NCBI GenBank assembly: GCA_902806345.1 | Contig: CADCWF010000017.1 | Coordinates: forward strand, 1 to 45,410 | Source: an uncultured Thermomicrobiales bacterium | GTDB taxonomy: Bacteria; Chloroflexota; Chloroflexia; Thermomicrobiales; UBA6265 | Length of the DNA: 45,410 nucleotides | Direction: 5' to 3' | Shown here: piece after piece, positions 1-45,410 of the stretch | Layout of the letters: every line of letters starts with the position of its first letter | Position numbering within the stretch: position 1 is the first letter of the stretch | The notes under the pieces: model-generated | Databases searched by the model: none | Told to the model about the DNA's origin: nothing | The model's input: only the letters and a program-made list of their open reading frames with translations | Program-made: the position numbers and the translations under genes

Positions 1-747
1 ATTGTTGCCCGTGTCGGCGACGTAGACGGTGCCGCCCTCGCCATCGACGGCGTCGACGGCAATGGCAGCCGGGTTCTTGAACTGGAGCTCACCGTTGCCG
101 AACGTGCCCCAGCTCAGTTCGTGCGTACCGATTCGGTCGAACCGCTGGATACGGTGGTTCCCGGTGTCGGCGACGAAGACGCCGTCACCGGAGATGGCGA
201 TGCCCTCCGGCTCCGAGAATTGACCTTCTTCGCTTCCAGGCTTCCCAAACTCCAAGAAGCCGCCGCTCAAGCTGGCCTCGACCTTCGACAGGTCGACCTC
301 CGTCACGAACAGCGTCCCCACGGGGTCGAAGGCGATCCCGGTCGGACCGGCGAACTGGCCGCGCCCGTCGCCCTCGGACCCGGTCGACGAGGCACAGAAT
401 CCGCCGACGCACGCCTCGCCCTCGAAACAAGCCCGACCACAGGCGCCGCAGTTGTTCGGGTCCGTCTTCAGATTGCGGCAGCGGGCTCCGCACTTTGTCT
501 TGCCGCCGGTGCAGGCGCACGTGCCGTTGCGGCAGGCCAGCCCGTTGCAGCACTTCTTCTCCTTCGAGCACGCCTTGCCGAGCTTGGCGCAGCGGTCGCC
601 CGCGGCCTCGACGTCGCCTCCGGCTCCGGCTCGCCCAGCCACCAACGCGCCCAACCCTATCCCCGCCAGCCCACGGGCGACCGAGCGACGCGACGCCGCC
701 CCTCCCCCCAGGCTCCGGAGAATCCCCTCGAACCGTCCTCCGTCCAT
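1..747 (-). CDS. Exported Cys-rich NHL-repeat protein (3' end outside window)
   Basis: The frame is open from an ATG at 747 to the window edge (249 codons), so the C-terminus is missing. It opens with a leader containing SRRSVARGLAG and a hydrophobic stretch, a Tat-like export signal. A Cys-rich block follows (about residues 50-120, motifs KKCCNGLACR and CGARCRNLKTDPNNCGACG). NHL beta-propeller blades then begin, recognisable by GVFVADTGNHRIQRFD and YVADTGN. A GGAGG lies about 14 bases upstream of the ATG. It is a tandem paralogue of the next gene. NHL propellers usually bind proteins or glycans or act as extracellular scaffolds; the specific ligand here is unknown. Confidence 0.85.
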   Translation of the reverse strand, partial: MDGGRFEGILRSLGGGAASRRSVARGLAGIGLGALVAGRAGAGGDVEAAGDRCAKLGKACSKEKKCCNGLACRNGTCACTGGKTKCGARCRNLKTDPNNCGACGRACFEGEACVGGFCASSTGSEGDGRGQFAGPTGIAFDPVGTLFVTEVDLSKVEASLSGGFLEFGKPGSEEGQFSEPEGIAISGDGVFVADTGNHRIQRFDRIGTHELSWGTFGNGELQFKNPAAIAVDAVDGEGGTVYVADTGNN

Positions 748-903
748 GGCCGCGTTCTTCCTCCCATGCCTCGCGATCGCTCGCGTTCCTGCTTGGCGCG
801 GCCCCGAATCGAGGCCGCGCTTGGCCGGGCCAGGGAGCACGTCGCTCCCGGCAATCTGTTTGGGTCCGATGGTTTGGGCGCTCGTCTCGGAGAGCCGGTC
901 TCG

Positions 904-2103
904 CTAGAGCTGGGACACCGGGGAGAACGTCACGATCCGGTCCGGCCCCGAGTCCACGACGTGCCGCGCGCCGTCGCGGCCAATCGCGATCCCGACCGGG
1001 CTGTCGAGGCTCCCCGCCTGGTCGCTTCCGCCTTCGCCGAAGGCACTGAGGAACTGCCCATCCTGGTTGAAGGCCTGCACTCGCGGGTTCGCGAAGTCCG
1101 TCACGAAAACCGTCCCGCTCCCGTTGACGGCGATGCCTTGCGGGTGGGTGAACTCGCCGTCGCCGGTGCCGGCCAGGCCGAACGTGCGGATGAATCCCCC
1201 GTCCACGTCGAAGACCGACACCCGCTGGTTCCCGGTGTCGGCGACGAAGACCGTCCCACGGTCGAGGTCAACCGCGATCGCGGTCGGCTCGTCGAGCTCG
1301 CCGTCCCCGTCCCCGGGGCGGCCGAACTGGTCGAGGAAGAAGCCGTTTTCGTTGAACCGCTGGATGCGGCCGTTGCCCGTGTCGACCACCCAGACGTTGC
1401 TGTTGCGGTCGACCGCCACCCCCACCGGCTGGCTGAACTGCCCCTGGCCAGACCCGGCATCACCCCACGACAGCAGGTGGGCGCCGTCCGCGTCGAACTT
1501 CTGGATCCGGGCGTTCCCGGTATCGGCCACGAAGATCGTGCCGTCCCCCGCCACCGCGACGCCGGACGGACTGGAGAACTGGCCGTCTCGAGCCCCCCCT
1601 TTACCGATCGCGAAGTCCTCGCCGCCGCCGAACGCCAGGACCTGGACCCTGCTGTTGTTGGTGTCCGCGACCACCAGCGAGCGGCCGGAGACCGCGATGC
1701 CGCGGGGGCTCGCGAACTTGCCAACGCCGTCACCGAAGCCCCCGATCGTGCGGACGCAGAACTCGCCGGCGCAGACCGCGCCCGCCGGGCAGGCGAAGCC
1801 GCACGAGCCGCAGTTGGCGGGGTCGGTCTTCAGATTCCGGCAGCGGGCGCCGCAGATGGTTTTGCCGCTGGCGCAGGCGCATTTGCCGGTGCGGCAGACC
1901 AACCCGTTGCAGCACTTCTTGCCGCGACCACACGCCCTGCCGGGCTTGGCGCAGCGCACCGCCTCCTCCTCCACCTCCGCCGAGCCGACCAAGGGCACCA
2001 GCACCCCGATCCCCAGCCCGGCGAGGCCGCGGGTAACCGCCCGCCGCGATCCTGCCGCTCCAGCCATCTTCCGTACGAAACCTTCGAGCCGTCCGCCGTC
2101 CAT
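904..2103 (-). CDS. Exported Cys-rich NHL-repeat beta-propeller protein
   Basis: This 399-residue protein starts at the ATG at 2103, with AAGGGG just upstream; an earlier in-frame start lacks a comparable site. The leader MDGGRLEGFVRK..GSRRAVTRGLAGLGIG is Tat-like. A Cys-rich head of about 65 residues (KKCCNGLVCR, TDPANCGSCGFAC) is followed by roughly six NHL blades, each with a variant of VFVADTGNQRVSVFD. The closing blade contains HVVDSGPDRIVTF. It should act outside the membrane as a propeller scaffold; no catalytic residues are recognised. The paralogue downstream (1-747) has the same order of leader, Cys-rich head and propeller, so this is a recent tandem duplication. Confidence 0.9.
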   Translation of the reverse strand: MDGGRLEGFVRKMAGAAGSRRAVTRGLAGLGIGVLVPLVGSAEVEEEAVRCAKPGRACGRGKKCCNGLVCRTGKCACASGKTICGARCRNLKTDPANCGSCGFACPAGAVCAGEFCVRTIGGFGDGVGKFASPRGIAVSGRSLVVADTNNSRVQVLAFGGGEDFAIGKGGARDGQFSSPSGVAVAGDGTIFVADTGNARIQKFDADGAHLLSWGDAGSGQGQFSQPVGVAVDRNSNVWVVDTGNGRIQRFNENGFFLDQFGRPGDGDGELDEPTAIAVDLDRGTVFVADTGNQRVSVFDVDGGFIRTFGLAGTGDGEFTHPQGIAVNGSGTVFVTDFANPRVQAFNQDGQFLSAFGEGGSDQAGSLDSPVGIAIGRDGARHVVDSGPDRIVTFSPVSQL

Positions 2104-2283
2104 GTCGGTTCCCCTTCGCCCGTTCGCTTCGCTTCGGTAGGCAGCCCCCGTTCGAGGCCGCGTCGTGTCCGGCCGGGGAGCGAGACCCCTCCCCGGCAAT
2201 CTCTCCGGACTCCTTGTCTGCTGAAGGCCGCCGGGGCATCACCACGCGATCGGCCGGCTCGATCCGCTGGTTCCGCCGCGGGC

Positions 2284-2562
2284 CTAGACGCGGTTGACGC
2301 GCCTCAGCGCCTCAGCGCGTGCCTGGTAGACGCCCTCCCACTCGTCGACCAGCCGGGCCAACTGCGAGAGCTCGCGGTCGGTTGCCCCGAAGGCGGCCGG
2401 GTAGTCCTCAGGAGCCACGACCCGCCACGGGCGGATCCGGCGGAGACCGGAGGCAAAGGCGGCGAAGATGCCCGCCGCGGCTGTCTCACGGGGAGCCGAC
2501 CCGGTCCCGCTCGACCGCGCTCCGGCGGTGGAAAAAGGCCGTGAGATTGTCGACTCGCTCAT
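2284..2562 (-). CDS. Small protein of unknown function (92 aa)
   Basis: The start ATG at 2562 is preceded by AGGAGA at ideal spacing, which favours a real gene over the longer frame running through the neighbour. The first 30 residues are Ser/Thr/Ala-rich, then come a short hydrophobic stretch (GIFAAFASGL) and a basic, then acidic, helical tail containing RELSQLARLVDEWEGVYQ. No family is recognised. It lies between the Cys-rich exported protein gene (about 90 bases upstream) and the NHL gene, all in one direction, so co-transcription is possible. Confidence 0.6.
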   Translation of the reverse strand: MSESTISRPFSTAGARSSGTGSAPRETAAAGIFAAFASGLRRIRPWRVVAPEDYPAAFGATDRELSQLARLVDEWEGVYQARAEALRRVNRV

Positions 2563-2651
2563 CGTGGTCTCCTGGCTCCGGGCGCACGGCGCCCCGGGCC
2601 CGGGCGTGTTCGCCCGAACAACTCCTCGGTTATCGTTGGATTGCGGCCTCG

Positions 2652-3221
2652 TTAGTCCGCCACGCCGAACAGCCCGGTTGTCTCCGAATTGGGGATCGGT
2701 TGCCCGGCGCTGCATGGCAGGACGCACGCCGTACCGCTCAACTCGGCGCAGTTCTCCCCGCAGATGCCGCGGTTGGCCTCGATGCAGGCGGAGCCCTTCG
2801 GGAAGCCCCGCGCCACGCAGTCGGCGTCGCTCCGACACCGGGCGCAGTCGCCGCCCGTGCCGCAGAAGCTCGACCCGCCGGTCGTCACGAAACAGCCGCA
2901 GAAGTCCTTGCCGTTGCAGCGGGGCACGTCGTCCGGGTTCGCCCGGCAGCTGTCCTCGCCCTGCTGGCAGGTGCCAACCCCCCGAGCGCGGCACCGCCGC
3001 TTCCCCTTCGGCCCCTGGCAGAGACCGGAGCAGCAGTCCCCCCGCCTGCGGCACGGGTCGCCCTCGGAGCCGCACGCCGCGGTGTCGGCCGCGCTTGCCG
3101 GCCCGATCGTGCCTGCGGCAAGGGCCGCGACGGTGGTGCCCACCGCCTTGAAGACCCACCGGCGGTCCCGACCCCGAGACCCGAACAGCCGGGTCAGACC
3201 ATCGAACGATCGTTCGTCCAT
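2652..3221 (-). CDS. Small exported Cys-rich protein
   Basis: This 189-residue protein has a leader beginning MDERSFDGLTRLFGSR with RDRR before a hydrophobic segment that ends near ASA, consistent with Tat or Sec export. The mature part is dominated by cysteines in short loops (CGSEGDPCRRRGDCCSG, CARCRSDADC, CIEANRGICGENC), about twenty in all, implying a disulfide-bonded domain. Similar Cys-rich folds follow the leaders of the two NHL proteins downstream. No enzymatic motif is visible. The family is typical of Thermomicrobia-type genomes, by general recollection of family style rather than a search. Confidence 0.8.
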   Translation of the reverse strand: MDERSFDGLTRLFGSRGRDRRWVFKAVGTTVAALAAGTIGPASAADTAACGSEGDPCRRRGDCCSGLCQGPKGKRRCRARGVGTCQQGEDSCRANPDDVPRCNGKDFCGCFVTTGGSSFCGTGGDCARCRSDADCVARGFPKGSACIEANRGICGENCAELSGTACVLPCSAGQPIPNSETTGLFGVAD

Positions 3222-3322
3222 GCTCGTTGCTCCCTCGGCGATCCGCCGCCGTGCGATTCGAAACGTCCGGTCGGACCCGCCGCCGGATCATGGCGTCGAC
3301 GCCGTCCGGGCAGCGTCGCCGC

Positions 3323-4426
3323 CTAGACGTGCAGCCGGTAGAAGGTGAAGAAAACGTTCTCGAGCGGCAGGATCTCGACGTCGCGGAACCCCGCCTCCAG
3401 GGCGTACCCCCGCAGCGTCGCAGGCCGCATTACCGTGCCGGTTCCCACCGACGGCGTGTCGGCCAGCCCGACCGGCAGGCAGTGGAAAACGCTGAAGCCG
3501 TACATCAGGCGCTCGATGTCGCCGGCCGCCGGGTTGAACCGTTCGGCGACCCGCTCGTCCATGACCAGCACCGTGCCGCCATCGCCGGCTAGTCGCCGCA
3601 TCGTCCGCAGCGCGCCGACCGGGTCGCTCATGTCGTGGACGCACTCGAACGCGGTGACCAGGTCGTACCGCCCGACCAGCGCCGGGTCGGCCGCGTCTCG
3701 GAGCGAAATCTCAACCCGGCCGCCGACCCCGGCCTCGACGATCACGCCCTGGGCCGCCGCAACCGAGGCGTCGTCGAGGTCGAACCCGTCGACCCGGACG
3801 TTCGGGTAGGCCTGGGCGATGCCGACGCTCGACCAGCCCACGCCGCAGCCGATGTCGGCGACGCGCGCCGGCGATCCGGATCTCAGCCGTGCGTCGAGAT
3901 CGGCGATCGCCGGCAGGTACTCGGTTCCGAGCTGCCGGAGGAACAGGTTGCGGTTCATCCCCGCCTGGCCTTCCCGGAGATCGGCGCCGTACGCCTCGTA
4001 GGGAACCCCGCCGCCGGTGCGGAACGCCGCCACGAGTTCCCGGATCGGGTCGACCGCGCCGACGGCGATCCGGGCGAACGGCGCGACGTAGCCCGGACTG
4101 TCGACCTCGGTCAACGCCTCGGCATGGCCGGCCGGGAAGACGAACCGGCGATCGGCCGCCTCGGCCTCCGGGTTGTCGCAGGCCAGGATGCCGGAGACCG
4201 TCTGCTGCTCCAGCCACTCGCGGACGTAGCGCTCGGCCGTCCCGGTCGCGCCGGCAAGCTCGCCCGGCGTGGCGGGCTCGATCGCGGCCAGAGCCGCGTA
4301 GAGTCCGAGGCGGTCACCCAGGTAGACGGCGTAGATGTCCATGGTGCCGAGCACGGCCTGGAACAGCTTCTCGCCGAGGGCATCCCGACCCGCCACGACC
4401 TCCAAATCCTCGATCGCCACCGCCAC
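3323..4426 (-). CDS. SAM-dependent methyltransferase with N-terminal winged helix
   Basis: The chosen start is GTG at 4426, six bases after AAGGAGG; a longer open frame upstream has no coding character. The 367-residue product has an N-terminal winged-helix/dimerisation region (about 25-100, LGDRLGLYAAL and ATGTAERYVREWLEQQ) followed by a class I SAM fold. Motif I is VADIGCGVGWSSVGIA at about 188-203, motif II VDGFDLDDASV, and motif IV-like DLVTAFECVHDM. This layout matches small-molecule methyltransferases of the Rv2258c type. The substrate is unknown. It is the farthest upstream gene of the run 3323-904, though nothing proves an operon. Confidence 0.9.
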   Translation of the reverse strand: MAVAIEDLEVVAGRDALGEKLFQAVLGTMDIYAVYLGDRLGLYAALAAIEPATPGELAGATGTAERYVREWLEQQTVSGILACDNPEAEAADRRFVFPAGHAEALTEVDSPGYVAPFARIAVGAVDPIRELVAAFRTGGGVPYEAYGADLREGQAGMNRNLFLRQLGTEYLPAIADLDARLRSGSPARVADIGCGVGWSSVGIAQAYPNVRVDGFDLDDASVAAAQGVIVEAGVGGRVEISLRDAADPALVGRYDLVTAFECVHDMSDPVGALRTMRRLAGDGGTVLVMDERVAERFNPAAGDIERLMYGFSVFHCLPVGLADTPSVGTGTVMRPATLRGYALEAGFRDVEILPLENVFFTFYRLHV

Positions 4427-4649
4427 CCCTGGCCTCCTTGCCGCCACCGCATCGATCCGGTCGTGTCCGGTTCGCTCACCGGGCACAGTTCGATGATGAC
4501 GGCGCGGGTGGGGCACCGAATCGGACGGGTGGCGGATGCGGGTGGCGGATTCCGACGGCTGGGGTGGCGGAGACCGGCATCCGCCAGGGGGAGGAGGGCC
4601 AGGACGTGGGGGATGCCGGCGTCCGCCCGGCGGAGGGCGGCTCGAGGAG

Positions 4650-7052
4650 CTAGACCAGGCCGAGCTTCCGCGCGATGTCCGCGGCCTCGGTCCGCGTCTT
4701 GGCGTCCAGCTTGGCGAGGATGTTCGAGACGTGGGTCCGGACCGTCGCCCGCCCGATGAAGAGCGACTCGGCGATCTCGGGGTTACTCCGCCCCGCGACC
4801 AGGAGGGCCAGGACCTCCTGTTCCCGTGCGGAGAGGCGGCCGGCCGCGGCCCCGTCCGCTCCGGCCGCCCGGGGGCCGGATAGGTCCGCCACCAGCGAGA
4901 TCGCACCTGCGACCGCGTCGTCCAGGGGCGTCACGCGGCCCGCAGCGGCCTCTTGCCGGTAGGTGGCGTCCCCCAGTGCCGCCCGCACCGAGGCGATCGT
5001 CCGCTCCAGCCGCTCCCGTTCGGTCGGCCAGAGCGTGCCGGAACCGCGCTCCCAGCATGCCTCGGCAATGCCCAGCAGCCTTGCCGCCTCGGACATCCGG
5101 CCGGTCTCCGTCACGAGGGCGGCGATGCCCGCCAACGGACTCGCGAGGTACCAGCGGTCGCCGCTCTCCAGGAGGAGCTTCAGGCTCTCCGCGTAGTGCC
5201 GAGCGGCGCGGCTCCGGTCGCCCTGGTCGTGCCGGAAGATCGCCAGGTCGCTGAGCTTGTTGCCGGCTCCCTGCTTGTTGCCGAAGCGGGTGTGGAGCGC
5301 CAACCCCTCCTCGATCATCGCGATCCCGCGCTCGACCTCGCCCGACTGCGCCAGGGCCACCCCGACGTCGCCGAGCGCGTAGGCGAGCCATGCCTCGTTC
5401 CCGGCCTCCCGGATCAGCCTGATCGCCTCCTCGCCGACCGGGATCGACTCCGCGAGCCGCCCCTCGGTCGACGTCACGATGTGGAGGAGGTAGAACGACA
5501 TCGCCGCGCCGAACGTGAGGCCGTGCTCCCGCGACAGCGCCAGTCCGCGGTGTCCGCACGCCTCGGCCCGCTTGGAATCCCCGTAGGACCAGGCCAGGAT
5601 TCCCGCACCGAAGAGCGCCCAGGCGCAACGCTCGGGAGGCGCCTCGCCCCCCCGCGCCAGGGCCTGCTCGAGCCACCGGTCGCCTTCCATCAGGTGGCCC
5701 TGGATGAACCAGAACACGAAGAGGGCGCCGGCAAGGCGCACCCCGTGTTCGGGAGGTTCGTGCTCGATCGACCACGCGAGCGCCGAGCGCAGGTTGGGGT
5801 GCTCCCGTTCCAGGTGCTCGACCCACCGCCGCTGCTCCGTTCCCAGGATCTCTGCCGCCGCCCGCTCCGCCAGGTCGAGGCACCAGGCGGCGTGCCGACG
5901 CCGGGTCTCGCCCTCCTCCCCGTTCAGTTCCAACTGTTCCAGCCCGAACTCGCGCACCGTTTCCAGCATCGCGAAGCGGGGTTCGTCGGCCGCTTCCTCG
6001 TCCCGGCGGATGAGGCTCTTGTCCAGGAGCGAGCCGACGAGGTCGAGGGTTGCGGGTGGTGAACTCGGTGCCTTTGCCGCACCCCGCGCCCCGTCACCCG
6101 CAACCCAGTCCGCGGCTTCCAGCGAGAACCCTCCGATGAAGACGCTCAACCGGCGGAAAACCCGACGCTCCCCCTCGGTCAGGAGATCGTTGCTCCAGGC
6201 GATCGCGTCGCGCATTGTCCGCAGCCGGTCGGGCAGGTCGGCCGGGCCGTCGGTGAGGAGCGGCAACCGCGACCCGAGCCGGGTTCGGAGCGTCTCCGGC
6301 GGGAGCAAGCGGATGCGGGCGGCGGCCAGCTCCAGTGCCAGCGGCAACCCGTCGAGTCGCTGGCAGATCTCGGCAACGGCGGCGGCATTCCCGCTCGTCA
6401 GGGCAAAATCGGACCGGGCCTCTCGCCCCCGCTGGACGAAGAGGTCGACCGCCGGGAAGCGCCGGAGATCGGTCGGGTCGGGCGTCACGCCGGGGTCCGG
6501 AGTCGGCAGGGGCGAAACCGGGACGACCTGTTCCCCCCGCACCCGCAAGCGCATCCGGCTCGTCGTCAACGCCTGGATCCCCGGACAGGCCCGGAGCAAG
6601 TCCGCCAGCTCGGGCGCCGCGGCCGCAACCTGTTCGAGGTTGTCCAGCACCAGCAGGAGCCGACGACCGCGCAGTGCCGATTGGAGCACCGAGAGCGCGG
6701 AGGTCGCTCCGCTCCCGCGGAGTCCGAGGGCGGCGGCCACGGTCGGCAGGACGAGTTGCGGGTCCCGGATCGCCGCCAGCCGGACCAGGCGGACCCCATC
6801 GGGGAAGGCGTCGTGGAGGTCGTCCGCGGAGGCGATCGCGAGGCGCGACTTGCCGACGCCGCCGGGACCAACCAGCGTCACCAGGCGGGCGCCATCGCGG
6901 ATGAGCCGCCGCACCTCGTCGACGTTTCCCTCCCGGCCGACCAACGGCGTCAGCGGGACAGGCAGCGGCGAGGCCGGCAAGAGCGGCGTGTCGGCATTAT
7001 CGGCCGAGGTGGGGGGCGGGTCGTCGGCGTGCAACCGCGGGGTGGCGGTCAC
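4650..7052 (-). CDS. ATPase/TPR transcriptional regulator, LuxR family
   Basis: The 800-residue protein starts with GTG at 7052, behind GAGAGG. Residues 35-350 form an NB-ARC-like ATPase: PLVGREGNVDEV, Walker A GPGGVGKS at 62-69, Walker B LLLVLDNLE around 132-140, and GLPLALELAAARIR. The middle (about 380-720) is alpha-helical with TPR-like repeats. The last 60 residues are a LuxR helix-turn-helix (LSAREQEVLALLVAGRSNPE, VRTHVSNILAKL). Such proteins act as signal-gated transcription activators; effector and targets are unknown. It is transcribed alone toward the methyltransferase gene, with about 220 bases between them. Confidence 0.93.
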   Translation of the reverse strand: MTATPRLHADDPPPTSADNADTPLLPASPLPVPLTPLVGREGNVDEVRRLIRDGARLVTLVGPGGVGKSRLAIASADDLHDAFPDGVRLVRLAAIRDPQLVLPTVAAALGLRGSGATSALSVLQSALRGRRLLLVLDNLEQVAAAAPELADLLRACPGIQALTTSRMRLRVRGEQVVPVSPLPTPDPGVTPDPTDLRRFPAVDLFVQRGREARSDFALTSGNAAAVAEICQRLDGLPLALELAAARIRLLPPETLRTRLGSRLPLLTDGPADLPDRLRTMRDAIAWSNDLLTEGERRVFRRLSVFIGGFSLEAADWVAGDGARGAAKAPSSPPATLDLVGSLLDKSLIRRDEEAADEPRFAMLETVREFGLEQLELNGEEGETRRRHAAWCLDLAERAAAEILGTEQRRWVEHLEREHPNLRSALAWSIEHEPPEHGVRLAGALFVFWFIQGHLMEGDRWLEQALARGGEAPPERCAWALFGAGILAWSYGDSKRAEACGHRGLALSREHGLTFGAAMSFYLLHIVTSTEGRLAESIPVGEEAIRLIREAGNEAWLAYALGDVGVALAQSGEVERGIAMIEEGLALHTRFGNKQGAGNKLSDLAIFRHDQGDRSRAARHYAESLKLLLESGDRWYLASPLAGIAALVTETGRMSEAARLLGIAEACWERGSGTLWPTERERLERTIASVRAALGDATYRQEAAAGRVTPLDDAVAGAISLVADLSGPRAAGADGAAAGRLSAREQEVLALLVAGRSNPEIAESLFIGRATVRTHVSNILAKLDAKTRTEAADIARKLGLV

Positions 7053-7412
7053 GCCAGGCCTCTCTGGGCAGGAAGCGACCCGGCTCGGGCACCGGGATCA
7101 TCAATGGACGGCCCGGTCGGGCTAGGCACCGCGGTGGCGGCTCCACCGACCGCGACCACGCGCCACCGGGCGGTGGCGCGGCGACTGACAGGTCGTCCGG
7201 TCTCTGGTCTGTCCACAGACGCGTCACCCATGGACGAGGTCGCGCTGCGATCCGGCTGCGGCGTCCACAAGCATACTACCGTGTGGTCTCCAACCGCCGA
7301 GGTCGGGGACGAGCCGGACAAGCAAACGGCGGGGCGGCCTCCGAATGGAGGCCGCCCCGCCGCGGATCACCGTGTCGGGCCCGGAGGGGGTTCGGGCCGG
7401 CGCGGGAGGATG
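7053..7412. other. Intergenic region upstream of the LuxR gene
   Basis: These 360 bases hold the hairpin terminator of the ferritin-like genes (7327-7362) and presumably the promoter of the ATPase/LuxR gene. A minus-strand TATGCTTGTGG at 7265-7275 recurs upstream of the response regulator gene; no matching -35 element is visible. No coding sequence is convincing here. Confidence 0.5.
7327..7362 (-). terminator. Strong hairpin terminator of the ferritin-like operon
   Basis: A perfect 16-bp stem closes on the 4-base loop GAAT, 50 bases beyond the stop codon at 7413. On the minus strand it is followed by TTTGCTTGT, a weak U-tract, consistent with intrinsic termination of the ferritin-like gene pair. 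Confidence 0.7.
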
Positions 7413-7937
7413 TTAGCTGACGATGAAGGGCCCGGCGATGGCGAGGACCTCGTCCGGGGTCAGGGTCGGGTTGACCGCGTCCGGGAACGGGGTCGCCCCG
7501 TTCAGCCCGTTGAGGTAGGCCGCGTGCCGGGCCTCCACCCCGTGGATCGTCAGCGCCGCCGTCAGCAGGGCGTCCTCCTCGATCAGGAACTGGGCCGCCC
7601 CCTGGTAGGCCGAGACCCCGGTGTTCTCCAGCGCCTGGGCGACCCCCAGGAAGCCGGCCACGTCCGCGTAGCCGAAGTCGTACTCGGCCTCCTCGACGGC
7701 CTCGCCGCCGAGGTCGCCGATCACCGCCTGCAGGGTCTCGACGTGGTCCCGCTCGTGGTCCCGGATGAGGCCCAGGTACTCGAAGACCGCCGGGTCGAAG
7801 CCGGCCGCCTCGAAGTCCTCCGCGGCGAACTCGTCGAGCCCGTCGCGGTAGAACGCGAACTCCAGGTGCTCCAGGGTCAGCGCGTAGTTCAGCACGTCGA
7901 CCGGGGCGTCGAACGTCGTCTGGGCGAGAACCGTCAT
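7413..7937 (-). CDS. Ferritin-like domain protein without signal peptide
   Basis: This 174-residue protein begins at an ATG preceded by AAGGAGGAG. It is a four-helix ferritin-like fold of the desiccation-related type. Candidate di-iron ligands fall one set per helix: Glu in LTLEHLEFAFYRD, ExxH in RDHERDHVETL, Glu in ALENTGVSAYQGA, and ExxH in VEARHAAYL. It shares all of these and the C-terminal tail (TLTPDEVLAIAGPFIVS) with the gene directly upstream but lacks that gene's leader. The 28-base gap and shared terminator indicate an operon. A role in iron or oxidative stress is plausible but inferred. Confidence 0.87.
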   Translation of the reverse strand: MTVLAQTTFDAPVDVLNYALTLEHLEFAFYRDGLDEFAAEDFEAAGFDPAVFEYLGLIRDHERDHVETLQAVIGDLGGEAVEEAEYDFGYADVAGFLGVAQALENTGVSAYQGAAQFLIEEDALLTAALTIHGVEARHAAYLNGLNGATPFPDAVNPTLTPDEVLAIAGPFIVS

Positions 7938-7965
7938 GGCGTTGCTCCTCCTTGTCCGGGTCCGG

Positions 7966-8661
7966 CTAGCTGGCGATGAAGGGGCCGGCGATCTCGAGCA
8001 CCTCGTCCGGCGTCAGCGGGGTCTCGAAGGACGCCGGGAAGGGCACCTCGTCGGTGATCAGGTTGAGGTAGGAGGCGTGCCGGGCCTCGACCGCGACGAT
8101 GCTGCCGGCGGCCGTCAGCAGCCCCGGGTCGGAGAGGTACTGGCCGGCCCCGTCGTAGGCCGAGACGCCGGTGTTCTCCAGCGCCGCCGCGGTCGCCAGG
8201 AACGCCTCGGCCGAGGCGAACGCGTCCTCGAAGTCGTAGGCGCCCTCGGCGACGGGGGTCCCGCCGAGCGAGGCGACGACGTCGGTCAGGGTCTGGACGT
8301 GGGCCGCCTCGTGGGCGCCGATCGCGGCCAGCTGCTCGCTGACCGAGAAGCCGAAGCCGTCGGTGCCGAGGTCGCCGACCGCCGGCAGCCCGTCCCGGTA
8401 GAACGCGTTCTCCAGCAGCTCCAGCGTCAGCGCGTAGTTCAGCACCTCGACGTCGTCGGCGAACGGGGCGTCGCCGGCAGTCGCGCCGGCGGTCGGCGTC
8501 GCCTCCTGGGCCCGAGCCGCTCGCGGCAGCGACCCGAGCGAAAGCACCAGCAGCCCGCCGCCCGCTAACTTGGCTCCACCCCCGAGCAGACCCCGGCGCG
8601 TCGCATTCCGCCGCGCATTCGCCAGGAACGCATTGGCCAGCCTGTCATTGGAATTGCGCAT
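7966..8661 (-). CDS. Tat-exported ferritin-like domain protein
   Basis: The 231-residue product opens with a long leader (NATRRGLLGGGAKLAGGG, hydrophobic core, cleavage near AARAQ) and a Thr/Ala linker. A ferritin-like four-helix domain then starts at about residue 70. Metal ligands parallel those of the downstream paralogue: Glu in LTLELLENAFYRD, HEAAH, ALENTGVSAY and EARHASYL. It ends in PLTPDEVLEIAGPFIAS. The ATG at 8661 has AAGGA very close and AAAGGA about ten bases upstream. It is the first gene of a two-gene operon and probably works in the cell envelope, with iron or oxygen chemistry inferred from the site. Confidence 0.88.
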   Translation of the reverse strand: MRNSNDRLANAFLANARRNATRRGLLGGGAKLAGGGLLVLSLGSLPRAARAQEATPTAGATAGDAPFADDVEVLNYALTLELLENAFYRDGLPAVGDLGTDGFGFSVSEQLAAIGAHEAAHVQTLTDVVASLGGTPVAEGAYDFEDAFASAEAFLATAAALENTGVSAYDGAGQYLSDPGLLTAAGSIVAVEARHASYLNLITDEVPFPASFETPLTPDEVLEIAGPFIAS

Positions 8662-9395
8662 CGTCCTTCGATCCTTTCAGCTCCCGATCGTGCCCACGGT
8701 CGCGTGCGTGCCAGGCAGCAACGGACACCTCCCGACGAACACAGCCGTGATGCCCCTCCCCCGACCCATGGTGGCCGGACCTCCCGACGGTGTCCGACGA
8801 CCCATCGGCGATATGGCGGTCTTGCACGATCCGTGCCGGAACGACATCAGAGCGGTAGCCCAGGGATCACCGGGGGTCGCCACAGTCACCGGCAAGCCGA
8901 TGCGGCACCTTGATCCGTTTCGCCCTGGTCGGATGCACGATGGCGCCAACGGCGCGATCGAACGTGAGATCTTGCACTGCCTGCGGGCCGCACGGCCACT
9001 CCATGTCCGGTGCGTACCCCACCTCGGGATCAACGGCGAAGGCGGCGTCCGCACAGGCTTGAGATCGCCCCATAGCGTACGGCCTTGCCCACCCGGCGAG
9101 ACACGCTGCGGCAGGGCAGTCCGCCGGGAGCGGGACAAGGGTCGGTCGGATTCCGCGGCGACCGGCCGCCACGACACCTGCTCCAGACTCCCTCCGAGTG
9201 CGCCAGTGCTCCATCTGGATCGAGCGGTCCGGCATCGCGGCGGCTGGGGCCGGCGCGGCCACGGCCGGCCCTCATTGCCTCGTCCGGACCCCGCACCACC
9301 AGGTACCCCGGCCACCGCCGCTCACCCGCGCTTGACCGTCGTCCGGCGGTGATGCAAGGTTACGGGAGCGCCCGCGGGGCGGAAGGAGGATCGGG
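8662..9395. other. 734-base stretch with no convincing gene
   Basis: Open frames exist on both strands but have no recognisable domain, poor start signals and base usage less GC-skewed in third positions than neighbouring genes. It separates the ferritin-like operon (minus) from the operon starting at 9396 (plus), so promoters for both should lie here. I could not pick out clear -35/-10 pairs. A degraded gene is possible. Confidence 0.5.
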
Positions 9396-10142
9396 ATGCC
9401 CGCTTCAGGTCTCGCCCCGTGGAGCCTCGGTCTCGCCCTACTCGTCGGGTCGGTGGGTATGGCCGCTCCCGCCGGGATGGCGGCGGCCCGTCAGGCGACA
9501 CCGATTTCGCCCGCACCTGCGGTTGAGCCGACGCCGGCCGCCGCCGAGCCCGCCGCGCCGGCCGGCACCCCCCAAGCACCGGCCGCGGCCGAGGTCCCGC
9601 AGACGGATGTCGTGACCCTCGCGGCGTGGTACGCGACCGATCCCTCCGGCGAGTTCATCAACGTCTTCCCGCTGGCCACCGACCCCGACTTCGTCGCCGG
9701 TCCCCAACCCGGCGCGGCGGCGATCGGGCGGGCCGAGTTCCCGGACCCGGCTGAGGGCGTCCCCACGGTGCTGTTCGGCGACACCAATTTCGATTCCTAC
9801 GCCCGGACCGAGGGGGACATCCCCGAGCGCTGGACCTGGTTCGACGACTCCGAGGGCGCCCGCCCCGCCACCCTGGTCCTCCAGGTCTCCGGTCTCGACG
9901 GCGCCTACCAGGGCTACTTTGGCACCGCCACCTTCGTCTCCCGCGACGACGGCGGCGCCGGCGGCGTCCTCATCCTGGCGCTGCGCCCGCCGAACCCTGC
10001 CGCCGAGGCCGACACCGCCGGCGAGGGCGACGCCGCGGAGGACGCGGCCGCAGCAGGCGACGCCGCGGAGGGCGACGCCGCCAGCCAACCGGACCCCGAC
10101 ATCGAGGTGCCGACCGACGAGGCGGCGGCACCGGACGCCTAG
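9396..10142 (+). CDS. Exported protein with acidic low-complexity tail
   Basis: The ATG follows AAGGAGG at good spacing. The first 35 residues form a signal peptide (WSLGLALLVGSVGMAAP, cleavage near AAARQ). A Pro/Ala-rich linker follows, then a globular domain (about 70-190) with FDSYARTEGDIPERWTWFDD and LVLQVSGLDGAYQGYFGTA. The last 50 residues are an Asp/Glu/Ala tail built on a GDAAE-like repeat. No family is recognised. It is the first gene of a plus-strand run with the 68-residue protein and the AI-2E-type permease, so it may act at the outer face of the membrane. Confidence 0.75.
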   Translation: MPASGLAPWSLGLALLVGSVGMAAPAGMAAARQATPISPAPAVEPTPAAAEPAAPAGTPQAPAAAEVPQTDVVTLAAWYATDPSGEFINVFPLATDPDFVAGPQPGAAAIGRAEFPDPAEGVPTVLFGDTNFDSYARTEGDIPERWTWFDDSEGARPATLVLQVSGLDGAYQGYFGTATFVSRDDGGAGGVLILALRPPNPAAEADTAGEGDAAEDAAAAGDAAEGDAASQPDPDIEVPTDEAAAPDA

Positions 10143-10177
10143 GCGCTCGCCCAAAGGAGCAACCGGGAGGCGCAACC

Positions 10178-10384
10178 ATGGCGACCACCACCCCGCGCCT
10201 CACCGACCGCGAACTCGCCCGCCTCGCCGGCGACGACTCCGACCCCCGGGTGGACGCTCCGGCCCAACCAGGGGCGTCCGATGCCGACCGTTCCGCGGAA
10301 GTGCCGACCACGGGCGGGGCCGGCGGATCGCGGATGCAGCCCGGATTCGCCGGATCGGTCGCCGCCCCGTTCGAGGCAGCCTAG
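10178..10384 (+). CDS. Small protein of unknown function (68 aa)
   Basis: The ATG at 10178 is preceded by GGGAGG and sits 35 bases after the exported-protein gene and 3 bases before the permease gene, so it fits inside an operon. The product starts with TPRLTDRELARLAGDDSDPR and is otherwise Gly/Ala/Pro-rich and probably disordered. There is no signal peptide, membrane segment or known motif. Confidence 0.5.
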   Translation: MATTTPRLTDRELARLAGDDSDPRVDAPAQPGASDADRSAEVPTTGGAGGSRMQPGFAGSVAAPFEAA

Positions 10385-10387
10385 CCG

Positions 10388-11587
10388 ATGCCCGTCGACA
10401 GTCCCACCCCAATCCTGATCGACCGGCGGAGCCGCAACATCCTCGTCGGCGTCGTCCTCCTGGTGATCGTCCTCCTCTGCTGGTTTGCGCCGACGCTGCC
10501 GCGCCTGGTCGTGGCCGGGGCGGCCCTCGCCTTGATCCTCTCGTTCCCCGTCCGCCTGCTCAGCCGGGTGCTGCCACGGGGGATCGCCATCACCCTGGCG
10601 ATGCTGGTGCTCGTCGTCGGCGCCGTCCTCGCCCTGGTCATCCTCGTCCCGATCGCCGTCTCCCAGCTCGACGCGTTGGTGGGCGACGCCCCGAACATCG
10701 CCGCCCGCGGCGAGCTCGCGATTCGCGGGGTACTGGAGGCGATGGCCGAGCGGGGCTGGCTCGAAGAGACCGCCGACGCCACGCTTGAGGAGCTCCGCGC
10801 GGAGGGGGTGAGCCGCGCCCAGGGAATCGGTCAGACGGTGTTGCAGCAGGCGCTCGGCGCCCTCTCGGGCACCCTCGGCGTGATCCTCACCCTTGTTGGC
10901 ATCGTCTTCGTCGCGGTCTACCTGCTCGCCGACAGCGACCGGTTCAAGCGCGGCTTCATCCGCGCCATCCCCCTCGTCTACCGCGACGACGCCGAGGAGT
11001 TGTGGAGCGATGTCGGCCAGTCGCTCTCGCGCTACCTCGGCGGCCTCCTCGTCTCGATCGGGTTCCAGGGCGTCGCCGCCGCGGTGGCCCTCTTCGTCCT
11101 CGGCGTCCCCTACTCCCTGCTGCTCGGGGCGTGGACCGCGGTCGCCGCGATCGTGCCCTACGTCGGGTCGTACATCGCCGGCGTCCCGGCCATTGCGGCG
11201 GCGTTCTTCGTCTCGCCGCTGACCGCGCTGCTGACCGCGGTCGTCTACTTCGTCATCAACATGATCGCCGGCAACCTGATCGCGCCGAAGGTGCAGGGCG
11301 ACGCCATCCGGGTCCACCCCTTGCTGATCTTCCTGGCCGTCATCGCCGGCGGTGAGGTCGGCGGCCTGTGGGGCGCCCTGCTGGCGGTGCCGGCACTAGC
11401 CGTGCTCCGGGTGGTAGCCGATTTCCTCGACGTCCGTCTGGTGGTCGCGGACGAAGCGGCTACGCCGCTGGCGGTCTCGCCGGCGGCCCCCAGCGCGCTT
11501 GCGGTCCCCGCCCCGGCCCGCCTGCCCGACCCGGACGTGGCGCCCGCCGGCCTCGCCGCCGATCTGGTCCGGCCCGGCGGGAACTGA
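10388..11587 (+). CDS. AI-2E family transporter (TqsA/PerM-like permease)
   Basis: The 399-residue membrane protein has the family layout. Two or three N-terminal helices (NILVGVVLLVIVLLCWFAP and following) precede a soluble amphipathic middle region (about 95-150), then five C-terminal helices. The latter include FIRAIPLVYRDDAEELW, ALFVLGVPYSLLLGAWTAVA and IAPKVQGDAIRVHPLLIFLA, a conserved AI-2E family block. The family exports small molecules or ions and its members are diverse, so autoinducer transport cannot be assumed. A Pro/Ala-rich cytoplasmic tail follows. It starts three bases after the 68-residue gene. Confidence 0.9.
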   Translation: MPVDSPTPILIDRRSRNILVGVVLLVIVLLCWFAPTLPRLVVAGAALALILSFPVRLLSRVLPRGIAITLAMLVLVVGAVLALVILVPIAVSQLDALVGDAPNIAARGELAIRGVLEAMAERGWLEETADATLEELRAEGVSRAQGIGQTVLQQALGALSGTLGVILTLVGIVFVAVYLLADSDRFKRGFIRAIPLVYRDDAEELWSDVGQSLSRYLGGLLVSIGFQGVAAAVALFVLGVPYSLLLGAWTAVAAIVPYVGSYIAGVPAIAAAFFVSPLTALLTAVVYFVINMIAGNLIAPKVQGDAIRVHPLLIFLAVIAGGEVGGLWGALLAVPALAVLRVVADFLDVRLVVADEAATPLAVSPAAPSALAVPAPARLPDPDVAPAGLAADLVRPGGN

Positions 11588-11630
11588 CCGCGGCCGGGTT
11601 TTCCGAGGCTGTCGCTTCGCCCCCCAGTGG

Positions 11631-12194
11631 CTACCGCAGGAAGAGCGCGTCAAGGTCGACCACGACACCGGGAAGGGCCGCCGGCGCCACGGTGCCACCC
11701 GCGAACGTTTCCTCGGCGTAGGTCCCGTCCGCCTGCCGTAGCCAGCGCGTCAGCGTCCGCTGGTAGGGGTCGAGCAGCCAGATCTCGGCGTCGCCGCGCT
11801 CCCGGTAGGCCTGCAGCTTGACCGAGCGGTCGTACTCGCCGGTCGAGCGCGACCAGACCTCGACGACCAGCGGCAACGGCTTCGGGTAGACCTCCAATCG
11901 GCCCGGCTGGCCCCGCTGGCCCTCGCCGTACTCGATCGGCAAGACGAACACGTCGGGGATGAACGCCTGACTATCGCCCCAGAGTAGCCGACCGTGGCCG
12001 ACCCTGACCCGGAATCGGGCGCGATCGAGCTGGTTGCCGACCACCCGTCCCAGCTCGTACATCGAGTCGCCGTGCTCCCAGCTCATGCTCGGCTTTTCCC
12101 GCGACTCGCCATCCCACAGCTCCCAGAACCCGTCGGGATCGTTCAACGCCAGATCGAAGTACGCGTCCATCGTCAGTCGGTTGGCGACGCTCAT
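11631..12194 (-). CDS. Uma2 family (DUF820) endonuclease-like protein
   Basis: The ATG at 12194 lies nine bases after GGAGGG; a TTG two codons upstream is too close to that site. The 187-residue protein shows the Uma2 signature of the PD-(D/E)XK fold: FELWDG-like FWELWDGE near the start, PDVFVLP in the centre, PLVVEVWSRSTGEYDRSVKL (catalytic E-x-K region) and EIWLLDPYQRTL. Family members are abundant in Cyanobacteria and Chloroflexota and are thought to be nucleases; targets are unknown. It converges on the permease gene 43 bases away. Confidence 0.88.
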   Translation of the reverse strand: MSVANRLTMDAYFDLALNDPDGFWELWDGESREKPSMSWEHGDSMYELGRVVGNQLDRARFRVRVGHGRLLWGDSQAFIPDVFVLPIEYGEGQRGQPGRLEVYPKPLPLVVEVWSRSTGEYDRSVKLQAYRERGDAEIWLLDPYQRTLTRWLRQADGTYAEETFAGGTVAPAALPGVVVDLDALFLR

Positions 12195-12292
12195 GGTCAA
12201 GGACCCTCCGCTCGGGATCGGGCATCCTCCGGTATCGTAGCCCAGGGAGCCATGCGGGCCTCCAGTGGTGGCGAGCTCGACGGAGACACCGG

Positions 12293-12928
12293 GTGGACGG
12301 TGATGTGGCGTCGCTGCGGGTCCGGCTGGCCGGGGCGCTCGTTGTCCTCGACTGGATCGGGACCACGGTCGACGACGCGGCGCGGACCCGCGCGTCGCTC
12401 AACGCCGCCCTTGCCCGCTTCGGCCAGCCGCCGCTCGACGGCCCCGCCTACGCGGCCCGGTTCAAGCTGCCGATGGCGGCGATGATGGCAGATCTCGGCC
12501 TGCCGGAGTTTGAGATCGCCCCGGCGATCCGAGCCTGGAACGACGAGATCGCCCGCCGCGAAGCGCCGCTCTCGCGGGGTGCCGCCACGCTCGTCAGCGG
12601 GATGCGGGACCGCGGCTTCCCGGCCGGGGTCATCAGCGCGGCGGCGACCAACGTCGTCCGAGCGGAGGCGGCGCGCCTCGGCATCCTGGCCGACCTCGGC
12701 TTCCTGATCGGCGATGCCGAGCCGAAATCGGCCCCGCTGCGGGAGCTCGTCCGCACCGCCTCCGGCCCCGTCCTCTACGTCGGCGACACCGAGTACGACA
12801 TCTTGGAGGCGCTCGCCGCCGGGGCCACCCCTGTCGGGTTCGCCAGCGGCTACCGACCGCCGGCGGCGCTGCTGGCCGCCGGCGCCTTGGCGGTGGTGGA
12901 CGACCTGGCGCTGCTGCTCGGCGGGTAA
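12293..12928 (+). CDS. HAD hydrolase, phosphonatase-like
   Basis: The start GTG at 12293 follows GGAG by eight bases. The 211-residue protein has HAD motif I VVLDWIGTTVDD (nucleophile Asp20), a helical cap (about 30-95), motif II in GVISAAATN, motif III Lys in GDAEPKSAP and motif IV YVGDTEYDILEALAAGA. The general acid Asp two residues after the nucleophile is replaced by Ile. In phosphonoacetaldehyde hydrolase-like enzymes this position is Ala, as in DWAGTT. The class is therefore phosphonatase-like, but the Schiff-base Lys of true PhnX is not evident, so the substrate is open. Confidence 0.85.
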   Translation: MDGDVASLRVRLAGALVVLDWIGTTVDDAARTRASLNAALARFGQPPLDGPAYAARFKLPMAAMMADLGLPEFEIAPAIRAWNDEIARREAPLSRGAATLVSGMRDRGFPAGVISAAATNVVRAEAARLGILADLGFLIGDAEPKSAPLRELVRTASGPVLYVGDTEYDILEALAAGATPVGFASGYRPPAALLAAGALAVVDDLALLLGG

Positions 12929-13197
12929 ACGTCCACCGATGGTCCGATACGCGACGGAGCGACGCGCCTTGAGCGCTCGGGGAGAGCGTCCACGGCGATG
13001 CGCGGCACAACAGCCCTTACCCCCGCACCGCTCCCGCCGCGCCAGGAGCGAGGGGAGCGGCCTCCCGCCCTCGGGTCCGTTCCGACACCTCCCCCGACCT
13101 GCCGAAACCCGGGGACGGAGGGCACCTTGGCGAAGGAGGGAGAACAAATCGTGCGAGCCCGAGATACCGGGTGACGCCTGGAGGAGGATCGGTGGCT

Positions 13198-14106
13198 ATG
13201 CACCGGCACGCAGAATCGGATCTCGACCGCCTCGCCGCCGAGGTCGCGACGGCGCTCGGCCGCCTCCCCGGCGCCGTCGCGGTGGCCGAAGCCGGCTCAC
13301 GCCTCGCCCGGGCCGGCGACACCGGCTCGGACATCGACCTCTACGTCTATGCGGCGGAATCGCCGCCCCTCGCGGCCCGGGCGGCGCTCGCGGCCGGGTT
13401 CGCCGCGGCCGCCGAGATTGGCAACACGGCGTGGGAGCCCGGCGACGAGTGGATCGACGCCCGCTCCGGCGTCACGGTCGACGTGATCTACCGCACCCCC
13501 GCCTGGATCGCGGAACGGCTCGACCGCGTCCTCGTCCGCCACGAAGCGTCGCTCGGCTACTCCACCTGCTTCTGGCACAACGTCGAGCACTCCCGCCCGC
13601 TCGTCGACCCCGACGGCTGGTACCGTCGCCTCCAGGCATCGGCGGCGCAGCCCTACCCGGAACCGCTGAAGCGCGCGATCGTCGCCCGCAACCACCCGGT
13701 CCTCCGGCAGACCGTCTCCTCCTACCGCCACCAGATCGAACTGGCCGTCCGCCGCGACGACCCCATCAGCATCCAGCACCGGACCCCGGCGCTCCTGGCG
13801 AGCGTCTTCGACATCCTGTTCGCCGTCAACGAGCTGCCCCACCCCGGCGAGAAGCGCCTCCTTTGGCACGCGACGGAGCGCTGCGCAAAGCTCCCCACCG
13901 ACTTCGAGGACGCCGTGCATGCCCTGCTGGGGGCGGCGACCCCGCCCCCGAGCGGCGCCACCCTCGATCGGGTCGACGCGCTGCTGGACGGGCTGGACGG
14001 CCTGTTGGCGAGTGAAGGGTTACTACCGGCTGAGGCGGAGCGGGGCTTTGATGACGCGGCGGGGTTCAGCGGACCGACCCATCCTGCCACTCACGGGGCT
14101 TCCTGA
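13198..14106 (+). CDS. Nucleotidyltransferase-domain protein
   Basis: I take the ATG at 13198, ten bases after GGAGGAGG; a GTG two codons earlier (13192) is equally possible. The product of about 302 residues begins with a pol-beta-type nucleotidyltransferase domain: the motif EAGSRLARAGDTGSDIDLYV gives GS and DxD, and SGVTVDVIYR supplies the third Asp. The C-terminal part (about 130-290) is helical, with HRTPALLASVFDILFAVNE. It resembles stand-alone aminoglycoside- or DUF4037-type transferases; the acceptor is unknown. The last 30 residues are low-complexity. Confidence 0.8.
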   Translation: MHRHAESDLDRLAAEVATALGRLPGAVAVAEAGSRLARAGDTGSDIDLYVYAAESPPLAARAALAAGFAAAAEIGNTAWEPGDEWIDARSGVTVDVIYRTPAWIAERLDRVLVRHEASLGYSTCFWHNVEHSRPLVDPDGWYRRLQASAAQPYPEPLKRAIVARNHPVLRQTVSSYRHQIELAVRRDDPISIQHRTPALLASVFDILFAVNELPHPGEKRLLWHATERCAKLPTDFEDAVHALLGAATPPPSGATLDRVDALLDGLDGLLASEGLLPAEAERGFDDAAGFSGPTHPATHGAS

Positions 14107-14375
14107 GCGAAGGCCACGGATCCCTCCGAATCCCCCACGCAGCCGCTACCCGTCGCGGCGGCAGAAGGTCCTTGGCGTTGCCCACCCGAGCGTCCAGCGA
14201 TCGTTGTCGTGCCGCCCGGAACAGGCTGGGTGCCTTCAAGGTTCTTCGCGCGTCCAGGCGGACCATCGACGACCGGGTTCGGGGGCGCAGGCGCCGATCG
14301 TGACGCGGCGGTTCAATCGGGCCACGCCCCGCAGGACGGCGGTCTGCCGGCAACGGAACGCCACAACCACCACCC

Positions 14376-15092
14376 CTACCCCTCCGCCCGCAGCCGCCAA
14401 ACCAGCACCGCCGCCTCCCCGACGATCCGGCGCGACAGCTTCGAGCGCCCGGCCACCCGCTCGCGGAAGGTGATCGGCACCTCGACCACCCGCGCCCCCG
14501 TCCGCAGCGCCCGGGTCGTCGTCTCGATCTGGAAACCGTAGCCGTCGGCCGCGATCCGCCCGAGGTCGAGCCCGGCCAGCGCCGGCCGCCGCCAGACCTT
14601 GAAGCCGCCCGTCAGGTCGGCCACCTCCACCCCGAGCACGGCGCGGGCGTAGGCGCAGCCGGCCCGACTCAGCCACCGCCGCCAGGCGGACCAGCCGGCC
14701 GTGCCGCCGCCGGGGGCGTAGCGGGACCCGACGACGAGGTCGGCCCCCTCCGCGGCGCCGACGAGGCGCGGCAGGTCGGCCGGGTCGTGGGAGAGGTCGG
14801 CGTCCATCTGGGCGACCAGCGGCGTCCCCGCAGCCAATGCCCGCGCAAAGCCCGCCAGGTAGGCGGGGCCGATGCCCTCCTTGCGCGGGCGGTGCAGCAC
14901 CGAGACCCGGCCGGGGTTGGCGGCGGCCAGCGCATCGGCCAGGGCGCCGGTGCCGTCCGGCGAGCCGTCGTCGACCACGAGCAGCGCGTAGTCCGGGCCG
15001 AGCGCCAACACCCGTGCCGCCAGCTCCTCCAGGTTCGGCCGCTCGTTGTAGGTCGGGACGACGACCGTCACGCGCGGCGCGGCGTCATCCAC
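14376..15092 (-). CDS. Polyprenol-phosphate mannosyltransferase-like GT2 (DPM1 type)
   Basis: GTG at 15092 overlaps the stop codon of the upstream gene by eight bases, suggesting translational coupling. The 238-residue soluble protein shows the DPM1/Ppm1 series VVPTYNERPNLEEL, LVVDDGSPDGTG, QMDADLSHDP (the DxD metal site), GSRYAPGGG and FRERVAGRSKLS. Known members transfer mannose or glucose from a nucleotide sugar to polyprenyl phosphate at the inner membrane face, feeding glycan or glycoprotein synthesis. There is no C-terminal membrane domain, as in the soluble subclass. Confidence 0.92.
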   Translation of the reverse strand: MDDAAPRVTVVVPTYNERPNLEELAARVLALGPDYALLVVDDGSPDGTGALADALAAANPGRVSVLHRPRKEGIGPAYLAGFARALAAGTPLVAQMDADLSHDPADLPRLVGAAEGADLVVGSRYAPGGGTAGWSAWRRWLSRAGCAYARAVLGVEVADLTGGFKVWRRPALAGLDLGRIAADGYGFQIETTTRALRTGARVVEVPITFRERVAGRSKLSRRIVGEAAVLVWRLRAEG

Positions 15093-16362
15093 CCGGGGGT
15101 ACCCCGGCGGCCGGCGTGGGCGACAGGCGGATGGTGGGGATGGTCGCCGGGTCGAACGACGCCAGTCGCTCCGGCCCCAGCTCTCGCAGGCGGTCGAGGC
15201 AGACCTGGGCCTCCACCGCCAGACGTCCCGCCTCGATCCCCCGACAGCTCGGTGCGAACTCGGCCGTCTTGGCGATGCCGTCGGCCAGCAGCAGCAGCGC
15301 ACCCCGGTGGTTGCCGCGCAGGGCGTGGAGGAAGCCGACGCCGATCTGGAGGATGCCCTGGTAGAGGCGGCGGACCGGCCGCCGCTCGGCGTGCCACTCG
15401 TGCTCGATGACCTCGTGGCACGCGTAGAACTCGCGGGCGTTGAAGAGGCGGATCCCCTCCATCACCCCCGCCGGCGGGGCGCCGCCGCAGGGGTCGCTCT
15501 CCGCCGCCGCGTCCCCCACCTCGGCCAGGAGCGGCTCGAGCAGCGCCCGCGACCGGTCCAGGCGGCCGACCAGCTCGCCGACCACCCCCTCCAGCATCAG
15601 CGGCCCCCGGTAGGCACCGGCGATTGCCCGCAGCAGCGCCGGCCAGGGTAGGTCGCCTTCGCCTGGCGGCAGGTGGCGGCCGCTCGGGTCGGCCTCCTTG
15701 ATGTCGCTCAGGTGGACATCCAGCACCCGGTCGCCCATGGCGGCCAGGGTCATGAACGGGTTCTGCCCCGCCTCCGCCGCCTGAAATGGGTCGAACACGA
15801 AGCCGATCCGGCCCGTTCCCGCCGGGTCGAGGTCGTCCATCCGGGCGGCGAAGGCCGCCACCTCGCGGGTGGTGGCGAGGGCGCACCAGGAGACGTTCTC
15901 GACGCCGAGCGCCAGCCCCGCCGCCTCGCAGGCCGCCGCCCGCTCGGCCGCCACCGCGACGAACCGGTCCCAGCAGGCGGGACCGGCCATGTCGCTCCGC
16001 TTCGGCCCGTGCCAGACGACGACGCGGGCGCCCAGCCGGGCGGCCCCCTCGATCGCCAGGTCGAAGAGGGCGACCGCCTCCTCCGCCCGCCGGGCGTAGG
16101 GTGAGAGCAGCGGGTGGAACTCCTGCCAGACGTGGACGGCGTGGACGTGGCAGCCGTAGTCGGCGCAGCGGCCGGCCAGCTCGCGGGCGAAGGCGGGGGC
16201 GTACTCGCCGGCGGTCTGGAGCATGACCTCCAGGTCGGCCAGCCCGCGCCGGGCCGCCAGCGCCGGCACCGCCTCGGTCGGGACGGGGAAGAGAGCGCCG
16301 GTCGAGAGGCCGAGCCGGAGCGGCCCGGCGCCGCTCCGGGGACCGTCGACGGGCGCGAGCAC
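15085..16362 (-). CDS. TIM-barrel isomerase/endonuclease-fold protein fused to DUF309
   Basis: About 425 residues from a GTG at 16362; no strong ribosome site decides the start. The first part (about 15-290) is an AP-endonuclease-2/sugar-phosphate isomerase TIM barrel. Metal ligands fit GVENVSW (Glu), FVFDPFQA (Asp), DVHLSDIKE (His), GRHLPPGEGD (His) and LMLEGV (Glu). The last 120 residues are a DUF309 helical domain (LFNAREFYACHEVIEHEWH, YQGILQIGVGFLHALRGN). DUF309 is normally a stand-alone protein. The gene is coupled to the GT2 gene and divergent from smc. Substrate unknown. Confidence 0.87.
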   Translation of the reverse strand: MLAPVDGPRSGAGPLRLGLSTGALFPVPTEAVPALAARRGLADLEVMLQTAGEYAPAFARELAGRCADYGCHVHAVHVWQEFHPLLSPYARRAEEAVALFDLAIEGAARLGARVVVWHGPKRSDMAGPACWDRFVAVAAERAAACEAAGLALGVENVSWCALATTREVAAFAARMDDLDPAGTGRIGFVFDPFQAAEAGQNPFMTLAAMGDRVLDVHLSDIKEADPSGRHLPPGEGDLPWPALLRAIAGAYRGPLMLEGVVGELVGRLDRSRALLEPLLAEVGDAAAESDPCGGAPPAGVMEGIRLFNAREFYACHEVIEHEWHAERRPVRRLYQGILQIGVGFLHALRGNHRGALLLLADGIAKTAEFAPSCRGIEAGRLAVEAQVCLDRLRELGPERLASFDPATIPTIRLSPTPAAGVPPGG

Positions 16363-16486
16363 CCTCGCTTCCCGCAGCCCGACCGCCGGCCCGGCGGCCC
16401 CGTTCGGCCGCAGCGGTACCGGCCCCGCCCCCCACCGCTCCCCGTCGTCCAGTCCGCCCAAGGCGCCCTCCCACCGCGGGCACCCG

Positions 16487-16531
16487 TTGCCCGGCGCGGC
16501 GGCGCGATGGTACAACGTGGCGGTCCGCCAC
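16487..16531 (+). promoter_or_regulatory. Candidate smc promoter with palindromic operator
   Basis: TTGCCC (16487-16492) and TACAAC (16511-16516) are 18 bases apart, each matching four of six consensus bases. A 15-base palindrome, GTGGCGG-T-CCGCCAC at 16517-16531, covers the expected transcription start. It lies in the divergent spacer between smc and the TIM-barrel/DUF309 gene. The promoter and operator roles are inferred. Confidence 0.3.
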
Positions 16532-16628
16532 CGGGCGTCCGTGCACCGCCGTCGCCGCCCCTTTGGGACGGATAGGTGCGGTCGTGCCCTCTCCCGTCGT
16601 CCGCCGTCCGCGACCACCCCGGCCCGCC

Positions 16629-19600
16629 ATGACCGACGTGCTCCTCGAATCCGCGCCGCCCGCCGTCGCCCCCACGACCCGCCTCCTGCGGCTGGAGCTC
16701 CACGGCTTCAAGAGCTTCGCCAGCCGCACCGTGGTCCGCTTCGAGCCGGGCATCACCGCCATCGTCGGTCCGAACGGCAGCGGCAAGTCGAACGTCGCCG
16801 ACGCCGTCCGCTGGGTGCTCGGGGAGCAGGGCGCCGGGGCGTTGCGGGCCAGGAAGACGGAGGAGGTCATCTTCGCCGGCGGGCAGGGGCGGGCCCCGGC
16901 CGGGATGGCGGAGGCGACGCTCGTCTTCGACAACGGTGACGGCTGGCTGCCGGTTGGCTTCGCCGAGGTGGCCGTCACCCGGCGTGCCTTCCGCGGCGGC
17001 GAGAACCACTACCTGATCAACGGCAAGCGGGTCCGGCTCAAAGACGTCGCGCTGCTCACCGCCGGGCTCGGCCAGGGCCACCTCGTCGTTGGCCAGGGGT
17101 TGGTCGATACCGCCCTCAGTCAGAAGCCGGAGGAGCGGCGGGCGCTCTTCGAGCACGCCGCCGACCTTGCCGGGTTGCGCCTGCGCGTCGCCGAGGCGGA
17201 GCGCAATCTGGCCGAGGCGGATGCAAACAGCCAGCGCGTCGGCGACCTCCTGGCCGATCTGGAGCCCCGGCTGAAGGGCCTGGAGCGGGCCGCCCGCCAG
17301 GCGCGGGAGTGGCACGGCCTGCGGGCCGACCTGCGAGCCCTCCAGCGGACCCACCTCGCCGCGTTGCTGCGCCTGGCGGTCACCGCCAAAACGTCCGCCG
17401 CGGCGGCCGATGACGCCGCGGCCAGTGAGGTCGCCACGGCGCAGGCCGACTCGACCCGGCTGGCGGCCGAGGTCGAGGCTGCGCGATCGGCGGCGGCGGT
17501 CGCCCGCGACGCGCGGTCCCGCCTCGATCTCCGCCGCAGGGACCTGGACGAAACGCTCCGGCGCACCCGTCATGAACGCGACCTGGCGGGCGAGCGGGTG
17601 GCGGCACTCAACCGCCGCCTCGCCGATATGGCCGACACCCAGGCCGGGCTTGACGAGCAGGCCGCGGCCGTCGCGGCCGACCTCGATCGGCTGGCGAGCG
17701 ACCTCGCCGCCCTCGACGCCGAGTCGGCGGCGGAGTCGGCGCGGTCGGCGGCGCTGGCGGCAGCCGTGGCGGCGGCGCGGGCCGAGCGGTGCAGGGTGGA
17801 GCAGGCGGCAGCGGCAGACAGCCACCGCCACCAGGATGGGGAGCGCGAGCTGGCGGCGCTGGCCGGCAAGCGCGCCCTCGTGCTCCAGCGCCACGAGGCC
17901 GCCACCCTGGAGCGGGAGCGGCTGCGGGCGGCGGGCGACGAGCGCGGCAACCGGATCGCGGCGCTGCGGGCCGAGCTCGCCGCGGCCGACGCCGCTCGGG
18001 AGCAGGAGGCGGCAACCATCGCCGCGCTCGACGCTCGGCTGGCCGCGCTCGGAAGCGACGAGACGGGAGCAACCTCCGCCCTTGCCGCCGCGACGCGGGC
18101 CGTTGCGGACGCCGAGCGGGCGCTCAACGAGGCGACGACCCGGCTCGGCGTCCTGCGCCGCCTGCACGAGCAGGGGGCGGGGCTCTACGCCGGCGTTCGG
18201 GAGACGCTTGCGGCGGCGCGGGCTGGACGGCTGTCGGGGGTCGTCGGCGCCGTCGCCGAGCTGGTCGAGAGCCCGCCGGAGCTGGAGACCGCCGTCGAGG
18301 TCGCCCTCGGCGGCCACCTCCAGGACCTCGTTGTGGGTCGTTGGGGCGACGCCGAGGCGGCGATCGCCCACCTGAAGCGGACCGGCGCCGGCCGGGCCAC
18401 CTTCCAACCGCTGGACACCGTCACCGCCAACCGCCGGCCGCCGCCGGAGCGGGCCCTCGGCCTCCCCGGCGTCCACGGCGTCGCGGCCGACCTCGTCGGC
18501 CACCGGTCGGAGCTGCGGCCCGTCGTCGACGCCCTGCTCGGGCGGACGCTCGTCGTCGCCGACCTGCCGACGGCGCGGACGGCGCTGCCGCTCCTGCCGC
18601 CGGGTTGGAGCACGGTCACGCTCGGCGGCGAGGTCGCCCGTGCCGGCGGATCGGTCACGGGCGGCGCCGCGGTCCGCGAGAGCGGCGTCCTCGGCCGCGA
18701 GCGCGAACTCCGCGACCTCCCCGAGACCATCGCCGCCCTGGAGCGCACAGTCGCGGGAGCCCGGAGCAAACGGGACGAGGTGGATGCCCGGTTGCGGCGG
18801 CACGCAGCCGAGCGCCGCGGCGCCGAGGCGGAGCGCGCCGCCTCCGGCGCGGCCGGGGAGGAGCGCCTGCGTCAGCAAACCCGGCTGGCGGCCTGGCTCG
18901 CCGACCTGGAGCGGGACGAGGCAACTGCGGCCGCCCGCTTAGCGACCTTGGCTGGTGAAGCGGAGAGCGCCTGGCGCGAGGCGGCGGCGATCGAGGCGGC
19001 GGCGCAGACGCTCGAACGGACCCTGGCAGACCTCGACGCCGGGAGCCGGGAGCGACGCATGGAGGAGGATCGCGCGGCGGATGCATTAGCCGCCGCCGAG
19101 CGGGAGGCGGCCGCGACCGGCCAGCGGCGGGCCGGGCTGGACGAGCGGCTGCGCGCCGAGCGCCGCCGCGAACAGGGCCTCCGGACGCGGGAAGCGGCGC
19201 TCGCCGAGGAGACCACCCTACGCCAGGGGCGCGCCGCCGGCCTCGAGCGGGAGCGGGAAGCGCTGGCCGCCGCCGTCGATCGCCTCGCCGTCGAGGCAAC
19301 GGCGCTGGAGCGCGACCCGGCGGCGCTCGAAGCGGAGCGGACACCCCTGGAAGCAGGGGTCGCCGCGGCCGAGGCGGACCTGTTCCGCCTCGGCCGTGCC
19401 CTGGACGAGGCGCGGGCGACCGTCCTCGACCGGGAGCGGGCCCACGGCCTCGCCGCCCTCGCCGCCGAGCGCGCCGCCGGCGAGGTCGCCGCGCTCGCCC
19501 GCCGCATCGGCGACGAGTTGGACCTGGCGGACCCGTTCGAACTGCTGACGCGCGACGAGCCCTCATCCCCGGTGCCCCCTCCCGCAGCCCGGGTTCTCGG

Positions 19601-20510
19601 CGCAAAGCAACAAGGGGGCAGTGACGTCATGCCGGCGACCCCCTCCGTCGCATCCTGGGGAGGGGAAGCTGCCACCGCCGCTCCCTTCTCCCCTCCCCCC
19701 CGCTCGGGTTCTCCCGAGGCGGTGGGGCTGGTGGAGGGGGCTGCCGGCCCGGTCGATCGCTTCCCAAACGATCCCTCCCCCTGTCCGGCGACCTTGGAGA
19801 ATGGGGCCCAACCAGGCCAGTGGCCTGACCCCGAACACCGGATCCCATCGGCCGAGGCGCGGGAGCGGGAGATCGCCCGGCTGAAGGAGAAGCTGCGGCG
19901 GATCGGCTACGTCGGCGAGGAGGCGGTCGCCGACTACGAACGGGAGGCGGCTCGGACCGCCTTCCTGCGCTCCCAGCTCGCCGACATCCACGGCGCGGCG
20001 GCGGCGCTGCGCGAGCTGCTCGCCGACCTCGACGAGACGATGCGGGCCCGCTTCGAGGCGACCGTCGGCCGCGTCGCCGACGAGTTCTCCGCCCTCTTCG
20101 CGGCGCTCTTCGGCGGCGGCACGGCCCGGCTTGAGCTGGCGCGGGGGGCGGACGGCGAACCGGGGGTGGAGATCGTCGCCCAACCGCCGGGCAAGCGCCT
20201 CCAGACCCTGGCGCTCCTCTCCGGCGGCGAGCGGGCGCTGACGGCGGTCGCGCTGCTCTTCGCGATCCTCCGGGTGAACCCTGCCCCCTTCTGCCTGCTG
20301 GACGAGGTGGACGCCGCCCTCGACGAGGCGAACGTGGTCCGTTTCCGCGACCAGTTGCGGCTGCTGGCGGCGCGGACGCAGACGGTGGTGGTCACCCACA
20401 ACCGCGGCACGATCGAGACCGCCGACACCCTCTACGGCGTCAGCATGGGCGCCGACGGCGTGAGCAAGACGCTCTCGCTACGGCTGAGCGAAGCGACGGC
20501 CGAGGCGTAG
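16629..20510 (+). CDS. smc: Chromosome partition protein SMC
   Basis: From ATG 16629 the protein is 1293 residues, versus about 1170-1200 for most SMCs. The N-terminal ABC half has LELHGFKSFASRT and Walker A GPNGSGKS (47-54). Coiled coil runs to about 510, followed by a hinge (about 515-680, GVVGAVAELV..GGSVTGG) and a returning coiled coil. The C-terminal half has signature LLSGGERAL (about 1196) and Walker B CLLDEVDAALDE. It condenses and segregates chromosomes with ScpA/ScpB. Residues about 977-1075 are a Pro/Ser/Gly-rich insert with atypical codons, close to the second ATPase half. No ribosome site precedes the start, so the mRNA may be leaderless. Confidence 0.95.
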   Translation: MTDVLLESAPPAVAPTTRLLRLELHGFKSFASRTVVRFEPGITAIVGPNGSGKSNVADAVRWVLGEQGAGALRARKTEEVIFAGGQGRAPAGMAEATLVFDNGDGWLPVGFAEVAVTRRAFRGGENHYLINGKRVRLKDVALLTAGLGQGHLVVGQGLVDTALSQKPEERRALFEHAADLAGLRLRVAEAERNLAEADANSQRVGDLLADLEPRLKGLERAARQAREWHGLRADLRALQRTHLAALLRLAVTAKTSAAAADDAAASEVATAQADSTRLAAEVEAARSAAAVARDARSRLDLRRRDLDETLRRTRHERDLAGERVAALNRRLADMADTQAGLDEQAAAVAADLDRLASDLAALDAESAAESARSAALAAAVAAARAERCRVEQAAAADSHRHQDGERELAALAGKRALVLQRHEAATLERERLRAAGDERGNRIAALRAELAAADAAREQEAATIAALDARLAALGSDETGATSALAAATRAVADAERALNEATTRLGVLRRLHEQGAGLYAGVRETLAAARAGRLSGVVGAVAELVESPPELETAVEVALGGHLQDLVVGRWGDAEAAIAHLKRTGAGRATFQPLDTVTANRRPPPERALGLPGVHGVAADLVGHRSELRPVVDALLGRTLVVADLPTARTALPLLPPGWSTVTLGGEVARAGGSVTGGAAVRESGVLGRERELRDLPETIAALERTVAGARSKRDEVDARLRRHAAERRGAEAERAASGAAGEERLRQQTRLAAWLADLERDEATAAARLATLAGEAESAWREAAAIEAAAQTLERTLADLDAGSRERRMEEDRAADALAAAEREAAATGQRRAGLDERLRAERRREQGLRTREAALAEETTLRQGRAAGLEREREALAAAVDRLAVEATALERDPAALEAERTPLEAGVAAAEADLFRLGRALDEARATVLDRERAHGLAALAAERAAGEVAALARRIGDELDLADPFELLTRDEPSSPVPPPAARVLGAKQQGGSDVMPATPSVASWGGEAATAAPFSPPPRSGSPEAVGLVEGAAGPVDRFPNDPSPCPATLENGAQPGQWPDPEHRIPSAEAREREIARLKEKLRRIGYVGEEAVADYEREAARTAFLRSQLADIHGAAAALRELLADLDETMRARFEATVGRVADEFSALFAALFGGGTARLELARGADGEPGVEIVAQPPGKRLQTLALLSGGERALTAVALLFAILRVNPAPFCLLDEVDAALDEANVVRFRDQLRLLAARTQTVVVTHNRGTIETADTLYGVSMGADGVSKTLSLRLSEATAEA
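19558..19854. repeat. Element-like in-frame insertion within smc
   Basis: These roughly 297 bases encode low-complexity, Pro-rich sequence between two coiled-coil stretches of SMC. About a quarter of its codons end in A or T, against only a few percent in the flanking smc codons. It contains the perfect small hairpin CTCGGG-TTCT-CCCGAG inside longer C-rich and G-rich arms. This looks like an intergenic palindromic repeat inserted in frame, but no second copy good enough to prove a family is seen in the window. Confidence 0.45.
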
Positions 20511-20516
20511 CTGCTT

Positions 20517-20560
20517 CACTCGCGTCTCCCCGTCGAACCTTCGGCGGGGAGACGCGAGTG
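20517..20560. terminator. Bidirectional terminator-like hairpin after smc
   Basis: A perfect 16-bp inverted repeat with a 12-base loop starts six bases after the smc stop codon, between convergent smc and the SnoaL gene. It lacks a T-tract on either side, so termination is probable but not certain. Confidence 0.5.
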
Positions 20561-20672
20561 ACCCGACGGCCCCGCCAACCCTCGGCCACCGGCCATGACG
20601 CTCTGCCGGCCGGCGGCCCCCCCGAGGTCGGCGAGTACGGGAAGCTGGAGCTCGCTCCGCCGCGGCAACCGA

Positions 20673-21692
20673 TCAAGCCGCCGGATCGCCATCGCCCCGG
20701 CGGTAGGCGCCGAGCTGCATCAGCAAGCCGAGGTCGTCGCCGACCGTCCACGCCTCGGCGATCTTGCCGTTCTCGATCCGGTAGATGTCGATGCCGGAGG
20801 TCGAGACTCCGTTCCCGGTCGCCGGGACCTCTCGGTAGTCGCCAAGGTGAGTGCCGCTCAGCGTCCAGAGCACCGCCACCCGGTCGCCCTCGGCCACGAC
20901 CCGATCGACGGTCGGGGTGAGATCGGGGAACGCCGCCCGGAGGGCGATCGCGTGCTCCTGGAGCCCGGCCACGCCCATCGAAGCGGTTCCGTGCCAGACG
21001 AACCCGGGCGCCAGCAACCCATCCGCGGCGCCGAGGTCGCCCCGCCCGAAGAGCGCCCTTCGGAACCGTTGGACGAGCTCCGTGCTCGCCTCGCCAGACG
21101 CGGCGGACGCCGCCGCGCCGTATTCGCTGTCCGGCGAAAGCTGGATCACGACGGGATTGGCAGGGGTCGGCATAGCGCCGCTCTCCGCAGTCGACGGGGC
21201 CGCGAGCTGCTCCATCACGCCGAGGATGTCCTCCAGGTGCCAATTCTCGGCCAGCTTGTCGTCCTCGACGGACCAGATATCGACGGCGGCGATCTGGAGC
21301 CACTTGCCGGTCGGGGGTGCCCCGAAGAACTCGCCCAAGTGGGTGCCTTGGACGGTCGTCCGCACGGCAACCGCGTCCCCGGCCACGATCAGGTCGTCGA
21401 TGCGGAAGGCGAAGTCCGGGAGTCCGGCTCGGGCGGTCGCCAGGGTATGCCGCAAGCTCTCGAGGCTGGACCCCTCGCCGGGCGGCGCAGTGTGGATGAC
21501 GAGATCGGGCGAGACCACCTGGGTGAGCATCTCCAGGTCTCCCCTGGCGGCGATCTCGTAGTAGCGGCGGACCAACGCCTCGGTCGACGCTCGGTCCGCC
21601 CCAGCAGTGGCGGTTGCCCGAGCCTGGACGGGGCTGGGGAGATGCTCAACCGTCCCGCCAACCAGGAGGACGATGGCGAGAGTCCGGATCAA
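20673..21692 (-). CDS. Exported tandem SnoaL-like protein
   Basis: The 339-residue product has a signal-like N-terminus (RTLAIVLLVGG, cleavage near VQA) and two SnoaL/NTF2-like domains at about 35-165 and 205-330. Both carry family blocks: LVRRYYEIAARGDLEMLTQV and GTHLGEFFGAPPTGK in the first, GTHLGDYREVPATGNGV and GIDIYRIENGKIAEAW in the second. SnoaL-like folds include polyketide cyclases and ester-hydrolysing relatives; catalysis is not assured here. The start is TTG 21692. The only well-placed ribosome site (AAAGGA) instead serves an ATG at 21704 whose third codon is TGA in this same frame, a possible nonsense mutation. Confidence 0.82.
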   Translation of the reverse strand: MIRTLAIVLLVGGTVEHLPSPVQARATATAGADRASTEALVRRYYEIAARGDLEMLTQVVSPDLVIHTAPPGEGSSLESLRHTLATARAGLPDFAFRIDDLIVAGDAVAVRTTVQGTHLGEFFGAPPTGKWLQIAAVDIWSVEDDKLAENWHLEDILGVMEQLAAPSTAESGAMPTPANPVVIQLSPDSEYGAAASAASGEASTELVQRFRRALFGRGDLGAADGLLAPGFVWHGTASMGVAGLQEHAIALRAAFPDLTPTVDRVVAEGDRVAVLWTLSGTHLGDYREVPATGNGVSTSGIDIYRIENGKIAEAWTVGDDLGLLMQLGAYRRGDGDPAA

Positions 21693-21792
21693 CGCTCATC
21701 GCATCGGTCTGTCCTTTCGAGCCGTCTCGCTCAGGTACCGCGCGGCCGGTGCCGGCCACGGGGTCTTGCCGCGCTATCGGCGGCGCCAGGCG

Positions 21793-22221
21793 TCATGCCC
21801 CCGACTCGGCGACGACGACCTCGCCATCCATCCCCCCGTGCAGCGTGCACCGATAGGCGTAACGACCCGGTTCGGTGAAGGACCGGGCGAAGTCGCCCTC
21901 GGTCTGGACGTCCGACGCGAAGTCGTCGCCGACGACGTTGTGGTCGTGGTCCCCCTCCCATCGCCAGGTGACAGTGGTACCGAGTGGAACCTCAATCGCG
22001 GCCGGCTCGAAGTAGTTGTCGCGGACGGCAACCTCGGAAACGTTGGTCACCAAGGCGCCGCCACGGTTGGGGCCGTCCGCGCCGTCGTTGCCGCCGCAGG
22101 CGGCCGTCAAGCCGACCAAGCCGAGGCTCGTCATTCCGAGAACCGTGTGGCGAAGAAGGCCCCGCCGCGTCTCGGTCGCGGCCGGCCATCCCTCAAACCT
22201 CTTGTCATCCAGCGTGTTCAT
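21793..22221 (-). CDS. Cupredoxin (plastocyanin/amicyanin-like) lipoprotein
   Basis: The ATG at 22221 lies six bases after AAGGAG; longer frames upstream are noncoding. The 142-residue protein has a leader with ETRRGLL (Tat-like) and a lipobox ending at Cys42 (GLTAACGG). The cupredoxin domain follows: NYFEPAAIEVPLGTTVTW, His in DHDHNVVGDD, and CTLHGGM giving Cys125, His128 and Met131. The C-x2-H-x2-M spacing is that of amicyanin. It should be a membrane-anchored type 1 copper electron carrier outside the cell. It lies downstream of the DoxX-like genes in the same direction. Confidence 0.92.
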   Translation of the reverse strand: MNTLDDKRFEGWPAATETRRGLLRHTVLGMTSLGLVGLTAACGGNDGADGPNRGGALVTNVSEVAVRDNYFEPAAIEVPLGTTVTWRWEGDHDHNVVGDDFASDVQTEGDFARSFTEPGRYAYRCTLHGGMDGEVVVAESGA

Positions 22222-22461
22222 CGGGCACTCCTTGACGGTGGCCGCGATCTCGCGGCCAAGTGGTCGATTCGGTGAGCAGGAACGGGCATCCGGAAGATGC
22301 TGTGCGGACACCACGAGGCGCGCCAGGCTCGTGGCCGTCACGCGAAAACGGCAGGACCCGGGCGGGTCTCCTCGGCGCGATTCCCGGGTTTCTCGGGTCA
22401 GGTCCGGGGTCTCCGGTTCCAACCCCTGCACCCCGGCCGCCGCACCAACCTCGACCGTCCG

Positions 22462-22920
22462 CTAGGACGTGACGACCGGACTAGCGGTCGTCCGCTGCAG
22501 CAGTCCGAGGGCACGGACCCCGAGCCAGAGCGAGAGCGCAAACAGGCACGCCCCATTGAGCGGGTGCAGCGCCCGCAGCCACGCCGGCTCCAGGTGCGGG
22601 AACACGTGCTGCAGCGTGTAGAGCGCGGGCAGCAGCAGCGTGGCGCCGGTCACGCGGCGGCCGACGCCGCCGAGGAGGGCCGGGATCCAGGCGACGAACG
22701 CCACCAGGCCGAGCGCGCTGCCGAGGGCCTCGTGGGCGGTCCAGTAGCCTGGCGCGTCGAAGACACCGAGCCCGGCCAGGAAGAACTGGGCAAGGGCGCC
22801 CGCCGTCAACACCGCGGCCAGGGCGAGCAGTGCGGCCCGCGCCACCCCCGCCACGCGACCGCGGGGAGTCGGCATCGTCGCGGCCGGCGAATCGGATCTG
22901 GGGTCCGCTTCAACGGCCAC
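22462..22920 (-). CDS. Four-helix membrane protein, DUF6220-like
   Basis: GTG at 22920 follows GGAGG and overlaps the end of the DoxX-like gene by 11 bases. An ATG at 22876 is the alternative. The 152-residue product has four predicted membrane helices: AALLALAAVLTAGALAQFFL, ALGLVAFVAWIPALLGG, the segment TGATLLLPALYTLQHVFP, and LNGACLFALSLWLGVRAL. The FLAGLGVF and HEALG elements suggest DUF6220. Function is unknown; the overlap implies joint translation with the DoxX-like protein. Confidence 0.75.
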   Translation of the reverse strand: MAVEADPRSDSPAATMPTPRGRVAGVARAALLALAAVLTAGALAQFFLAGLGVFDAPGYWTAHEALGSALGLVAFVAWIPALLGGVGRRVTGATLLLPALYTLQHVFPHLEPAWLRALHPLNGACLFALSLWLGVRALGLLQRTTASPVVTS

Positions 22921-23437
22921 CTCGCCCCTCCTCCCCGAACCTGCTCCGGCGCCGGCCGAACTCGCTGGCGGCAACGACGACCGCTGCCGCCAGGAGGACG
23001 ATGTCCTTGAGCACGTACTGCCCTTCCAGCGTCGGCGCCGAGAGCGGGCCGGCAAAGAGGCGGTCCGGGACGAGGACCAGCGGCGAGAGGACGCCCGCCA
23101 TCGCCACCCCGAGCAGCGCCATGCCGGCGCCCAGGTGCCTGCCGGTGAGCAGGCTGAACCCGATGGCGGTCTCCATCGCCGCGACGAGCACGCGGCCCAG
23201 GCCGGCCGGCACCAACCCGAAGGTGAGCACCGACATCGTCTGCTCGACCAGCCCCTCGGCCGGGCTAAGCCCGGGCACGAACTTGAGGAGCCCGAAGCCG
23301 AGGAAGACCAGGCCGAGGCTGATCCGCAGCAACTCGACATCGTGCGCCCGCAGCCAAGCCATCGCCTGCGCCGAGGCGCGGCGCGGCACGCCGGGGCGCC
23401 GCGCCCCGGCGAGCCGCTCCCACGGCAAAACGTCCAT
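22910..23437 (-). CDS. DoxX/DUF417-like membrane protein
   Basis: The ATG at 23437 follows GGAGAGGG; a more upstream start would add a nonconserved stretch. The 175-residue protein has four membrane segments, with RISLGLVFLGFGLLKFVPG in the first and TLEGQYVLKDIVLLAAAVVV in the last. This pattern fits the DoxX superfamily, and the LKDIVLL ending resembles the DUF417 (YkgB/RclC) branch. Members are linked to respiratory or redox stress at the membrane, with no defined reaction. It overlaps the DUF6220-like gene and follows the two-component genes by about 140 bases. Confidence 0.82.
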   Translation of the reverse strand: MDVLPWERLAGARRPGVPRRASAQAMAWLRAHDVELLRISLGLVFLGFGLLKFVPGLSPAEGLVEQTMSVLTFGLVPAGLGRVLVAAMETAIGFSLLTGRHLGAGMALLGVAMAGVLSPLVLVPDRLFAGPLSAPTLEGQYVLKDIVLLAAAVVVAASEFGRRRSRFGEEGRGGR

Positions 23438-23574
23438 GATGACCCTCTCCTCTCCGGCACGGACGTGCCGTCTCATTCGGACCTGAGGAGAGGGTAGGCC
23501 TGCGGTGTCACGGGCCAATCACCCGCCTGTCGCAATCCCGTCGCGGGACCCGGAGCGGGGCGTGGCGGGAAGGG

Positions 23575-25212
23575 TCACAGCGGGGCGACGAGCGAGAAGC
23601 GCAGCGAGAAGCAGCTTCCAACGCCGGGGATGCTCTCCACCGCGACGCGGCCGCCCATCGCCTCGGTCAACTCCTTGACCAGGGCCAGGCCGAGCCCAGC
23701 CCGGCCGCCGTCGTGCCCATCGCCGCCGCGGTAGAAGCGCTCCCAGACGTGGGGGAGGTCGGTCTCGGCGATGCCTTCGCCGGTGTCCCTGACTTGGACG
23801 ACGAGCGCGTTGCAGTCGGCCTTCGCGCTCAAGACGACGAACCCGCCTGGCGGGGTGTGGCGGACGGCGTTGGCGACCAGGTTGCGGACAATCTGCTCCA
23901 ATCGGTCGCCGTCGACGGTGACAGGCGGCAATCCGGGTGGCGACGGGGCCTCGGCCACTACCTCGACCCGGCCCCGCTCCCAGGCGGACGGTGCCGCCGC
24001 AGCCGCGACCCGCCGCAGCACGGCGCCGACATCGGTCGGGCGGAGCGCCAGCGGCAGGCGGCCGACCCCGGCGCGGGACAGCGCGAACAAGTCGTCGAGC
24101 AGGCGGCCCAGGCGATCGATTTCGGCCGCCATCACAGCCAGGTCGGCGCGCAGGGTCGGCGCTGGCGCCCCATCCCAGTTGGCGAGGGCGGAATCGAGGA
24201 AGCCGCGCACGGTCGCCACCGGCGTCCGCAGCTCGTGGGAGACAGCGGCGACCAACTCGCGACGATCGTTGAGCAGACAGGCGACCGCGTCCCGCTCGGC
24301 CGAGAGCTGGGCCAGGGAGCGCTCCAGGTCGGCCGCCATCGCGTTGAAATCGCCCTGGAGGCGGGCGACCTCGTCCGCTCCGTCGACGGCGACGCGGGCG
24401 GCGAGGTCGCCGCTCCGGAGGGCCGCGGTGGCCCCGGCCAGTTCCTCCAAACGGCGGGTCGTCCGCGGCAGGACGACGACCGAGATCAGGGCGACCGGGA
24501 CCACCAGGACGACGGCGATCGCCAGGCCACCGAGGAGGAAGACGACCGTTGCCGGGACGACCTGCTCGACCAGCCGGGCGACGAAGCCGACGACCGCGTC
24601 CTCGGTCGAATCGGCCCCGCCGGCTGCCGACCGCCACGCGACGAGGACGGTGCCGGCGAGCGCGCTGAGCGTCAGGAACAGGACGACCACGGCGGCCAGG
24701 CCGAGGCTGGCAGCGAGCTGGGCATGGGTGAGCTCCCAGAGTAGGCGCGTCCGACGCAGGCGATCCCAGCGCGGCCAGACGAGCACCGCGGCGCGGCCGG
24801 CGGCGTAGGCGACGCCGGCGCCCAGCGCCGCGAAGCCGCCGAAGACTGGTGCCCACCACGGCTCGGCGGCGCTCCCGGCCTCGACCCAGCCCATCCACCC
24901 GGCTACGAGCGCGCCGGCGGTGATCCCGACGCCGCCGGCGGCCCAGGCGGTGAGCACGAAGGCGACCATCCCGGAAACCTCGATGCGCAGCCGCCGACCG
25001 GCGACCTGCCGCCGCCGTCGGAGGGAGCCGGCAAGCCCCAGGGCGAGGCCGATGCCGACCAGCCCGACGGGCAATGCCCCGGCTTGGCGGTCCGGATCCG
25101 GGACGCTCGCGAAGAGGGTCGTCAGCCCCAGCGTGGCGAAAATGGCGACAACCGCGGTTTCCCCCAGCAGTCGTCGTCCGTCGACGGCGAGCACCCGGGC
25201 GCTCCGACTCAC
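23575..25212 (-). CDS. Membrane sensor histidine kinase
   Basis: I choose GTG 25212, nine bases after GGAGG and overlapping the regulator's stop by four bases (GTGA); an ATG at 25236 is the alternative. The 545-residue protein has several N-terminal membrane helices and a HAMP region (about 245-300, TRRLEELAGATAALRSGDLA). The HisKA motif AAVSHELRTPVATV carries the phospho-accepting His near 326. HATPase_c motifs are NLVANAVRHTPPGG (N box), DTGEGIAETDL (G1), ERFYRG (F) and GGRAGLGLALVKEL (G2). It phosphorylates the response regulator encoded just upstream. The signal is unknown. Confidence 0.93.
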   Translation of the reverse strand: MSRSARVLAVDGRRLLGETAVVAIFATLGLTTLFASVPDPDRQAGALPVGLVGIGLALGLAGSLRRRRQVAGRRLRIEVSGMVAFVLTAWAAGGVGITAGALVAGWMGWVEAGSAAEPWWAPVFGGFAALGAGVAYAAGRAAVLVWPRWDRLRRTRLLWELTHAQLAASLGLAAVVVLFLTLSALAGTVLVAWRSAAGGADSTEDAVVGFVARLVEQVVPATVVFLLGGLAIAVVLVVPVALISVVVLPRTTRRLEELAGATAALRSGDLAARVAVDGADEVARLQGDFNAMAADLERSLAQLSAERDAVACLLNDRRELVAAVSHELRTPVATVRGFLDSALANWDGAPAPTLRADLAVMAAEIDRLGRLLDDLFALSRAGVGRLPLALRPTDVGAVLRRVAAAAAPSAWERGRVEVVAEAPSPPGLPPVTVDGDRLEQIVRNLVANAVRHTPPGGFVVLSAKADCNALVVQVRDTGEGIAETDLPHVWERFYRGGDGHDGGRAGLGLALVKELTEAMGGRVAVESIPGVGSCFSLRFSLVAPL

Positions 25213-25925
25213 CCGTCGTGGCCTCCGGTCGGCCATGGCCGCATGCGGTAGCCGATGCCCCAGACCGCCTCGATCGCCTCGCCGAGGGACCCCAGCTTCT
25301 TCCGCAGCCGGAAGACGGCATTGTCGACCGAGCGATCCCCGCCGAAAAAGTCCTTGCCCCAGACGGTGTCGAGCAAATAGGCGCGGCTGAAGGCGCGGCC
25401 GGGATTGCGCAGCAACAGCCCGAGCAGCGCGAACTCATTCGGCGAGAGGTCGAGCGCTTCTCCGGCGAGCGTCGCCTCGTGGCGCTCCGGGTCGAGCCGG
25501 AGGGGGCCGTAGGCGACCGGGTCGGCGGCGGCCAGGCGGTCGGTGGTCAGCATCTGACGCAGCTGCTCCTCGCGCCGGAGGAGCGCCCGGACCCGCGCCA
25601 CCAACTCGCGCATGCCGAACGGCTTGGGAAGATAGTCGTCTGCCCCCAGCTCGAGCCCGATCACGCGGTCGGCCTCCTCGCCACGGGCGGTCAGCATCAG
25701 GACCGGCGTCGCCGTCGACCGCCGCAACTCGCGCAGTACGTCGAGCCCGCTCATCCCCGGCAGCATCCAGTCGAGGAGAACCAGGTCGGGCCGCTCACGC
25801 TCCAGGAGGCCAAGGGCGCCCTGGCCCTCGCCGGCCCGCAGGACGCGATAGCCGGCCACCTCCAGTTCGCGGGCGATCACCTGCGCCAACTCGCGCGCGT
25901 CTTCGACCACCAGGATTGTCGCCAT
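25209..25925 (-). CDS. OmpR/PhoB-type response regulator
   Basis: A 238-residue regulator beginning MATILVVEDARELAQ. The receiver domain has the acidic pair Glu8/Asp9, phospho-acceptor Asp52 in VLLDWMLPG and Lys in LPKPFGMREL. The C-terminal winged-helix DNA-binding domain contains LSPNEFALLGLLLRNPGR and VDNAVFRLRKKLG. It is the first gene of the pair and overlaps the histidine kinase start. Candidate targets include the DoxX/DUF6220/cupredoxin genes downstream, by position only. Confidence 0.94.
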   Translation of the reverse strand: MATILVVEDARELAQVIARELEVAGYRVLRAGEGQGALGLLERERPDLVLLDWMLPGMSGLDVLRELRRSTATPVLMLTARGEEADRVIGLELGADDYLPKPFGMRELVARVRALLRREEQLRQMLTTDRLAAADPVAYGPLRLDPERHEATLAGEALDLSPNEFALLGLLLRNPGRAFSRAYLLDTVWGKDFFGGDRSVDNAVFRLRKKLGSLGEAIEAVWGIGYRMRPWPTGGHDG

Positions 25926-26289
25926 CGCTCCCACGCTCAAGCACCGACGCCCGATCCCCGAAGTGCCTGGCCGTCGGCGACGCGGTAGCCCGTTCACCGT
26001 CCCTCGCCACAAGCATATGCGCGCTCCCCGCTGAGCGCCGGGCGGCGCGGTCGCCGGTTCGCGTAGGAGTTTAGGCGCAGAGAATCGCGACCCGGTCGCG
26101 CGTCTGTCGCAGATCGGTCGCGACGTAGACCGTTCGGCGCTTCCCGGCGCCCGACCAACGGGCGCGGAGGCGCCGTGGCTGGTTGGCTCAACCGCCTCGA
26201 TCCGGCATGGAGGCAGGCCCCGACCCGGTGGCGACTCGGGGGAGATGCTACTCCGAGCGATACGGGGTTGGTGGGGTCCGTTCGCCCAG
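25926..26289. other. Spacer upstream of the two-component genes
   Basis: These 364 bases contain no convincing gene. On the minus strand, GCATATGCTTGTGG at about 26007-26020 contains the palindrome GCATATGC (26013-26020) and shares TATGCTTGTGG with the spacer upstream of the ATPase/LuxR gene. It lies roughly 85 bases before the regulator start and could be part of a promoter or operator. Confidence 0.35.
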
Positions 26290-26556
26290 CTAGCCCCGGG
26301 CCAGCTCCGGGCCGGCGAAGACCGCCGCCACGTAGGCGGCCACGTCGGCGCGCTCCTCGGTGCCGTCGATCAGCATCGACTCCATGACGTCGACGCTCTC
26401 CGGGTGGATGTCGCTCAGCGCCTGGACCACCGGCCGCTGGTTGCGGCTCGGCCGGGGGTCGGTGACGAAGGCGTACATCTCGTCGGTCAGCCGGTCGGTA
26501 TCGACGGACAGGCGGATCGCCGGCGCGCGCTCCGGCAGCGGATCGTGAGACTGCAT
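26290..26556 (-). CDS. Small protein coupled to rhomboid (88 aa)
   Basis: Its ATG directly abuts the TAG stop of the rhomboid gene, with AAAGGAG a few bases upstream inside that gene, so the two are translationally coupled. The soluble, acidic product contains RLSVDTDRLTDEMYAFVTDP and a helical end VDVMESMLIDGTEERADVAA. It has no signal peptide, membrane helix or known motif. Its function is probably tied to the rhomboid protease or simply co-regulated; no homologous family is recognised. Confidence 0.7.
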   Translation of the reverse strand: MQSHDPLPERAPAIRLSVDTDRLTDEMYAFVTDPRPSRNQRPVVQALSDIHPESVDVMESMLIDGTEERADVAAYVAAVFAGPELARG

Positions 26557-27273
26557 CTACGAAACTCCTTTGCGGGCCGCCCAGGCGGCACGAGACTCGA
26601 TACGGACATCGCGCTGGTGGGCCACCTCGCGCCGGTCCGCGAAGAGCCAGACCAGCAGCATGCCGGCGACGAAGCCGCCGACGTGGGCGAAGAAGGCGAC
26701 CCCGCCGCCGCCGCGGGCGCCCAGCGCCAGCACCCCGAGGACGAGCTGCAGGGCGAACCAGAGGCCGAGCTGGACCCAGGCCGGCACCATCACGACGGTG
26801 CCGAAGACACCCAGGAAGAGCAGACTCCGGATCCGCCCCCGCGGGAAGAGCACGATGTAGGCCCCCAGGACGCCGGAGACGGCGCCGCTGGCGCCGACCA
26901 CCGGGACCGGGCTGAAGGGGTCGGTTGCGACCTGGGCGGCGACCGCGGCGGCGCCGCAGAGCAGGTAGAAGAGCAGGTAGCGGAGGTGCCCCATCGCGTC
27001 CTCGATGTTGTCGCCGAAGACGTGGAGGAAGAGCATGTTGCCGATCAGATGCCAGAGGCCGCCGTGGAGGAACATCGACGTGAAGACCGTCTGCCACTCC
27101 CGGAAGGCGACGACCTCGACCGGCTGCACCCCCCAAGCGACGAAGAAGGCCGGGGCCAGCCCGCCGGCGGCGAGCTGGAGCAGGAAAACGGCGACATTGA
27201 GCGCGATCAGGGCGTAGTTGACGAAGGGCGTCAGCCGCCGCCCCGCGTTCTCGTCGCCGATCGGAACCAGCAC
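26557..27273 (-). CDS. Rhomboid family intramembrane serine protease
   Basis: The 238-residue protein starts at GTG 27273 after GGAGGAA. It has six membrane helices with rhomboid signatures: Asn in HLIGNMLFLHVFG (oxyanion region), catalytic Ser129 in VVGASGAVSG, and His197 in AFFAHVGGFVAG. The family cleaves membrane helices of substrate proteins inside the bilayer. The last 40 residues are a basic cytoplasmic tail. It is followed without spacing by an 88-residue protein and preceded by a YtxH-like gene 22 bases away, suggesting one transcription unit. Confidence 0.93.
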   Translation of the reverse strand: MLVPIGDENAGRRLTPFVNYALIALNVAVFLLQLAAGGLAPAFFVAWGVQPVEVVAFREWQTVFTSMFLHGGLWHLIGNMLFLHVFGDNIEDAMGHLRYLLFYLLCGAAAVAAQVATDPFSPVPVVGASGAVSGVLGAYIVLFPRGRIRSLLFLGVFGTVVMVPAWVQLGLWFALQLVLGVLALGARGGGGVAFFAHVGGFVAGMLLVWLFADRREVAHQRDVRIESRAAWAARKGVS

Positions 27274-27295
27274 CCGCGCTTCCTCCCGGCGGCGC

Positions 27296-27451
27296 TCAGG
27301 CGTCGCCGCCGCCGAACAGCCCGCCGACCGCGTCGGACGCCGCCGCGACCAGCCGTGCCCGCGTCTCGGCGCCGGCGGCCGGGGCGAAGACGAGCCCGGC
27401 CACCAGCCCCAGCGTGAAGAACTTCAGCGCGACCCGCACCCTCGAAACCAT
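27296..27451 (-). CDS. Short YtxH-like membrane protein (51 aa)
   Basis: The ATG at 27451 is preceded by GAGGGAG. The short product has one membrane helix (FFTLGLVAGLVFAPAAG) running into GAETRARL, the YtxH-type junction usually read as APxxGxETR. A Gly-rich end (GGLFGGGDA) follows. Homologues are general-stress membrane proteins of unknown mechanism. It lies between the longer YtxH-like gene and the rhomboid gene with short gaps, consistent with one operon. Confidence 0.65.
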   Translation of the reverse strand: MVSRVRVALKFFTLGLVAGLVFAPAAGAETRARLVAAASDAVGGLFGGGDA

Positions 27452-27474
27452 CGGTTGCTCCCTCGGTCCGCCCG

Positions 27475-27840
27475 TCAGCCGATCACCTCGTCCGGCCCCC
27501 CGGCTCCCTCGACCGCCGCCAGCAGCGGATCGCCCCCGTCGTCGTCGCCCGCCGTCGCCGGGTCCCAGACGGCGTGGCCGTCCGGCACCGCCAACACGGG
27601 CGCCTCCCTCCCGGGTGATGCCAACTCCGCGCGCGCCAACCACCGGCGGGCCGTCACCTCCAGGTCGGCGGCCGCGACGACGAGCCGGTCGGCGCCGGCA
27701 TCGATGCGGCGGCCGAGGGCGGCCCGCGCCTCGCGTCCGGACCCGGCCGCGTTCAGCAATCCCCAGACCGCCCCGACCACCCCGCCCAGCGTCGCCCCGA
27801 CGACGAACGCGGCGCCGTGCCTGTCCCGTTCGCGTGCCAT
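27475..27840 (-). CDS. YtxH-like stress protein (121 aa)
   Basis: I use the ATG at 27840, after GGGGAGAGG. The N-terminus carries a single helix (AAFVVGATLGGVVGAVWGLL) ending in NAAGSGREARAALGRR, a YtxH-like pattern, then a helical region and a Pro/Asp-rich tail. It is probably anchored in the inner membrane. It heads a minus-strand group leading through the short YtxH-like gene to rhomboid. Confidence 0.65.
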   Translation of the reverse strand: MARERDRHGAAFVVGATLGGVVGAVWGLLNAAGSGREARAALGRRIDAGADRLVVAAADLEVTARRWLARAELASPGREAPVLAVPDGHAVWDPATAGDDDGGDPLLAAVEGAGGPDEVIG

Positions 27841-27972
27841 GCGCCCCTCTCCCCTGCCGGCGGTAGCCACCTCCGCCCCGCCGTCGCGGCGCTTCGAGAC
27901 GCCGCTCCGTGGGGTCCGGCAACCCGCCCGTGCCCCCACGATAGACTACTCGCCACCGCCGAGGGGGGGAGC

Positions 27973-28332
27973 GTGGAGTTCGTCGGGGTCGTCGAAACGG
28001 TCGGCCGGGTGCTGGAAGCCGCCGGCGTCGCCATCATCGCCGTCGGTGCCGTCGTCGCCACGCTCCGCTTCCTCTCCGCCTGGCGAGCCGGGGCAACACC
28101 GCACACGACCTACCGCACCTACCGGACCGGGGTCGCCCAAGCGATCCTGCTTGGGCTGGAGTTCCTGGTCGCCGGCGACATCATCCGGTCGGTCGTCATC
28201 GAGCCGACCTTCACCAGCGTCGGCGTGCTGGCGATCATCGTCCTGATCCGGACCTTCCTCAGCCTGGAGTTGACGCTGGAGATCGAGGGCCGCTGGCCGT
28301 GGCAGCGGGAGGAGGACCGGGGTGACGGGTGA
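27973..28332 (+). CDS. DUF1622 membrane protein
   Basis: GTG at 27973 follows a G-rich ribosome site. The 119-residue product has three membrane helices, including VLEAAGVAIIAVGAVVATL and VAQAILLGLEFLVAGDIIRS, the latter with the DUF1622 hallmark GLEFLVAgDII. It ends in a charged tail EIEGRWPWQREE. The family has no established biochemical role. Confidence 0.85.
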   Translation: MEFVGVVETVGRVLEAAGVAIIAVGAVVATLRFLSAWRAGATPHTTYRTYRTGVAQAILLGLEFLVAGDIIRSVVIEPTFTSVGVLAIIVLIRTFLSLELTLEIEGRWPWQREEDRGDG

Positions 28333-28374
28333 TGGGGTCGTGGGGTGGTAGGGGAAGAAAGACGTGGCCGCCCT

Positions 28375-29130
28375 ATGACCCCACTCCCCGATGACCCCAT
28401 TACCCACACCCCGCCCCGCACCATCGGCCTCATCGGCGGCATGAGCTGGGAGTCGTCGGCGCTCTACTACCGGATCCTCAACGAGGAGACGAAGGCGCGC
28501 CTCGGCGGCCTCCACTCGGCCGAGGTCGTCCTCCTCAGCGTCGATTTCGCCGACATCGCCCGGCTCCAAGCCGAGGGGCGGTGGGGCGAGGCCGGCGAGC
28601 GGCTGGCCGACGCCGGCCGCCGGGTCGAGGCGGCCGGGGCGGAGGTGCTGCTGCTCTGCACGAACACGATGCACGAGGTCTTCGCGGCCGTCGAGCAGGC
28701 GGTCGCGATCCCGCTGCTCCACATCGCCGACGCCACCGGCGCCCGGATCGCCGCGGCCGGGCTGCGCCGGGTCGGCCTGCTCGCGACCCGCTTCACGATG
28801 GAGCGCCCGTTCTACGCCGGCCGCCTGGCCGAACACTTCGGGTTCGAGGTGCTGGTCCCCGACGAGGCGGACCGGCAGACCGTCCACGACGTCATCTACC
28901 GCGAACTCGTGCTCGGCGAGATTCGACCGGCATCGCGGGACGCCTACCGGGCGGTGATGGAGCGGCTCATCACCCGAGGGGCCGAGGCGATTGTCCTCGG
29001 CTGCACCGAGATCACCCTCCTCGTCGGGCCGGAGGACGCCACGGTCCCACTCTTCGACACGACCCGGATCCACGCCGAGGCGGCGCTGGCGTTTGCGCAC
29101 GCCGGACAGGCATGGAAGCGGGAGGGTTGA
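28375..29130 (+). CDS. Aspartate/glutamate racemase family protein
   Basis: The ATG at 28375 gives a 251-residue protein opening TIGLIGGMSWESSALYYRIL, the family's N-terminal block. The two catalytic cysteines are present, in LLCTNTMHE and LGCTEITLL, so cofactor-independent racemisation (D-aspartate or D-glutamate) is expected. Such D-amino acids can feed peptidoglycan or be signals; the exact substrate cannot be assigned. Its 3' end overlaps the antisense extension of the frameshifted PIN gene. Confidence 0.9.
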   Translation: MTPLPDDPITHTPPRTIGLIGGMSWESSALYYRILNEETKARLGGLHSAEVVLLSVDFADIARLQAEGRWGEAGERLADAGRRVEAAGAEVLLLCTNTMHEVFAAVEQAVAIPLLHIADATGARIAAAGLRRVGLLATRFTMERPFYAGRLAEHFGFEVLVPDEADRQTVHDVIYRELVLGEIRPASRDAYRAVMERLITRGAEAIVLGCTEITLLVGPEDATVPLFDTTRIHAEAALAFAHAGQAWKREG

Positions 29131-29618
29131 TGGCCACCGTACACGGTCGCCGGTTCCGACCACGCACTGGGCCGCGCGTCGTCGGCGGCGACAAAGGTTC
29201 CGCCGGGACGTGATGGTTGATGCCCGCGAAGCCGTCGAAGTGGGCGTCGAAGGTCGACAAGGGGCATCCCCGACTGCTCGACCGTTGCGACCGTCAGGGC
29301 ATCGACGAAGCCGAGCACCGGACGCTCGCTCCACAGGTCCAAGGCCCGCAGGTAGAGCCGCTTCCGGCCCCGCGGCAAAAGCAAACCGGGAAGTTCGATG
29401 ATCGCCCCCAGGCGAGCCGCGGCGTCGGCCGGGGGGAGGCCGTACTGCCGCTTCGACGTGAGGATAAAGGCAGCGAGGATTGCCTCGGTGGTCGTGGTCT
29501 CTTGTTCGCCTCGCGCCACCGCGCGAAACAATGCCGCCGCGGTCTCGTGCATCGCTCGGGTTTCGGGTTCGGGTCCGACGATGGTTCGGAGGAAGGAGTT
29601 CGCGTCGACGAACGTCAT
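28944..29618 (-). CDS. PIN-domain toxin, apparently frameshifted
   Basis: Starting at ATG 29618, overlapping the antitoxin stop (TGATG), the first about 120 residues are a PIN domain: MTFVDANSFLR (first Asp), TTTEAILAAF (Glu), FVDALTVATVEQSGMPL (Asp). After MPL the frame becomes basic and non-PIN, whereas a shift of one base at the G4 run 29261-29264 gives STFDAHFDGFAGI, the expected final Asp region. The open frame as read runs on to 28944, 187 bases into the racemase gene on the other strand. The toxin is therefore probably broken, or the base run is a sequence error. Confidence 0.6.
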   Translation of the reverse strand: MTFVDANSFLRTIVGPEPETRAMHETAAALFRAVARGEQETTTTEAILAAFILTSKRQYGLPPADAAARLGAIIELPGLLLPRGRKRLYLRALDLWSERPVLGFVDALTVATVEQSGMPLVDLRRPLRRLRGHQPSRPGGTFVAADDARPSAWSEPATVYGGHQPSRFHACPACANASAASAWIRVVSKSGTVASSGPTRRVISVQPRTIASAPRVMSRSITAR

Positions 29619-29890
29619 CACCCCCCCATGCCACGCACGATGCGTTCGGCCTCCTCTTCCATCGCCTCTTCGATCAAGTCCTCGAAATCGCCCCGATCCC
29701 GGTCCCCCAGTGGTGGCACCGAACCAATGACCGACTCCAGCGTGGACCGCGCCGGCCGCACTTTCGCGTGGCCGTCGTCCGTCAGGACAAACGCCACCTT
29801 GTCCGTGGGCACCATCCCAAGACGACGCCGAATCTCGACCGGGATCGTAACCTGGCCCTTGCTCGTCATCGTCGAAACCAACTCTCGCAC
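29618..29890 (-). CDS. AbrB/SpoVT-type antitoxin
   Basis: GTG 29890 lies five bases after AAGGAG and gives 90 residues. The N-terminal swapped-hairpin DNA-binding domain reads MTSKGQVTIPVEIRRRLGM, and the acidic C-terminus (FEDLIEEAMEEEAERIV) should bind the toxin. It overlaps the PIN gene start by one base, as usual for VapBC-type pairs, and likely represses its own promoter. Confidence 0.9.
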   Translation of the reverse strand: MRELVSTMTSKGQVTIPVEIRRRLGMVPTDKVAFVLTDDGHAKVRPARSTLESVIGSVPPLGDRDRGDFEDLIEEAMEEEAERIVRGMGG

Positions 29891-29922
29891 GGGGGCTCCT
29901 TGCTGATCGCGTGAACCAAGCA

Positions 29923-29938
29923 AGTATTACTGGTGTAC
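29923..29938 (-). promoter_or_regulatory. Candidate antitoxin operator/promoter
   Basis: The AT-rich island AGTATTACT (a 9-base palindrome, 29923-29931), with a further TACT-type repeat, lies about 35 bases upstream of the AbrB antitoxin start. On the minus strand it includes TAATAC, usable as a -10 element. Autoregulation at such sites is typical for AbrB antitoxins; here it is inferred. Confidence 0.3.
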
Positions 29939-29988
29939 TCCACGTACGACCTCGCTCAAGGCGTGTCGCCGAAGGATCGTCGCCCGCG

Positions 29989-31764
29989 TCAAACGATCCG
30001 CGCCACCGCATCTCCGACCGCGATCGCCTGCCCCACCGCCACCAGCACCGCTTCGACCGTGCCGTCCCGATGGCTGACCAGCTCGTTCTCCATCTTCATC
30101 GCCTCGACCACGCAGACCGGCTCGCCCGCCTGCACGGCTTGCCCGGGCTCGACCAGGACCCGGACGACCGTCCCCTGGAGCGGGCTGGTCAGGTCCGGCC
30201 CGCTCGCCCCGTCGGTGCCCGCGCCGCTGGCGCGAGCCGGCGGACGCCCCGTGACCGACTTGGGGCCGCGTCCGGCGGGCCGGGCAGCAGCGCCCACGAG
30301 CCCGCTGAGGCGAACGGCGAAGCGGCGGCCGTTCACCTCCGCCACCACGTCGGCCGCCGGCAGCGCATCCGGCACCGGCACCGGCGAGACGGCGGCCGGC
30401 GACGGGATGACCTCCGGGTAGTCGACCAGGAAGCTCGTCGAGACGGCGCCGGCCCGGAACGCCGGGTGGGCCATCACCGCCCGGTGGAACGGGATCGTCG
30501 TGGGCACCCCGCCGACGTCGAACTCGGCCAGCGCCCGCGCCATCCGGGCGACCGCCTCCTCGCGGTCGCGACCCCAGACGACCAGCTTGGCGATCAGCGA
30601 GTCGTAGGCGGGCAGGATCGCGCTCCCCGCCTCGGCCGCGCTCTCGACCCGGACCCCGAAGCCGCCCGGCTCGGCGTAGGCGGTGATCAGCCCCGGCGCC
30701 GGGGCGAACCTGCGCCCGGGGTCCTCGGCGTTGATCCGACACTCGATGGCGTGGCCGCGGGTCTCCACGGTCGCCGGGTCGAACGACAGCGGCCGCCCCG
30801 CCGCCACCAGCAGTTGCTCCTTGACCAGGTCGATCCCCGTCACCTCCTCCGTCACCGGGTGCTCGACCTGGATCCGGGTGTTCATCTCCAGGAAGAAGAA
30901 CGCGCCGTCGGGGCCGACCAGGAACTCGACGGTGCCGGCTCCCCGGTAGCCGACCGCCGACGCCAGCGCCGCCGCCGCCTTGCCCATCGCCACCCGCGTC
31001 GACGCCGGCAGCCCAGGCGCCGGGGCCTCCTCGATCAGCTTCTGATGGCGGCGCTGGACGGAGCAGTCGCGCTCGCCGAGGACCACGACTCCGCCGTCCG
31101 CCCCGGCCAGGAGCTGGATCTCGACGTGGCGCGGCCGCTCCAGGTAGCGTTCCAGGTAGACGTCGGGGTTGGCGAAGGAGCGGCCCGCCTCGCCGCTGGC
31201 GCCGGCGAACGCCTCCGGCAGCTCGGCCGCCGAACGGGCGACCCGGAATCCGCGGCCGCCGCCGCCGCCGGCCGCCTTGACCGCGACGGGGAAGCCGATC
31301 CGCGCCGCCTCCGCTGCGGCTTCCTCGGCCGTTGCCACCGGACCCGCCGACCCCGGCACGACCGGCACCCCGGCGGTTGCCGCGACCGCCCGCGCCGCCA
31401 CCTTCTCGCCCATCGCCCGGATCGCCGCCGGCGGCGGCCCGACGAAGACGAGCCCCGCCGCCGCGCACGCCTCGGCGAACTCGGCGTTCTCGGCCAGGAA
31501 GCCGTAGCCGGGGTGGACCGCCTCAGCCCCCGACCGCCGCGCCGCCTCGACGGTCGCCGCGATGTCCAGGTAGGGCAGCGGCGCCTCCGTCGGCAGGCGC
31601 CAGGCGTCGTCCGCCAGCCGGACGTGGCGGGCGCGCTCCTCGCCGGGCCCGTAGACGGCGACCGCCTCGCAGCCCAGCTCGCGGCAGGCGCGGACGACCC
31701 GGACGGCGATCTCGCCCCGGTTGGCGACCAGGACGCGGCGGAACGGCGGCGCGGGCACGGGCAT
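29989..31764 (-). CDS. Acyl-CoA carboxylase alpha chain (biotin carboxylase-BCCP fusion)
   Basis: The 591-residue protein has the biotin carboxylase N-terminal block RRVLVANRGEIAVRVVRACR, ATP-grasp motifs (KAAGGGGGRGFRVA, EMNTRIQVEHPVTEEVTG) and the C-terminal carboxylase region. A Pro/Ala linker then leads to a biotinyl domain with Lys at about 557 in EAMKMEN. It carboxylates its own biotin with ATP and bicarbonate, for transfer to acetyl- or propionyl-CoA by a separate carboxyltransferase that is not in the window. A ribosome site GGGGGAG precedes the ATG. Acetyl versus propionyl preference cannot be told. Confidence 0.93.
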   Translation of the reverse strand: MPVPAPPFRRVLVANRGEIAVRVVRACRELGCEAVAVYGPGEERARHVRLADDAWRLPTEAPLPYLDIAATVEAARRSGAEAVHPGYGFLAENAEFAEACAAAGLVFVGPPPAAIRAMGEKVAARAVAATAGVPVVPGSAGPVATAEEAAAEAARIGFPVAVKAAGGGGGRGFRVARSAAELPEAFAGASGEAGRSFANPDVYLERYLERPRHVEIQLLAGADGGVVVLGERDCSVQRRHQKLIEEAPAPGLPASTRVAMGKAAAALASAVGYRGAGTVEFLVGPDGAFFFLEMNTRIQVEHPVTEEVTGIDLVKEQLLVAAGRPLSFDPATVETRGHAIECRINAEDPGRRFAPAPGLITAYAEPGGFGVRVESAAEAGSAILPAYDSLIAKLVVWGRDREEAVARMARALAEFDVGGVPTTIPFHRAVMAHPAFRAGAVSTSFLVDYPEVIPSPAAVSPVPVPDALPAADVVAEVNGRRFAVRLSGLVGAAARPAGRGPKSVTGRPPARASGAGTDGASGPDLTSPLQGTVVRVLVEPGQAVQAGEPVCVVEAMKMENELVSHRDGTVEAVLVAVGQAIAVGDAVARIV

Positions 31765-32115
31765 CAGTGGGCTCCCCCCATGGCGAACGGACCGGCGGGA
31801 CTATAGCCCGCACCGGGAGGCGCCACGGTGCGTCGCTCTGGAGCGTCGCCATTGGATGCCTCTTTTGGCGCACCGTACGGCGGCGCCCCCCGCACCCTTC
31901 GCTTGGACCGGTGCCGATCGTTGGCCTGCGTGAGGCGACCGTGCGTACCCCGAGCCGGCCCACTCGCCGCTCAGAGGCGACGTCGATCCACCAGTCCGCG
32001 TAGGAGCCCCGACCGGGTCCTCGACGGACCGCTCCCTCGCCCGGCTGGTGTACGATCCGGGCAGCGAATCCTGCGCCTGTCCCTCCCCGCGCCGCGTCGA
32101 TCCGGAGTTGCGTCG
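31765..32115. other. Divergent spacer between carboxylase and Uma2 genes
   Basis: This 351-base region should hold promoters for both directions. It contains an 8-bp inverted repeat, ACGGTGCG (31825-31832) and CGCACCGT (31869-31876), enclosing a small CGCTC-TG-GAGCG hairpin. No gene is supported. Confidence 0.4.
31800..31805 (-). promoter_or_regulatory. Candidate -10 element of the carboxylase gene
   Basis: On the minus strand TATAGT stands out in GC-rich sequence, 36 bases before the start codon at 31764. This leaves a short leader with a ribosome site. A -35 partner is not clear. Confidence 0.35.
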
Positions 32116-32664
32116 ATGGCAACCACGACCACCCGCCCGATGACCGCCGCCGACGTTTGGGCCTTGCCGGAGGACGAGCGGGGCGAGCTGATCCGGGGGG
32201 AGTTCCGGCCCATGGCACCTGCCGAGCCCGACCACGGCGACCTGACCATGGCGTTTGGCCAGCACCTCCGGCCGTGGGTCCGCGCCAACGCCCCGGGCCT
32301 CGTCGGCGCCGAGGTGGGGTTCCGCCTGCCCGGCGTCGAGAACGTCCTGGTCGCGCCCGACGTCGCCTACGTCCGGGAGGAGCGGCTGCCCCCGCGCGGC
32401 CGGCGGTCCGGCTTCCTGGCGCTCGCCCCCGACCTCGCCGTCGAAATCCTCTCCCCCTCCAACACGGCGACGGAACTGAACGACAAGGTCCTGCTCTACC
32501 TCGAAACCGACACCCGCCTCGTCTGGGTTGTCGCCCCCCGCCGTCGCAGCGTCGCCGTCCACACCCCGGACCGCCTCGCCCGCACCCTCCTCGTCGGCGA
32601 CACCCTCGACGGCGGCGACCTCCTCCCCGGCTTCGCGTTGCCCCTGGCCGAGCTGTTCGCCTGA
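32116..32664 (+). CDS. Uma2 family (DUF820) endonuclease-like protein
   Basis: ATG 32116 follows GGAG by eight bases and gives 182 residues. Uma2 landmarks are present: MTAADVWALPEDERGELIRG, VAPDVAYVREE, LAVEILSPSNTATELNDKV (the acidic and Lys positions of the PD-(D/E)XK site) and LVWVVAPRRRSVAVH. It ends in GFALPLAELFA. It is the closest relative of the Uma2 gene at 33460, and the two flank pdxH. A nuclease role is inferred from fold only. Confidence 0.9.
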   Translation: MATTTTRPMTAADVWALPEDERGELIRGEFRPMAPAEPDHGDLTMAFGQHLRPWVRANAPGLVGAEVGFRLPGVENVLVAPDVAYVREERLPPRGRRSGFLALAPDLAVEILSPSNTATELNDKVLLYLETDTRLVWVVAPRRRSVAVHTPDRLARTLLVGDTLDGGDLLPGFALPLAELFA

Positions 32665-32727
32665 AAGGACCGCGTCGCCCGCCCCTCGGCCGGCGTGCGA
32701 GACTCCCCGGCGGGAGGTGACCGCACC

Positions 32728-33390
32728 GTGACGACCGACGCACCGGGTTCTCCGAAGGCGATCGCCGAGATCCGCAAGGAGTACGCGCTGGCCGGGCTGG
32801 ACGAGGCCGACCTCGACACCGACCCGCTCCGCCAGTTCGCCCGCTGGCTGGCCGAGGCGGCCACGGCCGGGGTGCCGGAGCACACCGCGATGACCCTCGC
32901 CACCGCCGGCGCCGACGGCCAGCCGGCCGCCCGCGTCGTCCTGCTCAAGGGGTTCGACGAGGCGGGCTTCGTCTTCTACTCCAACTACGGCAGCCTGAAG
33001 GGGCGCCACCTGGCCGAGAACCCGCGGGCCGCCCTCTCGTTCTTCTGGCCGCAGCTCGAGCGCCAGATCCGGATCGAGGGCACCGCCGCGCGCGTCTCCC
33101 GCGAGCAGTCGGAGGCGTACTTCGGCAGCCGCCCGCTCGGCAGCCGGCTCGCGGCCAGCCTGAGCCGACAGAGCTGCGTCGTCGCCGGGCGGGGCGTGCT
33201 GGAGGCGGAGTTCGCCCGCCTGGAAGCCGGGTACGGCGACGGCGGGCTGCCGCTGCCGGACGACTGGGGTGGCTACCGGGTGGCGCCCGCCGCGGTCGAG
33301 TTCTGGCAGGGCCGGCCGAGCCGCCTCCACGACCGGCTCCGCTACCGCCGCGCCGATGACAGGTGGATCATCGAGCGGCTTGCGCCGTAG
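32728..33390 (+). CDS. pdxH: Pyridoxamine 5'-phosphate oxidase
   Basis: GTG 32728 follows GGGAGG and gives 220 residues, the normal PdxH size. Conserved parts are IRKEYALAGLDEADLDTDPL, ARVVLLKGFDEAGFVFYSN (FMN binding), GRHLAENPRAALSFFWPQLE, RQIRIEGTAARVS and the C-terminal EFWQGRPSRLHDRLRYRR followed by ERLAP. The enzyme oxidises pyridoxamine or pyridoxine 5'-phosphate to pyridoxal phosphate with FMN and oxygen in the cytoplasm. PLP is the cofactor of the glycogen phosphorylase encoded nearby, though a functional link is not implied. Confidence 0.96.
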   Translation: MTTDAPGSPKAIAEIRKEYALAGLDEADLDTDPLRQFARWLAEAATAGVPEHTAMTLATAGADGQPAARVVLLKGFDEAGFVFYSNYGSLKGRHLAENPRAALSFFWPQLERQIRIEGTAARVSREQSEAYFGSRPLGSRLAASLSRQSCVVAGRGVLEAEFARLEAGYGDGGLPLPDDWGGYRVAPAAVEFWQGRPSRLHDRLRYRRADDRWIIERLAP

Positions 33391-33459
33391 AGCGGCCGAA
33401 GACGGTTGGGCTACGCTTGGGCTCCGCGGGTAGACCGGACGTGCGAAGGAGTGACCGTC

Positions 33460-33999
33460 ATGGCGACGACGGCGCTGATGACAGCCGAAGATCTCTATGC
33501 CCTGCCGGACGAGAGGCGCGGCGAACTGATCCGGGGAGGGATGTCGACCGTGGCGGCCGTCGGCAATCCGCACTGGCGGCTAACGGGACGGTTGATCCGG
33601 TGGGTCAGCGCGTTCGTCTACGAGCGGGGGCTCGGCGAGGTGGGTCCGGAGGGTGGCTTCATCCTCGGCCGCGATCCGGACACCGTTCTCGCCCCCGATC
33701 TCGCGTTCGTCCGAGCCGATCGTCTGCCATCGCTCGATGTCCAGGGCTACCTTGCCCTCGCCCCCGATCTCGCCGTCGAGGTGATCTCGCCCAGCAACTC
33801 CGCGGCCCAGATCGCCGAGAAGGTCGCACTCTATCTGGAGGCCGGGACCCGCCTGGCCTGGGTCGTCGATACCCCTCGGCGGTCAGTTACGAGCCACGCC
33901 CCCGGCCGGCCGCCTCGGACGCTGGGGGTGGGCGACGCGCTCGATGGCGAAGACGTGCTCCCCGGCTTCGCCCTGCCGCTGGCCGATCTGTTCGGCTAG
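33460..33999 (+). CDS. Uma2 family (DUF820) endonuclease-like protein
   Basis: ATG 33460 sits eight bases after GAAGGAG; 179 residues. Motifs are MTAEDLYALPDERRGELIRG, LAPDLAFVRADRLP, LAVEVISPSNSAAQIAEKV (active-site region) and LAWVVDTPRRSVTSH, ending GFALPLADLFG. It is clearly a paralogue of the gene at 32116 with pdxH between them, and it converges on glycogen phosphorylase 31 bases away. Confidence 0.9.
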   Translation: MATTALMTAEDLYALPDERRGELIRGGMSTVAAVGNPHWRLTGRLIRWVSAFVYERGLGEVGPEGGFILGRDPDTVLAPDLAFVRADRLPSLDVQGYLALAPDLAVEVISPSNSAAQIAEKVALYLEAGTRLAWVVDTPRRSVTSHAPGRPPRTLGVGDALDGEDVLPGFALPLADLFG

Positions 34000-34030
34000 G
34001 CCCGACACGCCCTCCCGCGGCTGAGCCGTT

Positions 34031-36220
34031 CTATGCACGGCGCGCCGTTGCGGGCACCTTGCCCTCGCCGAGGGCGGCGGGCAGGTAGAGCTGGCGGATG
34101 TAGTCGATCACCATCCGCTGGGCGCTGAAGGCCGGGGCGTTGGTCCGGATCGCCTCCTTCATCGTCCGCACCCAGGCGGTCGGTACCCCGTCGGCATCGC
34201 GGCCGTCGTAGTAGCGGGGGATCACCTGGCGCTCGAGCGCATCATAGAAGGCACGGGCCTCGGCCGCATCCTGCCGCTCCGGGTCGCCGCCGTCGGGGGC
34301 GATGCCCCAGCCGTTGGAGTTGGCTGCGTCGGCGGCCCACCCTTCCGCCCACCAGCCGTCGAGGATCGAGAGGTTGGGGGCGCCGTTGGCGGCCGCCTTC
34401 ATGCCGGAGGTGCCGCTCGCCTCCAGCGGGGCCCGTGGGTTGTTCAGCCAGATGTCGACGCCCGCGTAGAGCCGGGCGGCCAGGGCCATGTCGTAGTTCT
34501 CGGCGAACGCGATCCGGCCGTTGAGGCGGGGGTCGCGGGCACGCCAGAAGATCTCCTGGATCAGCCGCTTGCCGCCGTCGTCGGCCGGGTGGGCCTTGCC
34601 GGCGAAGACGATCTGGACCGGCCGCTCGGCGTTGTTGACGATCCGGGCCAGACGCTCGGGGTCGGAGAAGATGAGGGTCGCCCGCTTGTAGGTGGCGAAC
34701 CGGCGGGCGAACCCGATCGTCAGCGCCCCGGGCTCCAGGAAAGGCCCGGACGCGACGACCTGGCCCGGCTCCAGGAGGCCGCTCGCCCAGCGTCGTCGGG
34801 TGTACTCCCGGAGGTACTCGAGCAGCTCGCCCTTGGCCTCCTGGTGGATCCGCCAGAGTTCGCCGTCGGGGATCTCGCGGACCGCCTCCCAGGTCGCCGG
34901 GTCCTCCTGGCGGTCGCGCCAGCCGATCGGAAGGTGGCGGTCGAGCAGGTCCTGCTCGCGGTCGTTGATCCAGGTCGGCAGGTGGACGCCGTTGGTGATG
35001 TGACCGATCGGGGCGGCCTCCGGCGGGGTCCCGGGCCAGAGGTCGTGCCACATGCGGCGGGTGACCTCGCCGTGCCTGGCGCTGACGGCGTTCCGGTGGT
35101 CGCTGAGGCGCATCGAGAGGGCGGTCATGTTGAAGCCGTCGCCGCTGCCGTCGTGTCGGCCGAGCGCCAGGAACTCCTCCCGGCCGAGGCCGAGCTGGGG
35201 CCAGAAGTGGCCGAAGTAGCGGTCCATCTGCTCGGCCGCGAAGACGTCGTGGCCGGCCGGGACGGGGGTGTGGCTGGTGAAGACCGTCGCCCGCCGGACG
35301 CGGTCGGCGGCCTCGGCGAAGGGCAGCCCGGCGGCGACGTGCTCGCGGACCCGCTCGAGCAGGTGGAAGGCGGCGTGGCCCTCGTTGCCGTGCCAGTAGG
35401 CGGGGTCGAGGCCGACGGCGCGCAGCGCTCGGACGCCGCCGATGCCGAGGATGATCTCCTGCCGCAGGCGGTGCTCCTTGTCGCCGCCGTAGAGGCGCGA
35501 CGAGATCGTCCGCGTCCAGTCCGGGTTGCCCTCGACGTCGGCGTCGAGCAGGAAGAGGGGGACGCGGCCGACCTGGACGACCCAGACGGCGAGGCGGACG
35601 GGGTGGGCGGGGTCCTCGAAGGCGACCTCGACCAGGCGGGGCCGGCCGTCGGGGGCGAGCATCGGCGTCGTCGGCTCGCCCCAGGGCTCCAGTTCGGCCG
35701 GCACGTCGAGCTGCCAGCCGTCGGCGTCGAGCCGCTGCCGGAGGTAGCCCTGGCGGTAGAGGAGGGAGACGGCGAAGAGGGGGAGGCCGAGGTCGCTCGC
35801 GGTCTTGATGTGGTCGCCGGCGAGGACGCCGAGGCCGCCGGAGTAGATCGGCAGCGAGGGGTGGAGGCCAAACTCGGCCGAGAAGTAGGCGACCGGCCTG
35901 CCGACCAGGGCCGGCTCGTGGCGGCCGACCCAGGCGGTGGTGGCGTTGTCCTGGGTGAGGGCGTCGAACCGGTCCATGACCGCGTCGTAGGCGGTCACGT
36001 AGGCAGGGTCGGCGGCGGCGCGCCGGAGCCGCTCGGGGTTGAGGTAGCGGAGGAACATGACCGGGTTCTGGTCGAGGGTTTCCCAGAGGACGGGGTCGAG
36101 GGAGCGGAAGAGCCAGGCCGCCCGGGGGTGCCACGACCACCAGAGGTTGGTGCCGAGCTCGTCGAGCCGGTAGAGGCGCTCCGGCAGGTCGAGCCGCGGC
36201 CGGGGGACGATCTGGACCAT
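34031..36220 (-). CDS. glgP: Alpha-glucan (glycogen) phosphorylase
   Basis: The 729-residue protein is the short type found in archaea and many thermophilic bacteria, with an N-terminal DUF3417-like domain (LGTNLWWSWHPRAAWLFRSL). Phosphorylase blocks follow: FSAEFGLHPSLPIYSGGLG, YWHGNEGHAAFH, TSHTPVPAGHD, GFARRFATYKRATL, and EASGTSGMKAAANG with PLP-binding Lys near 608. It releases glucose 1-phosphate from glycogen or maltodextrin using phosphate. A GGAGG site lies about 11 bases before the ATG. It is divergent from a mannosyltransferase-like gene. Confidence 0.94.
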   Translation of the reverse strand: MVQIVPRPRLDLPERLYRLDELGTNLWWSWHPRAAWLFRSLDPVLWETLDQNPVMFLRYLNPERLRRAAADPAYVTAYDAVMDRFDALTQDNATTAWVGRHEPALVGRPVAYFSAEFGLHPSLPIYSGGLGVLAGDHIKTASDLGLPLFAVSLLYRQGYLRQRLDADGWQLDVPAELEPWGEPTTPMLAPDGRPRLVEVAFEDPAHPVRLAVWVVQVGRVPLFLLDADVEGNPDWTRTISSRLYGGDKEHRLRQEIILGIGGVRALRAVGLDPAYWHGNEGHAAFHLLERVREHVAAGLPFAEAADRVRRATVFTSHTPVPAGHDVFAAEQMDRYFGHFWPQLGLGREEFLALGRHDGSGDGFNMTALSMRLSDHRNAVSARHGEVTRRMWHDLWPGTPPEAAPIGHITNGVHLPTWINDREQDLLDRHLPIGWRDRQEDPATWEAVREIPDGELWRIHQEAKGELLEYLREYTRRRWASGLLEPGQVVASGPFLEPGALTIGFARRFATYKRATLIFSDPERLARIVNNAERPVQIVFAGKAHPADDGGKRLIQEIFWRARDPRLNGRIAFAENYDMALAARLYAGVDIWLNNPRAPLEASGTSGMKAAANGAPNLSILDGWWAEGWAADAANSNGWGIAPDGGDPERQDAAEARAFYDALERQVIPRYYDGRDADGVPTAWVRTMKEAIRTNAPAFSAQRMVIDYIRQLYLPAALGEGKVPATARRA

Positions 36221-36416
36221 CGAGCAGGAGACCTCCGGCGACGAGGACCGCCGCGCCCCGGCGAGGATCGCCGGCGCACGCCCGAATCCGCCGCGACCGG
36301 CGCGGCGTGGCAGGGTGCTTCGCAGCGTACCATGCGCTCGCGATCCGGCGGTTCACGCGGACCCGCGGAGCGAGGAACGCCATGCCGACGGCGCTGTCCC
36401 GGATGGATCAACCCGC

Positions 36417-37898
36417 TTGACCCTGCCCTCGTCTCCCCTCGGCGCGACGGCAACGCCGGCAACCGCCTCGCTGCCTGCCACCGGCCTCCTGATGCTCGCT
36501 GTGGCGCTCGCCTTCGCGCTCCGCTACCCCCTGCCCGGCAACGCCGACCGCCTCGCCGACATCGGCACTCTCTCCGCCTACGCCCCCGCCGCCCTCCTTG
36601 GCTACGTCGGCGGCATGGCCCTCCTGTTCGCCCTCTACCTGCGCGGCCTCCGCCTCTGCCGCCGCGTCGAGCCGAAGGCGGCGGCCTGGGTCGTCTTCGC
36701 CGTCGGCGCCGCCCTCGCCGCCGCCTTCGCCCTCATGTACCCCGTCAACGCCATCGACCTCTTCATCTACGCCGTCCGCTCCCGCGTCTTCACCGCCCAC
36801 GCCGCCGATCCCCAGGCTGTCCCCCCCGCCGCCTTCCCGGACGACCCCCTGATGGCCTTCGCCTCCGCCGAGTGGGGCGACGACACCTCCCCCTACGGCC
36901 CCCTCTGGACGCTCGTCGCGGCCCCCGCCACCGCCCTCGCCGGCGACGACCTCGGGCTCGCCCTGGCCGCCTACAAGCTCCTCGCGGTCGCCGCCATCCT
37001 GGCCGGCGGCTGGCTGATCTTCGCCGTCGTCCGGGCCGAGGCCCCGGCCCGTGCCCCGGCCGCCGCCCTCGCCTACCTCTGGAACCCGCTCGTCCTCTGG
37101 GAGGGCGCCGGCAACGGCCACAACGACGCCCTCCTGGCCGTGCCGCTGCTGCTCGCCCTCCTCGCCTGGGCCCGCCGGCGGGACGCCCTGGTCCCCGCCT
37201 GGCTCGTCGTCGGCGCCGCCCTCAAGTACGCCACCCTGCCGCTGCTGCCCCTCGCCGCCGTCACCCTCTGGCGGCGCGGGGGGCCGGGTCGGCGCCGGAC
37301 TCTGGCATTCGGCCTGGCCCTGGCCGCCGCCGTCGGCCTGCTCTCGCTGGCGCCCTTCTTCGACCCCGCCGCGACGCTCCGCAGCGCCCTCGCCCAGGGC
37401 TCGATCGCGCTCACCTCCCCTGCCTGGCTGGCGACCGCCGCGCTCCGCGGCCTCCTCCCGGCCGAGGTCGCCCGCGGGCTCGTCCGCCTCCTCACCGGCG
37501 CCCTCTTCCTGGCCGGGCTGGCGCTCCTCGGCCGTGCCGTCTGGCGCCTTCCGGAACGGCTGCCACGCGCCTCGTTCGAGCTGCTGGCGCTGCTGTTGGC
37601 GACGATCTCCTGGAACTTCCGCCCCTGGTACCTGATCTGGCCGTTGGCGCTGGCCGCCACGCTCCCCTCCCCCTGGCCGTTGCGGCGGATGATCGCCTGG
37701 GCCGCCGGCGCCTTGGCGGCCTACGCCGTCCTGATCTGGGCGGTGCCCCTGGCCGGCATCGACCGCCAAAGCGCCAACGTCGCCGCCGTCCTGCTCATGT
37801 TCGGCCCGGTCGCGGCGGCGACGCTGCTGGAACTACGGGAGCGCAGGCGTAGACTCCGGGACATTTCCAACCGCCCGAGTGGGGATCGGGCGGCGTGA
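36417..37898 (+). CDS. Multi-pass glycosyltransferase, GT87/mannosyltransferase-like
   Basis: The hydrophobic protein has about ten or more membrane helices. Features of polyprenol-phosphate-sugar dependent transferases include NAIDLFIYAVRSRVF in the first outer loop (Asp of the active site), DDTSPYGPLWTLVAAP, and AYLWNPLVLWEGAGNGHNDA. Start choice is uncertain: TTG 36417 (493 residues) or GTG 36315. The TTG overlaps the TGA of a small frame starting at ATG 36383, which has a good GAGGA ribosome site, suggesting coupling or a shifted start. It probably adds a sugar from a lipid carrier at the outer membrane face. Substrate unknown. Confidence 0.8.
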   Translation: MTLPSSPLGATATPATASLPATGLLMLAVALAFALRYPLPGNADRLADIGTLSAYAPAALLGYVGGMALLFALYLRGLRLCRRVEPKAAAWVVFAVGAALAAAFALMYPVNAIDLFIYAVRSRVFTAHAADPQAVPPAAFPDDPLMAFASAEWGDDTSPYGPLWTLVAAPATALAGDDLGLALAAYKLLAVAAILAGGWLIFAVVRAEAPARAPAAALAYLWNPLVLWEGAGNGHNDALLAVPLLLALLAWARRRDALVPAWLVVGAALKYATLPLLPLAAVTLWRRGGPGRRRTLAFGLALAAAVGLLSLAPFFDPAATLRSALAQGSIALTSPAWLATAALRGLLPAEVARGLVRLLTGALFLAGLALLGRAVWRLPERLPRASFELLALLLATISWNFRPWYLIWPLALAATLPSPWPLRRMIAWAAGALAAYAVLIWAVPLAGIDRQSANVAAVLLMFGPVAAATLLELRERRRRLRDISNRPSGDRAA

Positions 37899-37913
37899 CG
37901 GACCGGGTCTGGC

Positions 37914-37932
37914 CCCAACCGGGGGGGTTGGG
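37914..37932 (+). terminator. Possible terminator hairpin
   Basis: CCCAACC-GGGGG-GGTTGGG forms a 7-bp stem 16 bases after the stop of the mannosyltransferase-like gene. There is no T-tract, so the role is tentative. Confidence 0.3.
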
Positions 37933-38172
37933 CAACGATACCCATCCTCCCCCGGGACCATAGCACCCGGTCCCGAGGGGCCCTCCACCCGTTCAAGGCC
38001 GGCGGTGGCAGCCGTCCGCGGGCGTTTGGTGGGCACCTCCTGCCGATCGCCGTCGGCAACAACGCCGCCGACCCGCCGGGGATCGTCGGATCGCCGGCCG
38101 CTTGGCGCTGGGGGATGGCCCCGACGCCGGGCGCGCCCCCGCGATCTGGTGGCAACCGGCAGCCGACAGGCT

Positions 38173-38350
38173 AGGCCGCGACCGCGGCGACGCCGCGCTC
38201 GATCGGGTAGCCGGCCTCGATCCAGTCCTGCTTGCCCTCGGCGTATTCCCGGACATCGGTGTAGCCGAGCGCGACCAGTCGCTCAGCCGCGATCGTCGAG
38301 TTCTGGCACGGGAGGTTGGCGCAGTAGACGTGGCCGAGCGGGTCGTCCTC
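38173..38350 (-). pseudogene. Rhodanese-like domain, 5'-truncated remnant
   Basis: Reading the minus strand up to the TAG at 38173 gives the second half of a rhodanese domain: HVYCANLPCQNSTIAAERL with the active-site Cys region, then LGYTDVREYAEGKQDWIEAG and YPIERG. The frame has no ATG, GTG or TTG start before an upstream stop near 38427, and the sequence right of about 38332 belongs to a MarR gene on the other strand. The N-terminal half and promoter are missing. The remnant is therefore not expected to be translated. Confidence 0.7.
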
Positions 38351-38623
38351 AGCCGGAGCGGCCTGACCCGGCTGGTCGATCGGCTGGAAGCGGCGGGGCT
38401 GCTCCGCCGCGAGGCGTGCCTAACCGACCGCCGGGGCGCCTTCGCCGTCCTGACCCCGGAGGGTGCCGCGACGCTCCGGCAGACTTGGCCGGCCTACGCC
38501 CGCGGCATCGAGGCGCACTTCGCCCGGTTCCTCACGACGCAGGAAGCGGAGGTGATCGCGGCGGCGCTGGAGCGGGTTCGGGTCGGGGAGAGGGCGGTCG
38601 TAGTGGGCGCTGCTTCGGAGTAG
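38330..38623 (+). pseudogene. MarR-family regulator, 5'-truncated remnant
   Basis: The plus strand from about 38330 encodes the last two thirds of a MarR winged helix. The recognition helix is VVLSRSGLTRLVDRLEAAG, the wing is LLRREACLTDRRGAF, then LTPEGAATLRQTWPAYARG and a C-terminal dimerisation helix, ending at TAG 38621. The N-terminal dimerisation helices are absent. An open frame continues upstream to 38102 only by running antisense through the rhodanese remnant. If expressed it would be a chimera. Confidence 0.7.
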
Positions 38624-38641
38624 TTCGGAGCTTCCGACTAC
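38620..38641. terminator. Convergent hairpin spanning two stop codons
   Basis: GTAG-T-TCGGA-GCT-TCCGA-CTAC forms a 9-bp stem with one bulge. The plus-strand TAG at 38621 and the minus-strand TAG at 38638-38640 lie in its two arms. A shared terminator for converging genes is likely; there is no T-tract. Confidence 0.35.
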
Positions 38642-39015
38642 AGCACCTGGTGCCCCCGTTCGTCGAGGAAGAAGAACTGGACCGGCGCCACCAGGGGACG
38701 CCACCTGGCAAGAAATCGCTCGGCGACCGTCGGGTCGCTCCCGAATACCAGGAACGCCGTCTCGGCACGCGTTTTCTGAAGGAGCCAGACATACTCGGCG
38801 ATCGTCGACCACTTCGCGGCGGGCGTCGGGATGTTTTTCATCCACTTCGCGTCGCCGACGTAGCGGCGGTCGGCGCTGACGAGGTCGAACAGCTTGGGCA
38901 CGGCGTCTCCGACCATCACGGTCCGCGGCCGTACCTCGGTGGCCCAAAGCTCGGAGAGATAGTTCTCCGCCCGCTTCTCGAAGCCCCGCCAGTCGCTCGC
39001 CCCAACTCCGTCCAC
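38638..39015 (-). CDS. Possible PD-(D/E)XK nuclease-like protein
   Basis: The GTG at 39015 gives 125 residues; the ribosome site is weak, so the start is uncertain. The sequence has an N-terminal helix (DWRGFEKRAENYLSEL) and then KLFDLVSADRRYVGDAKW, in which Asp (FDLV) and the D-x-K of GDAKW match the catalytic spacing of restriction-endonuclease-like folds. Further parts are helical, with a final strand VQFFFLDERGHQVL. It has no methyltransferase partner, so a defence role is not claimed. Confidence 0.6.
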   Translation of the reverse strand: MDGVGASDWRGFEKRAENYLSELWATEVRPRTVMVGDAVPKLFDLVSADRRYVGDAKWMKNIPTPAAKWSTIAEYVWLLQKTRAETAFLVFGSDPTVAERFLARWRPLVAPVQFFFLDERGHQVL

Positions 39016-39173
39016 GATCCACCCCGCCGTCCGTCGTGCTCCACATTCCGGGGCTCCAGGCGCTCCCGGCGGCTCGAGGGAAGCACTCGTCCAACCGTTT
39101 CCGGAAACCGGCACCGAAGCCGGCAAAGGCGACGGGCGGCCGACCGGCACCGACAGACGGGAGGAATCTGGCC

Positions 39174-40658
39174 CTAGCGTGCGGCGACCGCGTGCGCCGA
39201 GTTGACGACGAACGACCGCTCCGCCCACTTCGCGAGCCCGCCCAGCACCGCCTCGGCCGCCGCCTCGCCCGAGGCGATGCAGTCGGGGATGCCGACCCCG
39301 CGGTAGGCGTTGCCGGCCAGGGCCAGCCACGGGAACCTCCCGGCCGCCGCCTCGATCCGGGCCACCCGCTCCCCGTGCCCGACCAGGTACTGCGGCATCC
39401 CCTGCGGCCAGCGGCGGACGCGGGCCAGCCCCGGCTCCCCCGTCGCCCCCAGCCGCCGCCCGACCTCGGCCCGAGCCAGCGCCAGCAGCTCGTCGTCGGA
39501 CTGGCAGAACAGCGCCTCCTGGCCGAAGCGGCCGACGAAGACGCGCAGCAGCGCCCACCCCGCCGGCGCCCGCCCGGCCCACTTCTCGGAGCTCCAGGTG
39601 CAGGCCAGGATCGGGCTCGCCTCGGCCCGCGGCACGAGGTAGCCGTGGGCGTCGAGCGGGCGGGCGACCGCCTCCCGCCGATAGGCGAGGGTGACGATCG
39701 CGCTTGAGGCGTGGGGGATCGCCCGGAGGTCGGCGGCCAGCCCGGCCTCGAGCCCGGCCAGCAGATCGCCGGCGACGAAGGCCGGCGTCGCCACGACCAC
39801 GGCGTCGGCTTCCAGGCGGCTGCCGTCGTCCAGCAGGAGCGTTGCCCCATCGGCCTCGCCCGCTCCCACCCGGGCCGCGACCCCGCGCACGGCCACCCCC
39901 GTCCGCAGCTCGGCACCGCCCGCCCGCAACCGGTCGGCCAGAGCCTCGACCAGGTGGTCCAGTCCCCGCCGCGGCGTGACGAACGCCGGGCCGGGTCGTT
40001 GCGCCGACGCGGCGGCACTCCTGGCCGCGACGACCCCCCGGATCAGGCCGCCGTGGCCGACCTCGGCGGCGCGGAGCTGGGGGAAGGTGGCGAGCAGGCT
40101 CAGCCGGTCGCCGTCGCCGGCGTAGATACCGGCCATCAGCGGCTCGACCAACCGCTCCCACGCCTCGTCGCCGAGCCGCCGCCGGACGAAGCCGCCGAGC
40201 GATTCGTCCCCGTCGCCCGGCCGCGCCGGCAACCGGTAGTCCATCGCCAGCCGCAGCTTTCCGCGAGGTGACAGCAAGCGGGACCGGAACAGCGGCCCGA
40301 GCCGGGTGGGCACCAGCCCGCTCAGCCCTTCCGGCAGCTCGTGCATCGCCTCGCCCCGCGCCACGTAGGCGCGACGCAGCCGGGGCGTGATCCCCTGCAG
40401 CTCGTCGCCGATGCCCAGCTCCCCGCAGAGACCGACGCCGCGCGGCTTGGCGGCGAGGAACGAATCCGGCCCCCCCTCGACGACGAAGCCGTCCGCCCGC
40501 TCGGTGGCGATCTTGCCGCCGAGGCGCCCCTCCGCCTCGAGCAGGGTGACGCGGAGCGCCGGGTCCCGCGCCAGCAGCCGGTTGGCCGCCGCCAGCCCGG
40601 CGATGCCGCCGCCGACGACGGCGACGTGGGCGGCGGATCCGCGGTCGAGGACGGTCAT
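39174..40658 (-). CDS. hemY: Oxygen-dependent protoporphyrinogen/coproporphyrinogen oxidase
   Basis: ATG 40658 follows GGGAG by eight bases; 494 residues, normal for the family. The FAD-binding N-terminus is HVAVVGGGIAGLAAANRLLA, followed by EAEGRLGGKIATERADGFVV and EGGPDSFLAAKPRG. Later blocks include LVEPLMAGIYAGDGDRLSL and, near the end, NAYRGVGIPDCIASGE (FAD/substrate contacts). The enzyme oxidises protoporphyrinogen or coproporphyrinogen with oxygen in haem synthesis; the exact substrate needs testing. No other haem genes are in the window. Confidence 0.94.
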   Translation of the reverse strand: MTVLDRGSAAHVAVVGGGIAGLAAANRLLARDPALRVTLLEAEGRLGGKIATERADGFVVEGGPDSFLAAKPRGVGLCGELGIGDELQGITPRLRRAYVARGEAMHELPEGLSGLVPTRLGPLFRSRLLSPRGKLRLAMDYRLPARPGDGDESLGGFVRRRLGDEAWERLVEPLMAGIYAGDGDRLSLLATFPQLRAAEVGHGGLIRGVVAARSAAASAQRPGPAFVTPRRGLDHLVEALADRLRAGGAELRTGVAVRGVAARVGAGEADGATLLLDDGSRLEADAVVVATPAFVAGDLLAGLEAGLAADLRAIPHASSAIVTLAYRREAVARPLDAHGYLVPRAEASPILACTWSSEKWAGRAPAGWALLRVFVGRFGQEALFCQSDDELLALARAEVGRRLGATGEPGLARVRRWPQGMPQYLVGHGERVARIEAAAGRFPWLALAGNAYRGVGIPDCIASGEAAAEAVLGGLAKWAERSFVVNSAHAVAAR

Positions 40659-40940
40659 CGGGGGCGCTCCCGGGGTTCTTGCCGGCGCGGGCGAGGAGGG
40701 CGGCGACGCCAGGTGCCCCCGCGGCGGACGTTCGTGGCGGAGGCGGCGGCGCCGCTTCCCACGGGATGGGTACCACACCGCGGCCGAGTCCGTCGCCCGG
40801 CCGACACGGCCTCCGGTCCCCTTCGACGGCCCCGCCCCATCTCGACGGCGACGCCCCGACCGGCCATCATTGGCGCCGGCCGGGTGCCCTGTCGGGGCGC
40901 CGCGCCGCCGTCCGCCCGCCGCCCGCCCCGGGGGTTCCCG

Positions 40941-41756
40941 ATGACCGCCGCTATCCACCGCCTCTCCCGCCGCCGCTTCGCCGCGGCGTTCGCCCTGCCG
41001 CTGCTCGCACCGGCCATTCCAACGCATGCGGCCCGCCAGGAGGTGGCCGAGGACGCCTCGGCGCTCCTGGTCCGGGCCGCCGCCGCGATGGCCGGGCTCG
41101 CCTCGTTCCACTTCGCGCTCTCGACGCCGCGGGGCGCCACCACGATCCTCGACGCCTTCGAGCTCGTCCGGCTGGAAGGGGACGTCCTCCGGCCCGACCG
41201 CTACCGGGCGACGATCGACGCCACCGCGGCCGGCTTCGACGTCTCGGTCGAGGCGATCGGCGTCGGCGACCGGCTGTGGGTGACCGACCCGATGGCCGGC
41301 GGCGCGTTCCGGGAGTTCCCGCTCGATGCCGCAGCCGGCGACGGGCCGACCCTGGAACAACTCGTCAACCCGGACCGCCTCTGGCTGGCGGCACTGGCGG
41401 CGGTGACCGACGCGGTCGTGGTCGGCGAGAACGCGATCGACGGCGAGCCGGTGACGCGGGTCGACGGCATGGTCGACCTGAGCCGGGTGCTCGGCGAGCG
41501 GGGGGCGGCCACGGCGGAGGCGGGAGTGGCGACCGAAGCCGAGGTCGAGACCGAGGGTCCAACGGAGACCGCCGACCTGATGACGCCGGTGCTCGACCCG
41601 CTGCCCGTCTCGGTCTGGCTGGCCGCCTCCGGCCACCTGCGGCGGCTGGAGGTCGAGGGACCGCTGCTGACCGGCGAGGAGCCGAACGTCGTCCGCCGCC
41701 TCGACTTCACCCGCTTCGACGAGCCGGTGATGATCGAGCCGCCGCCGGTGGGGTGA
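40941..41756 (+). CDS. Exported LppX/LprG-like protein
   Basis: The 271-residue product begins MTAAIHRLSRRRFAAAFALP, a twin-arginine signal, with cleavage near THA. The mature part has an LppX/LprAFG-like lay-out: ASALLVRAAAAMAGLASFHF, then VEAIGVGDRLWVTDPMAGG, ENAIDGEPVTRVDGMVDL and VSVWLAASGHLRRLEVEG. Relatives bind or carry lipids outside the cytoplasm. It lacks a lipobox Cys. It converges on the tyrosinase gene seven bases away and is divergent from hemY. Confidence 0.8.
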   Translation: MTAAIHRLSRRRFAAAFALPLLAPAIPTHAARQEVAEDASALLVRAAAAMAGLASFHFALSTPRGATTILDAFELVRLEGDVLRPDRYRATIDATAAGFDVSVEAIGVGDRLWVTDPMAGGAFREFPLDAAAGDGPTLEQLVNPDRLWLAALAAVTDAVVVGENAIDGEPVTRVDGMVDLSRVLGERGAATAEAGVATEAEVETEGPTETADLMTPVLDPLPVSVWLAASGHLRRLEVEGPLLTGEEPNVVRRLDFTRFDEPVMIEPPPVG

Positions 41757-41763
41757 CCCCGCC

Positions 41764-43002
41764 TTAGCCCTCGTAGACGTACCCCATCGCCTCCGTCGAA
41801 AGGTTCATCCGAGGGCTGACCAGGAGGCCGATGTGGCTGAAGGGCCACATCGGGTCGTCGAGGTTGTGGCCGTAGGGGCCCCCCGTCTCCGGCAGGTAGC
41901 GGGCGCCGTGGAGCGCCCCCCACCGCGCCCAGAGGCGGTCGATCTGGGCGTGGTGGAGCCAGAAGACGGGGTCGTTCGGGGAGCTGTTGAAGGCCATGGT
42001 GCCGAAGAGGTCGGTCGCCGGGTCCTGGCCCGGCACCGGAACGGGGCTGGCCTCGGGCTCGTCCTCGCGCCCGCCCTCGTGGGCCAGCGCGAACTCGCCG
42101 GCGACCCAGAGGTGGACCCGGTTGTGCATGTCGTGCGAGCCGGTGCATTCCGGCGACATCCCTGCCACCGGATCGCACGTCTCGCGGACGCAGTCGCGCC
42201 ACCCCTCGAGGGCGTTGCGGAAGCCGAGGGGCGCCGGGACCGAGGCGTTCCACGGGGCAGCGTCGTAGACGGGGATGGCGAGGGCCTCCTCGACGTCGGC
42301 GGCCGTCGGCAAGGTCGGCGCCATGAAGCCGCCTCCGAAGTCGCGCACGAGGTAGGGCGTCTGCCGCGCGTCGTCGTGGTCGAAGACGGTCAGCTCCCAC
42401 CGACCCTTGCGGAACGGGCCGGTCATCACCGCGTTCAGCTCGTCGGGTTTGCCGTTGCCGCCCATCAGGTCATCGGCCCAGATGTTGGCCTCCGGGGTGT
42501 TGTCGACCGTCCAGTCCCAGTACGGGACCGTGACGGACGGATCGACCACCTGGAGCTGCTGCTCGAAGAGGTGCAGGAAGGTGCGGTGCCACGGCAGGAA
42601 GGCCGGTCCCATGTGGGCGGCCATGACGGCGCAACCGAAGGCGTCGCGGTGCCAGAGGACGAAGGTGTCGTAGACGCTCAGGCCGTCGGCCCACGGCGAC
42701 GGCTTCACCTTGAGCGCCAGCACGGCGTCGACGAACGCCGCGCGCTCGCCCGGCGAGAGGGCGTTCGCGTTGCGGCGGACCTGGAGCGGGCCGCCGGCGA
42801 AGGCGGGGGTGGCGACGGGGTGGTGGCCCCCTGCTGCGGGCGTCGCCCCGCCGTCCGCCGGTTTCTCGGTCTGGGCCGGCAGCCGGGTGGCACGTCCGAC
42901 GAGGGCGGCGCCGGAGCCGGCAACGAGTCCGGCGACCAGCCGGCGCCGGTTCGCCCGACTGCCGACGGCGCGGCTCAGCACCTCGAAACGGTCGAGTTTC
43001 AT
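41764..43002 (-). CDS. Tat-exported tyrosinase family copper oxidase
   Basis: The ATG at 43002 follows GGAGGG; 412 residues. The leader MKLDRFEVLSRAVGSRANRR plus hydrophobic stretch is twin-arginine-like. Copper A histidines fit LWHRDAFG, AAHMGPAFLPWHRTFL and the segment between; copper B histidines fit HDMHNRVHLW and FWLHHAQIDRLW. VPYWDWTVDN is the family block between the sites. Tyrosinases oxidise phenols to quinones with a dinuclear copper centre; they are scarce in this type of bacteria. The region between the sites also has several Cys. Confidence 0.92.
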   Translation of the reverse strand: MKLDRFEVLSRAVGSRANRRRLVAGLVAGSGAALVGRATRLPAQTEKPADGGATPAAGGHHPVATPAFAGGPLQVRRNANALSPGERAAFVDAVLALKVKPSPWADGLSVYDTFVLWHRDAFGCAVMAAHMGPAFLPWHRTFLHLFEQQLQVVDPSVTVPYWDWTVDNTPEANIWADDLMGGNGKPDELNAVMTGPFRKGRWELTVFDHDDARQTPYLVRDFGGGFMAPTLPTAADVEEALAIPVYDAAPWNASVPAPLGFRNALEGWRDCVRETCDPVAGMSPECTGSHDMHNRVHLWVAGEFALAHEGGREDEPEASPVPVPGQDPATDLFGTMAFNSSPNDPVFWLHHAQIDRLWARWGALHGARYLPETGGPYGHNLDDPMWPFSHIGLLVSPRMNLSTEAMGYVYEG

Positions 43003-43391
43003 CGGATCACCCTCCGTGCTCGGCCGATCTCGGAGGCGGGCAGCCGTCCTCGGGCGGGAGCGGAGCCGCCAAGGCCCAACCTAGCATGCCCAACCGGAAC
43101 CGGCCCGGAGCCACGGGTCGGGAGCCACTCGTTCCCGCGTCGGTGTTGCCGAATCGACCGGTCGGTCAGGAGCGCGGTCCGAGCCCAACGCCCTCTCGCC
43201 CGCCCCTCGGTTGCCTGGTGGGGTTCCGCGCCGGGCTCCCCTCCCCCGATGCCTCCCCCTGTCGGCCGATGCGCAGGAACGAGGGGGGCCAGCCCCGCTG
43301 ACTCGCGTCCATCGCGATGTCACCCTCTGCCGACCGAGCTTGGTGGGGGAACCACCCGCAGAGGACCGCGATCGGTCGCCCGGATTCCGCA
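43003..43391. other. 389-base spacer, no gene seen
   Basis: This spacer precedes the tyrosinase gene and follows the DinB gene on the minus strand. It is GC-rich, with several C-runs and G-runs, and no frame has a convincing start or domain. The tyrosinase promoter should be here but is not distinct. Confidence 0.4.
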
Positions 43392-43904
43392 TCACTCCCC
43401 CGTCGCCCCGTCGATCGCCTCCCGCAGGAGGTCGGCGTGGCCGCAGTGGCGGGCCGTCTCCTCGACCATGTGGGTCAGGATCCAGCCGAGCGACTTCTGG
43501 CGGCCGGGGTCCGCGGCGAGCTCGTCCCAGCCGCGGCCGGCGACGATCCCCCGCGCCGCGGCGCACTCCGCCTCGTAGAAGGCGACGACGGAGGCGATCG
43601 TTTCGCCCGGCTCGACCCGCCAATCGGCGTCGGGGTCCGCCTCCGTCCACGGGAAGTCGACCTCCTTGCCGGCGAAGACCCGTTGGAACCAGGAGCGCTC
43701 GACGTAGGCCAGGTGCTTGACCATCCCCAGCAGGGAGAGGCCGGAGGGCTCGGCCCGCCGCGTCGCCTCCTCCTCGCTCAGCCCCTCCAGCTTCCAGAGC
43801 ATCGTCGCCCGCAGGTAGTCGAGGAAGGCCGAGACCATCTCGAGCGGCGGCGCGGCGTCGGGCGGCTCGGGCCGGTGGTCCCCGGAAGCGGTCGTCGTCG
43901 TCAT
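43392..43904 (-). CDS. DinB/DUF664 family protein
   Basis: The ATG at 43904 is preceded by GGAGGAG. The 170-residue product is a four-helix DinB-like bundle: LGMVKHLAYVERSWFQRVF contributes the first metal His, and THMVEETARHCGHADLLRE the last two. DUF664-type members are thiol-dependent transferases or detoxification enzymes. The substrate is unknown. It is a single gene with no clear operon. Confidence 0.9.
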   Translation of the reverse strand: MTTTTASGDHRPEPPDAAPPLEMVSAFLDYLRATMLWKLEGLSEEEATRRAEPSGLSLLGMVKHLAYVERSWFQRVFAGKEVDFPWTEADPDADWRVEPGETIASVVAFYEAECAAARGIVAGRGWDELAADPGRQKSLGWILTHMVEETARHCGHADLLREAIDGATGE

Positions 43905-44038
43905 GAGCTGGCACTCCTCCGGCAGCGGACGGGTCGGATGCGGATCATGCCGACGGTGGCCTGCCGGTGCAACCGTCGTCCCCGGCGTCCCGTTCCCTGG
44001 TTCATCAGCCGCCGACGCACGATCCGGGCAACGCTTGT

Positions 44039-44071
44039 CCGCCCCCTCCCCTGGCTCGGGGGAGGGGGCGG
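44039..44071 (-). terminator. 13-bp C/G-rich hairpin after the LOG-family gene
   Basis: A perfect 13-bp stem with a 7-base loop lies about 110 bases beyond the LOG-family stop codon. There is no T-tract, so it could be a terminator or a palindromic repeat. Its C-rich arm resembles the hairpin region inserted in smc. Confidence 0.4.
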
Positions 44072-44180
44072 AGGCGGTGGAGTGGCCCTATCCGTCTCAC
44101 CCGCCGTTGGCCAACCGTGCCCGTCGCGGGTTGGCCACCAGCGCCGTCGCGATCCGCTCGTCGGTCGCGCCGGGGCGACG

Positions 44181-44825
44181 CTACCCGCTTCCCCCAGGCC
44201 GATCGGATTGATCGAGGGCCTTCATCGCCGCCGCCACCGCCGCCTCCGGGGTCGTCGCCCCGTAGAGCGCGCCCTCCAGGCCACCCAGCGCGGCCCGCGC
44301 CTCGGCCGTCGAGAGCGCCCCGGCCCACCCCCCGAGCAGCACCACCGGCCGCCCCAGCCGCAACCCGAGCGCGATCTCGGAGAGGGTGCCGAAGCCGCCG
44401 CCGACCGCGATCACGGCATCGCCGGATGCCGCGACGAGGGCGTTGCGGGCCTGGCCGAGGCCGGTGCAGACGACGTGGTCGACCCACGCGTTGGCCGCCT
44501 TTGCCTCGTAGCCGGGGAGGATGCCGACCGTCGTCCCACCCGCCGCCTTCGCCCCCCGGCAGGCCGCCGCCATGCCGCCGCCGAGGCCGCCGCAGACCAG
44601 GCCGCAGCCCCGCTCGGCCACCAACCGCCCGACCGCCTCCGCGAGGGCAAGCACCTCAGGCGGGGCATCAGCGGGGGCGCACACGGCGATCTGGACCCGG
44701 CGCGGTCGGCTCGAGGAGCTGCTGGGATCGGGCGCGGCATCGGGCGCGGCCAGGGCTGGGGACGCAGGGGCCGGTCCGGGCGCCGAACCGGATACCGATC
44801 CGGGAGCCAGCGCGGGGTCGGTCAT
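44181..44825 (-). CDS. LOG/TIGR00725-family nucleotide-binding protein
   Basis: The ATG at 44825 overlaps the stop of the ThpR gene by four bases (ATGA). The 214-residue protein has an Ala/Pro/Ser-rich first 40 residues, then a Rossmann-like domain: GCGLVCGGLGGGMAAACRGA, GILPGYEAKAANAWVD and VGGGFGTLSEIALGLRL, the last being the GGxGTxxE signature of lysine-decarboxylase-like (LOG) proteins. TIGR00725 members are distantly related to cytokinin-type phosphoribohydrolases; the reaction here is unproven. Confidence 0.88.
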   Translation of the reverse strand: MTDPALAPGSVSGSAPGPAPASPALAAPDAAPDPSSSSSRPRRVQIAVCAPADAPPEVLALAEAVGRLVAERGCGLVCGGLGGGMAAACRGAKAAGGTTVGILPGYEAKAANAWVDHVVCTGLGQARNALVAASGDAVIAVGGGFGTLSEIALGLRLGRPVVLLGGWAGALSTAEARAALGGLEGALYGATTPEAAVAAAMKALDQSDRPGGSG

Positions 44826-45410
44826 CGCGGCGCGTCCGCCGCCGCGTCTGCCGCCGACTCCGTCGGCACGTCGATGTTGGCGTCCGGCGGGTCGGGTGGA
44901 CTCGCCGTCGCCACTGTCGCCTCGGCGAGCGGGAAGCGCGCCACCGTCTCGTAGCGGGCGCCGCCGGGACCGAGGTGGGAGCGCACCAGGTGGACCTCGC
45001 GGACGGGCACCGGGATCGCCGGCGGCCCGGCCAGCACCCCCGTCGCCGGGTCGGCCAGCCGCTGCCGGATCGCCTCCGAGAGGTGGCGCAGCGGCACCTC
45101 TCCCGGCGCCGCGTCGCGGAGGCGGCCGAGCGTGACGTGGGGGTGGAACCGCTCCCGCTCCCGCCCCCGCTCCTGCTCGTCCTCGCCCACCGACCCGAGC
45201 GCCTTCAGCTTCGCCCCGAGCGCGGCGTGCAGCGTCTCCAGCCGGTGCGTCGGGCCGTACAGCCCCAGCCAGAGGACGCGCGGCTGGCGGATGTTCGGGA
45301 AGACGCCGAGGTTGCCCGTCCGCAGGTCGAACGCGGCCTGACCGGCCACGGCCGCCGGCAGCCCCAGCCGCAGCAACTCCACCCGCTCCCGCGGCTGCTC
45401 GCCCAGGGGG
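44822..45410 (-). CDS. thpR: RNA 2',3'-cyclic phosphodiesterase (5' end outside window)
   Basis: The frame stays open to the window edge, so the N-terminus and first HxT motif are missing. A GTG at 45382 is probably internal, since upstream codons (LGEQPRERVELL) match the family. Visible parts are LGVFPNIRQPRVLWLGL, FHPHVTLGRLRD (second HxT motif) and REVHLVRSHLGPGGARYET. The family hydrolyses 2',3'-cyclic phosphates of RNA ends. The C-terminal 25 residues are Ala/Asp/Pro-rich and extra to the family. It is coupled to the LOG gene. Confidence 0.9.
   Translation of the reverse strand, partial: PLGEQPRERVELLRLGLPAAVAGQAAFDLRTGNLGVFPNIRQPRVLWLGLYGPTHRLETLHAALGAKLKALGSVGEDEQERGRERERFHPHVTLGRLRDAAPGEVPLRHLSEAIRQRLADPATGVLAGPPAIPVPVREVHLVRSHLGPGGARYETVARFPLAEATVATASPPDPPDANIDVPTESAADAAADAPR

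Follow-up and report, generated by a model that had tools for sequence, protein, structure and literature searches.

The window analysed here is a contig of 45.4 kb from a draft genome (G000) that consists of 377 contigs and is 90% complete, and its relatives are Thermomicrobiales and Sphaerobacteraceae MAGs, among which 32 genomes of the family and 61 of the order were searched. At the locus in question, incomplete rhodanese and MarR genes lie head to head within an insert of 1.3 kb, followed by a small gene (Table 1). On the minus strand, the frame at 38171-38419 has 82 codons and contains no ATG, GTG or TTG start codon anywhere. A profile search matches residues 63 to 112 of rhodanese at 38332-38183 (E=2.2e-27), the intact protein having 113 residues. 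The alignment to Pfam Rhodanese (PF00581) is confined to model positions 66-101 of 102 and scores 14.4 bits, below the cut-off of 22.2. The intact counterpart is a single-domain rhodanese, a sulfur-transfer enzyme, and the domain in the window is incomplete, with the active-site Cys loop retained and the N-terminal half gone. On the plus strand, the match to the MarR profile lies at 38324-38593 (E=1.1e-42) and sets in at residue 61 of about 151, both profile matches being far beyond chance, while the first residue aligned to intact relatives is 66, and the Pfam matches span positions 22-57 of 59 in PF01047 and 24-60 of 61 in PF12802. The complete winged-HTH with N-terminal dimerisation helices is thus absent; judging by the general MarR fold, what is left should still have the recognition helix and wing, but neither the helices for dimerisation nor the first one of the HTH. 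These results bear out the original prediction that only the C-terminal half of a rhodanese and only the C-terminal part of a MarR protein are encoded here, and that the longer plus-strand frame is a chimera, which proves to be antisense rhodanese fused to MarR. This 173-residue frame should therefore not be named a MarR gene in annotation.

Table 1. Features at the rhodanese-MarR locus, in positions of the window
Feature	Position	Strand	Description
Insert with remnant pair and sporadic small gene	37899..39173		Between convergent GT87-like and hemY-like genes
Spurious 173-codon frame	38102..38623	+	TTG start; first 76 codons intergenic and antisense to rhodanese, then MarR remnant
Rhodanese remnant	38171..38330	-	Residues 64-113 of intact 113-residue protein; begins V-Y-C-A; own stop codon kept
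Deletion junction	38330..38331		GCAGTAGACG/TGGCCGAG; from alignment to G005 and G015
In-frame GTG	38330..38332	+	Made by the junction: G from rhodanese side, TG from MarR side
MarR remnant	38331..38623	+	Codon 66 (first base gone) through stop
Small gene	38638-39015	-	No Pfam match; in 2 of 32 family genomes; relative in G026 at 55% identity

Intact divergent pairs, which the original prediction proposed to look for in related genomes, are indeed present there. Among the 32 family genomes, rhodanese relatives are found in G005, G015, G026 and G025, and MarR relatives in G005, G015, G025, G008, G004 and G011, among others. In G005 (L027) and G015 (L028), which belong to the same family as the window, both genes are complete and divergent, the rhodanese on the minus and MarR on the plus strand, with the matched coding parts about 110-125 bp apart. 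Another Chloroflexi MAG (L037) has the intact divergent pair too, as do five MAGs from proteobacteria (L038, L039, L042, L043 and L045). On the whole, the divergent rhodanese-MarR pair is real and widespread, and presumably functional elsewhere. An open-access full-text search found no paper that treats rhodanese together with MarR. The window shares both families and their orientation with all these intact pairs, which differ from it in being of full length, in having their matched coding parts roughly 70-170 bp apart, and in that most of them carry TTGCN4GCAA palindromes. The same short forms as in the window are found in none of the 32 family and 61 order genomes, again in accordance with the original prediction.

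The comparison with the nearest two intact pairs locates the lesion to the base. In the multiple alignment, the layout of the window equals that of G005 and G015 save for one collinear gap at 38330/38331, which measures 489 bp relative to G005 and 492 bp relative to G015, and the segments on either side of it, i.e. the 3' halves of the two genes, are 74-85% identical to these genomes in DNA. What is missing comprises rhodanese codons 1-63, the intergenic promoter/operator region, and MarR codons 1-65 together with one base of codon 66. The sequence around the junction reads ...GCGCAGTAGACG on the left and TGGCCGAGCGGG... on the right. A single internal deletion that removed both promoters and N-termini had been proposed with a junction at about 38330-38348; the single gap agrees with this, and the alignment narrows the junction to one position. 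The bases adjacent to the breakpoints in the relatives (GACG then ACG at the left, AAC or AGT before TGG at the right) are mismatched, so the microhomology at the junction would be 0-1 bp, as estimated from relatives and not from the ancestral sequence of the species itself.

We are therefore highly confident that a divergent rhodanese/MarR pair has been cut here by a single deletion, internal to the pair and about 490 bp long. The event is an ordinary pseudogenisation. A pair of the kind conserved in several phyla lost the first 63 residues of the rhodanese, the first 65 of MarR and, between them, the entire promoter/operator region, and the ends would have been joined with essentially no homology, probably by an illegitimate or end-joining type of recombination, after which the gene halves, freed from selection, would be expected to decay. 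Pseudogenes made by an internal deletion across a divergent promoter have in common with the window the collinear gap, the loss of both 5' ends and the intact 3' halves, and those arising from illegitimate recombination show a junction with essentially no homology as well. There is no difference in principle from such cases; here a regulator and its divergent partner are struck together. Both halves are most likely non-functional, to judge from their anatomy, clear decay being not yet visible: the rhodanese because it has no start codon and lacks its N-terminal half, and the MarR fragment because it has only half of the HTH and none of the N-terminal (dimerisation) helices.

The remnants themselves look young. 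Neither has stops or frameshifts. For the retained part of MarR, pN/pS is 0.31-0.52 between the window and its relatives and 0.28-0.53 between intact genes, and for that of rhodanese the corresponding ranges are 0.27-0.38 and 0.39-0.58. Changes unique to the window at otherwise invariant sites number two in MarR, one of them the valine at codon 66 that is produced by the junction, and zero in rhodanese, and intact genes have no fewer. In the MarR wing, an invariant Pro is changed to Leu (codon CTA), which is a possible sign of decay. Since the remnants are without stops, frameshifts or raised pN/pS, the deletion would be recent relative to the divergence of these genera.

This undecayed state, together with the 377 contigs of the draft, also suits the view that the pair is intact in the genome and that its inner 490 bp were lost, or two strains merged, in the course of assembly, the support for the join at 38330/38331 being the assembly. 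We regard such an artefact as very improbable, for the two breakpoints have no repeat or stretch in common on which an assembler would have merged them, the junction is 7 kb away from the nearer contig end, and both flanks are syntenic with the congener G001. Moreover, no second copy of the rhodanese or of MarR is found elsewhere in the assembly, a 90%-complete draft that could miss a second, intact allele or a strain variant. Hardly any weight can be given to the idea that the fragments are kept as functional mini-genes, e.g. a MarR fragment of 97 aa initiated at the GTG born at the junction, a start that is possible but poorly supported. The open frame, the conserved coding sequence and the pN/pS that is not raised are in line with it; against these stand the loss of the native promoter region, a MarR fragment without dimerisation helices and first HTH helix, a rhodanese fragment without a start codon, the substitution of the invariant Pro, and the absence of the short form from the relatives searched.

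A variant of the deletion reading concerns the place of the event, namely that the pair came already truncated within the 1.3-kb insert instead of being deleted in place. The insert is seen in the genome of the window only. In the congener G001, the GT87-like and hemY-like (protoporphyrinogen oxidase) genes converge with about 50 bp between their stops, and in G002 and G003 glycogen phosphorylase adjoins hemY, without GT87 and without the pair. These three congeners were considered as carriers of the pre-deletion state and rejected, the flanking genes being present and the pair absent. No further remnants akin to the flanks of intact pairs are found in 37899-38170 and 38638-39173, and it is possible that the segment was lost from the congeners instead of gained here. 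Arrival in truncated form draws on the absence of the insert from G001 and on its sporadic small gene; however, no donor sharing the junction is seen, and we take this variant to be unlikely. It would alter only the place of the deletion and not its nature, and one internal deletion in a divergent pair is what we retain.

The intact loci further offer a view of the control region that the window has lost. A TTGC-N4-GCAA palindrome lies upstream of MarR in 9 of the 12 regions compared, for instance a perfect TAGTTGCAATTGCAACTA in G025 and TTGTTGCAATTGCAACAA in L038, and these palindromes are probably operators of this MarR protein. One palindrome 5' of MarR, TTGCAATTGCAA, is common to Chloroflexi and proteobacterial loci (L029, L038 and L043) and is, on the basis of this sequence comparison, a strong candidate for the operator of this MarR subfamily; MarR is likely the regulator of the neighbouring rhodanese. 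There is no TTGC-N4-GCAA palindrome in the window, and a search of the whole genome for orphan operators of the form AGTTGCN4GCAACT gives no match. What the comparison brings to light is a divergent pair of rhodanese and MarR that is widely conserved and has this candidate operator.

Some other observations concern the rhodanese relatives. Where YCANLPC has its second Cys, an in-frame TGA stands in L041, L044, L046, L047, L050 and L055 (Acidobacteria-type MAGs), and likewise in L064-L066, L068, L070, L073, L074, L077 and L080 in the order of the window, as in VYCANPT*HAS and VYCWDYQ*DMS; the pattern is that of rhodanese-related selenoproteins. In the window and its nearest relatives this position is Cys and not TGA. 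In L062 and L056 (G027 / YPbin5), the rhodanese relative is in two parts, with what looks like a frameshift near residue 76, and a MarR gene is not found nearby; the split is either a pseudogene or a sequencing error.

Elsewhere in the family, in G025 (L029 1816-2830), the rhodanese is an independent pseudogene with two TAG stops and the active-site Cys lost, while MarR is intact, and a DoxX-like frame lies between them. In G008, the position divergent to MarR is occupied by a DoxX-like frame instead of a rhodanese; these DoxX-like frames (L029 and L030) were named by eye from the translated sequence, without a profile search. No rhodanese is found beside MarR in G004 and G011. From the cases of remnant, pseudogene and replacement, the rhodanese partner seems to be repeatedly lost in the family. 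Neither this MarR regulator nor the rhodanese should be attributed to the genome studied here. More tentatively, and with considerable doubt on our part, the locus may be a hotspot of partner loss at which the divergent partner of MarR is time and again lost or exchanged for another; if true, this would point to a rhodanese activity that the family can do without or that comes at a cost.
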